A stretch of DNA of 59,935 nt from Alphaproteobacteria bacterium (lineage in GTDB: Bacteria > Pseudomonadota > Alphaproteobacteria > Caulobacterales > Aquidulcibacteraceae): contig JAIXQA010000067.1 of assembly GCA_027485915.1 (NCBI GenBank), positions 1-59,935 on the forward strand, read 5' to 3'. Under the pieces are notes generated by a model that saw only the letters and a program-made list of their open reading frames with translations, had not been told where the DNA came from and searched no databases. Position numbers and translations under genes: made by a program. Shown here one piece after another: positions 1 through 59,935 of the stretch (position 1 is the first letter of the stretch; the number at the start of each line of letters is the position of its first letter).

Positions 1-572
1 CGGCAAATGAGGGATGTGGAACGGTGTTTGTCATGGCTGGAGATTCCAATTTTGAAGGCTGCAAACAGCCATCATTCTCTGGACAAAAGGATAATCAGGA
101 TTGCTCTGCCCCCATCCCGTAAATCCAAAGGATAGCGTATTACGCCAAGCGTTCGACATCATTCGCCACTCCCCCGGATTCAGACCAAAAGTGAGCCAGA
201 ACCTTGATCAGCCCGACGCTTGGCCGTCAATCGAGATAAAGGGGAAGTGGACTTTAGGATTTCTGGTCCTACACACCACTAATCGATGAGAACGAGAGCT
301 CATGCGTTGCTAAGGGTCCCAATCTACCACGCAATAGCTATTAGCTTTGACATTATTCATGTCACAGAATTGGCACCTTAATGCACATCTGAAGCTCTGG
401 AGTGCGGAAGATTGCTCGTCGAATTGAGATTAAAAGATCAAGGTCGCAGTATTTTTCTGACATGGATTTGAACTCGCGAGCTCATGATTAATTGTATTTT
501 ATTTTGGATTTAAGAACTCATTTTAACTCGATTGTAGTCTCAATTACATATAATGCGGCTTGGAGCGTTGTT
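1..572. other. AT-rich region without a supported gene
   Basis: Two forward frames are open at the left edge, one ending near 120 and one near 132, so the 3' end of a gene from outside could be here. Neither peptide is recognisable and both have weak codon bias. A 62-codon frame at 101-289 has no recognisable domain. From about 300 onward the sequence becomes distinctly AT-rich and looks like intergenic DNA leading to the TadG-like gene. Confidence 0.5.
549..554 (+). promoter_or_regulatory. -10 element (TATAAT) before the TadG-like gene
   Basis: A perfect TATAAT lies 18 bases before the chosen start codon. No good -35 is seen at 16-18 bases. A start about 7 bases downstream would give a leader of roughly 12 nt with the GGAG ribosome site near its 5' end. 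Assignment rests on the hexamer alone. Confidence 0.35.
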
Positions 573-1811
573 ATGGTTTTAGCGTCGCGTGGTCGGAGTC
601 TGGAACAACGGGGTCACATTGCGCTGATCACCGCCGTCATTGCTATGCCAGTTTCTCTAGTGGTCGTATTCGCAGTCGAAATGACCTCGCTTTCTGGTGA
701 ACGCGCCAAAATGCAAGCGGCAGTAGATGCCGCCGCGCTCGCTGGGGCCCGCGAGATTGGTGTATCCGGGGGGTCTGAACGCAACATCAAAGCATTTACG
801 GAGCGTTTTGCAAAAGAACAAACGCGGGAAGTCATTCCCCACGTGCGCACCACATTCACAGCCGAACAGCTACCAGGCGGCGCCGTTCAAATTGACGGCG
901 TTGGTGTCCGAAATTCCTTTTTTGGAAACATGGTTCCAAAAGGCGGATTTGTGATCCGAGTTCGTGCCTTAGCGGAAGCGCTAAACCAACAACCTCTTTG
1001 TGTGGTTGGCACAGGTAGCACAAGCACAGCACTAGCCATTGATGGCAAAGAGCGGAGCCGCATTTTAGCGCCAAATTGTGTGGTGCATGCAAACGCCAAT
1101 ATTGAGTTGAATGAGTCAGCTCAAATCGAAGCAGGCACCATTCAAGCTTCAGGCTTTGCCGCTGGGACTGGATATTCGCCGGAAGCGAATAATGGTGCGC
1201 TTGTCCTGCGAGATCCTTTCAAATCGCGCCGAATTAAACGCAGAAATGCCTGCCCCGCTGGGGTTGTTCAAACCCGGGAAGTTTCCAGCGGCGTGCTTCA
1301 ATTGCGTCCTGGTATTTTGCGCTTGCGATATAATGCTAGGGGTACCGGTCAAATTCGGCTGGCTCCTGGAGATTATTACTTCTGCCAGCCTCTAACGATT
1401 GAAGAGCAGGCATCCTTAATGGGCGACAATGTCGTCCTCATCTTTGACAATGGCGCCCTCAATGCGACAGGAAATGCAAAAGTGTCTCTCACAGGGCGTC
1501 GATCTGGCTCTTGGGCAGGCTTTGTCTTAGTTTCGGCCCGCGAAAATGAGACCGACACAGCCATTTCCTCGGCGTCCGTCGATCGGCTTTTGGGCACCAT
1601 TTACCTGCCCAACAGCAATCTGTTTGTAAATGCGCAAGGCACGGTCGCCGAAAACTCCCTTTGGAGCGTCGTGATCGCACGCACGATCGCGCTGACGGGC
1701 GATTCAACTTTGGTCATTAACGACAATTATGCAGGTTCAGGTGTGCCAGTGCCAAAAGGCGTGGGCCGGCTAAATAAAAGTGTAGAAGATGGTGCATGGT
1801 TGAAGCGGTAG
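573..1811 (+). CDS. TadE/TadG-like pilus-assembly family protein
   Basis: This 412-residue protein begins with the N-terminal element of TadG-like proteins. A short basic stretch (RGRSLEQRG) precedes one membrane segment at about residues 13-35, followed by a helix rich in alanine (KMQAAVDAAALAGARE). That arrangement anchors Flp/Tad pilus accessory proteins in the inner membrane with the rest in the periplasm. The remainder is not a VWA domain. It is rich in short beta-type repeats with Gly/Asn turns, so a beta-helix or beta-sandwich is likely (inference). The start at 573 has GGAG nine bases upstream; an in-frame ATG at 492 has no such site. No other tad gene is in the window, so it may be an orphan surface or secretion protein. 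Confidence 0.7.
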   Translation: MVLASRGRSLEQRGHIALITAVIAMPVSLVVVFAVEMTSLSGERAKMQAAVDAAALAGAREIGVSGGSERNIKAFTERFAKEQTREVIPHVRTTFTAEQLPGGAVQIDGVGVRNSFFGNMVPKGGFVIRVRALAEALNQQPLCVVGTGSTSTALAIDGKERSRILAPNCVVHANANIELNESAQIEAGTIQASGFAAGTGYSPEANNGALVLRDPFKSRRIKRRNACPAGVVQTREVSSGVLQLRPGILRLRYNARGTGQIRLAPGDYYFCQPLTIEEQASLMGDNVVLIFDNGALNATGNAKVSLTGRRSGSWAGFVLVSARENETDTAISSASVDRLLGTIYLPNSNLFVNAQGTVAENSLWSVVIARTIALTGDSTLVINDNYAGSGVPVPKGVGRLNKSVEDGAWLKR

Positions 1812-1973
1812 GGAGCTTCACAAGCGTGCTACACAAATAGCGTGCGGAAATCGTGGCCAAGCCTTCGATCTTTGAGGCTGCCTTGAAGAGCCTACAGGAT
1901 GAACGGTCTTCACTCGACTTGAACTTATGTTGCTCGCATGATGCTATCGGCACGGGTTCGACAGGGGCAGCAT

Positions 1974-2588
1974 GTGTTTGAAAATCTGATTACGGCGCTT
2001 GATTGGTTGGGCATTATTGTCTTTTCACTGACCGGTGCTTTAGTTGCATCGCGCAATCAAATGGATGTGGTTGGGTTTATCTTGTTGGGGACGATAACTG
2101 GCATTGGTGGCGGCACTTTGCGCGACCTATTGCTGGATATTCATCCGATCTTTTGGATTGAGCAGCCAATCTATGTACTTGTCTGTGCGGGCGTGTCGAT
2201 ACTGGCATTCTTTACCGCCCATCTCGTCCACCCGCGCTATCGGCTTTTGCTTTGGCTCGATGCGGCAGGCCTCGCGCTCTTTGCGGCTACGGGGGCAGAG
2301 CGCGCTCTTGGGGCCGGTGCACATCCTATTGTCGCGGTCATTATGGGCATGATCACGGCCTGCTTTGGCGGCATTATTCGAGACACACTAAGCCAGGAAA
2401 AGTCGATCATCTTTTCCTATGAAATCTATGTCACCGCCGCCTTGGTCGCCGCTGCGACTTTTGTTGGTTTGAATGCGCTGGGGTTTGGCCACGAGGTCGC
2501 CGTCTCGGGCGCATTTCTATTGGGACTAGCTTTACGGGGTGGTGCAATCCAATTCGGCTGGTCCTTGTCACGGTATCGGGCAAAGTGA
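1974..2588 (+). CDS. TRIC / UPF0126 family membrane channel protein
   Basis: The 204-residue product matches the bacterial trimeric intracellular cation channel family (UPF0126, YicG-like). It has two tandem halves of about three membrane helices each. Both carry the glycine-rich repeat motif: GTITGIGGGTLRD in the first half and a related MITACFGGIIRDTL in the second. Family members form potassium-permeable trimers in the inner membrane; the physiological role in bacteria is not settled. The GTG at 1974 has AGGGG seven bases upstream. An in-frame ATG at 1938 would add 12 residues but has no ribosome site. It stands alone, 126 bases after the TadG-like gene. Confidence 0.85.
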   Translation: MFENLITALDWLGIIVFSLTGALVASRNQMDVVGFILLGTITGIGGGTLRDLLLDIHPIFWIEQPIYVLVCAGVSILAFFTAHLVHPRYRLLLWLDAAGLALFAATGAERALGAGAHPIVAVIMGMITACFGGIIRDTLSQEKSIIFSYEIYVTAALVAAATFVGLNALGFGHEVAVSGAFLLGLALRGGAIQFGWSLSRYRAK

Positions 2589-2760
2589 GGAAGAAACCGG
2601 AAGGTTTGATGAAAGCTGAAATAGAAGTCTTCTACTTGGGCAAAGCGGCCTCTGCACTAGGGCAAAAATATAAGGCCTTTTGTATGACTAAAGTCACCTA
2701 AACGTCCAAATTTTCCTATCGACGTAGCAGCCATCCTCAGAACTTCAAAATTGCTCGCTA

Positions 2761-2958
2761 TCAGTAATAGGCTGGGTCAGATGGCGCAAATGACACCATG
2801 AATTCATCGACGACACCATTCATCCATGCACTTGCCGCCCAAGCAGACTTCGTACGCCGATCGTCACGGGTTAGAATTAACTCGTCTTCGAACTCGATAA
2901 CGAACTCGTCGTCTTGAATGATCACCGTCTGTGCCTCCCGGAGCATTGACGCAAGCAT
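2761..2958 (-). CDS. Small acidic hypothetical protein (65 aa)
   Basis: I do not recognise this protein. It is small and strongly acidic in the middle (DDEFVIEFEDELIL), has no membrane segment or cysteine, and ends in two tyrosines. The start has GGGGA about eight bases upstream, which supports translation. It is isolated on the minus strand between the TRIC gene and the DUF5690 transporter. A second in-frame ATG four codons on is a possible alternative start. Confidence 0.5.
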   Translation of the reverse strand: MLASMLREAQTVIIQDDEFVIEFEDELILTRDDRRTKSAWAASAWMNGVVDEFMVSFAPSDPAYY

Positions 2959-3201
2959 GGTCTATTCCCCGTCACCCTAGCCAAATTAGGTTAATCTTCT
3001 GAAAAGAGGCCCCCCGAGTGGCCGCCTACGGAACGGCGTGAAATCTTCTCCTTTGTTTGCGCGGCTGATACCCACGTCCCTCTCTATGGTTTTGATCACG
3101 CCATCGTGGGTGAATGTGGCGCTACCGGTAGTTCTAAAACAAAAGCTAATTATATGTGGCTAATGCCCAAAGTGGAGCGTTAGCCAGCCGGGTGTGGTGC
3201 G

Positions 3202-4473
3202 TCATTCTGCTAAACGCTTGCGGAAATAAAGCGCCGAAGCGCAAATACCGAGAAAGCCGATTGCGCCCACGGTGTAAGCCGATTGTATGAAAAACGGCAC
3301 CCACGCCAATTGAATATTGCCCAGATTTTTGGTGAGCAGCAGACTGATACTACCGATATAGCCGACTGAGTCTGCGACATAGATCAAGAACCCAGCCGTG
3401 GCGACGCGTCCACTTGCGGCTACCAATCGGTCAAAAAGGACCGTATTGAATGGAGTATAAGCGGCATAAAGCCCTGCGCCGACCAAGATCATCCATGTGA
3501 TAGGACCAACCAGCCCCGCCTGGAAGGCCAAAGTCGACAGACCGATACAAGCAAAGCCGGCGGCCAAAATGCCATGCACAAATAGAAAGGCGACCCGGTT
3601 GTCCTTAATCACCATTAAGGACGCCAAGATCGCCAGAGCGACCACCGCGACGGGCAGCTCAGATAGTGTAAAGATAGCGGCACCATTCGCCTGACCAAGG
3701 TCGCGCCAGATCTCCGCAGCGAAATTATCTCGGAAATCTCTAAAGGCAGTCAGGAAAACATAGGCACCAACCAAGAGGATGAGGCCCGGCGCGTAGGCCA
3801 GCATGAAGCCATTGCGCTCTTTCGGCTGCATGGGGGCGCGGCGAACCCGCTGGGCCTGATCTTCCGCGGAAGGCGGCGGCAACAGGGACAGGCCCCAAAC
3901 AGCCAGAAACAACAGCGGGAAGAAGATAGCCCCAGCTGCTGCCGGCATCCAGAACGGGCTCATTGAAAATTGGCTCATCAAAAGGCTGCCGACTGTCTTC
4001 ACGATCCCAGACGAGACAATGAAGCTAACGCAAAGAATGGCGCCAAGCGCCTCAGATGTTTTGCGGCCCTCGAGGAAGCTAAAAACCAATCCCCAGATTA
4101 GGCCTAATGGTAAGCCATTGAGGAATAAGGCTGCGACATTCCAAGGTGCCGGGACAATGGCAAACAGGATCAACGCAAACCAAGAAAAGCCAATCAAGGC
4201 CAAAATCGCAAGCCCGCGCTTGGCCCCGTCAAGCTCTGCAATAATCTTGATGCCGATGAATTTTGACAGCGCATAGCCCAACACTTGGGCGATCACCAAT
4301 GCGACTTTGTAATCGAGCACAAAACCCCAGCCCTCCACATCCTCGTAGGTTGCAGCTGAGAAAGGCTTGCGGAATGCGAACATTGAGAAATATGCGCAGA
4401 AGGCTACCAAGCCACCGTAAGCAATAAATGCGGCCGGATGGGCTCGTGATAACCAAGTCTGAACCCGTCCCAT
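3202..4473 (-). CDS. DUF5690 / MFS-type membrane transporter
   Basis: A 423-residue polytopic membrane protein with about 12 hydrophobic helices, resembling the DUF5690 branch of the major facilitator superfamily. The first helix (about residues 13-33) is followed by the typical FRKPFSAATY stretch, and helix 2 holds the KFIGIKI segment. The substrate is unknown. The ATG at 4473 has GGGGG four bases upstream; a GTG at 4497 would add eight residues. It is transcribed divergently from the M28 peptidase, with about 150 bases between them. Confidence 0.8.
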   Translation of the reverse strand: MGRVQTWLSRAHPAAFIAYGGLVAFCAYFSMFAFRKPFSAATYEDVEGWGFVLDYKVALVIAQVLGYALSKFIGIKIIAELDGAKRGLAILALIGFSWFALILFAIVPAPWNVAALFLNGLPLGLIWGLVFSFLEGRKTSEALGAILCVSFIVSSGIVKTVGSLLMSQFSMSPFWMPAAAGAIFFPLLFLAVWGLSLLPPPSAEDQAQRVRRAPMQPKERNGFMLAYAPGLILLVGAYVFLTAFRDFRDNFAAEIWRDLGQANGAAIFTLSELPVAVVALAILASLMVIKDNRVAFLFVHGILAAGFACIGLSTLAFQAGLVGPITWMILVGAGLYAAYTPFNTVLFDRLVAASGRVATAGFLIYVADSVGYIGSISLLLTKNLGNIQLAWVPFFIQSAYTVGAIGFLGICASALYFRKRLAE

Positions 4474-4623
4474 TCTGCCCCCAATTGAAAGGTCCACCCC
4501 CGGACAAGACTATCCAAGACTACTTCAGGGCCCTCGGCAATAGCTCAACCTGCGCGATCGGCTGAGGTTAGAAATGAGCTGATGCCGCTTTCCAAGTTCA
4601 CGCACTCGTGATTGAGTGTGGGA

Positions 4624-6882
4624 ATGAGCAATACAAGAAGCCATCGCCGTTCGGCCCTAACACTTTTGCTAGCCTCAATTGTGCTGCTCTTGGCCTTTTG
4701 CTTCAAGGGCATGTTGGCTGCACCCCCAAGCGTGCAAGAAACCAAAAGTGCCACAGGTTTTGATACCAATGTTGCAATCGCCCGATTGACTAGGATTCTT
4801 GGCGATGAGAGGCCGCACCCCGTCGATTCCCCAGCCAATGATCTGGTACGAGAACGTATCTTGAATGAGATCAAGGCGCTGGGCTACACGCCAGAGGTAC
4901 GCGATGATTTTGCGTGTCGGGGTTCAAAACGCTTTGGCGGCATGAGTTGTGCGCGGGTCCGCAACATCCTCTTCCGTACAGGCCCGGTGGGTGGTGGCGC
5001 GGCTCTGGTCGCTGCGCATTACGATTCTGTGCCGGCTGGTCCTGGTGCCAGCGATGACGGGGCGGGTGTAGCAGCAACCTTAGAAATTGCCGCGCGCCTT
5101 GCCGGCCAGAAACTGCAAAAGCCCGTCATCTTCCTTTTGACAGATGGCGAAGAGGTTGGACTATTGGGCGCAACCTCATTTGTGCGCAAAGATTCATGGG
5201 CCAAGGACGTGGCTTTTGCCATCAATATGGAAGCGCGGGGCACAGGTGGCCCAGCCATTATGTTTCAAACCAGCGCCCCAAACGGTCGCGATATTGCTGC
5301 TCTGACCGCGAAACCTGTTCGCACCATTGCCAATTCAATGGCAGCAGACATTTACCGTACGCTGCCGAATGATACCGACGCAACCGAGTTCTTGGGCAAA
5401 GGATATGATGTCGTCAATTTTGCCTTTATCGACCCATTGGCACGCTATCACACGCCTCTCGACAGCCTCGCATATCTTGAGCACGCAAGCGTTGGCCATA
5501 TGGGGGGTGCCGCCCTTGTGACCTTGGAAGGGTATTTAGCCGCCAAGCCCTCCGCCATAGGCTCTGAAGCCCATGTTCTCTACTCTGATATTCTAGGTCG
5601 CGGCATATTGGTCCTGCCTATTGCTGCTGGCTATATTTTGCTTGGATTTGGACTAGTGGCGGCTTTATTCGCTTATGTGCGCAGTGGGCCAAAAGGCGCG
5701 GTGCGCGGATTGGCAGCCCCTTTAGGTGCAATTCTTGTTGCTGGCGGCGTTGGCTTTGGCGCACTTTGGCTTGTCGGCGCGACTCGCCCAGAAGCCAGTT
5801 GGTGGTTTGCTACCCCAATGGCTGGCAGGTTCTTGGTCTATAGTGCCGGCATAGTTGGTGCCGTCCTCGCACTTTGGTTTTCCCGAGGTATCCTCGCCAT
5901 GCGGATCCTCGCCGGGGCGTGGATCTGGGTAACCGGGCTGTTCTTGGGCCTCTCCATTGTCTCGCCGGGTAGCATGATCCTAGCAGCCCCAGCCGCTGGA
6001 ATTGCTGGAATAGGGTTCTTGCTGACAGGCACAAGGATAGACCGGAGATTGCTCTTGCTCACTTTTGGGCTTGGTTCGGCTTTGACATTGCTGGTAGCTA
6101 TTTTGCCCGCCTTGGACTTCGCAGAAGTCGGTTTGGGCTTTAGCTTGGGCTGGGCTTTTGGGGCGCTCGCAGCGCTTTTAGTGCTGTGCACACTGGCACC
6201 CATATGGGACCCAGAAGCGAAGATGGCTAGCATCAGCCTTTTGGCCTTGATGGCAAGTGGGGGCGGGCTTGCATGGGCAACCTTAGCAGTGGCCTATTCA
6301 CCAGACATCCCCAGACCTTTGAATGTGCAGCACTGGCATGGGGCCGAGAAGAACAATGACTGGGTACTTGGCCCAGGTGATGAGGCAGCACCGGAGCCGA
6401 TGCAGACGATCGCGCCGTTTAAACTGGGCTCACTGACCAATGGTGATGGTGAACGGATTCGTGCACCTGCGCCAATGCCTACTGCTGCTGCTGTTCCCGC
6501 CCGCATTGAAATCCTTTCCGAGACAAGGTCGGAAGGCGGGCGGACCTTGAAGCTACGCGTGCTGGCCCCAGGTGCTGACGAGGTCGTGCTTTCAATACCG
6601 AAAGAAGCGCAAGTGCGAAGCTTAAAGGGTGGGCTTGATGGTCAGGCTGGCGGCGTCGACTTTGAGAATCCGCAAGGCCATGGTCTGCGCTGCGTCGGAA
6701 GATCTTGTGTGCAATGGGACTTAGAAGTGACCCTTGGCACAACTCCCGCCTCTTGGATCACGTATGCCACCGTACGTGGATTGGGGCCGGAGTCAGACCA
6801 ATTGGTCAAAGCACGCCCACCTTGGGCCTCGCCTGTTCAAGGAGGTGATAAAAGGGTCACCCATCAAAGCCAGAAAATCTAA
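4624..6882 (+). CDS. M28 family zinc peptidase with C-terminal membrane domain
   Basis: This protein of about 752 residues has an N-terminal signal anchor (about 12-32). A peptidase M28 domain follows with zinc ligands visible in order: H in AAHYDSV, D in GASDDGAG, EE in TDGEEVG, E in NMEARG, and H in RYHTPLDS. Hydrophobic helices span roughly residues 320-540, and the last 150 residues are a soluble beta-rich tail. It resembles eukaryotic-type membrane M28 aminopeptidases (Fxna/ERMP1-like) found in some Proteobacteria. The likely role is cleavage of periplasmic peptides (inference). No start has a good ribosome site; TTG 4612 and GTG 4618 are alternatives. A strong hairpin terminator follows the stop. 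Confidence 0.88.
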   Translation: MSNTRSHRRSALTLLLASIVLLLAFCFKGMLAAPPSVQETKSATGFDTNVAIARLTRILGDERPHPVDSPANDLVRERILNEIKALGYTPEVRDDFACRGSKRFGGMSCARVRNILFRTGPVGGGAALVAAHYDSVPAGPGASDDGAGVAATLEIAARLAGQKLQKPVIFLLTDGEEVGLLGATSFVRKDSWAKDVAFAINMEARGTGGPAIMFQTSAPNGRDIAALTAKPVRTIANSMAADIYRTLPNDTDATEFLGKGYDVVNFAFIDPLARYHTPLDSLAYLEHASVGHMGGAALVTLEGYLAAKPSAIGSEAHVLYSDILGRGILVLPIAAGYILLGFGLVAALFAYVRSGPKGAVRGLAAPLGAILVAGGVGFGALWLVGATRPEASWWFATPMAGRFLVYSAGIVGAVLALWFSRGILAMRILAGAWIWVTGLFLGLSIVSPGSMILAAPAAGIAGIGFLLTGTRIDRRLLLLTFGLGSALTLLVAILPALDFAEVGLGFSLGWAFGALAALLVLCTLAPIWDPEAKMASISLLALMASGGGLAWATLAVAYSPDIPRPLNVQHWHGAEKNNDWVLGPGDEAAPEPMQTIAPFKLGSLTNGDGERIRAPAPMPTAAAVPARIEILSETRSEGGRTLKLRVLAPGADEVVLSIPKEAQVRSLKGGLDGQAGGVDFENPQGHGLRCVGRSCVQWDLEVTLGTTPASWITYATVRGLGPESDQLVKARPPWASPVQGGDKRVTHQSQKI

Positions 6883-6887
6883 AAAAG

Positions 6888-6912
6888 GGCCCTCCCCCTC
6901 GAGGGGAAGGGC
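6888..6912. terminator. Bidirectional intrinsic terminator between the M28 peptidase and trcR
   Basis: An inverted repeat of GGCCCT(C/T)CCCCT with a very short loop has one mismatched pair. It is preceded by AAAAAA and followed by TTTT. The genes on both sides converge on it, so it can serve both transcripts. Confidence 0.85.
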
Positions 6913-6947
6913 CATTTTCTGGGTGCGTAAATCCGCAAAGTGGAAGA

Positions 6948-7574
6948 TTAGTATTCGCTCTCATCCACGTAGAAGCTTGGCTTTGAAGCTGGTTGCAAGC
7001 TTGGCCCTTCCTCTGGATCAATAATGCCGGCTTCAGCTGCAGCTTTGGCGCGACGCGACGACGAAGCCTTGACCAATGCGTCGAGCTCGATCTGGGTGCA
7101 CAAGCCGATGGTGACAGGATCCACCGGCTTGATTTGCGCGCTATTCCAATGCGTACGGCTACGGACGCTTTCAATCGTGGACTTGGTAGTGCCGATCAGC
7201 TTGCCCATTTGGGCGTCGGTGATCTCTGGGTGATAACGCAAAAACCAAGCAATTGCGTCGGGACGGTCTTGGCGACGCGACACCGGCGTATAGCGACCAC
7301 CGCGCTTCTTAACCGGTGGCAAGTCTAGCTTGCGGCCTTCCAAAGGCTTGATCTTATAGGTTGGGTCTGCCTCACCGCGCGCAATTTCCTCACGCGACAA
7401 TTGCGAGTTCGCAATGGGGTCGAGGCCACGCACACCGGTTGCGACGTCGCCGTCGGCAATCCCTTTAACTTCTAGCGGATGCAGGCCACAAAAGGCTGCG
7501 ATCTGGTCGAATGTCAGGCCGGTATTGTCGATCAGCCACACGGCCGTGGCTTTGGGCATCAAGATCTCGTACAT
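6948..7574 (-). CDS. trcR: DUF1013 family protein, TrcR-like cell-cycle transcriptional regulator
   Basis: The 208-residue protein matches the alphaproteobacterial DUF1013 family, named TrcR for a cell-cycle transcriptional regulator. Diagnostic is the N-terminal stretch MPKATAVWLIDNTGLTFDQ, followed by an AFCGLHPLEVKGIADG helix-turn-helix-like segment. A second segment (ITDAQMGKLIGTTKSTIESV) looks like another HTH. The start at 7574 has GGAGG eight bases upstream; the open frame continues 31 codons further but without a ribosome site. A stable hairpin lies in the leader. The family is conserved across Alphaproteobacteria, which helps place the organism. Confidence 0.85.
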   Translation of the reverse strand: MYEILMPKATAVWLIDNTGLTFDQIAAFCGLHPLEVKGIADGDVATGVRGLDPIANSQLSREEIARGEADPTYKIKPLEGRKLDLPPVKKRGGRYTPVSRRQDRPDAIAWFLRYHPEITDAQMGKLIGTTKSTIESVRSRTHWNSAQIKPVDPVTIGLCTQIELDALVKASSSRRAKAAAEAGIIDPEEGPSLQPASKPSFYVDESEY

Positions 7575-7600
7575 GATTTCTGGCCTCCAGATACAAAATC

Positions 7601-7620
7601 GCCCGGCGCGACGGCCGGGC
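7601..7620 (-). terminator. Hairpin in the trcR leader (terminator or attenuator)
   Basis: GCCCGGC and GCCGGGC pair around a six-base loop. On the minus strand the hairpin is followed by ATTTTG, then 15 bases later by the trcR ribosome site. It could end the upstream protease transcript (stop at 7741) or act as an attenuator for trcR. Confidence 0.5.
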
Positions 7621-7740
7621 AAGGGGTCGCGGGCCCCTTCATTTAAGGACCCTATGGGCACAGACATAACGGTCTCTTGCAGATTTTGGAAGCCCGATGA
7701 CTGTTAGTTGGTGTAAAGTCGGCCCTAGAAATCAAGCAGC

Positions 7741-10098
7741 CTAGAACCGTGTTGAAGCCCGCATACGCATCAAAGTTTGGGCGGGCGCATCGGCAATATG
7801 GTTGGGCTGATAAATGTGGCTCAGCTCCACACCCAGCCAGGCTGGTGTCCCTGCAGCGCTTCCTAGCAACCAGTCGCGGCTGGCCGTTAGACGAAGTTCA
7901 CGCCCAGAGGGTGTCACCTCAAAGCTGCGTTCAGACCATGTATGGGCACTGCCCCAAGTGAGATAGGGGTCAGCGAGGCGATAGCGGAGACTGCCTTGTT
8001 CAACTCGTAAAGGCTGTTCCAAGCCTAAGCGCCACCAGCCATTTGACAGGTTTTGGGTATAAACCAAGGATGCAGCGCTCGCATAAATGGGTGTTCCAGA
8101 GGCAAAACCCTTGTTGCCCGAAATGTCGGCCATACGTGCGCCCTGCAGGCGCGCTGTCAAATTAGCCCTATCGTTAAGCGCCCAGTCAAATTGAAGGCCC
8201 ACGAGGCGACTTTGCGCCCGGGTGCTATCGATTTGATTGCCCTGAACCAACAAAGCGCGATCACTCCAGCGGGAACCCAAGAAGCTACCCTGTTCAGCAA
8301 GGCTTCCCACTTCTAGCACACTGGTAAGGCGTGGGGTTTGATGCGCCAATTGGACAAGAGAGCCATTCTGACGTGTTTCTGCCAAGTTCCGTACTTGGGT
8401 TGCTCCACCTGCCGCGTTGAAAGCATGAAAACTAAATGCATTCTTGGAAAAGATCAGACCTTGGAACGATTGAAATTGAGCCAAACCCAATAAGCCAAAT
8501 TGCGTACCACCGCCCGAGGCATCCCCGGCCAAGCCATAAGGCCGGGTTGAAGCATCGGAGCCTGCCTGTGCGAATGAGAGCGCAAGTGTGCCGCCCCAAG
8601 GGGCGCTCGAAACAGGCAACAAAGCCCGAATAATTGGGGTTTGTGTAAGGGTGCGGTCATCCTGCACGCCCCAGGCTGCACTCGCGGGGCTGGGACGGCT
8701 AAAGCTCAACAGGCTATCCCCAATTTGGGCAGCTTGCTGGGGCTCGGTTGCATAGGTGTCTGCGGTAAAGCCCAAATTCGATTGCGGACGCAAACGGAAG
8801 CCGAGCGAGACATTGAATGGGCGCTGATACTCGTCGAGTACGGCTGTTGAGAGGCCGTCTTGCATGAAAGCATCGCCAAAGGCATGTCCTGCTTCGCCGT
8901 CAAACAAGTCAACGCGTACAGCCTCACCGCTCGAACTGGTCGCCGTCGTTGCTCCTACGGGCGAGAAAGCCCGCTCCAGATCGATAATGCCACGCCCAAA
9001 GGTGTCATCTGTGCCGGCTGTGCCGAGATCGCGGGCAGTCCGATATAGGATATCTACCGCTTGGCTGCCAGTCAGATTGGGGAAGGCTTGGAACAAAAGC
9101 GCCAAAGACCCGCTAATATGAGGTGCCGAAAAAGAGGTGCCTGACAAGCGCCAGCACGAAGTTGTGTCACAATCTGCAACAATATCGGTTCCTGGTGCCA
9201 CCAGAAAATTGGTGCGCGCAACGCCCGCCTTCGCGCTGAACGTGGAAAGAGCTTCCGCCGTATCGGTCGAGCCTGCTGCAATGATCAGACCGCGGTAACG
9301 AGGGTCAATCGACAGTTGTGCTGGGAATTCGGGGTCTGCAGTGCCGTCATTACCTGCAGATGCAACGATCACAATACCAGCATTGGTGGCGCGCAAGAGG
9401 GCTGCAGCCAAGGTTGGGCCTGTGGAGGTCGTTCCGCCCAAGGAAAGATTGATCACCCGCACACCATCGGCAATGGCGGCATCCACGCCACGCGCGATAT
9501 TGGGTTCCGGCAGTTTACAGCCCTTATCCGTGCCCACTTCTTCGCATGTGCCTTCACGGTCAGCACGATAGCTGATGATGGTGGACTTGAATGCAACCCC
9601 AACGGTGCCGGACCCATTGAACTCATGTGCGATTACCCCTGAAACACGGGTACCATGGCGCTCTTCGGCCCCAATTGCCTGATTAGGGCGACCAATTTCC
9701 ATGTCGCGCGACAAAGGCGAGATGTTATTCTTTAGATCGATCTGATCGAGATCAATGCCCGTGTCGACGACACCGACACGGACCCCTGCGCCAGTGGCAC
9801 CATATTCCCAAGCCTTCACCGTTTTGATGCCGGCCAATCCCCAGCTGCGCGTGTATTCCCGGGATAAAGCTGAAGGATAGTCAACACCAGCTACTAATGC
9901 TGGGGGCGGGGGCGGAGGTGGTGGCGGTGGCGGTGGCGGGGGCGGGGGGGGCGGAGGTGGCGGGGGGGGCGGAGGTGGCGGTAATGGCGATGGCTGGACA
10001 ACGGTACCGCCGCCGCCACCACCACCGCCTGCACAAGCAGTCAGCAGCAGACAATGACTTGCAGCAACCAGCAAAAACAGGACACGAAAGGTCATCAC
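7741..10098 (-). CDS. S8 subtilisin-like serine protease lipoprotein with polyproline linker and beta-barrel-like C-terminus
   Basis: The 785-residue precursor has a lipoprotein signal (LLTAC, lipidated Cys22), eight glycines (24-31), then 27 consecutive prolines (40-66). An S8 peptidase domain follows with Asp112 (GVVDTGID), His148 (ERHGTRVSG) and the serine in LSGTSFSAPH near residue 320. After about residue 390 the chain is beta-rich with alternating hydrophobic residues and ends in Phe, as outer-membrane barrels do. It is therefore probably an autotransporter-type surface protease, although a lipid anchor before the passenger is unusual. GTG 10098 and ATG 10095 both sit behind AGGAGG. The substrate is unknown. 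Confidence 0.85.
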   Translation of the reverse strand: MMTFRVLFLLVAASHCLLLTACAGGGGGGGGTVVQPSPLPPPPPPPPPPPPPPPPPPPPPPPPPPPALVAGVDYPSALSREYTRSWGLAGIKTVKAWEYGATGAGVRVGVVDTGIDLDQIDLKNNISPLSRDMEIGRPNQAIGAEERHGTRVSGVIAHEFNGSGTVGVAFKSTIISYRADREGTCEEVGTDKGCKLPEPNIARGVDAAIADGVRVINLSLGGTTSTGPTLAAALLRATNAGIVIVASAGNDGTADPEFPAQLSIDPRYRGLIIAAGSTDTAEALSTFSAKAGVARTNFLVAPGTDIVADCDTTSCWRLSGTSFSAPHISGSLALLFQAFPNLTGSQAVDILYRTARDLGTAGTDDTFGRGIIDLERAFSPVGATTATSSSGEAVRVDLFDGEAGHAFGDAFMQDGLSTAVLDEYQRPFNVSLGFRLRPQSNLGFTADTYATEPQQAAQIGDSLLSFSRPSPASAAWGVQDDRTLTQTPIIRALLPVSSAPWGGTLALSFAQAGSDASTRPYGLAGDASGGGTQFGLLGLAQFQSFQGLIFSKNAFSFHAFNAAGGATQVRNLAETRQNGSLVQLAHQTPRLTSVLEVGSLAEQGSFLGSRWSDRALLVQGNQIDSTRAQSRLVGLQFDWALNDRANLTARLQGARMADISGNKGFASGTPIYASAASLVYTQNLSNGWWRLGLEQPLRVEQGSLRYRLADPYLTWGSAHTWSERSFEVTPSGRELRLTASRDWLLGSAAGTPAWLGVELSHIYQPNHIADAPAQTLMRMRASTRF
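9901..9981 (-). repeat. 27-codon proline tract with two G8 runs
   Basis: Eighty-one bases encode 27 uninterrupted prolines of the S8 protease using all four CCN codons. On the plus strand the tract is almost pure G/GGC/GGT repeats and includes two runs of eight G. Such tracts can slip during replication and change the reading frame or linker length. Confidence 0.85.
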
Positions 10099-10161
10099 TT
10101 TGGGCCTCCTGCCCGGTGTACTTAGAGTGACGCTATCGGAATTCTATTTCGGGACCGTAAA

Positions 10162-12009
10162 TCAAGCCGCTGACAAGAGCGTGAGAATAGATTGGCCATA
10201 TCGGCGGGCTTTGGCTTCACCTATCCCTGAAATCGTCATCAAGGCTGATGATGTCATGGGGCGGACAAGAGCCACCTGCCGCAATACGGAATCGTGGAAC
10301 ACCACATAGGGCGGAATGCCAGCAGCACGCGCAGTGTCTAATCGCCAATTTCGTAAGGTTCGATACAAGGTTAATGTCTCAGGATCGAGATCATCATCCA
10401 AAGCCAGTTTTGCAACCGCACGCTTTGTTCCACCCGCTTGGACGGGGTCTTCACGCGTAAAGACAGGCATCTCACCCTTGAGAACTGAACGCGCGAGGTC
10501 TGGACATGCGATTGTCAGAATGGGGAAGCCATCGCGGTTTTGCTCCGCCAGAATACCATCGAACAAAAGCTGGTCTAGCACGCGACGCCACGCAATTTTA
10601 TTCAGGCCCTTGCCAATGCCAAAGGTCGAGCGCTCTGCAAAGCGGGTCTCCAAGACACCGTTGGGTTCGGCCCCGATCAAATGAGAAATGATGCGCCCCC
10701 GTCCAAAGCTCTCTTCACAACGGATAACGGCGGATAGGGCCATTTTCGCCCATTGGCTTGAATCATGGCCGATATTTGGATGTGTACAGACATCGCACTG
10801 CCCACAATCCTGAACATCGGTTTCGCCGAAATAGCGCCGTACCCCGCCCCGCCGGCAGGCAAGGCCATCGAGGAATCCATAAAGCTGATTGAGCTTCGAG
10901 CGCTGCACTTGCTTAACTTCGTCGGGTGCAGGCGAGCCATCTATCCGCTCAGCCATGAAACGGCGGTCCGAAAAGCCGTAAAACGCAATGCCTTCTGCGG
11001 TTAGGCCGTCACGACCTGCGCGCCCGACTTCTTGCCAATAGGCCTCAATGCTTTTCGGTGGATCGGCATGAATCACATAACGTACATCCGGCTTATCAAT
11101 TCCCATACCAAAGGCAATGGTCGCCACCATTACTACCCCATCCTCTTCTTGAAAGCGGCGCAAATGCTCCGCCTTTTGATCCGGCGACATTTGGGCATGA
11201 TAGGCCAGTGCATGGACACCCTTGTCGCGCAGACTTGCAGCAAGCTCTTCGGTCTCCTTGCGCGCTGTTACATAAATAATGCCACAGAGACCTTGGCGCG
11301 CCAGCACGAGTTCCAATATTTTGGCGGCTGTGCGGCTATCCTTGCGCCGCGTAGACAGGACTAGGTTGGGGCGATCAAAGCTCGCCACAAACTCCGGAGC
11401 GTGTGTCAAGTGCAGTTGGCGTCGTATGTCTTCGCGTGTGCGCACATCCGCTGTCGCAGTTACCGCCAAGCGCGGCACACCGGGGAATGCTTCTTGTAAG
11501 GCACCTAAGCGACGATAATCAGGTCTGAAATCATGGCCCCATTGACTGACACAGTGGGCTTCATCGACCGCGATCAGAGAAATCGGATAGCGGCTCAAAC
11601 GCTCAATCAGTGCCCCGGAAGAAAGTCCCTCTGGCGACACATATAGGATATCAAGATGGTCTGCTTCGAGGGCAGAGAATACCGCCTGCTTGTCTTCCCA
11701 AGCCATGCTGGAATCTAGCCGCGCGGCACGAACGCCCGCAGCGCGCAAAGCTTCCACTTGGTCGGTCATCAGCGCAATGAGAGGCGAGACAACAATGCCT
11801 ACGCCCGGTCGCAACAAAGCGGGGATTTGATAGCACATGCTTTTGCCGCCGCCCGTGGGCAGCACCGCTAGAGCGTCGCCACCAGCCAAGACGTGCGCCA
11901 CCACATCTGCTTGCAGCCCACGAAACGCACTATGGCCGAAAACACGATGCAGCGTGGCCTGCGCATCTTCTAGGGTCGGTTCAAGAGGGGGGAGCACTTC
12001 AGCCAGCAT
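10162..12009 (-). CDS. recQ: ATP-dependent DNA helicase RecQ
   Basis: A 615-residue, full-length RecQ. Walker A is at 51-57 (PTGGGKS) and the DEAH box at 149-152, followed by the RecQ-specific [13 protein letters not shown] loop. Motif VI is in [11 protein letters not shown] zinc-binding RQC segment follows with cysteines in ACRRGG and DCGQCDVC, and an HRDC domain occupies the last 75 or so residues. RecQ unwinds DNA 3' to 5' in recombination and replication-fork repair. It is separated from the protease start by 63 bases, so the protease gene could be co-transcribed downstream of recQ. The EF-hand gene lies 32 bases upstream on the same strand. Confidence 0.95.
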
Positions 12010-12041
12010 ACCCCTTTCATGGGGCGCTTCGGGCGGGCACG

Positions 12042-12500
12042 CTAGCGCTTGGCACTGCGGGCGGCATCTTCTACCAACCGGCTTTGAATGGTCTGCTTTG
12101 CCTGCTCGATGTCCGCGCGGGAGGCGGTGACTTGAAGCGGGAATTGCCCTTCGGTTGCATTACACGTGATGAATGTTCCGTCTTGGAGATCAAACCGGCC
12201 AATGCGAAACTCCAGCCATCTCATCTGGACGCCTTTATCATCAATACCACCCTTGTCTTCATAGGTGGCCATGTCGCCGGAGGTACGGAATTCTTGCCGA
12301 TCAATGTTACTGTCGCCATTACGGTCTAAAGTGGCAAAAATTTCACGATCGCAGGGCACCTGCAGCTCGGCCTTAATCAGCTGGCCGTCTTTGTCCGCAT
12401 CCAGCTTTGCAAAGACATCTGGCGATGAAGCCAGCGCGGCCACCCCGATCAGTGAGAAAGCAAGGCCAATGGCAATGGGCTTAAATTGCATCAAGGGCAT
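12042..12500 (-). CDS. EF-hand domain protein, secreted
   Basis: A 152-residue protein with a signal peptide (about 1-22, ending VAALASS). Two EF-hand loops are visible: [12 protein letters not shown] and [12 protein letters not shown], both with acidic residues at the calcium-coordinating positions. The C-terminal half is unassigned. The start at 12500 has AGGAG nine bases upstream; a longer frame to 12554 lacks one. It is probably a periplasmic calcium-binding protein of unknown function. Confidence 0.8.
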
Positions 12501-12578
12501 CCGCACACTCCTATAAAAAGTGATATGAGCCTCCCCTGATTTGGTCACCTTCACAAGGCTATCAACCTTGGGTCTTGC

Positions 12579-13757
12579 CTAGCGGCTCAACTCACGCATG
12601 GCACGGTCCAGACCTTGGATCGTCATGGGGAACATGCGCTCGCGCCCGATTACATCACGGATCAAGTTCACAGACGGGGTATGATCCCAATGCCGCTCGG
12701 GAACAGGATTGATCCAGATGAGATGGGGATAGACATCCGACACGCGCTTCAGCCAAGCTGCACCTGGCTCTTCATTCCAATGCTCAACGCTGCCACCCGG
12801 ATAGGTGATTTCATAGGGGCTCATGGTCGCATCACCGACAAAGACGACTTTATAGTCCGCTGGAAACTTATGGAGCACGTCCCAAGTCGGCAATTTCTCC
12901 GCATTGCGGCGGCGATTGTCCTTCCAAACTTCCTCATAGACGCAATTATGGAAGTAAAAATATTCCATATGCTTGAATTCCGTGCGTGCAGCAGAAAATA
13001 GCTCTTCACATACTTTGATATGGGCATCCATCGAACCACCAATGTCAAAGAAGATGAGCACTTTGACGGTATTGCGGCGTTCTGGACGCATCACAACGTC
13101 CAGATAGCCATTCTTCGCGGTGGTATCGATTGTGCCTTTTAGGTCAAGTTCAGACGGTGCGCCATCGCGGGCCCAACGACGTAGGCGGCGGAGCGCGACT
13201 TTGATGTTGCGGGTGCCAAGCTCAACCTGATCATCGAGATTTTTATACTCGCGCTTGTCCCAAACCTTGACCGCGCGACCGTGACGGCCTTCCTTTTGGC
13301 CGATCCGCACACCTTCGGGATTATAGCCATTGGCCCCAAAGGGTGAGGTGCCGCCTGTCCCGATCCACTTGTTGCCGCCTTCATGACGCTCTTTCTGCTC
13401 TTCGAGCCGCTTTTGCAGCGTCTCCATCAGCTTTTCCCAGCCGCCCAGGCTCTCAATCTCAGCTTTTTCTTCCTCTGTGAGATATTTCTCAGTCAAGGCG
13501 CGCAACCAATCTTCAGGGATCGCCGCCGCTAGGGCATCGCTGGTCTTTTCCAGGCCTTTGAAGACATGGCCAAAGACGCGGTCAAACTTGTCGAGATTAC
13601 GCTCATCCTTCACCAACGCCGAACGCGACAAATAGTAGAATTCAGTGATGTCGCTCTCAATGACTTCCTTATCCATCGCTTCCATCAGAAGCAGATATTC
13701 CTTCAGGCTGATTGGAACCTTGGCATCGCGAAGTTCAGAGAAGAAACGTTGGAACAT
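12579..13757 (-). CDS. CoxE-type VWA domain protein (MoxR partner)
   Basis: The 392-residue protein has an N-terminal helical region (about 1-130), then a basic linker. A von Willebrand factor A domain follows, whose MIDAS motif is seen as FFDIGGSMD (DxGxS). It matches alphaproteobacterial CoxE/VWA proteins that work with a MoxR AAA+ ATPase, usually as metal- or cofactor-insertion chaperones. The expected MoxR gene is on the same strand but 2.8 kb upstream (16551-17399), with the sulfur module between. The precise client is unknown. Confidence 0.88.
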   Translation of the reverse strand: MFQRFFSELRDAKVPISLKEYLLLMEAMDKEVIESDITEFYYLSRSALVKDERNLDKFDRVFGHVFKGLEKTSDALAAAIPEDWLRALTEKYLTEEEKAEIESLGGWEKLMETLQKRLEEQKERHEGGNKWIGTGGTSPFGANGYNPEGVRIGQKEGRHGRAVKVWDKREYKNLDDQVELGTRNIKVALRRLRRWARDGAPSELDLKGTIDTTAKNGYLDVVMRPERRNTVKVLIFFDIGGSMDAHIKVCEELFSAARTEFKHMEYFYFHNCVYEEVWKDNRRRNAEKLPTWDVLHKFPADYKVVFVGDATMSPYEITYPGGSVEHWNEEPGAAWLKRVSDVYPHLIWINPVPERHWDHTPSVNLIRDVIGRERMFPMTIQGLDRAMRELSR

Positions 13758-13877
13758 GGGTGTGTGACCTGAGACATTTGTGATTTGTCACAGACTTTAG
13801 AGAAGCCGACGCACTTGTCGAGTGCCCTGCGCTTACAATTAACGCGCAACTCTAAACCGCAGGGACAAAATCGAGCC

Positions 13878-14750
13878 TCAGACGGGAATTGTCCCCGAAA
13901 CCGGGATCTTCAGATAGCGCTTTCCATCTTCATCAGCTGGGGGAAAATAACCAGCTCGCATGTTGACTTGCACGGAGGGCAATAGAAGCACGGGTGGTGC
14001 TAAGCCTTTGTCGCGGGTTTGCCGCATGGCAACAAAGTCAGCTTCAGACACGCCATCATGGATGTGAATATTGTGGGCCCGCTGCGTGGCAACATCGCTT
14101 TCCCAAGCATAATGCTCTCGGCCAGCGGCTTTATAATCGTGGCACATCCAGAGCTTGGTCTCAGGCGGCAAAGCGAAGATTTTCTGGATAGAGCGATACA
14201 AAGCAGCCGCATCGCCGCCGGGGAAATCGCACCGCGCCGTGCCGTAATCCGGCATAAACAAAGTATCACCCACAAAGACATTAGAACCGATCTCATAGGC
14301 AACACAGGCAGGCGTGTGGCCGGGCATATGGATGACTTTGATCTCTTGGCTGCCAAACTGCAGGATTTGACCATCGGTTGCCAGAATGTCGAACTCCGCC
14401 CCATTCAGACTTAGGTCGTCAGCATGAAACACCGGGCCAAAAGTGCGTTGGATTTTGTCGATGCCGCTCCCGATGACGATTTTTGCGCCAGTCTGGGCCT
14501 TTAAAAACGGGGCGGAGCTTAAATGATCAGCATGAACATGGGTTTCCAGAATATAGTCGATCTGGGCCCCCTGCTCTGCAGCAGCGTCAAGAACGGCCTG
14601 TGCCGACCGGGTCGAAAGAGAGCCGCCGCGATGATCATAGTCTAAAACCGGGTCGATGATGACTGCACGCGACGCCGCGAGATCAATAACCAGATAGGTG
14701 ATGGTGAACGTGGCTTCGTCGAAAAAGGCGGTGATACGAGGCTCTGACAT
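13878..14750 (-). CDS. blh: MBL-fold sulfur dioxygenase-like hydrolase (Blh type)
   Basis: A 290-residue metallo-beta-lactamase-fold enzyme with the metal motif ETHVHADHLS, further ligands in HMPGHTPACV (His) and VGDTLFMPDYG (Asp), and a late His in MCHDYKA. It resembles the ETHE1/Blh group, single-iron persulfide dioxygenases that oxidise glutathione persulfide to sulfite. It is divergent from the BigR-like regulator and shares its operator region. GGAG lies upstream of the ATG. Neighbouring rhodanese and TauE genes complete a sulfide-detoxification set. The specific substrate is inferred from context. Confidence 0.85.
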   Translation of the reverse strand: MSEPRITAFFDEATFTITYLVIDLAASRAVIIDPVLDYDHRGGSLSTRSAQAVLDAAAEQGAQIDYILETHVHADHLSSAPFLKAQTGAKIVIGSGIDKIQRTFGPVFHADDLSLNGAEFDILATDGQILQFGSQEIKVIHMPGHTPACVAYEIGSNVFVGDTLFMPDYGTARCDFPGGDAAALYRSIQKIFALPPETKLWMCHDYKAAGREHYAWESDVATQRAHNIHIHDGVSEADFVAMRQTRDKGLAPPVLLLPSVQVNMRAGYFPPADEDGKRYLKIPVSGTIPV

Positions 14751-14781
14751 GGCGCTTTCTCCATTGTGCTGGATGATACGC

Positions 14782-14821
14782 TTGACTATATATTAGATTA
14801 TGCTAATTTAGCAAGTGCTAA
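14782..14821. promoter_or_regulatory. Overlapping divergent promoters with BigR-type operator
   Basis: Toward bigR: TTGACT (14782-14787) and TAATTT (14804-14809), 16-base spacer. Toward blh on the minus strand: TTGCTA (complement of 14809-14814) and TATATA (14787-14792), also 16 bases apart. Two AT-rich dyads cover both: ATTAG-N6-CTAAT (14792-14807) and TTAGCAAGTGCTAA (14808-14821, six-base perfect arms). A regulator bound here would block both promoters. The operator identity is inference from position and symmetry. Confidence 0.7.
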
Positions 14822-14838
14822 TTTATGGAGCTAGTCAG

Positions 14839-15171
14839 ATGCCCCCGAGTTTAGAGCTTGAAAGTGCCGCCCGCGACATGGCCGCCCGCGCTGGTGGCGT
14901 GGCAAAGCTTTTGAAGGCCATTGGTAATGAACGACGTCTGCTGGTGTTGTGCCAGTTGGTTGAAATGGGCGAAGCCAGTGCGGGAACTTTAGGCACGGCG
15001 ATTGGCCTCAGCCAATCCGCGATGAGCCAACATCTCGCCGTCATGCGCGAAGAAGGTCTGTTGTCGACCCGGCGGGAAGGCACGACGATCTTTTATACAA
15101 TTGCTGAACCCAAGCTCACAGAACTGATGGATACCCTTCACCGTCTCTATTGCGGCCCGAGCGCTGCGTAA
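14839..15171 (+). CDS. bigR: ArsR-family persulfide-responsive repressor (BigR/SqrR-like)
   Basis: The 110-residue winged-helix protein has its recognition helix in GLSQSAMSQHLAVMREEGL and the wing in STRREGTTIFY. Two cysteines are present, Cys38 (VLCQLVE) and Cys105 (RLYCGP), 67 residues apart. In BigR and SqrR a cysteine pair about 66 apart forms a disulfide or tetrasulfide in response to reactive sulfur and releases DNA. The ATG at 14839 has GGAG eight bases upstream; a GTG at 14815 lies inside the operator and is unlikely. It heads the operon with the rhodanese and TauE genes. Confidence 0.88.
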   Translation: MPPSLELESAARDMAARAGGVAKLLKAIGNERRLLVLCQLVEMGEASAGTLGTAIGLSQSAMSQHLAVMREEGLLSTRREGTTIFYTIAEPKLTELMDTLHRLYCGPSAA

Positions 15172-15197
15172 CCCCTTCCAAAATTTAGGAGAAAAAC

Positions 15198-15737
15198 ATG
15201 ACCCTCAAAACCATTTCAATTGAAGAAGCAAAGCGCATGATCGCCGATGGCGCGCGTCTGGTAGATGTCCGCGAGGCTGATGAAGCCGCCCGCGAGCGTA
15301 TAGGCTTGGCCCAAAACGTCCCGTTGTCAGGTCTAGGTGATACCCTGCCCCTCAGCGGTGACAAGGCGATCATCTTTCACTGTAAGGCTGGTAATCGCAC
15401 CTCTGCGAACGCGAGCCGCCTCGCCTCAGTCTCCACCTGCGAGGCCTATGCCCTAGAAGGCGGCATTGAAGCCTGGAAAGCGGCAGGCCTGCCCGTCATC
15501 CAAGACCACAAACAACCGATTGAGATCATGCGTCAGGTTCAAATTACGGCCGGTAGTTTGGTGCTGCTTGGCGTCATTCTAGGCACGTGGGTTCATCCTG
15601 GCTTTTATGGCCTCTCCGCCTTCATCGGCGCAGGCCTAACCTTTGCCGGCACGACAGGCTGGTGCGGCATGGCCAAAGTCTTAGCGCTTCTCCCTTGGAA
15701 CCGGCCTCAGACAGCCATGTCCTTGAAGGCCAGTTAA
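15198..15737 (+). CDS. Rhodanese domain protein with C-terminal membrane hairpin (YgaP-like)
   Basis: A 179-residue protein. Residues 1-105 or so form a rhodanese domain with catalytic Cys in FHCKAGNRTS. The C-terminal 70 residues hold two hydrophobic segments of the DUF2892 type (ITAGSLVLLGVILG and GLSAFIGAGLTFAG), as in E. coli YgaP. It probably transfers sulfane sulfur at the inner membrane. AGGAG is seven bases before the start. It is 26 bases after bigR and three bases before the TauE gene, so it is co-transcribed with them. Confidence 0.9.
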   Translation: MTLKTISIEEAKRMIADGARLVDVREADEAARERIGLAQNVPLSGLGDTLPLSGDKAIIFHCKAGNRTSANASRLASVSTCEAYALEGGIEAWKAAGLPVIQDHKQPIEIMRQVQITAGSLVLLGVILGTWVHPGFYGLSAFIGAGLTFAGTTGWCGMAKVLALLPWNRPQTAMSLKAS

Positions 15738-15740
15738 GCT

Positions 15741-16529
15741 ATGGACCCCGCCACAATCATCGCCGCCTTGGGGTCAGGCCTTCTGATTGGTTCCATTCTA
15801 GGCTTGATTGGCGGCGGCGGGTCCATCCTTGCAGTTCCCTTGCTGATCTATGTCATCGGCGTCGTTGATCCACATACGGCCATCGGAACCGGGGCGGTCT
15901 CTGTTGCCGCCAATGCCCTTTTGGGTCTTTGGGCCCATGGGCGTGCCCATAATGTGAAATGGCGCTGTGCATTCACCTTTGCTGCGGCCGGGGTTTTGGG
16001 TGCAACACTCGGTAGCTACTTGGGCCAAGCAATGGACGGCCAGAAGCTCCTCACCTTGTTTGGCTTTGTGATGATTGCGGTCGGCATTTTAGCGGCGCGC
16101 AAGCCTACGCACATGGACGCCCCCGATGTTCGTTTATCTCTAACCAGTGCGCCAGTCCTGCTGCCGCGCTTACTGGCGAGCGGAACGGGTGTTGGGCTTG
16201 CGTCTGGCTTCTTTGGAATTGGAGGCGGGTTTCTGATTGTGCCGGGCCTCGTATGGGCGACAAGCATGCCGATGAGCATTGCAATAGGCACTTCACTCGT
16301 GGGTGTCGCAGCTTTTGGTGCTGCAACCACCACCAGCTATGCGCTGTCCGGCCTTGTGAACTGGCCGGTGGCGGGTTTGATGATTGCTGGCGGCCTGCTG
16401 GGTAGTACGTTGGGCACTTGGGCCAGCCAGTCCTTAAGCCAGCACAAGCGTGCACTCGCCTTGGTCTTCGCGGCTATTGTGGTTCTCGTCGGTGCATGGA
16501 TTGTATGGACGGGGCTTGGCAAAATTTAA
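15741..16529 (+). CDS. TauE/SafE (TSUP) family sulfite exporter-like protein
   Basis: A 262-residue membrane protein with about eight helices and the two-fold repeat of the TSUP family. Glycine-rich loops appear in both halves: GLIGGGGSILAVPLL in the first and GFFGIGGGFLIVPGL in the second. In BigR regulons this protein is proposed to export sulfite or related anions made by the dioxygenase. Its start follows the rhodanese stop by three bases. The 3' end overlaps a hairpin likely to end the operon. Confidence 0.9.
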   Translation: MDPATIIAALGSGLLIGSILGLIGGGGSILAVPLLIYVIGVVDPHTAIGTGAVSVAANALLGLWAHGRAHNVKWRCAFTFAAAGVLGATLGSYLGQAMDGQKLLTLFGFVMIAVGILAARKPTHMDAPDVRLSLTSAPVLLPRLLASGTGVGLASGFFGIGGGFLIVPGLVWATSMPMSIAIGTSLVGVAAFGAATTTSYALSGLVNWPVAGLMIAGGLLGSTLGTWASQSLSQHKRALALVFAAIVVLVGAWIVWTGLGKI

Positions 16530-16542
16530 GCCTGCCCCGTCC
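16507..16542 (+). terminator. Hairpin at the end of the sulfur operon
   Basis: GGACGGGGC (16507-16515) pairs perfectly with GCCCCGTCC (16534-16542) around an 18-base loop that holds the TauE stop codon. It is followed by GTCAAATTTT, so the T-run is imperfect. The MoxR gene converges 9 bases beyond. Confidence 0.55.
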
Positions 16543-16550
16543 GTCAAATT

Positions 16551-17399
16551 TTAGCCGCGGGTTTCGCGCCGTGCCAAAAATGCCAGACGCTCAAACAAGG
16601 CGACATCCTGCTCGTTCTTCAAAAGCGCGCCGTGCAAGGGCGGGATCAGCTTCGACGGATCCTTTTGCTTGATCGCATCGAGATCAATGTCATCGGTCAC
16701 CAAAAGCTTGAGCCAATCCAGCAATTCTGAAGTCGATGGCTTCTTCTTCAAGCCAGGCACCTTGCGCATGTCATAGAAACTCGCCAGTGCATTTGAAATC
16801 AGGCGCTTTTTGATGCCCGGAAAGTGAACATCCACGATCGACTGCATGGTGTCTTCATCTGGGAACTTAATGTAATGGAAGAAGCAACGGCGCAGGAAAG
16901 CGTCTGGCAATTCCTTTTCATTGTTCGACGTGATGATCACGATTGGGCGTTCAACCGCTTTGATGGTTTCGCCGGTCTCATAGACGTGGAATTCCATCCG
17001 ATCCAATTCTTGCAAAAGGTCGTTTGGAAACTCAATGTCTGCCTTATCGATTTCGTCGATCAGCAAAACGCACCGGCCCTTATGTTCAAAGGCTTCCCAC
17101 ATCTTGCCCTTTTTGATGTAGTTTTTGACGTCCTTCACGCGCTCGTCGCCCAATTGGCTGTCGCGCAGGCGGGTCACGGCGTCATATTCATAGAGACCCT
17201 GAACAGCCTTTGTGGTCGATTTAATGTGCCACTCCAGCAAAGGCAGGCCCAAAGCCTTAGCCACTTCGATGGCCAATACCGTCTTGCCGGTTCCGGGCTC
17301 CCCCTTAATCAGCAAAGGGCGCTCCAATTTGATGGCCGCATTAACTGCGACTTTCAAATCATCCGTCGCCACATAATTTTTTGAGCCCTCAAACCGCAT
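16551..17399 (-). CDS. MoxR-family AAA+ ATPase
   Basis: A 282-residue AAA+ protein with Walker A GEPGTGKT, Walker B CVLLIDEID, sensor 1 in IITSNNEKELPDAFLRRC (also holding the arginine finger region) and the MoxR-type insertions. It is thought to remodel or activate protein complexes together with a VWA partner. The ATG at 17399 has AGGAG eight bases upstream; the GTG at 17408 overlaps that site and is rejected. The likely partner is the VWA protein at 12579-13757, now separated from it by the sulfur module. Confidence 0.9.
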   Translation of the reverse strand: MRFEGSKNYVATDDLKVAVNAAIKLERPLLIKGEPGTGKTVLAIEVAKALGLPLLEWHIKSTTKAVQGLYEYDAVTRLRDSQLGDERVKDVKNYIKKGKMWEAFEHKGRCVLLIDEIDKADIEFPNDLLQELDRMEFHVYETGETIKAVERPIVIITSNNEKELPDAFLRRCFFHYIKFPDEDTMQSIVDVHFPGIKKRLISNALASFYDMRKVPGLKKKPSTSELLDWLKLLVTDDIDLDAIKQKDPSKLIPPLHGALLKNEQDVALFERLAFLARRETRG

Positions 17400-17600
17400 C
17401 CCTAGCACTCCTGATCATCTTGTTTTTGTCAGCTTGGCGACAGGCTAACAGGCATGGGGTGGTTGGAGCAAGTGCTGTTTGCCGAGGGCTCATGAAGTTA
17501 GATGTGCCTGTTTTTTGGGCAAGCCTGCGCAAGACGCACTCAGTCCGCTTGACAGAAGACGCGCTCGCCCGTGGAGTGCGGTCGCACAAGGGGAAACATC

Positions 17601-19118
17601 ATGGCGCGCGCGCCTGAGAAAGTAAGTGATATGGCTGCGCCACCGCGTCCGGGCCAAGAGGGGCCGTTTGAGGGTTATCATTTAGGCGCTGCCTATGATG
17701 AAATGTTCGACGCCAAAGGCGATCCCCGTCCGGGTTGGGCTGGTCTTTATAATCGCCTGAGCCAAGCAACTCCGCAAAGCTTGCGAGACCTGCAAGCCAA
17801 TATCGACCGCACCTTTATGGCCCAAGGCGTGACTTTCACGGTCTATGGCCACGAAGATTCGACCGAAAGGATTATCCCAACAGATATTTTGCCGCGGATC
17901 ATTCCTGCGGCGGAATGGGACAAGCTTGAGCGCGGCTTTAAGCAACGCCTAGAGGCGCTCAATCTATTTCTCGCCGATATTTATGGTGATCAAGCCATCA
18001 TTAATAATGGTTATGTGCCACGAGACTTGATTCTGGGCTCGACCAACTATCGCCGCGAGATGTTAGGCGTTGAAGTGCCCCATGGTGCTTATGTCAATAT
18101 TTGCGGCACAGATGTTATTCGGCGAGAAGATGGTGCCTATGTAGTGCTGGAAGATAATCTTCGAGTCCCGTCCGGTGTCTCCTACATGCTGTCTAACCGC
18201 GATGCGGTTAAGCGTGCCTTCCCTGATCTTTACCGTGCAGCGCGGGTCCGGCCCGTTGAATCCTACCCCGACGACCTCTTAGCTATGCTCAAGAGTTTGG
18301 CGAGTGAATATCAGCCCGACCCAACCGTCGTCGTGCTTACGCCCGGCGTCTTCAACTCAGCCTACTTCGAACACGCCTTCTTGGCGCGCCTTATGGGAAC
18401 GCCTTTAGTGGAAGGGCGCGACTTAGCCATCCATGACAATGTGGTTTACATGCGCACGACTTCGGGTTTGAAGCGGGTGGACGTGATTTATCGCCGAGTT
18501 GACGATGCGTTTGTCGATCCCTTGGCGTTTCGCCCAGATTCAACCCTTGGCGTGGCCGGCCTCATGAATGCCTATCGCGCAGGAAATGTGGTAATTGCCA
18601 ATGCGCCAGGCGCTGGTGTCGCCGATGACAAAGCGGTTTATGCCTATACACCGCAAATCATCAAACATTATCTCGATCAAGACCCGATCATTGATATCGT
18701 TGAGACTTTTTTGTGTCGTGAAAAAAGCCAAATGTCGCATGTTTTGGCCAATCTCGACAAACTGGTTGTCAAAGCTGTCGGCGAAAGTGGTGGCTATGGC
18801 ATGCTGATCGGGCCCCACGCCACCAAAGCGCAAATCGAAGAGTTTGCGGCTAAGATTAAAGCAGACCCAGATAATTATATCGCCCAGCCGACTATTTCTC
18901 TTTCGACGGCACCAACTTACATCGATGGCGCGGTCGAAACCCGGCACGTCGATCTTCGTCCCTTTATTCTATGTGGGGCCAAAATGACCTTGACGCCCGG
19001 CGCTTTGACACGCGTGGCGCTTCGCAAGGGCTCTTTGGTGGTAAATTCCAGCCAGGGTGGTGGCTCCAAGGACACCTGGGTTCTTTCAGGTCCAAGCGAT
19101 GGGCGGGCACGGTCATGA
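17601..19118 (+). CDS. Circularly permuted ATP-grasp protein (type 2)
   Basis: A 505-residue protein of the circularly permuted ATP-grasp family (DUF404/DUF407 region). Recognisable stretches are [36 protein letters not shown] and the C-terminal [16 protein letters not shown], all typical of the family. ATP-grasp enzymes join a carboxylate to an amine or thiol, so peptide-like bond formation is expected. The product is unknown. GGGGA precedes the ATG at 17601. It overlaps the alpha-E gene by four bases (ATGA) and starts a tightly coupled three-gene operon. Confidence 0.9.
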
Positions 19119-20080
19119 TGTTATCGCGGGTTGCCGATAGTTTTTACTGGATTGGCCGCTATACCGAACGGGCAGAGCATGCTTGCCGCGTATTGCAGAT
19201 TACGTTGACTGCTGGACTAGAGGCCGGTGCGGAAGAGGCTGAAATGACCACCGAGCGCGCGATGCGGGCTTTAGGCGCAGCCCCCATGGCCGCTCGCATG
19301 GATGCGTTGGAAGAAGCCAGACTTTTGACGTTCGGCGGCAAGGGCGAGATCTCATCCATCCATACTGCGGTGTTCGCCGCCCGGGAAAATGCCCGGCAAG
19401 TTCGGGATCAAATCACCACCGAAATGTGGGAGCGACTAAACCGTCTGTATTTCCGTGTACGCGAAACTGCATCTAAGCGGAACTTCAGCCAGATCGCCGC
19501 AGGTTTCTTTGAGGAGACCATCAATGATCTACACGCCTTTAAAGGTATCGTCTCTGGCACGATGAGCCACGGCGAAGGCTTTCACTTCTTGTCCATGGGC
19601 CGTGCAATAGAACGGGCACAGTTAATCGTGCGCCTGCTCGACTTACATTTTGGCGAGAAGCAAGCCGCTATCGGCGATTTTGGCTGGGTTCAATTGTTGC
19701 GCATGTGCTGCGGCCTCGAGCCCTATTTGAGGGTGAAGACGGCAACGTTCCGGCGGGATCAAATCGCCGACTTTTTAGTGCTTGACCCATATTTCCCAAG
19801 GTCGCTTCGCTTTTGTGCGAATACGATTGCAGAACATATCGATGCGGTTGGGGTTTTAGCTGATGAGCGTGCACGTGAAACTTGTACCCGCCTCTCAGGC
19901 CGTTTGGCGGCACGATTGAATTTTGCCGTGCTAGACGAAGTAACGGGAAAGAGCGGACAGGCCTTTATCGCCCAAGTGGCCGACGATTGTATCGCCATTT
20001 CAGATGCCGTTCATGCGGCTTTTATCAGCTATTCCTTGGCCGATCGGCTCCCTGGAACCAGCACTTTGGGAGTGCGGTGA
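19115..20080 (+). CDS. Alpha-E domain protein (DUF403)
   Basis: This 321-residue, mostly helical protein starts with the family signature [21 protein letters not shown]. The internal [20 protein letters not shown] is also characteristic. Alpha-E proteins nearly always accompany the circularly permuted ATP-grasp protein and a transglutaminase and may form one complex with them; biochemical function is not established. The start overlaps the preceding stop (ATGA), and its own stop overlaps the next start by one base, which points to translational coupling. Confidence 0.92.
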
Positions 20081-21078
20081 TGCGCCTCGAGATTACGCAC
20101 GAGACCCGGTATACTTATTCCGCGCCAGTCCGCGAAAGCGTCATGGAACTCTGGCTACAGCCATTGACCTTACCTATGCAACGGTTAGTCGGTTTCGATA
20201 TTGTGACAGAACCGCGCGCCAAAATGATGACTTACCGCGATTGGCTCGGGAATATCGTCTATCATTTCGACGTACCGGCTAAGCATACCGAACTGGTGAT
20301 CCGATCCCGCGCGATGGTTGAAACCTATGAGCGCACCGAGCCCCTGCCTGTGAAGGTAGATCCGGGTGCTTGGGCGCATTTGCGCAGCGACGAGGTCCGT
20401 AGTCGCTACTATGATATGATGCGTCCATCGACTTTTGTTGATGGCTCTGGGCACCTAGAAACCTTTATGCGCGAGCGCGACCTCTTGGCTTTACCGCCAG
20501 ATCCTCTGACGGGGCTGAGAATCTTGAATAAAGAGATTTATGGTGCCTTCGACTATGTGCCCGGCTTTACTGCCGCCGATAGCCCGATCGATGCAGCCCT
20601 CGAGCACCGTAAAGGTGTGTGCCAAGACTTTGCACATATCATGTTGGCGGTTGCGCGACATTGGGGGATCCCGTCACGTTACGTGTCTGGATATCTTGCA
20701 AGAACCGAACAGGACACCCAAATACGCTCCGTGCCGGATGCTTCCCATGCTTGGGTTGAATGCTATCTTCCCGAGCAAGGCTGGGTCGGGTTTGATCCAA
20801 CCAATGACATGCTGGCTAACGAGCGCCACGTCGTCGTGGCCTATGGCAGAGATTATGCTGATGTGCCGCCGACCCGCGGCGTTTTAAAGGGCGACGCAGA
20901 CAGTTTATTGGAAGTTGATGTCCATGTTCGGCAGGCTGAGCGGCTTTCCTTAGACAGTGATTTCCTCAAAGTCGTACGTTCGCCACGCACCCGCCCCGAC
21001 CAACTTCTTGCGGCAACTAAGCCTCAAAGGTCTGTTGCACTTGAAATGCAGCATCAAATGGAACAGCAACAGCAATAA
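20080..21078 (+). CDS. Transglutaminase-like cysteine protease-fold protein
   Basis: A 332-residue protein with an N-terminal beta-sandwich (starting [17 protein letters not shown]). A transglutaminase core follows: Cys in KGVCQDFAHIMLAVAR, His in DASHAWVECYLP and Asp in WVGFDPTND, the complete triad. Its family either cleaves or forms isopeptide/peptide bonds. With the ATP-grasp and alpha-E proteins it suggests a make-and-trim system for a peptide-like product (inference). No signal peptide is seen, so it should be cytoplasmic. The C-terminus is glutamine-rich (QHQMEQQQQ). Confidence 0.92.
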   Translation: MRLEITHETRYTYSAPVRESVMELWLQPLTLPMQRLVGFDIVTEPRAKMMTYRDWLGNIVYHFDVPAKHTELVIRSRAMVETYERTEPLPVKVDPGAWAHLRSDEVRSRYYDMMRPSTFVDGSGHLETFMRERDLLALPPDPLTGLRILNKEIYGAFDYVPGFTAADSPIDAALEHRKGVCQDFAHIMLAVARHWGIPSRYVSGYLARTEQDTQIRSVPDASHAWVECYLPEQGWVGFDPTNDMLANERHVVVAYGRDYADVPPTRGVLKGDADSLLEVDVHVRQAERLSLDSDFLKVVRSPRTRPDQLLAATKPQRSVALEMQHQMEQQQQ

Positions 21079-21581
21079 ATTTGCAGTGGCCAGTTTCGAT
21101 GCCCCAATTCCAACATTTAATTGGCATGATAAGTGCCAAAATAGGCTTTGAATTCAAGATGGCCGCACATTCAATACTCGCCTGAGGTGAAAACCATGAA
21201 TTCGCTGAATTAGCGCAGTCAAAACTGTGATCCCGAAAGCGCGCGTGCCGGCAAGATTTTATTCCACTACAATCAATATGATAAAATTGAAGATTAGTCA
21301 GAAAGCTGCCTAGTCGATGCGACACTTTCCCCACTCATGTTACCAAAAGTTATATCATTTCTGAATGGAAAATGAACAAGGGGAACAGACATGATTCCCC
21401 AGATAATTGAATCCGCATTGAACCGATCGATTACTTAAATCAAATAATAACAGAGAATGAAGTGCGAGAAAATTATCATTTGCTGTGGTTCTCCTCTGGT
21501 AACAGATGCAAATTAGGACTTCTCAGTGGCGCGACGCAATGTAAAAGCTAAAATCGAATTTTAGGGGTGGAGGATTTTTGT
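21079..21581. other. AT-rich intergenic region upstream of the TetR gene
   Basis: No supported gene. A small dyad TTGGCA-N7-TGCCAA (21121-21139) lies 42 bases after the transglutaminase stop but has no T-run, so it is at best a weak terminator or operator. The rest is clearly lower in GC than its neighbours and probably holds the TetR promoter. I see no convincing promoter pair. Confidence 0.6.
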
Positions 21582-22217
21582 ATGCCACAAGGTAAGTTGA
21601 GTACTCGACCGGCGGTCGCCGCTCAGGATCGCGCTGAGCGAATTCTTATCGAGGCAACACGATTATTCACTGAAAATGGTTATGCAGGCACCCGAATGTC
21701 TGACATTGCCTCGGCCATTGGCGTAACGAAGCCTATCGTCTATCGTTACTTTGACTCAAAGCAGGTACTGTTTGAAGCTTTGGTGCGGCGCGTCCTTGCC
21801 GACCAAATCGAAGGCGCATGCCGTCTAATTGACGAACACCGTGGCCCGACAAAGCCTCTCTTGAACCAATTAGTCCGGGATGCCCGAGTTGCTTTAAGTG
21901 CGCCTGGTGCCCTGGCTCCTTGGCGCATTGCTGTCGGTGAGGCAGATCGCTTTCCAGATCTGGCAGCATTTTTGCGCCACGGCTTCATCGATCCGGTTGA
22001 GGCTTCAATCAAAAATTTGTTTGAGCGCTCGCTGGCTGCCAATGAAACCCATGGGGCCAATGCAGCCACCCTGACCCGCTTGTTTTGCGCGCCTGTCGCT
22101 GCGGTAGCCATGATGATGGCAACATTTGGTGAAGCCGAAGAAGCCCAGTTTGACGTGGATGCCTTCTTGGCAGCGCATATTGAAGGCTTTTGGCGTGGCT
22201 GGGCGGTTAAGCCATAG
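21582..22217 (+). CDS. TetR/AcrR family transcriptional regulator
   Basis: A 211-residue regulator. The N-terminal HTH is clear: RILIEATRLFTENGYAGTRM, then SDIASAIGVTKPIVYRYF and DSKQVLFEALV. The C-terminal ligand domain is divergent, so the effector cannot be predicted. GGAGG lies eight bases before the ATG at 21582; a GTG at 21567 would overlap that site. The long AT-rich region upstream may contain its own operator. No efflux or metabolic target gene is adjacent on the same strand. Confidence 0.9.
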   Translation: MPQGKLSTRPAVAAQDRAERILIEATRLFTENGYAGTRMSDIASAIGVTKPIVYRYFDSKQVLFEALVRRVLADQIEGACRLIDEHRGPTKPLLNQLVRDARVALSAPGALAPWRIAVGEADRFPDLAAFLRHGFIDPVEASIKNLFERSLAANETHGANAATLTRLFCAPVAAVAMMMATFGEAEEAQFDVDAFLAAHIEGFWRGWAVKP

Positions 22218-22220
22218 AGC

Positions 22221-22985
22221 TTAACGGCCCAAGCGGCGCTCCCAATGCTTGGCGAGCCGTAAATAGCGATAGAATGCGTAGTTCATGGCGGTCATGAAGC
22301 CATAAAGCCCACGCACAAAATGTCGTCGCGTAATATATGCCTTCAAAAAGGCCAGCGGGAATTCGGCAACTAAGCGCACCGCGCCGATTTTGCGACCTTT
22401 CCGATCCAAATCATCCGCCTGCATATCGGCATAGGCGTTCAGCTTGATCAATTCGTGGCCCAATGAGCGAATGGATCGATGTTCAATGACGCCGGCAAGT
22501 CGCTTGATCGGCGTGCCTTTGACCATGTCTACCCGGTCATGGACCGGTGAGGCGGAATAACGCCCGACCTTTTTGTGGTAGAATCGTACAGGGCTCAAAC
22601 GAAAAGCCCAAGGATGGGGGCGAGGCTCGCCGGGGAACATCTCAACAATGTCGGTTTCATAGCCGCAGGGTTCAGGATCGGTTTGGCTGAGTACGGCACG
22701 GATGGCGGCTGCCAACTCAAGCGTTACAACCTCATCAGCATCGATATTGAGCATCCAGTCGTGTCGGCATTGATCTTCACCGAATTGCTTTTGCAAACCA
22801 TAACCGGGCCACGGATTGAGGATGACTCGTGCCCCCAAGCGTTCAGCTAAGTCTTGCGTGCCGTCGGTCGAGCCAGAATCAATTACCACGATGTCGTCTG
22901 AAAGGCCGCGGACAGACTCAAGTGTCGGCCCAAGGCGATCCACCTCATTTTTGGCGATGATAAAGATCGACAGGGGCGTTAACAT
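22221..22985 (-). CDS. Family 2 glycosyltransferase (LPS core type, WaaE/KdtX-like)
   Basis: A 254-residue GT-A fold enzyme: LSIFIIAKNEVDRLGPTL at the N-terminus, DIVVIDSGSTDGTQDLAE, and a metal-binding acidic motif in NIDADEVV. It resembles the WaaE/KdtX group that adds glucose to the inner core of lipopolysaccharide, but members of this group vary in donor. The C-terminal basic, aromatic helices (RRHFVRGLYGFMTAMNYAFYRYL) suggest peripheral membrane binding. It ends three bases from the convergent TetR gene. Confidence 0.88.
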   Translation of the reverse strand: MLTPLSIFIIAKNEVDRLGPTLESVRGLSDDIVVIDSGSTDGTQDLAERLGARVILNPWPGYGLQKQFGEDQCRHDWMLNIDADEVVTLELAAAIRAVLSQTDPEPCGYETDIVEMFPGEPRPHPWAFRLSPVRFYHKKVGRYSASPVHDRVDMVKGTPIKRLAGVIEHRSIRSLGHELIKLNAYADMQADDLDRKGRKIGAVRLVAEFPLAFLKAYITRRHFVRGLYGFMTAMNYAFYRYLRLAKHWERRLGR

Positions 22986-23131
22986 TGCGCGAATCCTTTT
23001 GGGCAGCGCTTTCCCTAGCAGAGGCCCAGCATATGCGTCGAGATGGATGGCTATAAGGAACTAATCGAGCACCAATCACAAACTGATACCCGGCCCTCGC
23101 TTCATGGAGCCTATCGCCCTACATAGAGAGT

Positions 23132-24478
23132 ATGAGCGAAGATCGTGAGCGCAATCGACTAAGTGGCCGGCTGAGCCGGGTTGCCCGAGTTGGGGTGAAT
23201 ATGGGTGCGGCTGCAGCGACCTTTGGTGCTCAGAGATTGGTGGGCGGAAGTGATGCCGATAAGACGATTGCCATCGCACTGCGCCAAGCGCTTGGCAAAA
23301 CACGTGGTCCGCTGATGAAAGTGGCACAAATTCTAGCCACGATCCCTGACTTCTTGCCACCCGAATATGCGGAAGAATTAGCAGCCCTCCAGTCCAATGC
23401 ACCCTCTATGGGCTGGCCATTTGTGAAGCGGCGGATGCGCGCCGAATTAGGCCCCGATTGGGAGAGCCGCTTTGTCAGCTTTGAACGTGAAGCAGCCCAT
23501 GCGGCTTCGCTAGGCCAAGTCCATCGCGCGACCCTTCATGATGGGCGATTAGTCGCCTGCAAGCTGCAATATCCCGAAATGGCCAGCGCGGTCGAATCTG
23601 ATGTCGCACAGCTCAAATCCTTACTCAGCCTATTTCGAACATTTGAGAAATCCCTTGACCCCAGCGAGGCGGTTGAGGAAGTCACGGACCGCTTGCGCGA
23701 AGAGCTAGATTACACGCGCGAACGCCAGCACATGCGACTCTATGGCGATCTTTTGGGCTCACAACCCGATATTTCCTGCCCGGAACCCATTGATGAATTA
23801 TCGACTGGTCGACTTCTGACCATGACTTGGCTCGACGGTGCGCCACTCCTGACATTCAAAGACTCGCCGCAAGAAGAGCGTGACCGCATTGCGACGCTCT
23901 TGTTTAAGGCTTGGTGGATTCCCATGATGGCAACCGGCGTGATCCATGGCGATCCGCATTTGGGCAATTACTCGCTAACGCCAAGTGCCAATCGGCTTAA
24001 TCTCCTCGACTTTGGATGTGTGCGCATCTTTCCGCCTAGGTTTGTTGCTGGGGTGGTACAGTTATATTTATCTCTTGAACGTGATGATTTTGAGGGCACC
24101 ATGGCCGCCTATGAGATTTGGGGCTTTAAAGGGCTCACCCGCAAATTGGCCGAGGTCTTGAACCTTTGGGCACGCTTCATCTACGCCCCCCTACTCGACA
24201 ATCGCATCCGCACCGTGGCGGATGGCATAGCGCCAGGTGACTATGGGCGAAAAGAAGCGTTTGAAGTGCGCAACTTGTTGAAAGAGCATGGCCCCGTCAC
24301 CATCCCGCGGGAATTTGTGTTCATGGATCGCGCGGCGATAGGCCTCGGTGCTGCGTATTTGCATTTAGGTGCCAAGCTCAATTTCTACGAGCTATTCCAA
24401 AACTCTATTGCAGGCTTTGATGAAGCAGCGCTGGGAAAGCGGCAAGACCAAGCATTAGAGCGCGTCGGCCTGCGCTGA
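23132..24478 (+). CDS. ABC1/UbiB atypical kinase family protein
   Basis: A 448-residue ABC1 (AarF/UbiB) family protein. Visible motifs are KVAQ (the KxGQ position, with Ala replacing Gly), the ATP-site lysine in VACKLQYP, the catalytic-loop VIHGDPHLGNY and the metal site LLDFGCVR. The family supports ubiquinone or lipid-related metabolism through ATPase or kinase activity. This soluble subgroup lacks the two C-terminal membrane helices of UbiB. It is monocistronic or heads the short run with the following hydrolase, 67 bases away. Confidence 0.88.
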   Translation: MSEDRERNRLSGRLSRVARVGVNMGAAAATFGAQRLVGGSDADKTIAIALRQALGKTRGPLMKVAQILATIPDFLPPEYAEELAALQSNAPSMGWPFVKRRMRAELGPDWESRFVSFEREAAHAASLGQVHRATLHDGRLVACKLQYPEMASAVESDVAQLKSLLSLFRTFEKSLDPSEAVEEVTDRLREELDYTRERQHMRLYGDLLGSQPDISCPEPIDELSTGRLLTMTWLDGAPLLTFKDSPQEERDRIATLLFKAWWIPMMATGVIHGDPHLGNYSLTPSANRLNLLDFGCVRIFPPRFVAGVVQLYLSLERDDFEGTMAAYEIWGFKGLTRKLAEVLNLWARFIYAPLLDNRIRTVADGIAPGDYGRKEAFEVRNLLKEHGPVTIPREFVFMDRAAIGLGAAYLHLGAKLNFYELFQNSIAGFDEAALGKRQDQALERVGLR

Positions 24479-24545
24479 AATCTTGTCTTGCCTTGACGCT
24501 AGGTCATGACTTGCTCAAGGCCTCGCCTTAGGCCAAGTCGAGTGT

Positions 24546-25550
24546 ATGACAAAGGCCAGCCCGCAGAATCTTGTTCGTTCCGAATTATCGTCCGTACCGG
24601 AAGTTGCCGAAGGCAGCCGCGATCAAGGCCCGCTCGAGGCCTATGGCGGTCAACGCCCAGCCTATCCAGCTTGGGCACTGGACGCGATTGCACACACGCC
24701 TGAAGTCCAGCATTTCCATGTTGAGGGGGCGAAGCTGGAGCTTTTAATATGGGGCACTATCGGCCAGCCTGGTGTGTTGCTGCTGCATGGCAATGGTGCC
24801 CACGCTGGCTGGTGGAGCTTTATTGCCCCGTTTCTGGCCAAGTCTGGCTATCGTGTCGCTGCGCTCTCTTTTTCGGGCATGGGTGGGTCAGACTGGCGTG
24901 AAACTTACACAATGGATTTATTTGCCGACGAGGTATTGGGCGCGTGTGAAGAGGCAAGCCTTTCTGCGAGTGGCCACCCTCCAGTCATCGTCGCCCACTC
25001 GTTTGGCGGCGTTCCGGCCATCTATACCGCCCTCAAGGCGGCCGATCGCGTCGGTGGGCTTATCCTGCTAGACAGCCCAATCGAGCCGCCTGGAGAAGAG
25101 TGGAAAGGTCCACCCAAGCGTACCGCTCCCAATCGGGTCTACGCTACACTCAATGACGGCTTGGCACGTTTCCGACTTGCCCCACCACAACCCTGCGAAA
25201 ACCACTGGGCACTAGACTATATTGCACGGGGGTCACTCAAGCAGGTCGAGGGTGGCTGGACCTGGCAATTCGACCCGTTCCTATGGAACAGCTTCGCGCC
25301 CATGATCATGTCTGAGCGCGCCAGCCGCCTCAAGGTTCCAACCATTGTCATGCGGGGTGGTAACTCATTTTTGATGGAAGACCGCATCTTCACTTATATG
25401 AAGACAATTTTCCCAGTGGGAACCGGCTTTGTGACCATTCCAGAGGCACAACATCACCTGCTATTAGACCAGCCACTGGCCACCATTGCCGCATTGGAGT
25501 CCAGTTTGGCTGGCATCTCTATCTTGCCTAAGACCCCGGTGCGCGGCTAA
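24546..25550 (+). CDS. Alpha/beta hydrolase
   Basis: A 334-residue alpha/beta-hydrolase fold protein: oxyanion region LLLHGNGAHAGWW, nucleophile elbow VAHSFGGVP (Ser) and a C-terminal His in PEAQHHLLLDQP. An N-terminal extension of about 55 residues precedes the fold (with a YGGQRPAYPAWALDAI stretch). No signal peptide is seen. Substrate unknown; an esterase or lipase-like activity is the general expectation. It is 22 bases before the oxidase subunit gene. Confidence 0.85.
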   Translation: MTKASPQNLVRSELSSVPEVAEGSRDQGPLEAYGGQRPAYPAWALDAIAHTPEVQHFHVEGAKLELLIWGTIGQPGVLLLHGNGAHAGWWSFIAPFLAKSGYRVAALSFSGMGGSDWRETYTMDLFADEVLGACEEASLSASGHPPVIVAHSFGGVPAIYTALKAADRVGGLILLDSPIEPPGEEWKGPPKRTAPNRVYATLNDGLARFRLAPPQPCENHWALDYIARGSLKQVEGGWTWQFDPFLWNSFAPMIMSERASRLKVPTIVMRGGNSFLMEDRIFTYMKTIFPVGTGFVTIPEAQHHLLLDQPLATIAALESSLAGISILPKTPVRG

Positions 25551-25572
25551 GAGAGGCTAACGGAGAGTTCAC

Positions 25573-25881
25573 ATGGCAAGCCACGACGATCACTATACCC
25601 ACGGCGAAATGGAAATCGCAGAGCAATCTGCCATGTACCAGTCGTTTTTGGTTGCAACCCAATGGGGTTGCGTGCTGATTTCAGCCATGGTGGCCTGTAT
25701 GGCTTTGATCTGGGGGGCAGATGTGCCTTGGTTACAAGCCGTTCTGGGCTGCGGTGCTTTGTCAGTTGTGGCAGGCCTCGGCATGAAGATGGGCAGTGCT
25801 TTCACAATCACTTCGGTCTTGATTACAATCATCGGATTGATTGCCGGCGGCATCTCGACCGTTGTTGGCATATTCATCTAA
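25573..25881 (+). CDS. aa3-type cytochrome c oxidase subunit IV
   Basis: A 102-residue protein matching the alphaproteobacterial aa3 oxidase subunit IV family. The hallmark is the short N-terminal motif HGEMEIAEQSAMYQSF just before the first hydrophobic helix (about 26-48). Two further hydrophobic segments follow, which is longer than the single-helix family norm of about 50 residues. In Rhodobacter and Paracoccus oxidases this subunit contacts subunits I and III. GGAGAG precedes the ATG. The other oxidase genes are not in this window. Confidence 0.75.
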   Translation: MASHDDHYTHGEMEIAEQSAMYQSFLVATQWGCVLISAMVACMALIWGADVPWLQAVLGCGALSVVAGLGMKMGSAFTITSVLITIIGLIAGGISTVVGIFI

Positions 25882-25962
25882 CGCAGCTTTCAAGACGCAA
25901 GGCCAGTCGCAAAGATGCGCCTAGGGGCACCCCAAAAGCCCCATTCCAATGCAGGTTAAGGA

Positions 25963-25978
25963 CTGGCCTTTTGGCCAG
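25963..25978 (+). terminator. Weak hairpin after the oxidase subunit IV gene
   Basis: CTGGCC-TTTT-GGCCAG is a perfect six-base stem, with outer GGTT and AACC able to extend it. The downstream sequence is AACCGGTTTT, so the U-run is displaced. It may end the hydrolase/oxidase-subunit transcript before zapA. Confidence 0.35.
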
Positions 25979-26017
25979 AACCGGTTTTAAGTCCGACCGA
26001 AGCCATGGAGCCGTGTA

Positions 26018-26371
26018 TTGGCCAAAGTACAGATTGAAATAAATGGACGTCGATATGCAATTGGCTGCGATGAAGGCCAAGAAGAGCATGTTATGCGCTT
26101 GGCGCGCTATTTCGACGAGCATGTAAAGCGTTTGGCGAATTCTGTGGGACAAATCGGCGACCAGCGGCTCTTTCTAATGGGCGCACTAATTGTCGCCGAT
26201 GAAATGCACGATCTGAAGGTTCGTCTCGACAAGGCCGAAGCGGAAATCGCCCGCTTGAGCGACGTGCGGGCGCAGGCTGCCCAAGTTGCGCAAGACCCGT
26301 CGCCAGTCACAGCCCTTGATGGCGCAGCAGGCAGACTCGAGGCCTTGGCGGCGCGGCTAGAGCAGGCTTGA
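26018..26371 (+). CDS. zapA: Cell division protein ZapA (TTG start)
   Basis: A 117-residue ZapA: beta-hairpin KVQIEINGRRYAIGCDEGQE, then helices ending in a predicted coiled coil (ADEMHDLKVRLDKAEAEIAR). ZapA tethers FtsZ filaments in the Z-ring. The start is TTG, supported by GGAG seven bases upstream and by alignment of the first residues with other ZapA proteins. The alanine-rich C-terminal tail is of low complexity. Its 3' end overlaps the convergent helicase gene by 15 bases. Confidence 0.9.
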   Translation: MAKVQIEINGRRYAIGCDEGQEEHVMRLARYFDEHVKRLANSVGQIGDQRLFLMGALIVADEMHDLKVRLDKAEAEIARLSDVRAQAAQVAQDPSPVTALDGAAGRLEALAARLEQA

Positions 26372-28864
26372 TCCTTCGGGACCTAAGGCTTCGCGCAATA
26401 GGCCATCACCCGCAGCTTCTTCCAATATGTTTTCCAGCGCCTGTCCATTGACGGGTACTTTGCCGATTTCCAGCATCAGCGGGACTGCAAAGGGTGAAAT
26501 CCGATCAAGTTTCTGGTGGCGGACTTGCCCCGCGATGCGCGCTAGGCATTCTGAAAGCCTCCGAATATCTAGAAGCCCCTCGCCCGCTTCATGGCGCGCG
26601 GCTTCTAACAACACATGATCAGGCTGGTGGCGACGCAAAACGTCAAAGATCAAATCCGAGGAAAAAGTGACTTGCCGCCCGGTCTTGGTTTTGCCCACTT
26701 GGTTTTGCTCGATCAGGCCAGCAATGACGGCGCAAGTCCGGAACGTCCGCTTCATCAGGACGCTTTCTTCCAGCCATTCCTCCAGATCATCGCCCAGCAT
26801 ATCTTGATCCAAGAGGTGATCGATGTCCACGCGCGACATGTCCTTCTGTCCCCAGACAGATATCGCATAATCATTGGCGACAAAGCCCAAGGGATCCAGC
26901 CCCAATCGTTCAAGGCGGCGGGTCAACAACATGCCGAGGGTTTGGTGGGCAAGGCGGCCCTCAAACGGATAACAAGCGAGGTGAAAGCGATTACCGCGCG
27001 GAAATGTTTCCACAAGGATTTCATCCTCTTGGGGTATTACCGATAAGTAACTTTGCATCTGTAGCCATTCTTGCAGCTGAGGATGCAGTTTTGGCCAATA
27101 GCTCTTATTGGCGATCATGGTCCGCACACGACCGGCGAGATAGGTGGAAAGTGGAAACTTGCCGCCAGCCCAAGAAGGTACTTTTGGCGATTGGTCGTGC
27201 GCTTTGCTGACAAGACAATCCGTACCGGACACGCCTTCAAATCGCCAAACCTCACCTGCAAACAGGAAGGTGTCGCGAGGCGAGAGACCATCAACAAAAT
27301 ATTCTTCAATCTCGCCAATGACACGGCCCCCGACGAATGTCGTGCCGCCCGTCGGCGTGCCTGGGCGACGTGTACGATTGCCAGAAACTTGACGAACCTT
27401 CAAAACAGGCTCTGCCACGATAGAACCCACATTCATTCGCCAAGCCCGTGCGGCATCCCGATTGCGGCATAAAAGGCGTCCTTTACCGTCCCGGATCAGG
27501 CGTGCAAAACGGTCATAACTCTTAAGCGCATAGCCGCCATCAGTAACAAAGCCTAGAACCCGGTCAAACTGCTCCCGCTCTAAGAGATGATATGGGCCGG
27601 CGGACGTTACCTCCTGATAGAGATCATCGGCAAGAAATGGTGCACCGACCGCGCAACCCATAATATGCTGAGCCAGAATATCGATCGCGCCGCGCCGTGG
27701 AACTGGACCATCAAGATGCTGTGCCATCACCGCATCGCGAGCGGCTTGGCACTCAAGCATTTCAAACCGATTAGTTGGCACTAGGACGGCCTTAGAGACT
27801 TCGTCGAGCCGATGGTTCGACCGGCCAATACGTTGAATTAGGCGAGAGGAGCCCTTGGGAGCGCCCATCTGGATCACCAAGTCGACATTGCCCCAATCGA
27901 TCCCAAGATCGAGGGTGGACGTGCAGACAATGGCCCGCAAGCGGCCCTGCGCCATGGCTTCTTCGACCCTGCGGCGCTGAGATACGTCGAGCGAACCATG
28001 ATGCAGCGCAATAGGTAGATTGGCATCATTGATCTTCCAAAGCTCTTGAAAGGCCAGTTCGGCTTGAAAGCGGGTGTTCACAAAGACCAAGGCCATCTGG
28101 GTCCGCTCAATGGCTTGATAGACCTCTTGCATAGCATGACGGCCTGTGTGCCCTGCCCATGGAATGCGCTCCTCGGACAAGAGCATAGAGATATCCGGTG
28201 TCGTGCCCTTTGGTCCGCGCACAATACGGGCAAAGCGGGCCTCAGATCCCGCTTGCGGCGCGATCCACTGCGCCAGTGCCGCTTCATCCGCAACCGTTGC
28301 AGAGAGGCCTGTCCGCCGCGCATTGGGCGCGAAACGTTGAAGCGCAGCCATGCCGAGCGCAAGGAGGTCCCCCCGTTTGGTTGGGGCTAAAGCGTGCGCC
28401 TCATCAATGATGATACGTTTGAGCCCCTGAAAAATATTTGGAGCATCTGGCATCCCGACAAATAAGGCAACTTGTTCTGGTGTCGTTAGCAAAAGGTCTG
28501 GCGGATCAAACCGTTGACGCTGTCGCTTTGTAGCGGGCGTATCACCTGTCCGGGTCTCAACGCGGATCGGCAAGGCCATCTCGCTGATCGGGGTCATCAG
28601 ATTGCGTTCAACATCCACCGCCAAAGCTTTCAGCGGCGAAATATAGAGTGTGTGTAGGCCGCGTGACAGCTCTTGGGGTGTGGCGAGGTCAATCAGACTG
28701 GGCAGAAAGCCTGCCAAGGTCTTACCGGCCCCAGTCGGTGCAATGAGGAGGCTATGGTCACCCGCTTGATCGGCAGCCAAGAGCTCTAGCTGATGGGCAC
28801 GCGGGGCCCAGTTGCGACGCGCGAACCAATTCCCAAAAGCCAATGGTAGAGACGAGGCACTCAT
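26357..28864 (-). CDS. Ligase-associated DEXH-box helicase (Lhr-like)
   Basis: An 835-residue superfamily 2 helicase: Walker A LIAPTGAGKTLAGF, DEAH box IIDEAHALAPTKRG, SATVAD, and motif VI QRIGRSNHR. The C-terminal winged-helix and DEAD/H-associated domains match the ligase-associated DNA damage response helicase family (Lhr core). In most genomes this gene sits with an ATP-dependent DNA ligase, an MBL exonuclease and a phosphoesterase, none of which is here. Instead the start overlaps the stop of an MFS transporter gene by four bases. Confidence 0.92.
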   Translation of the reverse strand: MSASSLPLAFGNWFARRNWAPRAHQLELLAADQAGDHSLLIAPTGAGKTLAGFLPSLIDLATPQELSRGLHTLYISPLKALAVDVERNLMTPISEMALPIRVETRTGDTPATKRQRQRFDPPDLLLTTPEQVALFVGMPDAPNIFQGLKRIIIDEAHALAPTKRGDLLALGMAALQRFAPNARRTGLSATVADEAALAQWIAPQAGSEARFARIVRGPKGTTPDISMLLSEERIPWAGHTGRHAMQEVYQAIERTQMALVFVNTRFQAELAFQELWKINDANLPIALHHGSLDVSQRRRVEEAMAQGRLRAIVCTSTLDLGIDWGNVDLVIQMGAPKGSSRLIQRIGRSNHRLDEVSKAVLVPTNRFEMLECQAARDAVMAQHLDGPVPRRGAIDILAQHIMGCAVGAPFLADDLYQEVTSAGPYHLLEREQFDRVLGFVTDGGYALKSYDRFARLIRDGKGRLLCRNRDAARAWRMNVGSIVAEPVLKVRQVSGNRTRRPGTPTGGTTFVGGRVIGEIEEYFVDGLSPRDTFLFAGEVWRFEGVSGTDCLVSKAHDQSPKVPSWAGGKFPLSTYLAGRVRTMIANKSYWPKLHPQLQEWLQMQSYLSVIPQEDEILVETFPRGNRFHLACYPFEGRLAHQTLGMLLTRRLERLGLDPLGFVANDYAISVWGQKDMSRVDIDHLLDQDMLGDDLEEWLEESVLMKRTFRTCAVIAGLIEQNQVGKTKTGRQVTFSSDLIFDVLRRHQPDHVLLEAARHEAGEGLLDIRRLSECLARIAGQVRHQKLDRISPFAVPLMLEIGKVPVNGQALENILEEAAGDGLLREALGPEGSSLL

Positions 28865-30162
28865 GGCTTCGTGTGAGGCTCCTCACTGTCGGACGACTTG
28901 CGCCCCATGGCCAAAATCTGTCCAAGCACTGAATTGGTTTGGACGGGTCCAAAACCAACCTTTTCATCTCGCGGAACGGCAGGGCGGCGCGCCGTGCGCC
29001 ACAAAACCCAAGGCACCATGATGGCGGATACGACACCAGCTTGCCAAAAGATCGACAGGGCGCTTCCAGTTACCTCTACCAAAAAGCCGCCAATCGCAGG
29101 ACCAACGATGGTCCCAGCTGCCCAAACGAACAGGAGGCCCGAGCTTGCCGCCGGCAATTCAGATCGCGGCGTACGATCTCCCAAATGGGCAACTGCAATG
29201 CCGTAATAAGACAATGCCCCCGCCCCCCAAATGCCAAACAAGATCGTGTTGAGGGTCAGAGAAAGTTCAGCTCCGATTGTCGCCAGCACGAAGGCGGCAC
29301 CTGCAGGGACGCCGATTAAGGTAGCTAGGACGATGCGACGGTCCATTCGGTCCGACAATCGACCAGCATGCCATTGTACTAAGAGAGAACCGATCCACGC
29401 TGCTGCCTGAAAAGTCGCCGCAGCCGGCGGACCGCCCCGCTCACTCGCATAAAGCGGCGCGAGAGACAGAACTGCCCCATTAACGAGCCCAGAGCCAATG
29501 GCTGCAACGAAGGCCGCGGGTGCAAGCTTGAATAGACGTGATGGCAGCATGCGCAAGACAGTTGCAGGCGGCGGCGGCGTCGTGTCGGCGATGGAAATTG
29601 GCACCAAAGACAAAGCCAAAAAAGCTGCCGCAGCCATGATCGGGCCCGGTGCATTCGGCTCTGGATGAGTGAAGCCAATAATGAATGGCCCAGAAACCAA
29701 CCCCAGCTTCGTGCAGAGCATGTAAAAGCCAGTCACATCTCCGCGCCGGGCATTGGGGATAGCGGACGCCATCCAACCTTCGGCAGCCGCAAACATAGCC
29801 GCGATCGCAGCCCCTGCAAGCAAACGGCTTAATGCCCATGCCCAGGCAGAATCACTGGCATAGAGCAAAAGGGTAGTCACGCATGCGATAGACGCAGCGG
29901 CTGCATAACTTCGTATGGCCCCAATCGCCCGCAGCATATTAGGCGCAAACCAAGCCCCAGCTAGAAAGCCGAGACCATAGGCTGAAGCAACCAAGCCAAT
30001 TTGACTGCCTGTAAACTGCAGTGCTTGCATCTGAAGCGGCAACCAAACGCTCAACAAGCCCCCCGCAATTTGCAGCAGGGTCTGCCCCCCAATCAAAGAA
30101 GCAACATCGCGCATTGGATTGCCCCTCGGGGCTCCTGATGGCAGGGAGGCTGGATCGCTCAT
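28861..30162 (-). CDS. MFS transporter
   Basis: A 433-residue, 12-helix major facilitator. The helix 2-3 loop (LGFLAGAWFAPNMLRAIG) fits the YcaD-like/UMF group of drug or metabolite exporters. The substrate is unknown. Candidate starts are ATG 30162 (chosen, leaving a 20-residue cytoplasmic tail), ATG 30183 and GTG 30231; none has a strong ribosome site. The stop overlaps the ATG of the helicase gene (ATGA), so the two are translationally coupled. Confidence 0.85.
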   Translation of the reverse strand: MSDPASLPSGAPRGNPMRDVASLIGGQTLLQIAGGLLSVWLPLQMQALQFTGSQIGLVASAYGLGFLAGAWFAPNMLRAIGAIRSYAAAASIACVTTLLLYASDSAWAWALSRLLAGAAIAAMFAAAEGWMASAIPNARRGDVTGFYMLCTKLGLVSGPFIIGFTHPEPNAPGPIMAAAAFLALSLVPISIADTTPPPPATVLRMLPSRLFKLAPAAFVAAIGSGLVNGAVLSLAPLYASERGGPPAAATFQAAAWIGSLLVQWHAGRLSDRMDRRIVLATLIGVPAGAAFVLATIGAELSLTLNTILFGIWGAGALSYYGIAVAHLGDRTPRSELPAASSGLLFVWAAGTIVGPAIGGFLVEVTGSALSIFWQAGVVSAIMVPWVLWRTARRPAVPRDEKVGFGPVQTNSVLGQILAMGRKSSDSEEPHTKP

Positions 30163-30277
30163 AAAGTTACGATAGGCCGTCATCGCGGGTAGGACCAGAA
30201 TAATTCCGCACTGAGAACGGGCTTTGTTCACACCCTAGCAAGGTAGGATCTGGCAGACTTATGCGTGGAGTATTCTG

Positions 30278-30811
30278 ATGCATTTGTCTCAAGCTGCCTT
30301 CCTTTCTTCGAAATCACCCGTGGCACTGCTGGCAGTAGTGGCCATAGCTGCCCTTTTAAGCACGGTCGCTGAGGCCAAGCCCAAGAAGCCGACGGGTCTT
30401 CGAGGCGGAACTGCAGCAAACCCAACACCAACTAATCCTGCGCAAACCTGGTTGGGTCAATCGGTTTGGCGCGCAACCAGTTGTGACAAGAAGGAAAATT
30501 TCCAGACCTTTAGCTACATTCCTACGCTGCAAGTGGAAGTAGGATCTGGCAAAAAGGGGGACGGCGAGCGGTTAGAGCTGCTTCGGATGGGCATCAGCCC
30601 AGAAGGTCTGATAGAGATCGAGACACGCGTCTGCGCGCCAGTCGGCTGTAACCAGACTGTTGAGCGCTATAAGAAGATTGGTCCGAACCAAATGCAGGAA
30701 TGGCATTTTGAAGGCCGCCTGCCTGAGCATCAGCCCTATGTTTTGGTCCGTGATGGCCAAGCTGTCGATGGCTCTGGCCCCGGACGGCTGTTCAATCGCT
30801 GCCCAAACTAA
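30278..30811 (+). CDS. Secreted hypothetical protein with four cysteines
   Basis: I do not recognise this 177-residue protein. It has a signal peptide (hydrophobic core 15-31, ending STVAEA). A basic, Pro/Thr-rich linker (KPKKPTGLRGG, PTPTNPAQT) follows, then a folded region with four cysteines that could form two disulfides. Gene context gives no role: it diverges from the MFS gene and overlaps the 3' end of proA by four bases. Confidence 0.7.
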   Translation: MHLSQAAFLSSKSPVALLAVVAIAALLSTVAEAKPKKPTGLRGGTAANPTPTNPAQTWLGQSVWRATSCDKKENFQTFSYIPTLQVEVGSGKKGDGERLELLRMGISPEGLIEIETRVCAPVGCNQTVERYKKIGPNQMQEWHFEGRLPEHQPYVLVRDGQAVDGSGPGRLFNRCPN

Positions 30812-32088
30812 GGTCGGATCTGGCCCGAACCACGAACAACATATTTGTAAGTCGTAAGCCCTTCCGCCCCCACGGGCCCGCGCGCGTGGAGACGACCGGT
30901 CCCAATGCCAATCTCACCGCCAAAGCCAAATTCGCCCCCATCCGCATATTGGGTCGAAGCATTGACCAAAACGATGGCACTATCGACTTCATGTAAAAAG
31001 CGTTCAGCAGCGACCTGATCCTCAGTCACGATGCAATCAGTATGACCAGAGCCATAGCGCGCAATGTGGGCAATTGCCGCTTCAATTCCAGGCACAATCG
31101 CCACCGAGAGAATCGGGGCCAGATATTCGGTACGCCAATCTTCCTCTGTCGCGGCCAACATGGGCACAATGGCTTGGGCAGCCGCATCGCCACGTAGTTC
31201 ACACCCCTTTGCCAGCAAAGCTTCCGCGATCTGCGGTAAAAGGGTCAAAGCGACGGCTTGATCGATCAACAGGGTCTCCGTTGACCCACAGACGCCGGTG
31301 CGACGCATTTTGGCATTCAATGTGAGAGAAACCGCCTTTTCGGGATCAGCCCCTGAATGGATGTACGTGTGACAGATGCCTTCTAAGTGGCTCAATACTG
31401 GCACACGGGCCTCTGCCTGGACGCGTGCGACAAGGCTTTTGCCGCCGCGTGGAATGATCATATCGATGGCGCCTGCTAAGCCAGAGAGCATAGCTCCCAC
31501 GGCCGCGCGGTCGGTCGTACCTACCAATTGGATTACATCCTCGGGCAGGCCAGCTTCCGCCACTCCTGCGCGTAGGGCTTTGGTGATTTCAGTCGAACTG
31601 CCAATGGCATCCGACCCGCCGCGCAATATGACGCAGTTGCCGGATCGCAAACATAAGGCACCTGCGTCAGCAGTAACATTGGGACGACTCTCGTAAATGA
31701 TCCCGATGACGCCAATCGGAATGCGCACGCGCTGCATATGCAGGCCATTTGGTCGCGTCCAATCCTTCATCACGTCGCCGAGAAGATCTTCCTGACCGGC
31801 GACATCCTCGACTGCCGCGGCCATGGCTTCAAGACGAGCAGGATCGAGCTTCAAACGATCCAACATAGAAGGTGAAAGTCCATCTGCTGCACTGCGGACC
31901 ATATCTTGTTCATTAGCTGCTAGAATGGCGGGTGCTGTGGCACGAATGTGGCGCGCCATGGCGCTGAGCGCTGCGGAACGGGTCTGCGCACTGGATTCAC
32001 GGACTGCCTTGGCTGCCGCGCGGGCGCGAGCACCCATGGCCAGCATCAGGGCTTCTGGGGTCTCTGGAGTGGAAACATGCATATTCAT
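30808..32088 (-). CDS. proA: Gamma-glutamyl phosphate reductase (glutamate-5-semialdehyde dehydrogenase)
   Basis: A 426-residue ProA, full length. It reduces glutamyl-5-phosphate with NADPH in proline synthesis. Signatures seen are PIGVIGIIYESRPNVTADA, LRSGNCVILRGGSDAIGS, the catalytic Cys in RRTGVCGSTETLL and the C-terminal YADGGEFGFGGEIGIGTGRLHARGP region. The chosen ATG (32088) is one of several; TTG 32112 and ATG 32082 are alternatives. proB is not adjacent, unlike in many genomes. Confidence 0.95.
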   Translation of the reverse strand: MNMHVSTPETPEALMLAMGARARAAAKAVRESSAQTRSAALSAMARHIRATAPAILAANEQDMVRSAADGLSPSMLDRLKLDPARLEAMAAAVEDVAGQEDLLGDVMKDWTRPNGLHMQRVRIPIGVIGIIYESRPNVTADAGALCLRSGNCVILRGGSDAIGSSTEITKALRAGVAEAGLPEDVIQLVGTTDRAAVGAMLSGLAGAIDMIIPRGGKSLVARVQAEARVPVLSHLEGICHTYIHSGADPEKAVSLTLNAKMRRTGVCGSTETLLIDQAVALTLLPQIAEALLAKGCELRGDAAAQAIVPMLAATEEDWRTEYLAPILSVAIVPGIEAAIAHIARYGSGHTDCIVTEDQVAAERFLHEVDSAIVLVNASTQYADGGEFGFGGEIGIGTGRLHARGPVGAEGLTTYKYVVRGSGQIRP

Positions 32089-32218
32089 CCCAACAAAATG
32101 CCTGTAAGCCAAGCTAAAGACAAGGCAGTTCGTGGCGCTTTGTCGGCAAATTCCCTTTTCCGATCACCCTAGGCGTTACGTCGCAATCAGCTTAGATCAA
32201 GGGCAGAAGGATAAAGCC

Positions 32219-33103
32219 ATGCTATCGGAAACCTCAGGCGAAACTGTCTTTATCGAGGTCAATGGCCAGCGACTGGAGACCCTGATAGCGGGCAAGGGCG
32301 GAAGTAGGATCGCTGTGCTCTTGCATGGCTTTCCAGAGTCAAACCATTCATGGCGTTTTCAAATCCCGTTGTTGGTTAGGCTGGGTTATGAAATTTGGGC
32401 CCCAAATCTTCGCGGTTATGGGCGAAGTTCAAAGCCAGCAGATATGCGCGCTTATGCCATCGAACACCTCATGGAAGATGTTGCGCAACTCATGGATCAA
32501 GCAAGTCACGGCCGTCCTGTGACCCTGATCGCCCATGACTGGGGTGCCATTATTGCTTGGGCATTCGCAGCATCTCGGCAGCGTCCACTGGAGCGTTTGG
32601 TGATCCTGAATGTGCCCCATCCCGCCCGGCTGGCCGAAGGGCTGAGGACTTGGCGACAAATCAAGAAGAGTTGGTACGTCTTTTTCTTCCAATTACCCTG
32701 GCTACCGGAAAAGTTGATGGCAGCTGGTGGCGCGCGAGCTATTGGTCGAGCCTTTAGCGCCCTGGCCATGGATCAAACAAATTTTGGCCCTGAGGTTTTG
32801 CAAGTCTATCGCGACAATGCCCTAATCCCCGGCGCGCTCAAGGCTATGGTCAATTATTATCGGGCCGCAGCGCAAACTATTGGCCTCTCGAATTTTAGTC
32901 GTGACAAGGTTGCCCCAATCACCGTGCCTACATTGATGATTTGGGGGGAAGAAGACCTAGCACTCGGCATTGAACTGACTGAGGGCTACAAAGGCCTTGT
33001 GGTGGACTTCACGCTGGTCCGCTTGGAAGGCGTTGGGCACTGGGTACAACAAGAGGCCCCTGACGCCGTCAATGCTCATATAGAGACATGGCTTTCGGGA
33101 TGA
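32219..33103 (+). CDS. Alpha/beta hydrolase, epoxide hydrolase-like
   Basis: A 294-residue protein of the epoxide hydrolase/haloalkane dehalogenase group: oxyanion motif LLHGFPESNHSW, nucleophile Asp in AHDWGAIIAW, lid region, an acid in IWGEEDLAL and the base His in EGVGHWVQQE. Aspartate as nucleophile favours an epoxide hydrolase-type reaction over an esterase. AAGGA lies seven bases before the ATG at 32219. The stop is followed at once by a perfect dyad. Confidence 0.88.
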   Translation: MLSETSGETVFIEVNGQRLETLIAGKGGSRIAVLLHGFPESNHSWRFQIPLLVRLGYEIWAPNLRGYGRSSKPADMRAYAIEHLMEDVAQLMDQASHGRPVTLIAHDWGAIIAWAFAASRQRPLERLVILNVPHPARLAEGLRTWRQIKKSWYVFFFQLPWLPEKLMAAGGARAIGRAFSALAMDQTNFGPEVLQVYRDNALIPGALKAMVNYYRAAAQTIGLSNFSRDKVAPITVPTLMIWGEEDLALGIELTEGYKGLVVDFTLVRLEGVGHWVQQEAPDAVNAHIETWLSG

Positions 33104-33104
33104 C

Positions 33105-33123
33105 TGTGACTGCAACAGTCACA
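33105..33123. promoter_or_regulatory. Perfect dyad TGTGACTGCAACAGTCACA
   Basis: Two perfect eight-base arms flank a three-base loop, two bases after the hydrolase stop. There is no T-run, so it may be an operator for the following gene rather than a terminator. The TGTGA and TCACA halves are nine bases apart, not the six of a CRP site. Confidence 0.4.
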
Positions 33124-33236
33124 TATGCATGATTTCATTCTGATGCGATTTCGGCTAATGCCGCCCATCACTGTTCCATAGGGAGTTCCGGCGCGGTCGC
33201 TGGCCTTGTGGCTCAGGTTAAAAGAGTGCCCAAACC

Positions 33237-34286
33237 ATGGCTAATTCTATCAACGTAAATCGTAAAGCTGAACTTCTTTCCAACGTTGTCGAGCATGTCG
33301 ATATCGCATCCTATGATGCGCGGCCCATCATCGACAGCATGAAGAAAATGTCCTTCACCAGCCGCGACACCGGTCGTGCCGCTGAGATTTTCAACACCAT
33401 GATCGCCGACAAAGAAGCGTCGGTATGGCTGACCTTGGCTGGCTCGACCAGCGCTGGGGGCTGTATGCATGTCTACCGCGATATGGTGAAGTACGGCATG
33501 GTTGATGCCATTGTCGCCACCGGTGCCTCCATCATCGATATGGACTTCTTTGAAGCGCTTGGCTTCAAGCACTACCAAGCCTTGGAAGTGCCAGATGATG
33601 AGACCCTGCGCAGCCTCTATATCGACCGGATCTATGATACCTATATCGATGAAGAAGAGCTGCAGGCCTGCGATCACACCATTTTGGAAATCGCCGATAG
33701 TCTTGAGCCAAAGGCCTATTCGTCGCGCGCTTTTATTGCGGCCATGGGTAAATGGCTGAGCGAAGGTAATGCCAAGAAAGAAGGCAGCCTGATCCAGACC
33801 GCCTATGAGTGCGGCGTCCCCATCTTTTGCCCTGCATTTGTCGATAGCTCTGCTGGCTTCGGCTTAGTGAAGCACCAAGTCCAGCGCACGAAAGAGAAAA
33901 AGCCTTATCTGGTGATCGACGCGATTGCAGACTTTCGTGAACTAACCGACATTAAGATTGCAGCCGGCCGTACGGGTCTATTCATGGTCGGCGGCGGCGT
34001 GCCAAAGAATTTTGCGCAAGACACCGTGGTCTGCGCCGAAATTCTGGGCGTTGAAGCGGAAATGCATGCTTATGCGGTTCAAATCACCGTCGCCGACGTG
34101 CGCGACGGCGCTTGCTCCTCTTCGACCCTCAAAGAAGCCTGCTCATGGGGCAAGGTTTCAGTAGCACTCGAGCAAATGGTTTTTGCGGAAGCCTCTACTG
34201 TGGTGCCCCTGATTGCCTCTGACGCTTACCATCGTGGCCACTGGAAAGACCGGGTGAAGCCACGTTGGGCGAAATTGTTCGAATAA
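33237..34286 (+). CDS. Deoxyhypusine synthase family protein (possible homospermidine-type synthase)
   Basis: A 349-residue member of the deoxyhypusine synthase family. The active-site lysine is present (Lys306 in EACSWGKVSV), as are the NAD-binding segments LTLAGSTSAGG, VATGASIIDMD and FMVGGGVPKNF. In eukaryotes and archaea the enzyme transfers an aminobutyl group from spermidine to eIF5A. Bacteria lack eIF5A, and bacterial homologues have been linked to making homospermidine or related polyamines. Agmatine-to-putrescine genes lie 3-5 kb downstream, which supports a polyamine role (inference). A 113-base leader precedes it, and a terminator follows. Confidence 0.88.
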   Translation: MANSINVNRKAELLSNVVEHVDIASYDARPIIDSMKKMSFTSRDTGRAAEIFNTMIADKEASVWLTLAGSTSAGGCMHVYRDMVKYGMVDAIVATGASIIDMDFFEALGFKHYQALEVPDDETLRSLYIDRIYDTYIDEEELQACDHTILEIADSLEPKAYSSRAFIAAMGKWLSEGNAKKEGSLIQTAYECGVPIFCPAFVDSSAGFGLVKHQVQRTKEKKPYLVIDAIADFRELTDIKIAAGRTGLFMVGGGVPKNFAQDTVVCAEILGVEAEMHAYAVQITVADVRDGACSSSTLKEACSWGKVSVALEQMVFAEASTVVPLIASDAYHRGHWKDRVKPRWAKLFE

Positions 34287-34311
34287 GCCTCACCGAATGG
34301 ACTAAACATTT

Positions 34312-34344
34312 TGCAAGGGGCGGCCGCGGCTGCCCCTTTTTGCA
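34312..34344 (+). terminator. Intrinsic terminator after the deoxyhypusine synthase-family gene
   Basis: TGCAAGGGGC pairs with GCCCC...TGCA across a GC-rich loop, and the 3' arm contains TTTTT. It lies 25 bases past the stop codon. Confidence 0.8.
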
Positions 34345-34381
34345 TGTCCTATTGTCACAGATGTCAGCTTTGAAACAAAAA

Positions 34382-34407
34382 GGGCCGCTGCAAATTTGCA
34401 GCGGCCC
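34382..34407 (-). terminator. Intrinsic terminator of the exbB-exbD-exbD-tonB operon
   Basis: A perfect palindrome GGGCCGCTGCAAA / TTTGCAGCGGCCC. AAAAA on its left side gives the U-run for minus-strand transcripts. It lies 26 bases beyond the tonB stop codon. Confidence 0.88.
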
Positions 34408-34432
34408 TAAATTTTAACCAAAGCTTCCGCGG

Positions 34433-35101
34433 TTACTCGCCCAAAATGAACTTCACTTCGAGTGGGTAATCGTCAGCCACGTTCTCGCAATTCCGACGGG
34501 CGGGTTCGAAGCGCATACGACGCGCTTCACGCTCGACTGCCGATTCGAACACGCCAGGTGGGTTAGCCGAGGATACAATCACCCCAACAACCGAACCGGT
34601 CGCGTCGATTTGCAAGGTCGCCCGAACGCTACCTTCGGTCCCACGATCCACAGCGCGCTGCGGATAGGCCCGCTCCACGTTGAAGTCCCGCAGTTTGCGG
34701 GGGCCCTTTGCGCCCTCAGTGCACGAAGGCGGCGGGGGCGGAGGGGGTGGTGCCGGTGGTGGCGGTGGTGGAGCTGGCGGCTGATAATCCGTCAACGCTG
34801 GCGCAGGTGGTGGGGGCGCTTTGACCACAGTTTCGCGGATTTCTTCCACCGGAGGCGGTGGAATGTCCACGATCATTTTGGTTTGGCGCTCCACCAACGG
34901 CGGTGGCGGTGGCAGCTTTTCAGGCGGCGGCGGTGGTGGTGGCGGTGGTGGCGGAGCCTTCTTTTCCTTCTCCGCCTTCACCACATTGAGGTTGTCCAAG
35001 AAGTCCGTCACGATGTGCGGGCGCACTTTGGAAACGCCGTACAAGATACCCGACCAAAGTATGATCGAGATCAAGAGGAACAACATACGATATTTAGCCA
35101 T
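34433..35101 (-). CDS. tonB: TonB energy-transducing protein
   Basis: A 222-residue TonB. A short N-terminus and one membrane helix (about 6-24) precede a long periplasmic proline-rich spacer (about 49-132, in blocks of up to 11 prolines). The TonB C-terminal domain follows (about 138-222, with YPQRAVDRGTEGSVRATLQID). It carries proton-motive energy from ExbB/ExbD to outer-membrane receptors, of which three are encoded in this window. GGAGGG precedes the start. It is the last gene of the operon, 14 bases after the second exbD. Confidence 0.95.
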   Translation of the reverse strand: MAKYRMLFLLISIILWSGILYGVSKVRPHIVTDFLDNLNVVKAEKEKKAPPPPPPPPPPPEKLPPPPPLVERQTKMIVDIPPPPVEEIRETVVKAPPPPAPALTDYQPPAPPPPPPAPPPPPPPPSCTEGAKGPRKLRDFNVERAYPQRAVDRGTEGSVRATLQIDATGSVVGVIVSSANPPGVFESAVEREARRMRFEPARRNCENVADDYPLEVKFILGE

Positions 35102-35115
35102 ATCTGATTGCCCTC

Positions 35116-35598
35116 CTATCGCAACTGATCTTCGCCGATTGCATCTTCAGCAACCAGAGAAACTTTTTGGAAATTAGCCTCTTGCAGAATAGCCATGGTT
35201 TCCATCACCGACGCATATGGCAGGGTTTGATCCGCGCGCACCCGAACTGTTTCCAGCAGGCGGTTTGGAGAATCTGGCACATGGAAGGTGATCCGTTCCA
35301 ACACCTTGGCAGCCAAGACATCAGGTTCGGTCAACTGGGTATCCACAAAGATCTGCGGCACACCCGTCCCATCGTCGCGAATATCGACAACGGTCGGAGT
35401 CTTTGGCTTCTCTTGCTGCTTTTCCGGCGGCGGAGATGGCGGTGGAAGATCCACTTTCACGTCCGTTGTCGGGATGGGAGCTGCCACCATGAAAATGATC
35501 AGCAACACCAAGAGAATGTCGATGAACGGAACAATATTGGGTTCCGAACTCGGCTGCATGCCCTTGCCTCTGCCCCCTCCGGAGAGTTTAGCGCCCAT
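35116..35598 (-). CDS. exbD: ExbD/TolR biopolymer transport protein (second copy)
   Basis: A 160-residue ExbD. The single membrane helix contains the proton-carrying Asp27 (NIVPFIDILLVLLIIFMV). A Pro/Lys-rich linker and the periplasmic domain ending AEDAIGEDQLR follow. The N-terminus MGAKLSGGG is nearly identical to that of the adjacent ExbD, indicating duplication. GGGAG lies 10 bases upstream. The linker is longer and more proline-rich than in the first copy. Confidence 0.93.
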   Translation of the reverse strand: MGAKLSGGGRGKGMQPSSEPNIVPFIDILLVLLIIFMVAAPIPTTDVKVDLPPPSPPPEKQQEKPKTPTVVDIRDDGTGVPQIFVDTQLTEPDVLAAKVLERITFHVPDSPNRLLETVRVRADQTLPYASVMETMAILQEANFQKVSLVAEDAIGEDQLR

Positions 35599-35682
35599 GG
35601 TGCATTGCTCCCTTCAGGTTCAAAGTCTCGCAGAAGCAGACTTGGGCGGTATAATAATTCAACATGATTGTACCTCCCTAAC

Positions 35683-36162
35683 CTAGCGGCGTTTGTCTGC
35701 GCCAACGAGCGCAACTTTGTAGAAGCCTTCATCTTGAAGGCGGTTCATTGCGAAAACCACATTGCGGTATGGCGTTTCACCATCGGCGCGGACGTAAATC
35801 CGCTGGTCGATGATCTTAGCCAAGTCGCCGTTGAAGGTTGGGTTATCTTTGACAACGCCTTCAAAGGCTTTCTTCCCGAGTTGTGTTGTATCAACAACTT
35901 CGTCATTGCCAACAAAGTAGCCCACTTTTCCGCCCTTGTCTTGGATCGTGACATAGGTTGGCTTTGGTGGCCGCTTCGACGGCAAGACCTTGGAGTCTGG
36001 CAGCGTGACATTGATGTCCACTGAAGCAACCGGCGAAGCCACCATGAAGATGATCAACAGCACCAACATAACGTCCACAAACGGTACGATATTTGGTTCT
36101 GCGTTCACATCCAGCTGGCCTCGTTTGCCGCCGCTGCCGCCTCCGGCTAGTTTTGCACCCAT
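35683..36162 (-). CDS. exbD: ExbD/TolR biopolymer transport protein (first copy)
   Basis: A 159-residue ExbD with Asp30 in the membrane helix (NIVPFVDVMLVLLIIFMV) and a periplasmic domain ending in a basic tail. With ExbB it forms the proton channel that drives TonB. AGGAG precedes the ATG by eight bases. It is 27 bases after exbB and 84 before the second exbD, a typical ExbB-ExbD-ExbD-TonB order for receptor-rich Alphaproteobacteria. Confidence 0.94.
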   Translation of the reverse strand: MGAKLAGGGSGGKRGQLDVNAEPNIVPFVDVMLVLLIIFMVASPVASVDINVTLPDSKVLPSKRPPKPTYVTIQDKGGKVGYFVGNDEVVDTTQLGKKAFEGVVKDNPTFNGDLAKIIDQRIYVRADGETPYRNVVFAMNRLQDEGFYKVALVGADKRR

Positions 36163-36189
36163 GATCGGTCTCCTTTTCTAGAGCCCCGA

Positions 36190-37089
36190 TCAGCCCTGCT
36201 TGTCCATGTCGCGGGTAACCAGCGAGATGAAGTCGGCTTCAAAATCTTCCAGATAGCCACCAATGGTGCCGGTTTGCTTGGCCGAGAAGTTGTAGATCAA
36301 CACGGCTGGGATAGCAGCCACGAGGCCTGCAGCAGTTGCGAACAGCGCTTCAGCGATACCAGGTGCCACAACGGCCAGCGAGGTGGTTTGGGTGTTTGCG
36401 ATAGCGATGAACGAGTTCATGATACCCCAAACCGTACCGAACAAACCGATGAACGGTGCGTTCGAACCAATCGAAGCCAAGAAGGTCATGTTGGACCCGA
36501 GCTCTTCAATGCCCTTGTTTTGCTCTGCGGTCATGGCTGCACGGATACGCTCCAACAAGTCACCACGTGCATCGCGGTTATTATAGAGGCCAGCTTCCTT
36601 CGCCTTTTGCAACTCACCATAGCCAGCAGCAAACATCTTTTTGGCAAAGCCGTCAGGTTGCTTCGCGAGCGCTTGGGCGGCTTCTTCTGGGGACTTTGCT
36701 TTCTTGTAAGCGGCAACGAACTCAACAGTGCGCTTCTTGTTGCCGCGCATCACGATGATCTTTTCGAACATCAGGGCGATGGCGTACACGGCGCAAAGCA
36801 ACAAGATGACCAAAACGACCTTCGACACGAATGGCGAGGCAGCGATCATGTCCATCAAGGTGATGTTTTGTTGACCGGCGTTCTTGGCAGCTTCTGCAGC
36901 AGCAGCAGCGGCTTCAGCGGCACTTGGTGCAGCGGGTGCAGCAGTTGCAGCAGTTGCAGCAGCATCAGCGACAGCATTCACTGACTCAACAACAGCATTC
37001 GTAGTTTCAGCAGCAGCAGCAACAGTTGCGTCAGCGGCGGGGGTGGCAGCGGTGTCAGCAGCACCGGCGGCTTGCAGAAGAGCAAACAT
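36190..37089 (-). CDS. exbB: ExbB/TolQ/MotA family proton channel protein
   Basis: A 299-residue ExbB with an unusual alanine-rich N-terminal extension (about residues 9-71, mostly Ala, Glu, Val and Asn). A first membrane helix (about 88-108) and the MotA/TolQ domain follow (about 140-290, with [15 protein letters not shown] and the two pore helices). The periplasmic extension is of unknown function. GGAGGA precedes the start. First gene of the TonB energising operon. Confidence 0.94.
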
Positions 37090-37299
37090 GGTTTTCTGTA
37101 TCCTCCAAAATCAGTCCCGCCGTTAACCTTTTTGTAACGATCGGGCTCCATCGGAGTCCTAGCCGCCCTTTGGCGTTTGTGGAAGAGGGCTATGCGTTAA
37201 ATTGCCGCTGTGAGGCAGGAAATGTCTGTAGAAGATGCTGTTGTTAATAATTGAGTCTGGTTTTGTTACGGTTTTATAACCCTACGAGGCAAATTTGAC

Positions 37300-38151
37300 T
37301 CAGTTTTGTGCATAAAGATCTGGCCGTCTATCCCTGAAAAAGCCCCAGGCAGCTCGGTGTCTATCCAAAAATGTAAGATCAACGGTGCCGTGGGCAATGC
37401 CTTCCTCCGTGCGCGATAGATCAGCGATCAAATCTCCGCGATGATCCGCGATGAAGGATGACCCATAGAAGTGCTGATCATCGCCCAGCCCCTGTTCCAC
37501 ACCAATCCGATTAGCAGCAACCACTGGAATGACATTGCTGACAGCATGACCCTGCATGGCGCGTCGCCAAGGATCTCGCGTGTCGAGCGTGCCGTCATGT
37601 GGTTCTGACCCAATGGCAGTTGGGTAGAGCAGGACTTCAGCGCCGAGCAAAGCCATGGCACGAGCTGCTTCGGGATACCATTGATCCCAGCAAATGCCGA
37701 CACCAATTTTAGCGTAACGTGTGTTCCACACCTTGAAGCCGGTGTCGCCTGGCCGGAAATAATATTTTTCCTGATAGCCTGGACCATCGGGAATGTGACT
37801 CTTCCGGTACGTGCCCAAGACTGTGCCATCGGCATCGAGAATGACCACGCTATTATAATAACGTGGACCTTCACGCTCAAAGATAGACACGGGGATAACA
37901 ACGCCCAGTTCTGCTGCCACTGGCTGCAACTGCGCTACGCAAGGATGTTCGAACGCCGGATAGGCCGTAGCAAACCAGCGCTCGTCCTGCGTGGTGCAAA
38001 AATATGGCCCTTGGAACAATTCCGACGGCAGAATGATTTGGGCACCAGCAGCGGCAGCCTGACGGATCAGCACAATGGTGCGATCAATATTGTCTTGTAC
38101 ATCAGAACCATAACGGGTCTGGAGGGCGGCAAGGTTCACAAGGCGCGACAT
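37300..38151 (-). CDS. aguB: N-carbamoylputrescine amidase
   Basis: A 283-residue nitrilase-superfamily enzyme with the complete triad: Glu in ILPSELFQG, Lys in YRKSHIPDG and Cys in GVGICWDQWYP. The ICWDQWYPEAARA block is characteristic of N-carbamoylputrescine amidases, which release putrescine, CO2 and ammonia. Its ATG is one base after the stop of the agmatine deiminase gene, and AGGAG sits inside that gene's end, so the two are coupled. No signal peptide is present; it is cytoplasmic. Confidence 0.94.
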   Translation of the reverse strand: MSRLVNLAALQTRYGSDVQDNIDRTIVLIRQAAAAGAQIILPSELFQGPYFCTTQDERWFATAYPAFEHPCVAQLQPVAAELGVVIPVSIFEREGPRYYNSVVILDADGTVLGTYRKSHIPDGPGYQEKYYFRPGDTGFKVWNTRYAKIGVGICWDQWYPEAARAMALLGAEVLLYPTAIGSEPHDGTLDTRDPWRRAMQGHAVSNVIPVVAANRIGVEQGLGDDQHFYGSSFIADHRGDLIADLSRTEEGIAHGTVDLTFLDRHRAAWGFFRDRRPDLYAQN

Positions 38152-38152
38152 T

Positions 38153-39169
38153 TCAGGCTGGCTCCTGCTGAGTGATACAATGGAAACTGCCGCCACCGGT
38201 TAGGATGGCTGTGCTTTGAATGCCGACAACGCGGTGCATTGGGAAAGCAGCTGCCAAGCCGCGCAAGGCTGCGTCTGCGGAAGCTGTCCCATAGTGCGGC
38301 ATGACTACGCTCGCATTGCCAATTATGAAATTCATATGCGACGCAGGCACCGCCTCGCCATCCTCGTCCGTTACAAGGCCTGGCGAAGGGATTTGCACGA
38401 CCTCTAAAGCCCTGCCTGCCGCATCAGTCATGCTGCGTAGGTCTGCGGCAATCTGGTTTAAAACCTCATGGTTGGGGTCATCCTCGCCAAAGGGTGCCAT
38501 GCACATCACGCGACCCGGGCCGATGAAGCGTGCAATATTGTCGACATGGCCATCGGTGTGATCATTTGCCAAGCCATCGCCCAGCCATAACACTTTCTTT
38601 GCGCCTAAGGCTGTTTGTAAGTGGGATTCGGCCACAGCCTCGTTCCACCCAGGATTCCGATTTGGATTGAGTAGGCACTGTCTTGTGGTGAGGATTGTAC
38701 CATCGCCGTCATGGTCAACGGCTCCGCCTTCCAAGATGAAATCGGCGCGCTGGATCGGAGTTGCTGCGGCTTCGGCAACCCGATCGCCGACGCTGTCGTC
38801 AAACGACAAATCATATTTGCCGCCCCAGCCATTAAAGGCAAACCGTAAGGCGACGGCCCTGCCTTCACGCTTGGCAAAGATTGGGCCGGTGTCGCGCAGC
38901 CAAATGTCACCAAAGCCGCATGGGTGAACGCGGACCTGAGAAGGCAAGCTGGCGCGCGCGCTCGCAACCGCTTCTTCCCCATGGGCCAACACATGCATGA
39001 CGTCGCCAACTTTGCCAGCTGGCGTTGGGGCCGCAAGCGCGCAGATCATAGCCGCAACTTCGGCACGCGCCGATGCCAGGTCCTCCTGCCAGAGATCAGC
39101 GGCGGAGGGCCAGCACGTCCAAATCGCCTTGTGGGGACTCCATTCGGCCGGGATGATTAGGTGGGTCAC
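38153..39169 (-). CDS. aguA: Agmatine deiminase
   Basis: A 338-residue agmatine deiminase/peptidyl-arginine deiminase-fold enzyme. It converts agmatine to N-carbamoylputrescine. Active-site blocks are WLRDTGPIF, LEGGAVDHDGDG, DGHVDNIARF and the nucleophilic Cys in GGSFHCITQQEP near the C-terminus. The GTG at 39169 (reads as THLIIPAEW) has GAGGA eight bases upstream and aligns with the family N-terminus; a TTG at 39199 is less likely. Forms an operon with aguB. An arginine decarboxylase gene is not in the window. Confidence 0.94.
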   Translation of the reverse strand: MTHLIIPAEWSPHKAIWTCWPSAADLWQEDLASARAEVAAMICALAAPTPAGKVGDVMHVLAHGEEAVASARASLPSQVRVHPCGFGDIWLRDTGPIFAKREGRAVALRFAFNGWGGKYDLSFDDSVGDRVAEAAATPIQRADFILEGGAVDHDGDGTILTTRQCLLNPNRNPGWNEAVAESHLQTALGAKKVLWLGDGLANDHTDGHVDNIARFIGPGRVMCMAPFGEDDPNHEVLNQIAADLRSMTDAAGRALEVVQIPSPGLVTDEDGEAVPASHMNFIIGNASVVMPHYGTASADAALRGLAAAFPMHRVVGIQSTAILTGGGSFHCITQQEPA

Positions 39170-39253
39170 GATAAGGTTCCTCGAGGCGGCATCGGACAAG
39201 GATGCTCACATGGCCCTCTCCGACGCATGCCGCAAGATGGGCATCTGTGGAAC

Positions 39254-40837
39254 TTAGGCTTCATTAAGCGCTGGCTTGCCGCGCTCAACAATATAGCGTT
39301 TCAGCGGCTTAAAAGCCTGATCCCGCCGCCAAGTGGTCGGGGTGCTCATCAATCGAACGTCCATCATCTGAGGAGTCACATCGACAAGGCCATAGCCACG
39401 CACCCGATCATCTTGCCACTTGAGATGCGGATTGTCGGGGAAAAGCCGGTTCCAGCGATCGTAATTGAAGGACATGGTCGAGATCGAACCACCCACAAAC
39501 TCAACCGCGACCGTATCGCTTTCTGGCTTGGCGTAGTCCTGCTTAACATCATTGGCCCAGAAGCCGTGCATATCCCCGCCAATAACAATTGAGGACACAT
39601 CGCGGCGGCGGCGAGCCATGATGTCTATGATTTTTTGGCGGGCGGGCTCAAACCCACTCCAGCCGTCCGTAAAGGCGGTCGGGTCGCCTTGGCTATTCTT
39701 TTGAAACAAGGTCGAGAAGATCGTCGGCTGCACCAAGACCGACCACTTAAACGGTGCGCGCATAAAGTTCTCGGATACGAAGCGCTCTTGGCGCGCACCA
39801 AGAATAGTACGCGACGGATCCTGCAACTCAGCGCAAGTCGCTCGGCTCACGCTTTCTGCCTCCTGCCGACCGGGCGACAGGCACGCACCCTTGGAGCGAT
39901 ATTGCCGGGTGTCGAGCAAGGTGAAATCTAGAAGGTCGCCCCAGCCGCTTTGACCATAAATGCGCATCCGATTGACCGCGTCAAAGCGTGAGCGCGCGCG
40001 CAGAGGTTGGCTTTCAAAAAAGGCCTTGTAAGCATTGTATTTCCGTCTGGGAAAATCTTTAGCGGGATCCTGTCCGGGCAAAACCTTCCCGAAATCGGCC
40101 TGGTAATCATTAGCAACCTCATGATCATCCCAGATATAGAGCCAAGGGGCAGCAGCATGGGCAGCTTGTAGGTCTGGGTCCATTTTGTGGACCGCGTGAA
40201 TGAGGCGATAGTCGTTTAAACTAAAAGCATCTTCTACAGGCATCCGGCGCACGGCAGCACCATAGGAAACTTCATAGATATAGTCGCCCAGCGACAAAAT
40301 GACGTCTGGGTTCTGCTTAGCAAGGTCGCCGTAAGCGGTGAATAAACCTTGTTCGTAATGGGCGCAGGAATGCCAAGCAAAACGCATCTTGGCCAAAGGG
40401 GCACCAAATTCTGGCGTCGTGCGGGTACGGCCAATAGGCGATACGGCTAAGCCAACGCGGAACCGATAAAAATAAGGCCGATTCGGCTTCAAGCCGCCGA
40501 CTTCAACATGAACGCTGTGCGCATTGTCTGGTCGCGCCACCGCAAACTCACGCCGAACGACTTTGGTAAAAGCCTCATCTTCAGCGATTTCACATTGCAC
40601 ATCGACCAAACCGTCAATCGCGTAATCTGGGTCCAGCGGTTCTGGGGCCAAGCGCGTCCAAAGCACAAACCCGTCCTGTGTTGGATCACCCGATGCCACA
40701 CCCATCGTGAAAGGGTCAGAGATAAACTTTGGCGTTTGTGCCATGGCAGAACCACGCCACGGACTGCTTATCGAGGCCGCTGCTGCCCCCATTGCCCATG
40801 CATTTAAAAATGACCGCCGCTTTGGATCAAAGCTCAT
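39254..40837 (-). CDS. phoD: PhoD-type alkaline phosphatase/phosphodiesterase (Tat-exported)
   Basis: A 527-residue PhoD. The Tat signal has KRRSFLNAWAMG near the N-terminus and ends about residue 34. Metal-binding blocks typical of Fe/Ca PhoD enzymes are SLGDYIYE, YIWDDHEVANDYQ and VIGGDMHGFWAND. It releases phosphate from phosphoesters in the periplasm or outside the cell. The ATG at 40837 has AGAGG about ten bases upstream; 53 upstream codons in frame are not part of it. It follows a TonB-dependent receptor with a Pho-box-like sequence upstream, so phosphate-starvation control is expected. Confidence 0.94.
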   Translation of the reverse strand: MSFDPKRRSFLNAWAMGAAAASISSPWRGSAMAQTPKFISDPFTMGVASGDPTQDGFVLWTRLAPEPLDPDYAIDGLVDVQCEIAEDEAFTKVVRREFAVARPDNAHSVHVEVGGLKPNRPYFYRFRVGLAVSPIGRTRTTPEFGAPLAKMRFAWHSCAHYEQGLFTAYGDLAKQNPDVILSLGDYIYEVSYGAAVRRMPVEDAFSLNDYRLIHAVHKMDPDLQAAHAAAPWLYIWDDHEVANDYQADFGKVLPGQDPAKDFPRRKYNAYKAFFESQPLRARSRFDAVNRMRIYGQSGWGDLLDFTLLDTRQYRSKGACLSPGRQEAESVSRATCAELQDPSRTILGARQERFVSENFMRAPFKWSVLVQPTIFSTLFQKNSQGDPTAFTDGWSGFEPARQKIIDIMARRRRDVSSIVIGGDMHGFWANDVKQDYAKPESDTVAVEFVGGSISTMSFNYDRWNRLFPDNPHLKWQDDRVRGYGLVDVTPQMMDVRLMSTPTTWRRDQAFKPLKRYIVERGKPALNEA

Positions 40838-40903
40838 CAGACCAGACCTCTTGCTTGAGAAATGAGAGTTCTCCCACCCTAGTGCGAGAGACTTTAAACG
40901 CAA

Positions 40904-40933
40904 ATGGGGCGGCCCCCGAAAAGGCCGCCCCAT
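40904..40933 (-). terminator. Hairpin between the receptor and phoD genes
   Basis: ATGGGGCGGCC pairs perfectly with GGCCGCCCCAT around eight bases. On the minus strand only TTTG follows, so it may be a partial terminator lowering phoD expression relative to the receptor, or a 3'-end stabiliser. Confidence 0.65.
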
Positions 40934-40959
40934 AAAGGAAACGTTATAGCACTTTAAGC

Positions 40960-43900
40960 TTAGAACTCGTAACGAACGCCGACTTGGATCTGCCAACGCG
41001 AACGATCAACGTTACGTGTCTTTGGATTGGTCAAAATCGTCGATGGGTTGGTGATACGATAGCGGTTGCACAATACAGTGCCCGCATTGTTAGCTGCACC
41101 CGTCGCGTCGGCACAGGCCGCCGTATACAGCGTCTGTTGGTCACCATATTCTTCAACAACACCCCAGTCTTCGTTGATCATGTTCAACACGTTCTGGAAG
41201 TCGAAGGTCAAGAAGCCCTTATGACCTTCAAAGGCACCAGGAAGTTCCTGGCTTAGACGCATATCCAGCAAATGGATCTGATCGTTGGTGTTGAAGCCGC
41301 GTGGTGCGATCTGGCCTGTTGGCAAGCCAAATGTTTCAATCAAAGTCTTGACCGAATTGAAAGTTGCCAAGGAGTCGAAGGCAACTTTGCTGTCGCTGCT
41401 GACCAAAATAGCGCCCGACGACGAAGTGCTCGTCGTACCAGACAAATCAGGAATGTAAGCCAATTGGCCACCTTTGTTGACGCCAGTGATCGTTGAACGG
41501 CCGGAACCCGTGTTCATCAACCAGCTAAATGGACGGCCGGCACGCACGTCACCGAACAATTCAAGACGGGTCTCAAGATCCTTAAACGGCGTAGCGCGCC
41601 AGCCGAAGGAATATTTGAACACATTCTCAATCTCTTCTTGGCCACGACCCGTGACTGGGTTGGCGGGGTCAAGCGCAGACAAGGAACCGCCGTAAAGCGA
41701 GCTAGCCGTCGAACTAAAGCGGCCCGTGCTGTTCAATTCGTTGATGTTTTGCAGGGTGTAGGACAGGGCCCAGTTAATGCCGAAGTCATAAGACTTGCTG
41801 GCAGAGATTGCGGCGATGAACGCATCACCCAAATCACCATCAGGATTGAAGAGTTGGATGTCACGGTTCGAGCCACCGACAGCGGCGGTCGAATTAATCA
41901 CGGTCCCTGCAACAGCTGTGCGAGCTGCGGTCGGAATTGCATCGTAACGCTTACGACCGTCAGGTGTCAGCGCTTGTTGGCCGTTAATGATCAGCGGCGT
42001 GGCGCGCAAATCGCGGAAGGCATAGCCTGTATGAACTTGGGTATAAACCAAGTCTAAACCGAGGTTCAAACCAAAGGCTTCGCCGGTGACGGCCAAGTTT
42101 GCTTTCCACTCCGACGGGATGTCCAAATTGGGATCGATCGAGTTCGTTTCCGCAGTTGGGGATGGTGTCACACCGCCGAGCAATGCCAGCACTTGGGCTG
42201 GCACCGAGCGGCCAAAGTTCGCACCAACAAGATTGTCCAGAGCAAGCGAGCCTACACCTGCCGGGAGCGTTGTCCCACCCGTTTCAGTGAAGCCTGTCGC
42301 AGTACGCTGAATATCAACACCAACGGTCAAGATACCGGTGTTGGAGAACGAGTTTGACAGGAACACATCAGGAAGACCACCCGAGAACAAACCAACGCCG
42401 CCCGAAACACGGATATCGGCTGGTGCATTCCAATTAAAGCTGACACGTGGCATCACAATGGACAGGCCATCATAAGTCGCCCCGTTCGAGAAGCCATAGC
42501 GGTTGGTGAAGTTGGCGTTGGCTGCTGGTGCACCATCGACAGTATAGCTTTCCACACGCAGACCACCGGTCAAGCGGAAATCATCGGTAACTGACCAAGT
42601 ATCTTGGAGATAGCCAGACAAGATCTGATACGTGAACTCTGCGGCCGCTTTGTCTGGGTTACCAGATGGATTGTTTGTGTACTGCAAGCGGTTGGCGCGA
42701 CCTGCTTGGAAGTCCGCCACCGAGTCAAAGTAGTAGGTACCGTCAGAGTTTGGCACGAACAGGTTGAAAATATCACGCTCTTGCCATTGCACACCGGCCT
42801 TCAATTGGTGATTGCCCAAACGATAGCGGGCCTCGAACTGGCCTTGCGTGTTGGTGGTCGCCAAGAAGTTGGCATGACGGAATTGGTCTGGACCAAAGCG
42901 AACCACGCCGCGGGCCTGACCGGTAGAGGAAGCGCAGGTAATCAGCGGCTGGCTGCCGGTTGCGTCGAGCGAAGTGAGTGTCGAGCAGACTGTAATATCG
43001 GCGAACTCTTGGCCGCTCGGTGGCTGCTGCAGACGGACGTAATCGCGATAGCTGATGCGGGCTTCAGTTTGGAATTTGTCATTCCAGTCCGAGTTTAACT
43101 GTAACGAGTAAGTCTCGTCTTGCTCGCCCGTGAAGTACCACTGGGAATCCAGAGACGCAGTTGTTGCGCCTAAGTTGGTGAAGTTGAAGACAGTCGATTC
43201 AGCATTGCGGTAGGTAAACGATGCGCGATGCTTATCGGTGATATTCCAATCGATACGAGCCGAATATTTTTCATCAAGGATCGGCTTATTGGTTGGGATA
43301 GAACCCACAGCGAAAGTCGACCGGTAGGTGTTTGCAAACACGTTGGTTACTGCCGAAATGTCGGCCGTGGTCATCGGTGTACCCAACGGGCCAACGATCG
43401 TGTTGCCAAACTGGCCACCGTCAATCGGGCCGCGGTTTGTTACGTCAACCGACTCATATGTTTCATACGACAAGGCGTAGAACAATTTATCTTTGATGAT
43501 AGGGCCGCGAAGCGTTGCGCCATAATTGGTTTGTTCGACGACGTTCGAAACAGTGGTGTTTTTGATCCGTGTACCGGTCAATTTGTCATCGAGGAAGTTC
43601 GCGAAAACCGAACCGCCCAATTCGTTGTCGCCAGAGCGCAATACGATGTCGATTGCGCCACCCAAGAAGCCGCCGTTACGAACGTCAAATGGAGCGGGAG
43701 TTACATTGAACTGTGACACCGCGTCCAATGAGATTGGACCACGACGTGTTGGGAGACCACCGGTGTTCAAGCCGAAGTCATCTTGTGCGGCCACGCCGTC
43801 AATGGTGATGCGGTTGGTACGTGGGTTAGAGCCGGCGATGGAGATACCGCCGTCGCCTACAGTGTTCTGGGTAACCAATGGGGACTGACGGGCCAATTCG

Positions 43901-44376
43901 CGAATATCGCGACCTGGGGTCACGAGGCCGTCGATCTTGTCGCGGCGGAGACCGGTTGCGGTGCCATCAACGCGGTTACGACCAACTGCGGTTGCGCGAA
44001 CGACAATTCGTTCAACTTCTTTATCTGCAGGAACAAGGTTCAAAGCGAGGCTGAATGGCTCAGCAACCGTCAAAAACAAGTCATTGACGACAGTTGGTTC
44101 GTAGGTCGATGCGGTGACTTCGACAGTGTATGGGCCACCTGCGCGAAGACCAGATGCGGAGAACTGACCAGTAGAATCAGTCGTTGCGCGTGCGCGCGAA
44201 CCTGATGGGGTGTGGATGATCGTGACTTCTGCGCCCGTGACAGGCGCCCCCGACGCAGCGATCTGGCCCCGGATTGTTCCGGTGGTTTCTTGGGCATAGA
44301 CTGCAACTGGTGCAACCAGTGCGAAGCCCAATGCGGTCAGCGCAGTGGTGCGAGCCAAACGATTTAAAATTGACAT
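40960..44376 (-). CDS. TonB-dependent receptor, Oar-like, with N-terminal carboxypeptidase-regulatory domain
   Basis: An 1138-residue outer-membrane receptor. A signal peptide (cleavage after YA28) is followed by an Ig-like carboxypeptidase-regulatory domain (about 30-115; TGTIRGQIAASGAPVTGAEV), a TonB-box/plug region (about 120-235; DGGISIAGSNPRTNRITIDG) and a beta barrel ending in Phe (QVGVRYEF). Oar-type receptors import large or unusual substrates. Its downstream neighbour is a secreted PhoD phosphatase and its upstream region holds a Pho-box match. A phosphorylated substrate is a reasonable guess. GGGGA lies before the ATG. Confidence 0.92.
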   Translation of the reverse strand: MSILNRLARTTALTALGFALVAPVAVYAQETTGTIRGQIAASGAPVTGAEVTIIHTPSGSRARATTDSTGQFSASGLRAGGPYTVEVTASTYEPTVVNDLFLTVAEPFSLALNLVPADKEVERIVVRATAVGRNRVDGTATGLRRDKIDGLVTPGRDIRELARQSPLVTQNTVGDGGISIAGSNPRTNRITIDGVAAQDDFGLNTGGLPTRRGPISLDAVSQFNVTPAPFDVRNGGFLGGAIDIVLRSGDNELGGSVFANFLDDKLTGTRIKNTTVSNVVEQTNYGATLRGPIIKDKLFYALSYETYESVDVTNRGPIDGGQFGNTIVGPLGTPMTTADISAVTNVFANTYRSTFAVGSIPTNKPILDEKYSARIDWNITDKHRASFTYRNAESTVFNFTNLGATTASLDSQWYFTGEQDETYSLQLNSDWNDKFQTEARISYRDYVRLQQPPSGQEFADITVCSTLTSLDATGSQPLITCASSTGQARGVVRFGPDQFRHANFLATTNTQGQFEARYRLGNHQLKAGVQWQERDIFNLFVPNSDGTYYFDSVADFQAGRANRLQYTNNPSGNPDKAAAEFTYQILSGYLQDTWSVTDDFRLTGGLRVESYTVDGAPAANANFTNRYGFSNGATYDGLSIVMPRVSFNWNAPADIRVSGGVGLFSGGLPDVFLSNSFSNTGILTVGVDIQRTATGFTETGGTTLPAGVGSLALDNLVGANFGRSVPAQVLALLGGVTPSPTAETNSIDPNLDIPSEWKANLAVTGEAFGLNLGLDLVYTQVHTGYAFRDLRATPLIINGQQALTPDGRKRYDAIPTAARTAVAGTVINSTAAVGGSNRDIQLFNPDGDLGDAFIAAISASKSYDFGINWALSYTLQNINELNSTGRFSSTASSLYGGSLSALDPANPVTGRGQEEIENVFKYSFGWRATPFKDLETRLELFGDVRAGRPFSWLMNTGSGRSTITGVNKGGQLAYIPDLSGTTSTSSSGAILVSSDSKVAFDSLATFNSVKTLIETFGLPTGQIAPRGFNTNDQIHLLDMRLSQELPGAFEGHKGFLTFDFQNVLNMINEDWGVVEEYGDQQTLYTAACADATGAANNAGTVLCNRYRITNPSTILTNPKTRNVDRSRWQIQVGVRYEF

Positions 44377-44477
44377 GAGTGGTCCCCTGAAAGTGATCCT
44401 GTTTGCGCATCATAGTGGGAGGCTGCGCGTAGAGTGGGCCACCTAGCCCGCTTGAGATACGCCTCTGCGACGTTTAT

Positions 44478-44495
44478 GTGACACTTCTATGACAG
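44478..44495 (-). promoter_or_regulatory. Pho box (PhoB-binding site) upstream of the Oar-like receptor
   Basis: Read on the minus strand the sequence is CTGTCATAGAAGTGTCAC, two seven-base TGTCA-type half-sites (CTGTCAT and GTGTCAC) separated by four bases. That is the 11-base spacing of the PhoB consensus, and it resembles the E. coli phoA box. It lies about 100 bases before the receptor start codon. A clear -10 at the ideal distance is not seen. Confidence 0.7.
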
Positions 44496-44574
44496 CGACG
44501 GCTCTGGGGAGGGAACACTGGGGATAAATGTGCCAAGCTGCTTGCACAGTGGCAACAATGTTACACTTTGTTTA

Positions 44575-44618
44575 GACTTTAGGCAGCCGCAATCCTAATT
44601 CACCGACTTTAGGCAACC
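44575..44618. repeat. Pair of 14-base direct repeats GACTTTAGGCARCC
   Basis: GACTTTAGGCAGCC (44575-44588) and GACTTTAGGCAACC (44605-44618) differ at one base and begin 30 bases apart. They lie about 200 bases upstream of the receptor start, beyond the Pho box. They could bind a regulator on the same face of the helix; no protein can be assigned. Confidence 0.45.
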
Positions 44619-44722
44619 TAAGCCGAAAACTGACGGCGTTGTACAAGCCTTTGCTAGACCCCAACGATGTTTCAAGGTTTTTGGCTAGTCGCTGCGCCAC
44701 TCAAGGCCCAAGCCCAACCAAG

Positions 44723-44875
44723 AAAAAAGCGGTGGAGCCATAGGCTCCACCGCAAGGCGATGCTCAGGGAGCGCCGGTCCAATCCAGCGCTTACGAAAAG
44801 CGCAATGAACCATTCCGGACACCAAAGCCGAGCCAAAGACCCGACTTGCCCTTACGTTAGCCCGTGGTGGTCCGA
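44723..44875 (-). ncRNA. Structured RNA candidate or 3' UTR downstream of msrA
   Basis: On the minus strand this stretch of about 150 nt folds into three clear stems: 44866-44874 with 44816-44823 (one bulge), GCGCTT-ACGAA-AAGCGC (44787-44803), and the terminator at 44729-44753. No coding sequence is supported. It resembles no RNA family I know. It may be an independent small RNA, or the long 3' UTR of msrA; I found no convincing promoter before it. Confidence 0.4.
44729..44753 (-). terminator. Intrinsic terminator (msrA transcript or small RNA)
   Basis: GCGGTGGAGCC and GGCTCCACCGC form a perfect 11-base stem with a three-base loop, and AAAAAA on its left supplies the U-run for minus-strand transcripts. 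It lies about 175 bases beyond the msrA stop codon. Confidence 0.85.
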
Positions 44876-44926
44876 TTTGTAAATGGGGTGGGCAGCAATT
44901 GTGACACATTGCCGCTTTTTATATCT

Positions 44927-45577
44927 TTATTGGCCCCAAACGGCGCGCAAACGGGCATCTCGGCCGCAGCCATTGCGATAGTAGGCGTAGCGCAGCGGAT
45001 TTTTCTGATAATAATCTTGATGATAGCCTTCCGCGTCATAAAACATCTTGGCTGGCAAAATCTGCACAACAATCGGCTTTTTGAATCGGGCATAGAGCAC
45101 CTCACGCGCAGCTTCGGCGGCCTTCTTCTCGGCGTCAGTTCCATAGAAGATGGCAGGGAGATAGGTTTCCCCTTTGTCGCAGAACTGGCCAAATGCATCA
45201 AATGGATCAATCTGAAGCCAATAGGTATCCAGGAGCTTTTGATAGCTGACCTTCGAGGGGTCATAAGTGACTTTCACCGCCTCGAAATGGCCTGTCCCAC
45301 CGCGACCGACTTGCTCATAAGTTGGGTTCGCCAAGGTGCCGCCCGTATAGCCTGAGGTGGTTGCAACCACGCCCGGGATTTCGTCAAATGGCTTTTCCAT
45401 GCACCAAAAGCAGCCACCGGCGAAAATTGCGGTCGCAAGGTTGCTGGGCACAGGTGCGGACGCAAGGTTGGCAGTTGGTGCGACTGTTGCAGGTTGGGTC
45501 GGGGATTGTGTCCCACAGCCTGCGAGCACAAGGGCGGAAAAAACAACGAGGGCGGTGAAGGGCTTAAGCTGGATCAT
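44927..45577 (-). CDS. msrA: Peptide-methionine (S)-S-oxide reductase, lipoprotein form
   Basis: A 216-residue MsrA with a lipoprotein signal (VLAGC, Cys21) and a Thr/Pro/Ala-rich linker before the catalytic domain. The active-site GCFWC has the nucleophile Cys56, and a resolving Cys lies in the C-terminal RNGCGRD. It repairs oxidised methionine in periplasmic or outer-membrane proteins, unlike the usual cytoplasmic enzyme. It lies downstream of a TonB-dependent receptor on the same strand, beyond that gene's terminator. It is followed by a long structured untranslated stretch. Confidence 0.93.
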   Translation of the reverse strand: MIQLKPFTALVVFSALVLAGCGTQSPTQPATVAPTANLASAPVPSNLATAIFAGGCFWCMEKPFDEIPGVVATTSGYTGGTLANPTYEQVGRGGTGHFEAVKVTYDPSKVSYQKLLDTYWLQIDPFDAFGQFCDKGETYLPAIFYGTDAEKKAAEAAREVLYARFKKPIVVQILPAKMFYDAEGYHQDYYQKNPLRYAYYRNGCGRDARLRAVWGQ

Positions 45578-45642
45578 AGGGACCTATACGCATCGTATGC
45601 GAGATTGGTTGCATACCTCTCCCACAGCCTCACCAAACAAAA

Positions 45643-45666
45643 GGGGCGCAGCTTATGCCGCGCCCC
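45643..45666 (-). terminator. Intrinsic terminator after the second TonB-dependent receptor
   Basis: GGGGCGC (45643-45649) pairs with GCGCCCC (45660-45666), loop of ten. On the minus strand it is followed by TTTTGTTTG. It lies 29 bases past the receptor stop and upstream of msrA. Confidence 0.75.
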
Positions 45667-45694
45667 TCCGCTTAATTTAGCATAGCGTTAGAAC

Positions 45695-48328
45695 TTAGTA
45701 GTTCCAACGCAGGGTCAGACCATAGGTACGAGGCTCACCCACGAACGCATTGATCTGGCTGTTGACAACACGTGGCGCAAAGCCACCCAAAGCGGGTTGG
45801 TTGGTCAGAGCAGGCGCGTCGCCTTGCAGCGGCGAGTCGAAGGTAATCTGGGCGTAACGCTCGTCCGTCAGGTTCCGGCCCCACAATTCAACTGTCCAAC
45901 GGTCATCAGCCGTGCTCAAAGCCAAACGGGCGTTGATCAGAGTATAACCGGGTTGGGTTTTGCGTGGGTCGAGGTTCGAGCCTGTGATCGTATCCGTGAT
46001 GGTACGGAAGTCGGTATAGGCTTTGAATGTGGCCTTATCTGAGAAGATCGAACGTTCGTAATTGAACGCAGAACCATAAGTCCATACTGGCGAGCTTGTC
46101 AGCTGGCCACCCGGCAACCAATAGAGGTTGGGGTTTTGGCCCAAGAAGGTGTTCGCTTGCGAAGCCGAACCTAGATTCTTGGTATATTCGGTAAACGAGT
46201 AAGCCGCGCCACCGGTGATGGACAGTCCTTCGATTGGTGTGCGCAACACATAATCGAATTCAACCCCTTGCGAGACCACTTCAGGAACCGAGGTCACAAC
46301 GAACGAAATACCAGTGAAAGTATTCAGCTGGAAGTTCTCAAAAGTCTGGTGGTAAGCAGCAAAGTTTGCGGTCAAGGCGCGGTTGAACCACTGAGTCTTC
46401 AAGCCAACTTCGTAGGCATCCACTGTCTCCGGTGCAAACGAGGTGTTTGGCTGACGTACGGTGCGGTTACCGACGCCTGGCGAGATGATGGAGGTGACCA
46501 CATTATTCTGTAGGTCAGAGAAGGCACGGTCCAAATTGAAGCCACCCGCCTTATAGCCGCGCGAGTAGGAGGCATAAGAATTGATGTTTGGCGCGAACCG
46601 ATAAGCTGCGGAGACGATGCCAGACCATTCTTTTTCCGACTTCTCTTGGCGGTGATCCATACCATCGAGGGCGGAACGCATCCAAGGTGCACAGATGGCA
46701 CCCACAACCGCCGACAAGGCACCCGCGTTGCGGGCTGCATCAAGACCCAAGCGGTTCTCAAGCGCGGTACAGGCCGTGTTGCCTTGTGTCTTATAGCTGG
46801 CTTGGAACTTCTTCTCTTCAGACGTGTAACGCAGACCCAAGGTCACGCTAAAGTCGTCGTTGAATTGATAGATATTGTGGGTGAATAGCGCGATCGATTC
46901 CGCATTTTGCTCATAGTCGTCAAACTGACCGCCACCTGGTGCTAAGGTGCCGATATTGGCTGGCGTCACGCCCAAAACAGACTGCCAAGTCGAAACCACA
47001 CCTGCCAATTGTGTGTTGGTAACGGCTGGGTTCAGCGGGTTTACCGCCAAAGCGGGGCTTACCAATGCCAATGCGGGCCCCAAAAGACCGCCGATATAGG
47101 CTTGGTAATCATTGCCAGTGCGGAAACGAACGTGGGAATTAATAGTCTCTTTGGAGTAGATGGTACCAACCAACCAATCCAACTTACCCAACGAACCTGC
47201 ATAGCGGAATTCTTGGGTAAAATTGTCAAACTCAGCGCCTGCGCCTTCTGATTTCAAGCTATAGACAACGTCTGCGCCGCTATAGTCAGAGTCAGCCCCT
47301 GCCGTACGTTTCCAGTTACGCTGTGCAGTCAGCGAGGTCAGCTTACCGAAACCAACATCCCAGTTCATTTCGAGACTGATACCAGCGTCTTCGATGTCTT
47401 GATCATAGGTACGGTTGGCACTTGCTAGATAGCTATCGAGGTTGCGACCTGTTTGGAGTGCGTTTGGCGAGATCTTGTTCAAAATATCCGTGGTTGAAGG
47501 AACGCGAACATCCTTGGTCCAAACGGCCGCGGCGCAGCAGGCTTCAGCGCGTGAAGCTTGATCAACGATCAAGCGCGCATCGAAGGTTTCGCTTGGGGTG
47601 TAAAGCAATTGACCCCGGATCGCGTAATAATTGGAGTCGTTGGAATCCGTGCGAGCGGTGCCATTATTCACGTTCATATAGCCGTCACGCGCACGTGCGG
47701 TCACATAAAGGCGGCCAGCTAACTTGTCTTCGATGAGGGGCCCCGTAAGGCCAAGGCCAATCCCACCCAGGCCGTAATTGCCAAAGGTCGCATCACCCGA
47801 AGTGCCAAATTCGAAGCTTGGCTTTTTGGTCGTGACGTTGATCAAACCGGCGGAGGTGTTGCGGCCAAACAAGGTGCCCTGTGGGCCACGCAGAACTTCG
47901 ATCGCGCGAATTTCGCCCAAATCACCGAATGCAACGCTGTTGCGGGCGCGGAATACACCGTCGATTACGACGCCAACCGATGATTCAAGACCAGGGTTCG
48001 ACCCTTGGGTCCCAACGCCACGAATACGCGCGGTCACCGAACCAGAATTTTCCGACACTGGAACTTGCAGAGATGGGGCCAATTGGGTCAGGTCGCGAAT
48101 GTCTTTCACGCCAGCGGACTCAATGGCCTGAGCACCAATAGCGGTCACAGCAACAGCGACGTTTTGGAGGGCAGTTTCACGACGGGTCGCGGTAACAATA
48201 ATTTCTTCAACTGGCTGGTCGTCTTGCGCAGTCGTCGCTTGTTCTTGAGCAAAAGCAGGTGCAGCAAAGACGGAGGTCGCGCAGGCCGCCAACAAAAGGC
48301 CACGACGGCCCAATCGTTCAAAATTCAT
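45695..48328 (-). CDS. TonB-dependent receptor
   Basis: An 877-residue receptor. The signal peptide is about 1-27 (ending APAFA), then a TonB box in PVEEIIVTATRRETALQNVA and the plug domain (TARIRGVGTQGS, EVLRGPQGTLFGRN). A 22-strand barrel ends LTLRWNY. The TATRRETALQ signature is typical of alphaproteobacterial receptors for organic nutrients and siderophores. The ligand cannot be told from the sequence. It diverges from a FAH-family enzyme, and 228 bases between the two starts hold a short palindrome. Confidence 0.93.
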   Translation of the reverse strand: MNFERLGRRGLLLAACATSVFAAPAFAQEQATTAQDDQPVEEIIVTATRRETALQNVAVAVTAIGAQAIESAGVKDIRDLTQLAPSLQVPVSENSGSVTARIRGVGTQGSNPGLESSVGVVIDGVFRARNSVAFGDLGEIRAIEVLRGPQGTLFGRNTSAGLINVTTKKPSFEFGTSGDATFGNYGLGGIGLGLTGPLIEDKLAGRLYVTARARDGYMNVNNGTARTDSNDSNYYAIRGQLLYTPSETFDARLIVDQASRAEACCAAAVWTKDVRVPSTTDILNKISPNALQTGRNLDSYLASANRTYDQDIEDAGISLEMNWDVGFGKLTSLTAQRNWKRTAGADSDYSGADVVYSLKSEGAGAEFDNFTQEFRYAGSLGKLDWLVGTIYSKETINSHVRFRTGNDYQAYIGGLLGPALALVSPALAVNPLNPAVTNTQLAGVVSTWQSVLGVTPANIGTLAPGGGQFDDYEQNAESIALFTHNIYQFNDDFSVTLGLRYTSEEKKFQASYKTQGNTACTALENRLGLDAARNAGALSAVVGAICAPWMRSALDGMDHRQEKSEKEWSGIVSAAYRFAPNINSYASYSRGYKAGGFNLDRAFSDLQNNVVTSIISPGVGNRTVRQPNTSFAPETVDAYEVGLKTQWFNRALTANFAAYHQTFENFQLNTFTGISFVVTSVPEVVSQGVEFDYVLRTPIEGLSITGGAAYSFTEYTKNLGSASQANTFLGQNPNLYWLPGGQLTSSPVWTYGSAFNYERSIFSDKATFKAYTDFRTITDTITGSNLDPRKTQPGYTLINARLALSTADDRWTVELWGRNLTDERYAQITFDSPLQGDAPALTNQPALGGFAPRVVNSQINAFVGEPRTYGLTLRWNY

Positions 48329-48488
48329 TTTTCTCTCCCAGAGAATGGTTGTTTTCAGCCTGATGTTTCAGGGCTGTTGATTTCGCCAACTCCACTCGGA
48401 AGTTACGCAGCGCAAAGCTGGCGAAGCTTACATCGCCTATACGCACGGTTGACGTAGGGGTCGAGGGTGAAATACTGCAATCTCAAGT

Positions 48489-48498
48489 CACAATTGTG
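48489..48498. promoter_or_regulatory. Palindrome CACAATTGTG between divergent receptor and FAH-family genes
   Basis: A perfect ten-base palindrome, GTCACAATTGTG in context, with a second partial copy GTCACAACT beginning at 48514. It lies 161 bases upstream of the receptor start and 59 before the FAH-family start, so it could control both. No regulator can be assigned. Confidence 0.3.
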
Positions 48499-48556
48499 TG
48501 CTGTTGCCAAATCGTCACAACTTGGTGCTTCACCGAACCCTGAGGATGTTAAGCGC

Positions 48557-49402
48557 ATGAAACTTGCTACAATTATGTACAATGGAGCACGACGGATCGC
48601 GCAAATTGAAGGCAAAGTGGCGCAGATTTTGGCAGCCTCTGGTGATGGATTAGGCGTAGTATCGGCACTTCGCGGCCCTGCAACCGGTCGCGCGATTGTG
48701 GAAGAAGTGCCACTGGACAAGATTGAGTTCCTAGCCCCCGTGCCCAATCCCCCGCGCATCTTTGGGATTGGCCTAAACTATGCCGATCATGCAGCAGAAA
48801 CGGGTCGAGAACCGCCTGCAATCCAAACATGGTTTATGAAACAAATCACGGCCGTGAATGGGCCATATGGCGAGGTAGAAAAGCCCTGTGTTTCAGATAT
48901 GCTCGACTTTGAGGTCGAGCTTGTCGTTGTTATCGGCGCAGAGGCTCGCCATGTACCCGTTGAACGCGCCCATGAGGTCATCGCCGGCTATTGTGTGGGA
49001 TGTGATTACTCGGTGCGCGATTGGCAAAAGGCCACGCCTACGATGATCATGGGCAAAGGGTTTAACACCCATGCCCCGTTCGGCCCGGTCTTGGTGACTG
49101 CCGACGAAATCGCAGACTTGGATCAGTTGCGCCTGCGGTGCTACGTCAATGGTCAATTAATGCAGGACGGTTGCGTGGCCGACCTCATCTTCAAGGTCCC
49201 GCAGATGATTGCTCATTTGAGTACGGCCTTCACCCTGCTGCCCGGAGACATCATTTTCACTGGCACGCCAGCAGGGGTTGGCATCGCCCGCAAGCCACCT
49301 GTTTATTTGTTTTCGGGGGATAGAGTGCGGTGTGAAATCGATGGTCTAGGGGCGATTGAAAACAAAATCATCGATGAAGTGAAAGCCACCCTTATCGCGT
49401 AA
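48557..49402 (+). CDS. Fumarylacetoacetate hydrolase family protein
   Basis: A 281-residue FAH-family enzyme: FGIGLNYADHAAETG, then the metal ligands in DFEVELVVVIG, the catalytic VGCDYSVRDWQ and PGDIIFTGTPAGVG. Members cleave acylpyruvates or isomerise carboxymethyl-hydroxymuconate in aromatic catabolism. The ATG at 48557 has GAGGA ten bases upstream; the open frame reaches 48467 but the extension is not family-like. Divergent from a receptor, so the imported substrate may be its precursor (inference). Confidence 0.9.
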   Translation: MKLATIMYNGARRIAQIEGKVAQILAASGDGLGVVSALRGPATGRAIVEEVPLDKIEFLAPVPNPPRIFGIGLNYADHAAETGREPPAIQTWFMKQITAVNGPYGEVEKPCVSDMLDFEVELVVVIGAEARHVPVERAHEVIAGYCVGCDYSVRDWQKATPTMIMGKGFNTHAPFGPVLVTADEIADLDQLRLRCYVNGQLMQDGCVADLIFKVPQMIAHLSTAFTLLPGDIIFTGTPAGVGIARKPPVYLFSGDRVRCEIDGLGAIENKIIDEVKATLIA

Positions 49403-51488
49403 TCGTCACGCCTACGCGCCAAAGAGGGGTAGCGGTTTCTGACTGGATCCCTGCCCCTGAAATAGCCGTCGCAATCCGAGCGCCTGTGACGTTTTCGCCG
49501 GCGATATAGAAGTCCAGATCCAGTTTTGGCGACCAAGACGCGCGCAAATCTAAAGCCTGATAGGCCTTGAGCTTGCGGCTATTGAGATCGTCCTCAAAAC
49601 GCGTGCCTTCACCGCGAAGCGCGACCTTTAACTTTGGCCCCGCCTGAAGCGGCAGTGTGAACCCTAGATAGCTTGCCCATGGCGCTGATTGGGCCGGCCG
49701 CAAACCTGTTAGCGCGGGAAGCAATCGCCCTCCGTCGACTTCGGCATCGACCAAAGACAAGCGTATCTCGACCTCCGGCTGCGTGCCGCTTCCAGCCGCT
49801 ACCCAAGTCAATCCGGCTTCTAAGCCTTTGGCCTGAACTTCCCCAGCATTCAGTCGCTGACGCAGGGTGCCGCCCGCCGGCAAAAAACCGACGCGCGGCA
49901 ATACACCGGGACCAACCCCAATGGTCACATTGGTGATCGGGTCCTTGAGCTTGTTCGCATAAAAGGTCAGGCTGCCCGCCCAGTCCCCGCCAAGCCCCTG
50001 CCAATTTGCTTTCAGGTCGACGTCCAATCCTTCGAGCACTTCCGGCACAAGATTGGCGTTGGCTTCGGTTACGTCATTGCCGACCCTAAAGGGACGATGC
50101 AGCTCATTCAGACTGGGCGGGCGGAAGGTTCGAAACAAGCTGATGCGCGCCTGCCCGCCCATAGCAAAAAGTGAGACGCGACCTGTCGCGACATAGCCCT
50201 CTTTGTCAGAAGGTGCTTCTGAAAGCGTCACCGCGCCCGTTGCCCGGTCCGCCTCCAGGCGCTTGGCGCGATTATGGGCCCAATGATCCACGCGCAAGGT
50301 TGCATCTAGGCCTAATTGTTCGTCTGCGGACAACAAGGCTCGCGGAAGATCAAGGCCAAGCCCTAACAATGCTTGCTGACCGCCTGCGACCCGCGTGCGG
50401 GTAAAGCCGGTGCCGATAAATCGGAACAGCTCACGCGTTTCGCCTTCGCTTTGGCGCCAATCCAAGCTCCACCTTGGGCTCCACCGCACCCCATCTGGGG
50501 CAAAAATGAGGGACCCACCGAGGGCTGAAACCGGCGTTTCAAACTGATCCAACGCCGGGGTCACGCTCCCGCGATCTGCCGCGACAGAAACAGTCTGGTT
50601 GGAGAAATCGCGTGATTGCGCAAATAGGATAAGCCGCGATTGACCCCAATCACCCGCCCACTTTCGAGCCCCACTTATATCTGCCCCTCGCGCTGCGCTG
50701 CGGCCGCCAAGGGTTCCCGCCCCCTTCTCTTCTTCAAATCCAGAAGCGCGGAACGACCATGAACCGTTCGGGGCCGGAATCTCGCTAACCAGAGTCAGGG
50801 TTGAGGTCGCAAAATCGGCCGACAGATCGACGAGGCCGCGTTGATTCCGACGCACTGGGATGAGACCATCATTCGTCTCGTAGGAAGCTAAAGCGGTGAT
50901 CGTGCCGCTGCCTGCGGCCACAGCCCCGCGTGCCACTACTTGCTTCCCGCCTTGGCCACCCGCCGATAACCGTATCTGGGCCGGTCCGCCGCGGGCCTCG
51001 ACCAAATCCAGAGTTCCCGTCAACGCGAGGGGGCCAAAGCCCGCACCTGACGCGCCACGGCGCACATCAACGCGCTCCAAAAAAAAAGGATCATGCCTTA
51101 CCCAAAACACCCAACTGCCGAAAGGATCATTCTGCGGCACACCATCAAGGCTGACCAACGCACGCCCCGCCCCGTTCGGTGCGATCGGCCGCAAGGAGAG
51201 GCCTTGAATCGTCGCATTGGCAGGCCCGCTCGAGGTGCGCCTAAAGAGACCTGCGCCGGGTGCCACACGTAAGGCTTCGTCCAAGCGTAAGCCAAAACTG
51301 GACCCAAGCGCTGCTTGACCCAGACTGATCTGCGCCGGCATCGAACGATCAGGTGGGAGACGCTCCGCCCGAACTAGGATCACCTCAGAAGAGGTTTCAG
51401 ATTGGCTTGCCCGTGCACTGACGATTGTATCTGGAGGTAAAGCCGCAGCAGGGCTTGCGAGGAGAAGGAGGCTGGGCCAAGAAAACAT
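49392..51488 (-). CDS. TonB-dependent receptor (698 aa)
   Basis: A 698-residue receptor with a short signal peptide (about 1-16, ending SPAAA) and a TonB box in SSEVILVRAERLP. A plug domain follows with LDEALRVAPGAGLFRR, ATIQGLSLRPIAPNG and VSLDGVPQNDPFGSW, and a barrel ending VGVTITR. It is shorter than the two others and resembles the class with a minimal extracellular part. The ligand is unknown. The 3' end overlaps the FAH-family gene by 11 bases (convergent). Confidence 0.88.
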   Translation of the reverse strand: MFSWPSLLLLASPAAALPPDTIVSARASQSETSSEVILVRAERLPPDRSMPAQISLGQAALGSSFGLRLDEALRVAPGAGLFRRTSSGPANATIQGLSLRPIAPNGAGRALVSLDGVPQNDPFGSWVFWVRHDPFFLERVDVRRGASGAGFGPLALTGTLDLVEARGGPAQIRLSAGGQGGKQVVARGAVAAGSGTITALASYETNDGLIPVRRNQRGLVDLSADFATSTLTLVSEIPAPNGSWSFRASGFEEEKGAGTLGGRSAARGADISGARKWAGDWGQSRLILFAQSRDFSNQTVSVAADRGSVTPALDQFETPVSALGGSLIFAPDGVRWSPRWSLDWRQSEGETRELFRFIGTGFTRTRVAGGQQALLGLGLDLPRALLSADEQLGLDATLRVDHWAHNRAKRLEADRATGAVTLSEAPSDKEGYVATGRVSLFAMGGQARISLFRTFRPPSLNELHRPFRVGNDVTEANANLVPEVLEGLDVDLKANWQGLGGDWAGSLTFYANKLKDPITNVTIGVGPGVLPRVGFLPAGGTLRQRLNAGEVQAKGLEAGLTWVAAGSGTQPEVEIRLSLVDAEVDGGRLLPALTGLRPAQSAPWASYLGFTLPLQAGPKLKVALRGEGTRFEDDLNSRKLKAYQALDLRASWSPKLDLDFYIAGENVTGARIATAISGAGIQSETATPLWRVGVTITR

Positions 51489-51566
51489 GCGAACAAACCT
51501 AGTCTAGCTTGCTTTCAACAGCGAGTAGTTTTGACCGCGCGGCCAACCTCTTCTAACGACAAATTG

Positions 51567-52046
51567 ATGATGGACCTGTTGCTTTCCCTCGACCTTGCGA
51601 CCGACCGCGATACGCGCGAACTTGGCGCGCGCTTGGCCAAAGTGGTCCGCGCTGGCGATTGCTTGGCGCTGCGGGGCGATTTAGGGGCTGGAAAAACCTC
51701 GCTTGCACGGGGGTTGATTTCTGCCTTCCTCGACCATGACACCGAAGTCCCTAGCCCAACGTTCACTTTGGTGCAGCGCTATCAGCCAGACCCAAACGAT
51801 CAGCCAGACGCACCGGAACTGCTGCATTTCGACCTTTATCGCCTCGAAAACCCCGAAGATGTCTGGGAATTGGGCTGGGAAGAGCTTGACGAGGTCATCA
51901 GCTTGGTTGAATGGCCAGATAAAGCGGGGCCGCATCTCTCACCCCAACGCCTCGACATTCACATCACCTTTTTGGGTGACCACCGCCGCGCCCAAATGTC
52001 GGCCTCACCGACAACGACTTGGAAATCTCGCCTGAATGACTTCTAA
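51567..52046 (+). CDS. tsaE: tRNA threonylcarbamoyladenosine biosynthesis protein TsaE
   Basis: A protein of about 159 residues, a P-loop ATPase with Walker A GDLGAGKTSLARGL and the family blocks VPSPTFTLVQRY, LLHFDLYRLENPEDVWELG and VISLVEWPDKAG. It works with TsaB and TsaD to make t6A at tRNA position 37. Start choice between ATG 51567, ATG 51570 and an upstream TTG 51531 is uncertain. It overlaps amgK by 11 bases. Confidence 0.93.
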   Translation: MMDLLLSLDLATDRDTRELGARLAKVVRAGDCLALRGDLGAGKTSLARGLISAFLDHDTEVPSPTFTLVQRYQPDPNDQPDAPELLHFDLYRLENPEDVWELGWEELDEVISLVEWPDKAGPHLSPQRLDIHITFLGDHRRAQMSASPTTTWKSRLNDF

Positions 52047-53163
52047 CACTTCCACGCTTGAGGCCACCCGCTTTGAGGCGGCAATCGCCTCGGCTTTGCA
52101 TGCCGCAGGCTTTGGCCAAGCAGATCGGCAGAAATTTGACCAAGACGCGTCAACTCGTTCCTATGAGCGCCTAAGCTACGAGGGCCGCACCGCCATTCTC
52201 ATGAAGGCCCCACCGGGCAATGAAGATGGGCCTTGTCCACCGGGAGCGGATGAAGAGACGCGCAAGGCTTTGGGCTGGAATGCGTTGTCGCGACTAGCTG
52301 CATCGCGTGTGGAGGCCTTTGTCGCCGTTGGCACACATTTGCGCAATCACGGCTTTTCTGCCCCCAACACATTGGCGGTGAATGCGCCTGTTGGCGTCGC
52401 GGTCGTCGAGGATTTGGGTGATGATCTCTATGCACGGGTCATTGCCGAAGGCCGCGCCAGTGAAGTTGAGCTCTATCATGTTGCCGGTGAGGCTTTGGCT
52501 GCTTTGCATCAGACACCAATCCCACCGACCCTGCCTTCACCCATGGGCCCTTGGCCGATCCTCGATTTTGACGCGATTGCTTTGCGCGAAAATGCTAATC
52601 TGTTTGTAGATTGGACGCCGCGCTTTTTAGGTCTTGATGGATTTAGCCCCGACGCTCGTGCTGAGTGGGCAGACATTCGTGACACCTTGATTGGCGAGAT
52701 CCTGACCCATCCACGCGCATTCACCTTGCGCGACTATCATGCCGAGAACATATTGTGGCTGCCAGAGCGGGCGGGCATTGGGCGCGTAGGCCTGCTCGAT
52801 TTCCAAGATGCCGTACATGGCTATCGCGCTTGGGACTTCGCCATGTTGCTGCATGATGCCCGACGTGATGTGAGCGCGGAAGCCTACGAAGCGACCATTC
52901 GCGCCTATCTAGATGCGACGGGGTCTGAGCGCGCACTCTTTGATGAAGAGCTGGCCATCCAAGGCGCGATCAATGCGCTGCGCATTTTGGGTATTTTCTC
53001 CCGTCTGGTTGGCCGCGATGGCAAGCAGCGATATCGCCAGTTCATGCCACGCGAGGCCGGACATCTTGCCCAAGTGCTGACCCAACCCCGCTTGAAAGCC
53101 ATGCAAAGCTGGGTAGAGCGTTATGTTCCGCTGGAGGCATTTCGGCAGGCACAAGCCGGATGA
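52036..53163 (+). CDS. amgK: N-acetylmuramate/N-acetylglucosamine kinase AmgK
   Basis: A 375-residue aminoglycoside phosphotransferase-fold sugar kinase. The catalytic loop is LRDYHAENILWLP, the metal loop GLLDFQDAVHGYRAWDFAML. AmgK phosphorylates recovered MurNAc or GlcNAc at the anomeric position in the cell-wall recycling bypass that avoids fosfomycin-sensitive synthesis. It overlaps tsaE by 11 bases and the following uridylyltransferase by four (ATGA). The tsaE-amgK-murU order is the usual alphaproteobacterial and Pseudomonas arrangement. Confidence 0.92.
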   Translation: MTSNTSTLEATRFEAAIASALHAAGFGQADRQKFDQDASTRSYERLSYEGRTAILMKAPPGNEDGPCPPGADEETRKALGWNALSRLAASRVEAFVAVGTHLRNHGFSAPNTLAVNAPVGVAVVEDLGDDLYARVIAEGRASEVELYHVAGEALAALHQTPIPPTLPSPMGPWPILDFDAIALRENANLFVDWTPRFLGLDGFSPDARAEWADIRDTLIGEILTHPRAFTLRDYHAENILWLPERAGIGRVGLLDFQDAVHGYRAWDFAMLLHDARRDVSAEAYEATIRAYLDATGSERALFDEELAIQGAINALRILGIFSRLVGRDGKQRYRQFMPREAGHLAQVLTQPRLKAMQSWVERYVPLEAFRQAQAG

Positions 53164-53903
53164 GCGCGATGCCCACCCACGCCATGGTGTTTGCCGCAGG
53201 CCTTGGCACGCGCATGCGACCCCTTACCGATGACCGTCCAAAAGCATTAGTCGACGTCGATGGCCGTTGCTTAGTCGACCATATGCTTGACCGCCTCGCT
53301 GAAGCCGGTGTGAGCACAGCAGTGGTCAATAGCTTTCATTTTGCCAATAAACTGGTGGCTCATCTCGCCCCGCGCAGCGCCGGCCTGCCGAAGCTGATCT
53401 TTTCGCGTGAAGACGCTTTGCCCGAGCCGCTGGAAACCGAAGGCGGGCTTGTTCATGCGCTGCACCACTTTCCCGACGGGCCATTATTGACCTGCAATGC
53501 AGACGCGATCTGGCTAGATGGAACCGCGATCAAGCGGATGGCCGAAGCGTTTAATCCTGAGCAAATGGATGGCTTGCTTCTGCTAGCACGCCTAGATGAA
53601 GCTCTCGGCTTTGATGGACCGGGTGACTTCTTCATGGATGACGCGGGCAGGCTGACGCGTCGGGGCGAAGCGCTAAGCGCGCCTTTTGCCTATGCCGGGG
53701 TACAAATCACGACCAAGGCAAAGTTTGCAGGCAAGACTGCGACCAAACGCTCCCTCGCCCGTACATGGTTTGATGAATGGAGTCCGAAAGGTCGCCTTTA
53801 TGGCCTCGTGCTCGACGGGCCTTGGCTACATGTGGGCGATCCGCAAGCGCGGCTTGAAGCCGAAGCTAAGCTTCAGGCTTTGCGCGCATCCACACAGCGG
53901 TAG
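53160..53903 (+). CDS. murU: N-acetylmuramate alpha-1-phosphate uridylyltransferase MurU
   Basis: A 247-residue nucleotidyltransferase with MVFAAGLGTRMRPLTDDRPKA as the nucleotide-binding loop and the acidic metal site LLTCNADAIWLDG. MurU makes UDP-MurNAc from the phosphate made by AmgK. It is coupled to amgK by an ATGA overlap and its 3' end overlaps the convergent hydrolase gene by 31 bases. The common neighbours addB and addA do not follow in this window. Confidence 0.92.
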   Translation: MSAMPTHAMVFAAGLGTRMRPLTDDRPKALVDVDGRCLVDHMLDRLAEAGVSTAVVNSFHFANKLVAHLAPRSAGLPKLIFSREDALPEPLETEGGLVHALHHFPDGPLLTCNADAIWLDGTAIKRMAEAFNPEQMDGLLLLARLDEALGFDGPGDFFMDDAGRLTRRGEALSAPFAYAGVQITTKAKFAGKTATKRSLARTWFDEWSPKGRLYGLVLDGPWLHVGDPQARLEAEAKLQALRASTQR

Positions 53904-55006
53904 AGCGCTTGGATTAGGCGTCCGGCGCGTTCATCGCCCAATAGCGCTGGGGTTTGCTTGTTCATGACGTAAGCCGCCGATAAGCGCTTGGCTGGATCGC
54001 CAAAACCGCCAGAGCCACCCCAGCCAGAATGGCCAAGGGTTTCTGGATTGCTGCCATAGCGCAAATTGGAATTGCGCATGACGCCCGCCGCCCATTCGAT
54101 TTCATACGGCAAGACCAAATCTTGCCCACGTATGCGGGGCTTAGTAAAGTCTGCCATCGTCTCGGGTGAGATGATTTGGTGGTTGCCAATTTTTCCGTCA
54201 TTGGCGAAGACGCCATAAAGCGTGGCGACCGCACGCGCCGTTCCATGCCCATTAGCAGAGGGAATTTCAGCGAGACGCCATGCAGCACCTCCCCGATTGG
54301 GTGAGGCCCAAGGCGTCATAAAAGCAACACGACGGGCCTCAGAGACTTCGCCCAATTCCGCCATCGCCTTCGGACGGCTCATTTCCGCACAGCGGCCGTG
54401 ATATATTTCTGGCAGGCCGATCCAGAAATCAATGTCGAGCGGCTCACACACATCGATCCGCAACTGCGTGCCAAGGCTGGTGCCGTGCGCCCGCTGGGCC
54501 AGTTCGCCCGCGATATAGCCGTAGGTAAGCGGGTGATAGCCACTTGCCGTCGTCGGCTCCCACATCGGTGCGACATGGGCCAAAGCTTCCGCCAATGCAG
54601 GTGGATTAAGCCAAAGGTCTGGGTCGATTGGGTCAGGGAAACCGGGAACCCCTGCCTGATGCGACAAGGCCTGCGCCAACGTCACTTCCTTGCCATGTTC
54701 GGTGAACTCTGGCCATAACCAACCAATCGGATCATCAAAGTTCAACAGGCCTTGATCTTGCAGGCGGGCAATGACCATCGCGGCGATCGGCTTGGTGGTG
54801 GAATAAACCGGCACCAAGGTTTCGCGCGTCCAGCTTTGGGTCTTGGCGCGGTCCATATGGCCACCGACCAAATCGACAACAACTTCACCCTCCAAGATGG
54901 CGCAGAAGCCTGCCCCGAGTTCAAGGCCTTCTTCGAAGTTCAAGTTGAAAGCATCTAAAACAGGCTCAAAGCCCGGCGCAACATAAGGCGAAACCAGATC
55001 AGTCAT
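53873..55006 (-). CDS. Beta-lactamase-family serine hydrolase (family VIII esterase-like)
   Basis: A 377-residue serine hydrolase of the class C beta-lactamase/DD-peptidase fold. The SxxK motif is S69-T-T-K72 (VYSTTKPIAAMV), and a tyrosine motif lies in SGYHPLTYGYIAGEL. It has no signal peptide, which favours an intracellular esterase over a beta-lactamase. It lies 17 bases after the pyridoxal kinase gene and is probably co-transcribed with it. Substrate unknown. Confidence 0.87.
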   Translation of the reverse strand: MTDLVSPYVAPGFEPVLDAFNLNFEEGLELGAGFCAILEGEVVVDLVGGHMDRAKTQSWTRETLVPVYSTTKPIAAMVIARLQDQGLLNFDDPIGWLWPEFTEHGKEVTLAQALSHQAGVPGFPDPIDPDLWLNPPALAEALAHVAPMWEPTTASGYHPLTYGYIAGELAQRAHGTSLGTQLRIDVCEPLDIDFWIGLPEIYHGRCAEMSRPKAMAELGEVSEARRVAFMTPWASPNRGGAAWRLAEIPSANGHGTARAVATLYGVFANDGKIGNHQIISPETMADFTKPRIRGQDLVLPYEIEWAAGVMRNSNLRYGSNPETLGHSGWGGSGGFGDPAKRLSAAYVMNKQTPALLGDERAGRLIQALYRCVDARKA

Positions 55007-55023
55007 GGCCGCATTTGGACCCT

Positions 55024-55857
55024 TCAGCTCAGTTGGGTCAAGACCAAGGGCTCAGCCCGCCACGCTTCATAGCCTGCAGCGACAATTGGTAGTTCCTGCG
55101 CACCCCATTCTTGGGCCCGATCAATGGTGTAAGACACGCCCGCCAGCGCTAAAGCCATGGCCTGCGGTGCTGTTTGGCCGTCTATCAAATGGGCAAGCAG
55201 CATTGTTGCCATCAGGTCGCCCGTGCCTTTGGGCGGATTGGCTGATTTGGAATGGCTGGCGAGCCAAGCACGTGCTCCATCAACCAACATGCCCCCAATC
55301 TCGCCGTCCCGCTCCACGGAAGAAATCAAAGACGGTCGGCCCAAAGCCGTGGCGGCACGATGAATTTGCTTCAGGTCTCGTGGATCTGTTTTGGTCAGAT
55401 AGCCCAGCTCCCACAGATTGGGCGTGAGATAATCCGCACGCGGGATCAGATGTTCGGCCAGCGCATCGGCAACCCCCTGCCCGACATAGAGTCCGCCTGG
55501 CGCATCGCCCAAAACGGGATCAACCATAATGATGGCGCGAGGGTTAGCGGTCTTCACGGCATCAATCGCACGGGCAGCGATCTGAACCTGCTCGGCGCTG
55601 GCAAAATAATCGGTAAGAACGCCATCGACCGCGGCAAACAAACCATTGGCGGCGATACCCTCCAACATGCCTGTGAACAAGCCTGCGCTAACCGCACCCC
55701 CACCCGGCGGCCCCCAACCTGGATGTCGGCCCAGAAGCGTTGTCGGAACATGGACCGGGTCAATCTTCATCGGTGACTGCGCCAAGGCGAGGCTCGCCAA
55801 GGTGCCACCCACCCGGCTTCCCGCGACATGTGAACCAAGAATCAGCACCAAAGGCAT
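55024..55857 (-). CDS. pdxY: Pyridoxal kinase
   Basis: A 277-residue ribokinase-fold kinase of the PdxY/PdxK type, which phosphorylates pyridoxal in vitamin B6 salvage. Typical blocks are ILGSHVAGSRVGG, VDPVLGDAPGGLYV, LTPNLWELGYLTK and the anion-hole/catalytic Asp in PPKGTGDLMATMLLA. PdxY members are common in Alphaproteobacteria. It diverges from the CoA-ester lyase gene with 68 bases between start codons. Distinguishing PdxY from PdxK needs alignment. Confidence 0.88.
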   Translation of the reverse strand: MPLVLILGSHVAGSRVGGTLASLALAQSPMKIDPVHVPTTLLGRHPGWGPPGGGAVSAGLFTGMLEGIAANGLFAAVDGVLTDYFASAEQVQIAARAIDAVKTANPRAIIMVDPVLGDAPGGLYVGQGVADALAEHLIPRADYLTPNLWELGYLTKTDPRDLKQIHRAATALGRPSLISSVERDGEIGGMLVDGARAWLASHSKSANPPKGTGDLMATMLLAHLIDGQTAPQAMALALAGVSYTIDRAQEWGAQELPIVAAGYEAWRAEPLVLTQLS

Positions 55858-55925
55858 GGCCTGCTCTTTACGCCACCGCCCTGCTTGTGGCTAGAAGAAG
55901 TCAAACCTCACTTGAAAGGCTTCCC

Positions 55926-56810
55926 ATGACCGCTCCCCAGGCCCGTCCCCGTCGTAGTGTGCTTTATATGCCCGGTGCTAATGCTAAGGCTCTGGAGAAA
56001 GCCAAGAGCTTACCAGCTGACGCGGTCATCCTTGATCTGGAAGATGCGGTTGCGCCCGATTCCAAGGACGAAGCGCGCGCCTCGGTGGCCGCAATCGTGA
56101 AAGCAGGCGGGTATGGCAAGCGGGAAGTGATTATCCGCGTCAATAGCCTGACCTCCCCTTGGGGCGCCCAGGATTTAGAAGCTGCTGTCGCCGCAAGACC
56201 CGATGGGATTTTGTTCCCTAAAATCTCCTCTGCCGACGAAGTGCGCGCCGCCAGCGAAGCCATGGATGCCTTAAGTGCCGCCCCGGCCATGAGCCTTTGG
56301 GCGATGATTGAGACGCCCCGCGCAATCCTAGAGATAGCCTCAATTGCCGCTTCCAGTGCCACGACGCGCTTGGCCGCCTTTGTGATGGGTACCAATGATC
56401 TGGCAAAAGAAACCCGCGCCCGTCAGACTGCAGATCGTGCGCCCTTCCACTTTGCGCTTTCGGCCAGTGTCACCGCGGCACGCCTTTATGGGCTTGCGGT
56501 GATTGATGGGGTTTATAATGATATCGCCAATAGCGAAGGCTTTGAAGCCATTTGTTGGCAGGGGCTAGAGTTTGGCTTTGACGGCAAGACCCTGATCCAT
56601 CCGAGCCAGATTGAAATCTGCAACCGTATTTTTGCGCCTGCAGAGGCCGAAGTCGCTCATGCGCGGGCTGTGATTGCAGCCTTCCTAGACCCCGCCAATG
56701 CGGGCAAGGGGGTGTTGAAAGTCGATGGAAAAATGACCGAGCTTTTGCATCGCGATATGGCGGAACAAACCGTCGCAATCGCCGATGCAATTGCTGCTAT
56801 GTCGGCTTGA
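55926..56810 (+). CDS. HpcH/HpaI aldolase family CoA-ester lyase
   Basis: A 294-residue lyase of the citrate lyase beta/malyl-CoA lyase family. Signatures are RSVLYMPGANAKALEKA, ILDLEDAVAPDSK, ALWAMIETPRAI-type text (seen as SLWAMIETPRAIL) and FDGKTLIHPSQIE. It cleaves a 3-hydroxy acyl-CoA ester such as malyl-, beta-methylmalyl- or citramalyl-CoA; which one cannot be told. AAAGG lies six bases before the ATG. It overlaps the convergent lipoprotein gene by 14 bases. Confidence 0.9.
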   Translation: MTAPQARPRRSVLYMPGANAKALEKAKSLPADAVILDLEDAVAPDSKDEARASVAAIVKAGGYGKREVIIRVNSLTSPWGAQDLEAAVAARPDGILFPKISSADEVRAASEAMDALSAAPAMSLWAMIETPRAILEIASIAASSATTRLAAFVMGTNDLAKETRARQTADRAPFHFALSASVTAARLYGLAVIDGVYNDIANSEGFEAICWQGLEFGFDGKTLIHPSQIEICNRIFAPAEAEVAHARAVIAAFLDPANAGKGVLKVDGKMTELLHRDMAEQTVAIADAIAAMSA

Positions 56811-57366
56811 GACCGAGGCTCGAGCGCCACGCATTCAACTGCGTAGCTTGATCAGCGGTCAGGGCTGGTGCGGCACCCATTCCGCCCGTCAAGAGCCAGA
56901 CTTGCTTGCCGCTCAGCGCCAAGACAGCAGCACCAGCGCGGGCTAAGCGGGACGACTCCACACCTTTGGCCAAAGCGGGATGCATAAATTCCCGCTCCAC
57001 CCAGAAGCCGTTTGCGCCATCTTGCAGCGACCGCAATTTGCGTGTGGCAGAAGGCCCCGCGACAGCTGGCTGCCCTGCACTTTGCCAAAGATCGAAGAAT
57101 TTTGTTTCGCCGCTTTCTGAATTGGCAGCCCGCCGCACCATGGCACGGTACAAAGTCGCAGCACGAACATCGGCAACGGCCTCGCTAGTACGAACCGTGC
57201 CTTTAAGCTGAAACCAGACGACTTCATTAGCGTTGGGGGCCAAAGCAGTAACGGCAGGTGAGGCGGCTGTTCCCAAGTCACTATTGGTCGCGACGGCTTC
57301 AGCTTTGGAGCAAGCCGACAATAGGGCAAAAGGGGCGGAGAAAAGGAGGGTGCGGCGTTGGATCAT
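56797..57366 (-). CDS. Hypothetical lipoprotein
   Basis: A 189-residue protein with a twin-arginine-like, lipobox signal (MIQRRTLLFSAPFALLSAC; Cys19 lipidated). The mature part has a moderately conserved-looking WFQLKGTVRTSEAVADVRAA segment and no enzyme motif that I recognise. It lies at the end of the ilvA-GST run on the minus strand. A longer frame to 57405 lacks a good site. Function unknown. Confidence 0.7.
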   Translation of the reverse strand: MIQRRTLLFSAPFALLSACSKAEAVATNSDLGTAASPAVTALAPNANEVVWFQLKGTVRTSEAVADVRAATLYRAMVRRAANSESGETKFFDLWQSAGQPAVAGPSATRKLRSLQDGANGFWVEREFMHPALAKGVESSRLARAGAAVLALSGKQVWLLTGGMGAAPALTADQATQLNAWRSSLGLKPT

Positions 57367-57411
57367 ACCCGTGATACGCAGGCCCGCGGCAATCGGTTGC
57401 GCCACGGCCCA

Positions 57412-58080
57412 CTAAGCCGCATCTGTTTCAGCGATGGTCCAAGTTTCAAGCTTGGCGACCTGATCCCAAGCGGCGAAATCCGGATCTTGGAAAATCGCTT
57501 CGCACCAGGCCTGCAGCTCAGCCGAGACAGGCACTTGATAGGTTCGGAAACGGGTTGCAACCGGGGCGTAGAAGGCGTCCACGATCGAACGATGGCCCAT
57601 GATGAAAGGGCTGTCTGCTGCGCCAAACCGCGCCTTTAGGCCGCACAACAGGTCATCAATGCGCTGGACTTGGTATTGAACGGTGTCGGACCATTCATGA
57701 CCGACCTTTACCCGACGCAAGTTCATCGGAAATGTCTGGCGCACAGCGGCAAAGCCAGAGTGCATCTCGCAAACAGCCGAGCGGGCAAGCGCACGGGCAA
57801 TTGTGTCCTTAGGCCAAAGCCCTGCGTCTGGGGCTTGCTCATGGGCCCATTCGCAAATCGACAACGTGTCCCAAATCCTTTCACCATCCGGCAATTCCAA
57901 AACTGGCACCGTGCCGGATGGGCTGACCGCGACGATATCGGGATTTGGGCCCATACCGCGCGGCCCCAAAGGAATGATCCGCTCCTCAAAGGCAAGTCCA
58001 GCCCATTTCAACGCAAGCCAAGGTCGCATCGACCAACTGGAGTAATTCTTGTTGCCTATTGTGAGGATCGGCAGAGCCAT
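57412..58080 (-). CDS. Glutathione S-transferase family protein
   Basis: A 222-residue GST. The N-terminal thioredoxin fold starts ILTIGNKNYSSWSMRPWLAL, with SPSGTVPVLELPDGERIWDTLSI for glutathione binding, then an all-helical C-domain. The YSSWSMR active-site pattern is that of a stress-related or maleylacetoacetate-isomerase-like bacterial subgroup. It sits 28 bases after the threonine ammonia-lyase gene, likely the same transcript. Confidence 0.9.
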   Translation of the reverse strand: MALPILTIGNKNYSSWSMRPWLALKWAGLAFEERIIPLGPRGMGPNPDIVAVSPSGTVPVLELPDGERIWDTLSICEWAHEQAPDAGLWPKDTIARALARSAVCEMHSGFAAVRQTFPMNLRRVKVGHEWSDTVQYQVQRIDDLLCGLKARFGAADSPFIMGHRSIVDAFYAPVATRFRTYQVPVSAELQAWCEAIFQDPDFAAWDQVAKLETWTIAETDAA

Positions 58081-58107
58081 GAGAGCAATCCTTTGGGGTG
58101 TTTGGCG

Positions 58108-59316
58108 TCAGATTGTGCGTGGCGGATAGCCAGCGGCAACCAATGCATCAATGATTTCTTGGGTATGTCGCGAATCGCGCGTTTCCATGAGAATATCAAA
58201 TTCCGCGCCTTTGGCTGGCACATCCAAAGCGAGACGATTATGGGCAACTTCGAGAATATTGCCGCCCAAATCGCCAATGACTTTTGACACGACCGCCAAT
58301 AGGCCCGGACGATCATCGCCGATGATCCGAAGGCTGACGATCCGCTTTTCGCGCACCAAGGCCCGCGTCAGAACAGAAGCCAATAGCCGTGAATCGATGT
58401 TGCCGCCACACAGCACGATCCCGACTTTCTTACCGCTAAAGCGTTGTGGATGTGCCAACAGGGCAGCGAGACCAGCAGCCCCCGCCCCTTCGGCAACCGT
58501 CTTTTCAACGTTGCAGAACAAGGTGATGGCTTGCTCCAAATCATCCTCATCCACAATCAGAACGTCACGGACCAATTCCTTGGCAATCTCAAAGCCCAAG
58601 CGGCCGGCCTGCTTCACCGCAATACCTTCAGCAATGGTTTGACCGCCACACAAGGGCCCGGGCTCCTTGCCTGCCAATTCAGCATGCATAGAGGGGAACA
58701 TGCGCGTCTGCACGCCGACGACTTCAATGTCATTCTTCATCGCACGGGCTGCAACTGCGATCCCGCCAATCAAGCCACCCCCGCCAATAGGCACAATCAG
58801 AGTTTCGAGCTGTGGCGCATCTTCGAGCATTTCGATGCCGATGGTGCCTTGCCCTGAGATCACATCCGCATCGTCATAAGGATGGACAAAAGTCAGGCCT
58901 TCGCGATCCTTGAGTTGATAGGCAAAGGTTGTGGCTTCCGACAAATTGTCGCCATGCAGTACGACGCGCGCGCCATGCTTGCGCGTATGCTCCACCTTTG
59001 TGAACGGTGTGCCAAGCGGCATGACAATGGTCGCGGGAATATTAAGGCGCGAGGCATGATAAGCAACGCCCTGCGCATGGTTACCAGCTGACATCGCGAT
59101 AACGCCGTTGCGACGCTCGGCTTCGGTGAGCAGCAATAGCTTGTTGAGTGCGCCACGCTCTTTAAAGGCCGCCGTGAATTGAAAGTTTTCAAACTTCACC
59201 CAGACTTCTGCGCCGGTAATATCCGACAGCGTCTTCGACATCAGTAAAGGTGTGCGAATGATGCGGCCTTCAATTCGCGCGGCAGCCGCACGGATGGAGT
59301 CTAATGTAACATGCAT
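58108..59316 (-). CDS. ilvA: Threonine ammonia-lyase
   Basis: A 402-residue PLP enzyme. The Schiff-base lysine is in FTAAFKERGALNKL, the glycine-rich PLP-phosphate loop in PIGGGGLIGGIAVAA and the ligand-binding SAGNHAQG. An ACT domain occupies the last 75 residues or so (VSLRIIGDDRPGLLAVVSK), which resembles the TdcB-plus-ACT architecture rather than the long E. coli IlvA. It deaminates threonine to 2-oxobutanoate for isoleucine synthesis and may be feedback-inhibited by isoleucine (inference). Confidence 0.93.
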   Translation of the reverse strand: MHVTLDSIRAAAARIEGRIIRTPLLMSKTLSDITGAEVWVKFENFQFTAAFKERGALNKLLLLTEAERRNGVIAMSAGNHAQGVAYHASRLNIPATIVMPLGTPFTKVEHTRKHGARVVLHGDNLSEATTFAYQLKDREGLTFVHPYDDADVISGQGTIGIEMLEDAPQLETLIVPIGGGGLIGGIAVAARAMKNDIEVVGVQTRMFPSMHAELAGKEPGPLCGGQTIAEGIAVKQAGRLGFEIAKELVRDVLIVDEDDLEQAITLFCNVEKTVAEGAGAAGLAALLAHPQRFSGKKVGIVLCGGNIDSRLLASVLTRALVREKRIVSLRIIGDDRPGLLAVVSKVIGDLGGNILEVAHNRLALDVPAKGAEFDILMETRDSRHTQEIIDALVAAGYPPRTI

Positions 59317-59389
59317 GAGTAAAGCGGTCCCTATGTAAGCCGTCAGAGCCCTGACAGCCCCGCGTCTTTAGGCCGGACAGAGCCTTGGA

Positions 59390-59935
59390 TCAATCAGACT
59401 TTGCTTTACCTGCTAGATTCCGCTCAAACGCCTCACGTTCTAAGGTTTCTTCACCCCATTCATCGCCGTCGCTTTTGCCGACCAAGGCGATCATGTCACG
59501 CTTCAGAAGTTCCTCTTCCAGCGCAGTTCGGTCGCGGACAATGCGCTGGTAGTCGGCAAACTCAACCCGCTGCCAATCTTCAAACATGTCCACCAAGGCC
59601 CGCTCGTCATAGCGTGTGAAGATCATGCCAGCACGCTCTGCCGCAAAGGCGGGCTTGCCCATTACCTGAAGCGACTTCACCCCCAGACGCACAGCAGAGG
59701 CAAAGGTCTCGCGCTCTAACCCATCTACTTTGGCCGCCATCAATTGATAGGCGTGACGGCGATCAATTGCGCGGGCCAAGATTTTCAGATTGGGGAAGGC
59801 TTCACGCGCCGTCTCGACAAGTTCAAGCGCCTTCTCGTCATTATCAATGGCGACGATCAAGAGTTTGGCTTCAGCCGCACCTGCTAGACGCAACAGATCG
59901 ACCCGTGTTGCATCGCCATAATTCACTTTGCGACC
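59390..59935 (-). CDS. KefB/KefC-type antiporter C-terminal NAD-binding domain (partial)
   Basis: The visible 182 residues or so are the end of a CPA2-type potassium/proton antiporter; the start lies beyond the window. The RCK/TrkA-N Rossmann domain is seen in VNYGDATRVDLLRLAGAAEAK and IVAIDNDEKALELVETAREA, followed by ILARAIDRRHAYQLM. The RCK domain usually senses nucleotide and glutathione adducts. The C-terminus is charged (EEEL, EREAFERN). A glutathione S-transferase gene lies 1.3 kb downstream. Confidence 0.85.
   Translation of the reverse strand, partial: GRKVNYGDATRVDLLRLAGAAEAKLLIVAIDNDEKALELVETAREAFPNLKILARAIDRRHAYQLMAAKVDGLERETFASAVRLGVKSLQVMGKPAFAAERAGMIFTRYDERALVDMFEDWQRVEFADYQRIVRDRTALEEELLKRDMIALVGKSDGDEWGEETLEREAFERNLAGKAKSD

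Follow-up and report, generated by a model that had tools for sequence, protein, structure and literature searches.

The window (the whole stretch of DNA analysed, 59,935 nucleotides, from a freshwater bacterium) carries on its minus strand a PhoB-type Pho box followed by a gene for an Oar-like TonB-dependent receptor and a gene for a PhoD-type phosphatase. Judged by sequence, this is probably a locus for organophosphate scavenging, controlled by PhoB, in which the receptor is exchangeable. The regulatory half of this reading, phosphate control through the box, is well supported by sequence comparison. The following features were assigned, in the direction of transcription:

44478-44495, minus strand: PhoB-type Pho box CTGTCATAGAAGTGTCAC, TGTCA half-sites at 44494-44490 and 44483-44479, 11 bases apart
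44467-44484, minus strand: overlapping Pho box with a third half-site, GTGTCACATAAACGTCGC (16.1 bits with a pst-derived matrix)
44377-44477, minus strand: leader separating the box from the receptor start codon; it would form the left arm of an exchangeable segment
40960-44376, minus strand: Oar-like TonB-dependent receptor, 1138 aa (profile matches, predicted structure)
40904-40933, minus strand: GC-rich stem-loop in the gap from the receptor stop codon to PhoD; it would form the right arm of that segment
39254-40837, minus strand: PhoD-type phosphatase, 527 aa, with a Tat-type signal (profile and PDB match)

A PhoB box is a promoter element made up of two TGTCA-type half-sites with a spacing of 11 bp. 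The preliminary description had placed such a box ahead of the receptor gene; it is present there with the 11-base spacing, 101 nt from the receptor ATG (44376), and its PhoB type is borne out by its matrix rank and its match to the pstC box. The 18-mer CTGTCATAGAAGTGTCAC occurs once in the genome and is followed in register by a third, weaker half-site (CGTCG, 44472-44468). Taken alone, the bare half-site pattern is not significant, because genome and window counts lie near chance: exact TGTCA-N6-TGTCA was found at six sites in the 3.3-Mb genome (base-odds expectation ∼6), and a search of the window for the 18-mer pattern, allowing two mismatches, gave one match versus 1.14 in shuffles. Two of the six exact sites are in promoter position, namely the receptor box and a site in the gap between a phoR-like gene and pstC; three lie within long ORFs (L035, L036, L038) and one is ambiguous (L040).

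Significance was assigned to the receptor box because of its promoter position, its top rank with the matrix and its conservation before homologous genes. The matrix was built from 11 distinct pst sites of relatives (six from the window's genus), with the row of the window's own genome left out and a row with the same letters, from G004, included. With both strands of the window scored by this matrix, the receptor box came first at 27.0 bits, ahead of the next unrelated site at 14.8 bits. It differs from the pstC box of its own genome at two of 18 positions, and in that pstC promoter, too, a second box overlaps the first. The phoB gene lies 5 kb beyond the pst box (profile score 351 bits, cut-off 296.2), and the kinase encoded ahead of pstC has PhoR as its best model (266.6 bits, below the PhoR cut-off of 334.2). 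No box with up to one mismatch was found in the stretch searched at 14 of 30 pstC loci. The same holds for the stretches examined at the other phosphatase genes of the genome (a PhoX, a strong PhoD and two weak PhoD-like genes), where no box of their own was found with up to one mismatch.

A scan of related genomes, proposed in the preliminary description, found the box conserved. With up to one mismatch it was present at 18 of 31 loci, against 0-2 for other spacings, three on the opposite strand and a shuffle mean of 0.25; in a larger set it was present at 41 of 103 loci (0-4 in controls). Scores of at least 10 bits were obtained before 60 of 102 receptor homologues, in five families, compared with 1/102 for a control stretch inside the gene; 31/102 scored below 8 bits. 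The level of at least 10 bits was reached at 10 of the 11 loci with PhoD within 600 nt and at 51 of the 92 other loci, and all five loci with a nucleoside cluster had boxes of at least 15 bits. Scores at further phosphorus-linked loci were 5.0 bits (PhoX), 6.7, 1.7 and 14.5 bits (phosphonate) and 2.8 bits (PhoD locus L128). Within the genus the box is letter-identical in G001, G004, G005, G007 and G008 and altered in G002, G003 and G006. A chance match, with which the near-random count of exact half-site pairs and the lack of excess in the two-mismatch search would agree, was rejected as very improbable: the site is conserved in register and strand across families and is the best in the window with a matrix derived from pst promoters.

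The ORF behind the box encodes, as had been described, a large Oar-like receptor with CarboxypepD_reg and outer-membrane barrel domains. Its layout comprises a signal peptide (by reading), CarboxypepD_reg (residues 34-113), a plug (∼144-240) and then the barrel; a flexible stretch (120-131) is a candidate Ton box. The N-terminal extension matched PF13620 (57.8 bits, cut-off 32.3) and the barrel families PF25183 and PF00593 were over cut-off, while the Plug match by sequence (17.7) was below its cut-off of 23.9 and exceeded it in one of three relatives scanned. The predicted structure (pLDDT 86.2, pTM 0.83) had FusA (4zgv, E 4.3e-29) as best PDB match; by sequence, no solved receptor was matched at values up to E 1. 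Naming a ligand from the closest solved receptor was discarded, the fold list being mixed (siderophores, ferredoxin, copper, PQQ, B12 and others) and deciding nothing. The receptor family was detected (E ≤ 1e-60) in 223 of the 298 genomes sampled from the order.

The next gene product matched the PhoD profiles PF09423 (300 bits) and PF16655 (109 bits) and scored 405.5 with the NCBIfam equivalog NF058638, under its cut-off of 1000. It aligned with Bacillus subtilis PhoD (PDB 2yeq) over query residues 36-497 (E 1.5e-97), including the active-site stretches GDYIYE, WDDHEV and GD-H; the motifs so aligned presumably contain the metal-binding letters of 2yeq. The B. subtilis enzyme differs in coming from a Gram-positive organism and in having no receptor. 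A twin-arginine motif was seen by reading; the ATG at 40837, with KRRSFLNA, is the likely start and was preferred, on reading the sequence, to a TTG at 40996. Given this ATG, the gap between receptor and PhoD is 122 nt. Of the earlier claim that a secreted PhoD follows the receptor gene, the adjacent PhoD stands; in the case of secretion, what was seen is a Tat-type signal.

The gap contains the stem-loop (z = -2.81), which is conserved: in seven sequences 97.4 % of cells were paired and two pairs had changes on both sides. The T tract behind the stem is interrupted. Full co-transcription of receptor and PhoD is uncertain because this conserved hairpin separates the genes, and it could end transcription before PhoD. 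The box might then govern the receptor alone, with some other ligand, and PhoD might be expressed separately. This is rather unlikely: the compensatory changes in the stem, the differing receptor neighbours between lineages and the box-like sites directly ahead of PhoD in two relatives (L236, 14.6 bits; L221, 11.4 bits) agree with it, but no strong box serving PhoD alone was found in the window (best 7.3 bits in 1.5 kb), the T tract is broken, and PhoD stays downstream of a receptor gene with a Pho box for either type of receptor.

Downstream of PhoD, the following genes were assigned:

38153-39199, minus strand: agmatine deiminase-like AguA (TIGR03380 264.9, below the cut-off of 381.8)
37300-38196, minus strand: N-carbamoylputrescine amidase AguB (NCBIfam 450.6, over the cut-off of 410.25)
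36190-37089, minus strand: ExbB/TolQ-type proton channel protein (profile match)
35683-36162, minus strand: ExbD/TolR-type protein (profile match)
35116-35598, minus strand: ExbD2, a second ExbD-like protein (38-41 % identical to that in the first ExbD's place in relatives)
34433-35101, minus strand: TonB (C-terminal domain over cut-off)

Receptor neighbours vary across the order. At 59 of 103 loci, spread over four families, AguA lies within 2.9 kb downstream of the receptor, and in the window and three other loci (L121, L122, L128) PhoD stands between receptor and AguA. The receptor might thus serve the AguA-AguB agmatine/putrescine genes, with PhoD as an insertion and phosphate control acting on polyamine supply. 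We consider this improbable: family f5 has no AguA within 2.9 kb at any of its 15 loci (four do have a match 3.9-4.6 kb downstream), yet nine boxes of at least 10 bits, and in part of family f4 nucleoside or phosphonate genes take AguA's place. Other phosphorus-linked neighbours among the 103 loci were PhoX (one), phosphonate ABC genes (three) and PstS (10). A downstream ExbB occurred at five, all with PhoD (the window, L032, L033, L071 and L072).

The coupling of receptor and PhoD proposed in the preliminary description needs recasting. Among the best 30 PhoD matches, 27 are immediately preceded, on the same strand, by the gene for a TonB-dependent receptor, two show a receptor followed by an M23 peptidase, and one is cut by a contig end. 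Conversely, PhoD lies within 600 nt of 11 of 103 homologous receptors and is missing there from 92, and was therefore rejected as their fixed partner. PhoD is tied to the receptor place and not to the Oar-like receptor, since five of nine genomes of the genus have an unrelated receptor there and only those 11 homologues have PhoD within this distance. These counts also bear on whether the receptor might export PhoD, by analogy with Ton-Oar secretion in Myxococcus. The PF13620 extension, plug, barrel and nearby TonB-ExbB-ExbD-ExbD2 genes resemble the Myxococcus set (PMC6434023, PMC11658791), and PhoD adjoins the receptor and has a Tat-type signal. However, 92 of the 103 Oar-like homologues are without PhoD within 600 nt, and PhoD is 86-97 % identical even beside a receptor of an unrelated family; export by this route is quite unlikely.

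In the nine genomes of the genus, promoter, hairpin and PhoD are kept, and the receptor is Oar-like in four and an unrelated protein of ∼850 aa (T2) in five. Loci of both receptor types have the leader in common, to a point ∼12-35 nt short of the start codon. A grouping of the Oar-type genomes together was rejected by an unlinked locus and by both flanks. In G001, a fragmented genome, the start of the receptor gene is 98.1 % identical to G005, and the upstream flank is 97.4 % identical to G004, which has the other receptor; by sequence G001 looks like a mosaic with a crossover in the leader. For the receptor this evidence comprises 264 nt, situated at the end of a contig, and the mosaic may have arisen as a chimera in assembly. 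The window's receptor showed no sign of recent transfer: its DNA identity to G005 (83.8 %) and G002 (80.4 %) is like that of other stretches. Between G002 and G005, identity was 81.4 % for the receptor, 90.0 and 89.3 % for the flanks and 82.9 % for pst.

G029 carries both receptors in tandem, the second 41 % identical to T2; a receptor of this second type precedes PhoD again in G034, whose Oar-like gene lies at the end of another contig. Because of this tandem, part of the two-receptor pattern may reflect differential loss. An ancestral box-Oar-T2-PhoD arrangement with loss of one receptor or the other, in place of any exchange, is possible but somewhat unlikely, as none of the nine genomes of the genus was seen with both and the two halves of the G001 locus resemble different genomes. 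We judge it an even matter whether the locus is a docking slot, in which homologous recombination through the short, conserved leader and hairpin arms repeatedly swaps unrelated receptors while phosphate control and PhoD are kept.

Several related systems are on record. The PhoB regulon of Caulobacter crescentus includes various TonB-dependent receptors, phosphatases and PstSCAB, and its authors suggest import of phosphate compounds (PMC11208175). Such PhoB-controlled receptors and phosphatases are as proposed here, whereas neither a locus joining a receptor to PhoD nor a box sequence nor any exchange of receptors is described in the available portion of that paper. A published abstract assigns Aquidulcibacter to the Caulobacteraceae. 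Also in C. crescentus, ElpS (CC0171) combines protein secretion on phosphate starvation with an adjoining TonB-dependent receptor gene, but is described as a lipoprotein linked to type II secretion, with the neighbouring receptor reported as constitutive (PMC2996285). In Flavobacterium, the low-phosphate-induced Pus proteins include TonB-dependent and SusC-like receptors, several with PF13715, and the PusCD genes adjoin phosphomono- and phosphodiesterases, phosphonate genes and inner-membrane organophosphate transporters in clusters that all differ (PMC8115612). These are Bacteroidetes SusCD pairs; the window has an Oar-type receptor, and no match to SusD families was found among the eight ORFs scanned (35.7-48.3 kb). 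Oar of Myxococcus xanthus has the same PF13620 extension, plug and barrel, and exbB1 and exbD1 adjoin oar in a set with ExbD2 and TonB1; there, Oar serves secretion of the protease PopC on starvation, in contrast to the phosphate box and phosphatase found here (PMC6434023, PMC11658791). A sphingomonad organophosphate hydrolase is twin-arginine-targeted, co-purifies with parts of the TonB complex and contributes to phosphate supply, but is a phosphotriesterase from other hosts, and the available extract mentions no Pho box (PMC7142613).

The proposed scavenging locus would operate as follows. At low phosphate, phosphorylated PhoB would bind the 11-bp-spaced half-sites and the receptor gene would be transcribed. 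The hairpin after the receptor stop would allow partial run-on into phoD, or would trim and stabilise the receptor message, so that less PhoD than receptor would be made. Energy for transport could come from the ExbB-ExbD-ExbD2-TonB set, whose genes lie a little further downstream, and the receptor would import a scarce phosphorus ester to the periplasm; there Tat-exported PhoD would free phosphate for PstSCAB, the operon of which has the same box. The receptor gene between leader and hairpin arms would be replaceable by an unrelated one, most likely by homologous recombination. As a first guess, drawn from nucleoside-salvage neighbours in one family, the ligand may be nucleotides or nucleic-acid fragments.

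To our knowledge, ligands have been identified for few of the TonB-dependent receptors under PhoB control. The conserved site would tie a receptor family found in most sampled genomes of the order to phosphate starvation, and the receptor neighbours, including the nucleoside-salvage cluster, are clues to the ligands. Two unrelated receptors with the same promoter and phosphatase constitute a natural experiment, as both should suit one enzyme and one stress. If the docking slot is real, the cell surface would be re-tooled in one step without rewiring, for a new organophosphate or for escape from a phage or bacteriocin.

The 18-mer of the preliminary description, with a receptor ORF and then PhoD downstream of it, was found in the window exactly as claimed. 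From the receptor to TonB (34433) the minus-strand order is receptor, PhoD, AguA (agmatine deiminase-like), AguB (N-carbamoylputrescine amidase), ExbB, ExbD, ExbD2, TonB:

44478-44495, minus strand: Pho box CTGTCATAGAAGTGTCAC, single occurrence in the genome
40960-44376, minus strand: ORF of the Oar-like TonB-dependent receptor (1138 aa), downstream of the box
40837, minus strand: most likely PhoD start; the reading from there is MSFDPKRRSFLNAWAMG, a twin-arginine signal

The window receptor is 94% identical to that of an Aquidulcibacter sp. record, and genome G005 falls in the window's genus. For locus L032 (CAMDDL010000008.1), titled Maricaulis salignorans, receptor identity is 88%, and G002 was grouped in the window's genus; the record is perhaps a misnamed MAG. 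The ExbB-ExbD-ExbD2-TonB set near the receptor (34433-37089) equals in make-up the Myxococcus Ton-Oar set, as given in PMC11658791. A terminator-like hairpin follows MsrA (44729-44753; GGTGGAGCC..GGCTCCACC plus a T run) and occurs in at least two tandem copies in several aligned congeners, immediately before the Pho promoter.

TGTCA-N6-TGTCA alone is not rare: the 3.3 Mb genome holds six exact sites, and 134 with at most one mismatch versus 40 for the reversed pattern. Two of the six exact sites lie in promoter position, namely the window box and a site in the gap that separates pstC from the gene of a PhoR-like kinase; the latter is overlapped by a second box, and the pstC box lies 5 kb before the only PhoB of the genome above its cut-off. 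The genome's own pstC box (CTGTCATCGAAGTGTCAT) differs from the window box at two positions. A matrix was built from 11 distinct boxes in relatives' pstC upstream stretches (16 of 30 pstC loci had one with no more than a single mismatch), the genome's own row being left out to avoid circularity; six of these sites come from the window's genus, and one is letter-identical to the excluded row. By this matrix the window box ranked first among all positions on both window strands (27.0 bits), followed by an overlapping third half-site (16.1 bits) and the next unrelated site (14.8 bits). This last Pho-box-like site, ATGTCACAGAATTGGCAC at 359-376 (plus strand), stands ahead of an ORF at 492-1811. 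Control of the locus by PhoB is very likely.

Of 298 genomes sampled across the order, 223 contain receptor homologues (E <= 1e-60). The first set of upstream stretches comprised 31 loci (the window, 29 relatives' loci and Arenimonas L034; duplicates L001, L032 and L033 dropped). Allowing one mismatch, 18 of these have a box within 300 nt, and in 8 it is exact; other spacings gave 0-2, the opposite strand 3, and dinucleotide shuffling (300 rounds) 0.25 on average (maximum 2). The second set comprised 103 loci: the window, L032, L033 and 100 neighbourhoods picked for coverage of five families among the listed matches, which do not extend to the weaker ones; L034 is excluded. The box conservation that the preliminary description had proposed to check was borne out here: 41 of 103 loci carry a box when one mismatch is allowed (18 exact), in genomes that are related and hence not independent, against 0-4 (exact 0-1) when 14 other spacings were tried and 2 for the opposite strand. 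By the pst matrix, 60 of 102 upstream stretches reached 10 bits (one locus with a short stretch was dropped) versus 1 of 102 stretches inside the gene, a control that differs in base make-up from upstream DNA, which the dinucleotide shuffles of the first set match; 31 of the 102 stayed below 8 bits. The box is still present where receptor identities drop to about 30%. It reached 10 bits in 10 of 11 loci with PhoD within 600 nt downstream versus 51 of 92 others.

Each of the nine genomes of the genus has a PhoD of the window type (86-100% identical). Oar stands at the locus in G000 (the window's genome), G002, G005 and, as far as 264 nt of its start next to a contig end show, G001. Its place is held in G003, G004, G006, G007 and G008 by T2, a receptor of about 850 aa that among the nine occurs in these five genomes only, as a single copy and always at the locus (E <= 1e-30). 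BLASTP of T2 against Oar gave, among the matches listed, none below E 0.2, and the one T2 scanned with Pfam (G004) has plug and barrel without a CarboxypepD_reg domain. The flanks are as at Oar loci: genes for MsrA and a siderophore-type receptor border T2 on one flank, PhoD-AguA-AguB on the opposite one. Four of five T2 loci continue with ExbB-ExbD-ExbD2-TonB, the stretch of L239 stopping short of these genes. The box is letter-identical in G000, G001, G004, G005, G007 and G008 and changed in G003 (26.4 bits), G002 (21.4) and G006 (15.8); outside box and hairpin G003, and most of all G006, are more diverged. In four Oar/T2 pairs (G005-G004, G000-G008, G000-G004, G002-G004) gapped DNA similarity spans box and leader, stops some 12-35 nt short of the receptor's ATG and restarts at the receptor's final codons and stop.

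Receptor type does not follow descent, since a grouping of the Oar genomes is rejected at the pst locus, which is unlinked (p-AU 4e-9 for eight genomes, independent of G001; 7e-4 for nine), and at both flanks, upstream with 2e-4 and, more weakly, downstream with 0.015; the nine-genome pst tree requires at least three changes of type. The G001 locus looks mosaic in sequence. It is 97-100% identical to G004 per 100-nt step to beyond the box (two steps 86-87%), its Oar start is 98.1% identical to that of G005 over 264 nt (pst, 80.6%), and its PhoD side is closer to G004 (88.7%) than to G005 (82.5%). The switch lies in the leader, within about 65 nt identical across the three genomes, which is also where an assembler could wrongly join two strains; the remainder of Oar or T2 was not found among the 310 contigs of this fragmented assembly. 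Differential loss may lie behind part of the pattern, as receptor combinations in g13, another genus of the family, suggest. There, G029 (L082) carries tandem receptors, Oar and the second kind, followed by an M23 peptidase and then PhoD; in G034 PhoD is preceded by the second kind, and part of an Oar lies at the end of a different contig; G025 has Oar only, whereas G020 and G032 have just the second kind. Receptor exchange by recombination stands at about even chances.

The receptor comprises CarboxypepD_reg, plug (weak by sequence) and barrel domains. Its AlphaFold2 model (59-sequence alignment; pLDDT 86.2, pTM 0.83) falls below pLDDT 50 only in segments 1-28 and 120-131, and its best 50 Foldseek matches are all TonB-dependent receptors, headed by FusA, a receptor for ferredoxin. 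PhoD residues 36-497 align to B. subtilis PhoD (2yeq) with the motif stretches retained. The genome holds one further strong PhoD, two weak PhoD-like proteins and one PhoX; none of these genes showed a box within one mismatch in the stretches covered. Between receptor and PhoD lies a GC-rich stem-loop (z -2.81), visible in eight aligned genomes; in seven aligned sequences pairing is possible in 97.4% of cells, and changes on both sides affect two pairs, a number matched by 16 of 500 shuffles. Because its T tract is poor, it may attenuate transcription or stabilise the transcript rather than end it. Some relatives may place PhoD under a separate Pho control, as L236 (14.6 bits at -161) and L221 (11.4 bits at -334) have box-like sites directly before PhoD.

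The locus is of a kind already known, because TonB-dependent receptors under PhoB control have been described in Caulobacter (PMC11208175) and receptor-phosphatase clusters in low phosphate in Flavobacterium (PMC8115612). In the literature searched on such systems, no description was found of Pho-box conservation before the Oar-type family, of its changing neighbour set or, in searches not aimed at receptor exchange, of the receptor slot.

Neighbours were counted over the 103 receptor loci as lower bounds, some stretches stopping at contig ends. AguA lies within 2.9 kb downstream in at least 59, PstS in the neighbourhood of at least 10, a phosphonate ABC transporter at at least 3, PhoX at at least 1, and AMP nucleosidase, uridine kinase and NupC at at least 5 (four genera of family f4). 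AguA-AguB (agmatine to putrescine; window 37300-39199) stands behind the receptor in four families, and at 43 of the 103 loci a PMT_2 glycosyltransferase is encoded divergently. L112, L123 and L127 carry, after the receptor, a PhnC-like ABC ATPase and a phosphonate-binding/permease fusion protein, with the gene for a type II secretion secretin in the vicinity.

Receptor loci with selected neighbours
PhoD near the receptor: window, L032, L033, L071, L072; in f4, L115, L121, L122, L125, L128, L129
Nucleoside cluster (f4): L113, L115, L124, L125, L129; PhoD also in three of five

In the nucleoside cluster AMP nucleosidase is downstream, uridine kinase divergent and NupC either; boxes are strong at all five loci (15.1 to 24.9 bits). 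They are weak at the PhoX locus (5.0 bits), at L104 with adenosine deaminase (-2.5) and at two phosphonate loci (6.7 and 1.7; the third 14.5).

Viewed from PhoD, pairing with a receptor of one kind or another is common: a TonB-dependent receptor gene lies immediately upstream on the same strand in 27 of the best 30 PhoD loci. Among these, the receptor is Oar-like in five and of the other kind in seven f1 loci, and matches the Oar-like set in 15 of 15 f4 loci; of the remaining three loci, G029 (there after Oar) and G034 have the other kind followed by an M23 peptidase, and that of G001 is cut by a contig end. Viewed from the receptor the pairing is uncommon, with PhoD within 600 nt downstream at at least 11 of 103 loci. 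Since the nucleoside cluster adjoins the receptor in f4, nucleotides or nucleic-acid fragments may be guessed as ligand, a guess that AguA-AguB does not fit. Receptor and PhoD would, rather probably, be used jointly for a phosphorus ester.
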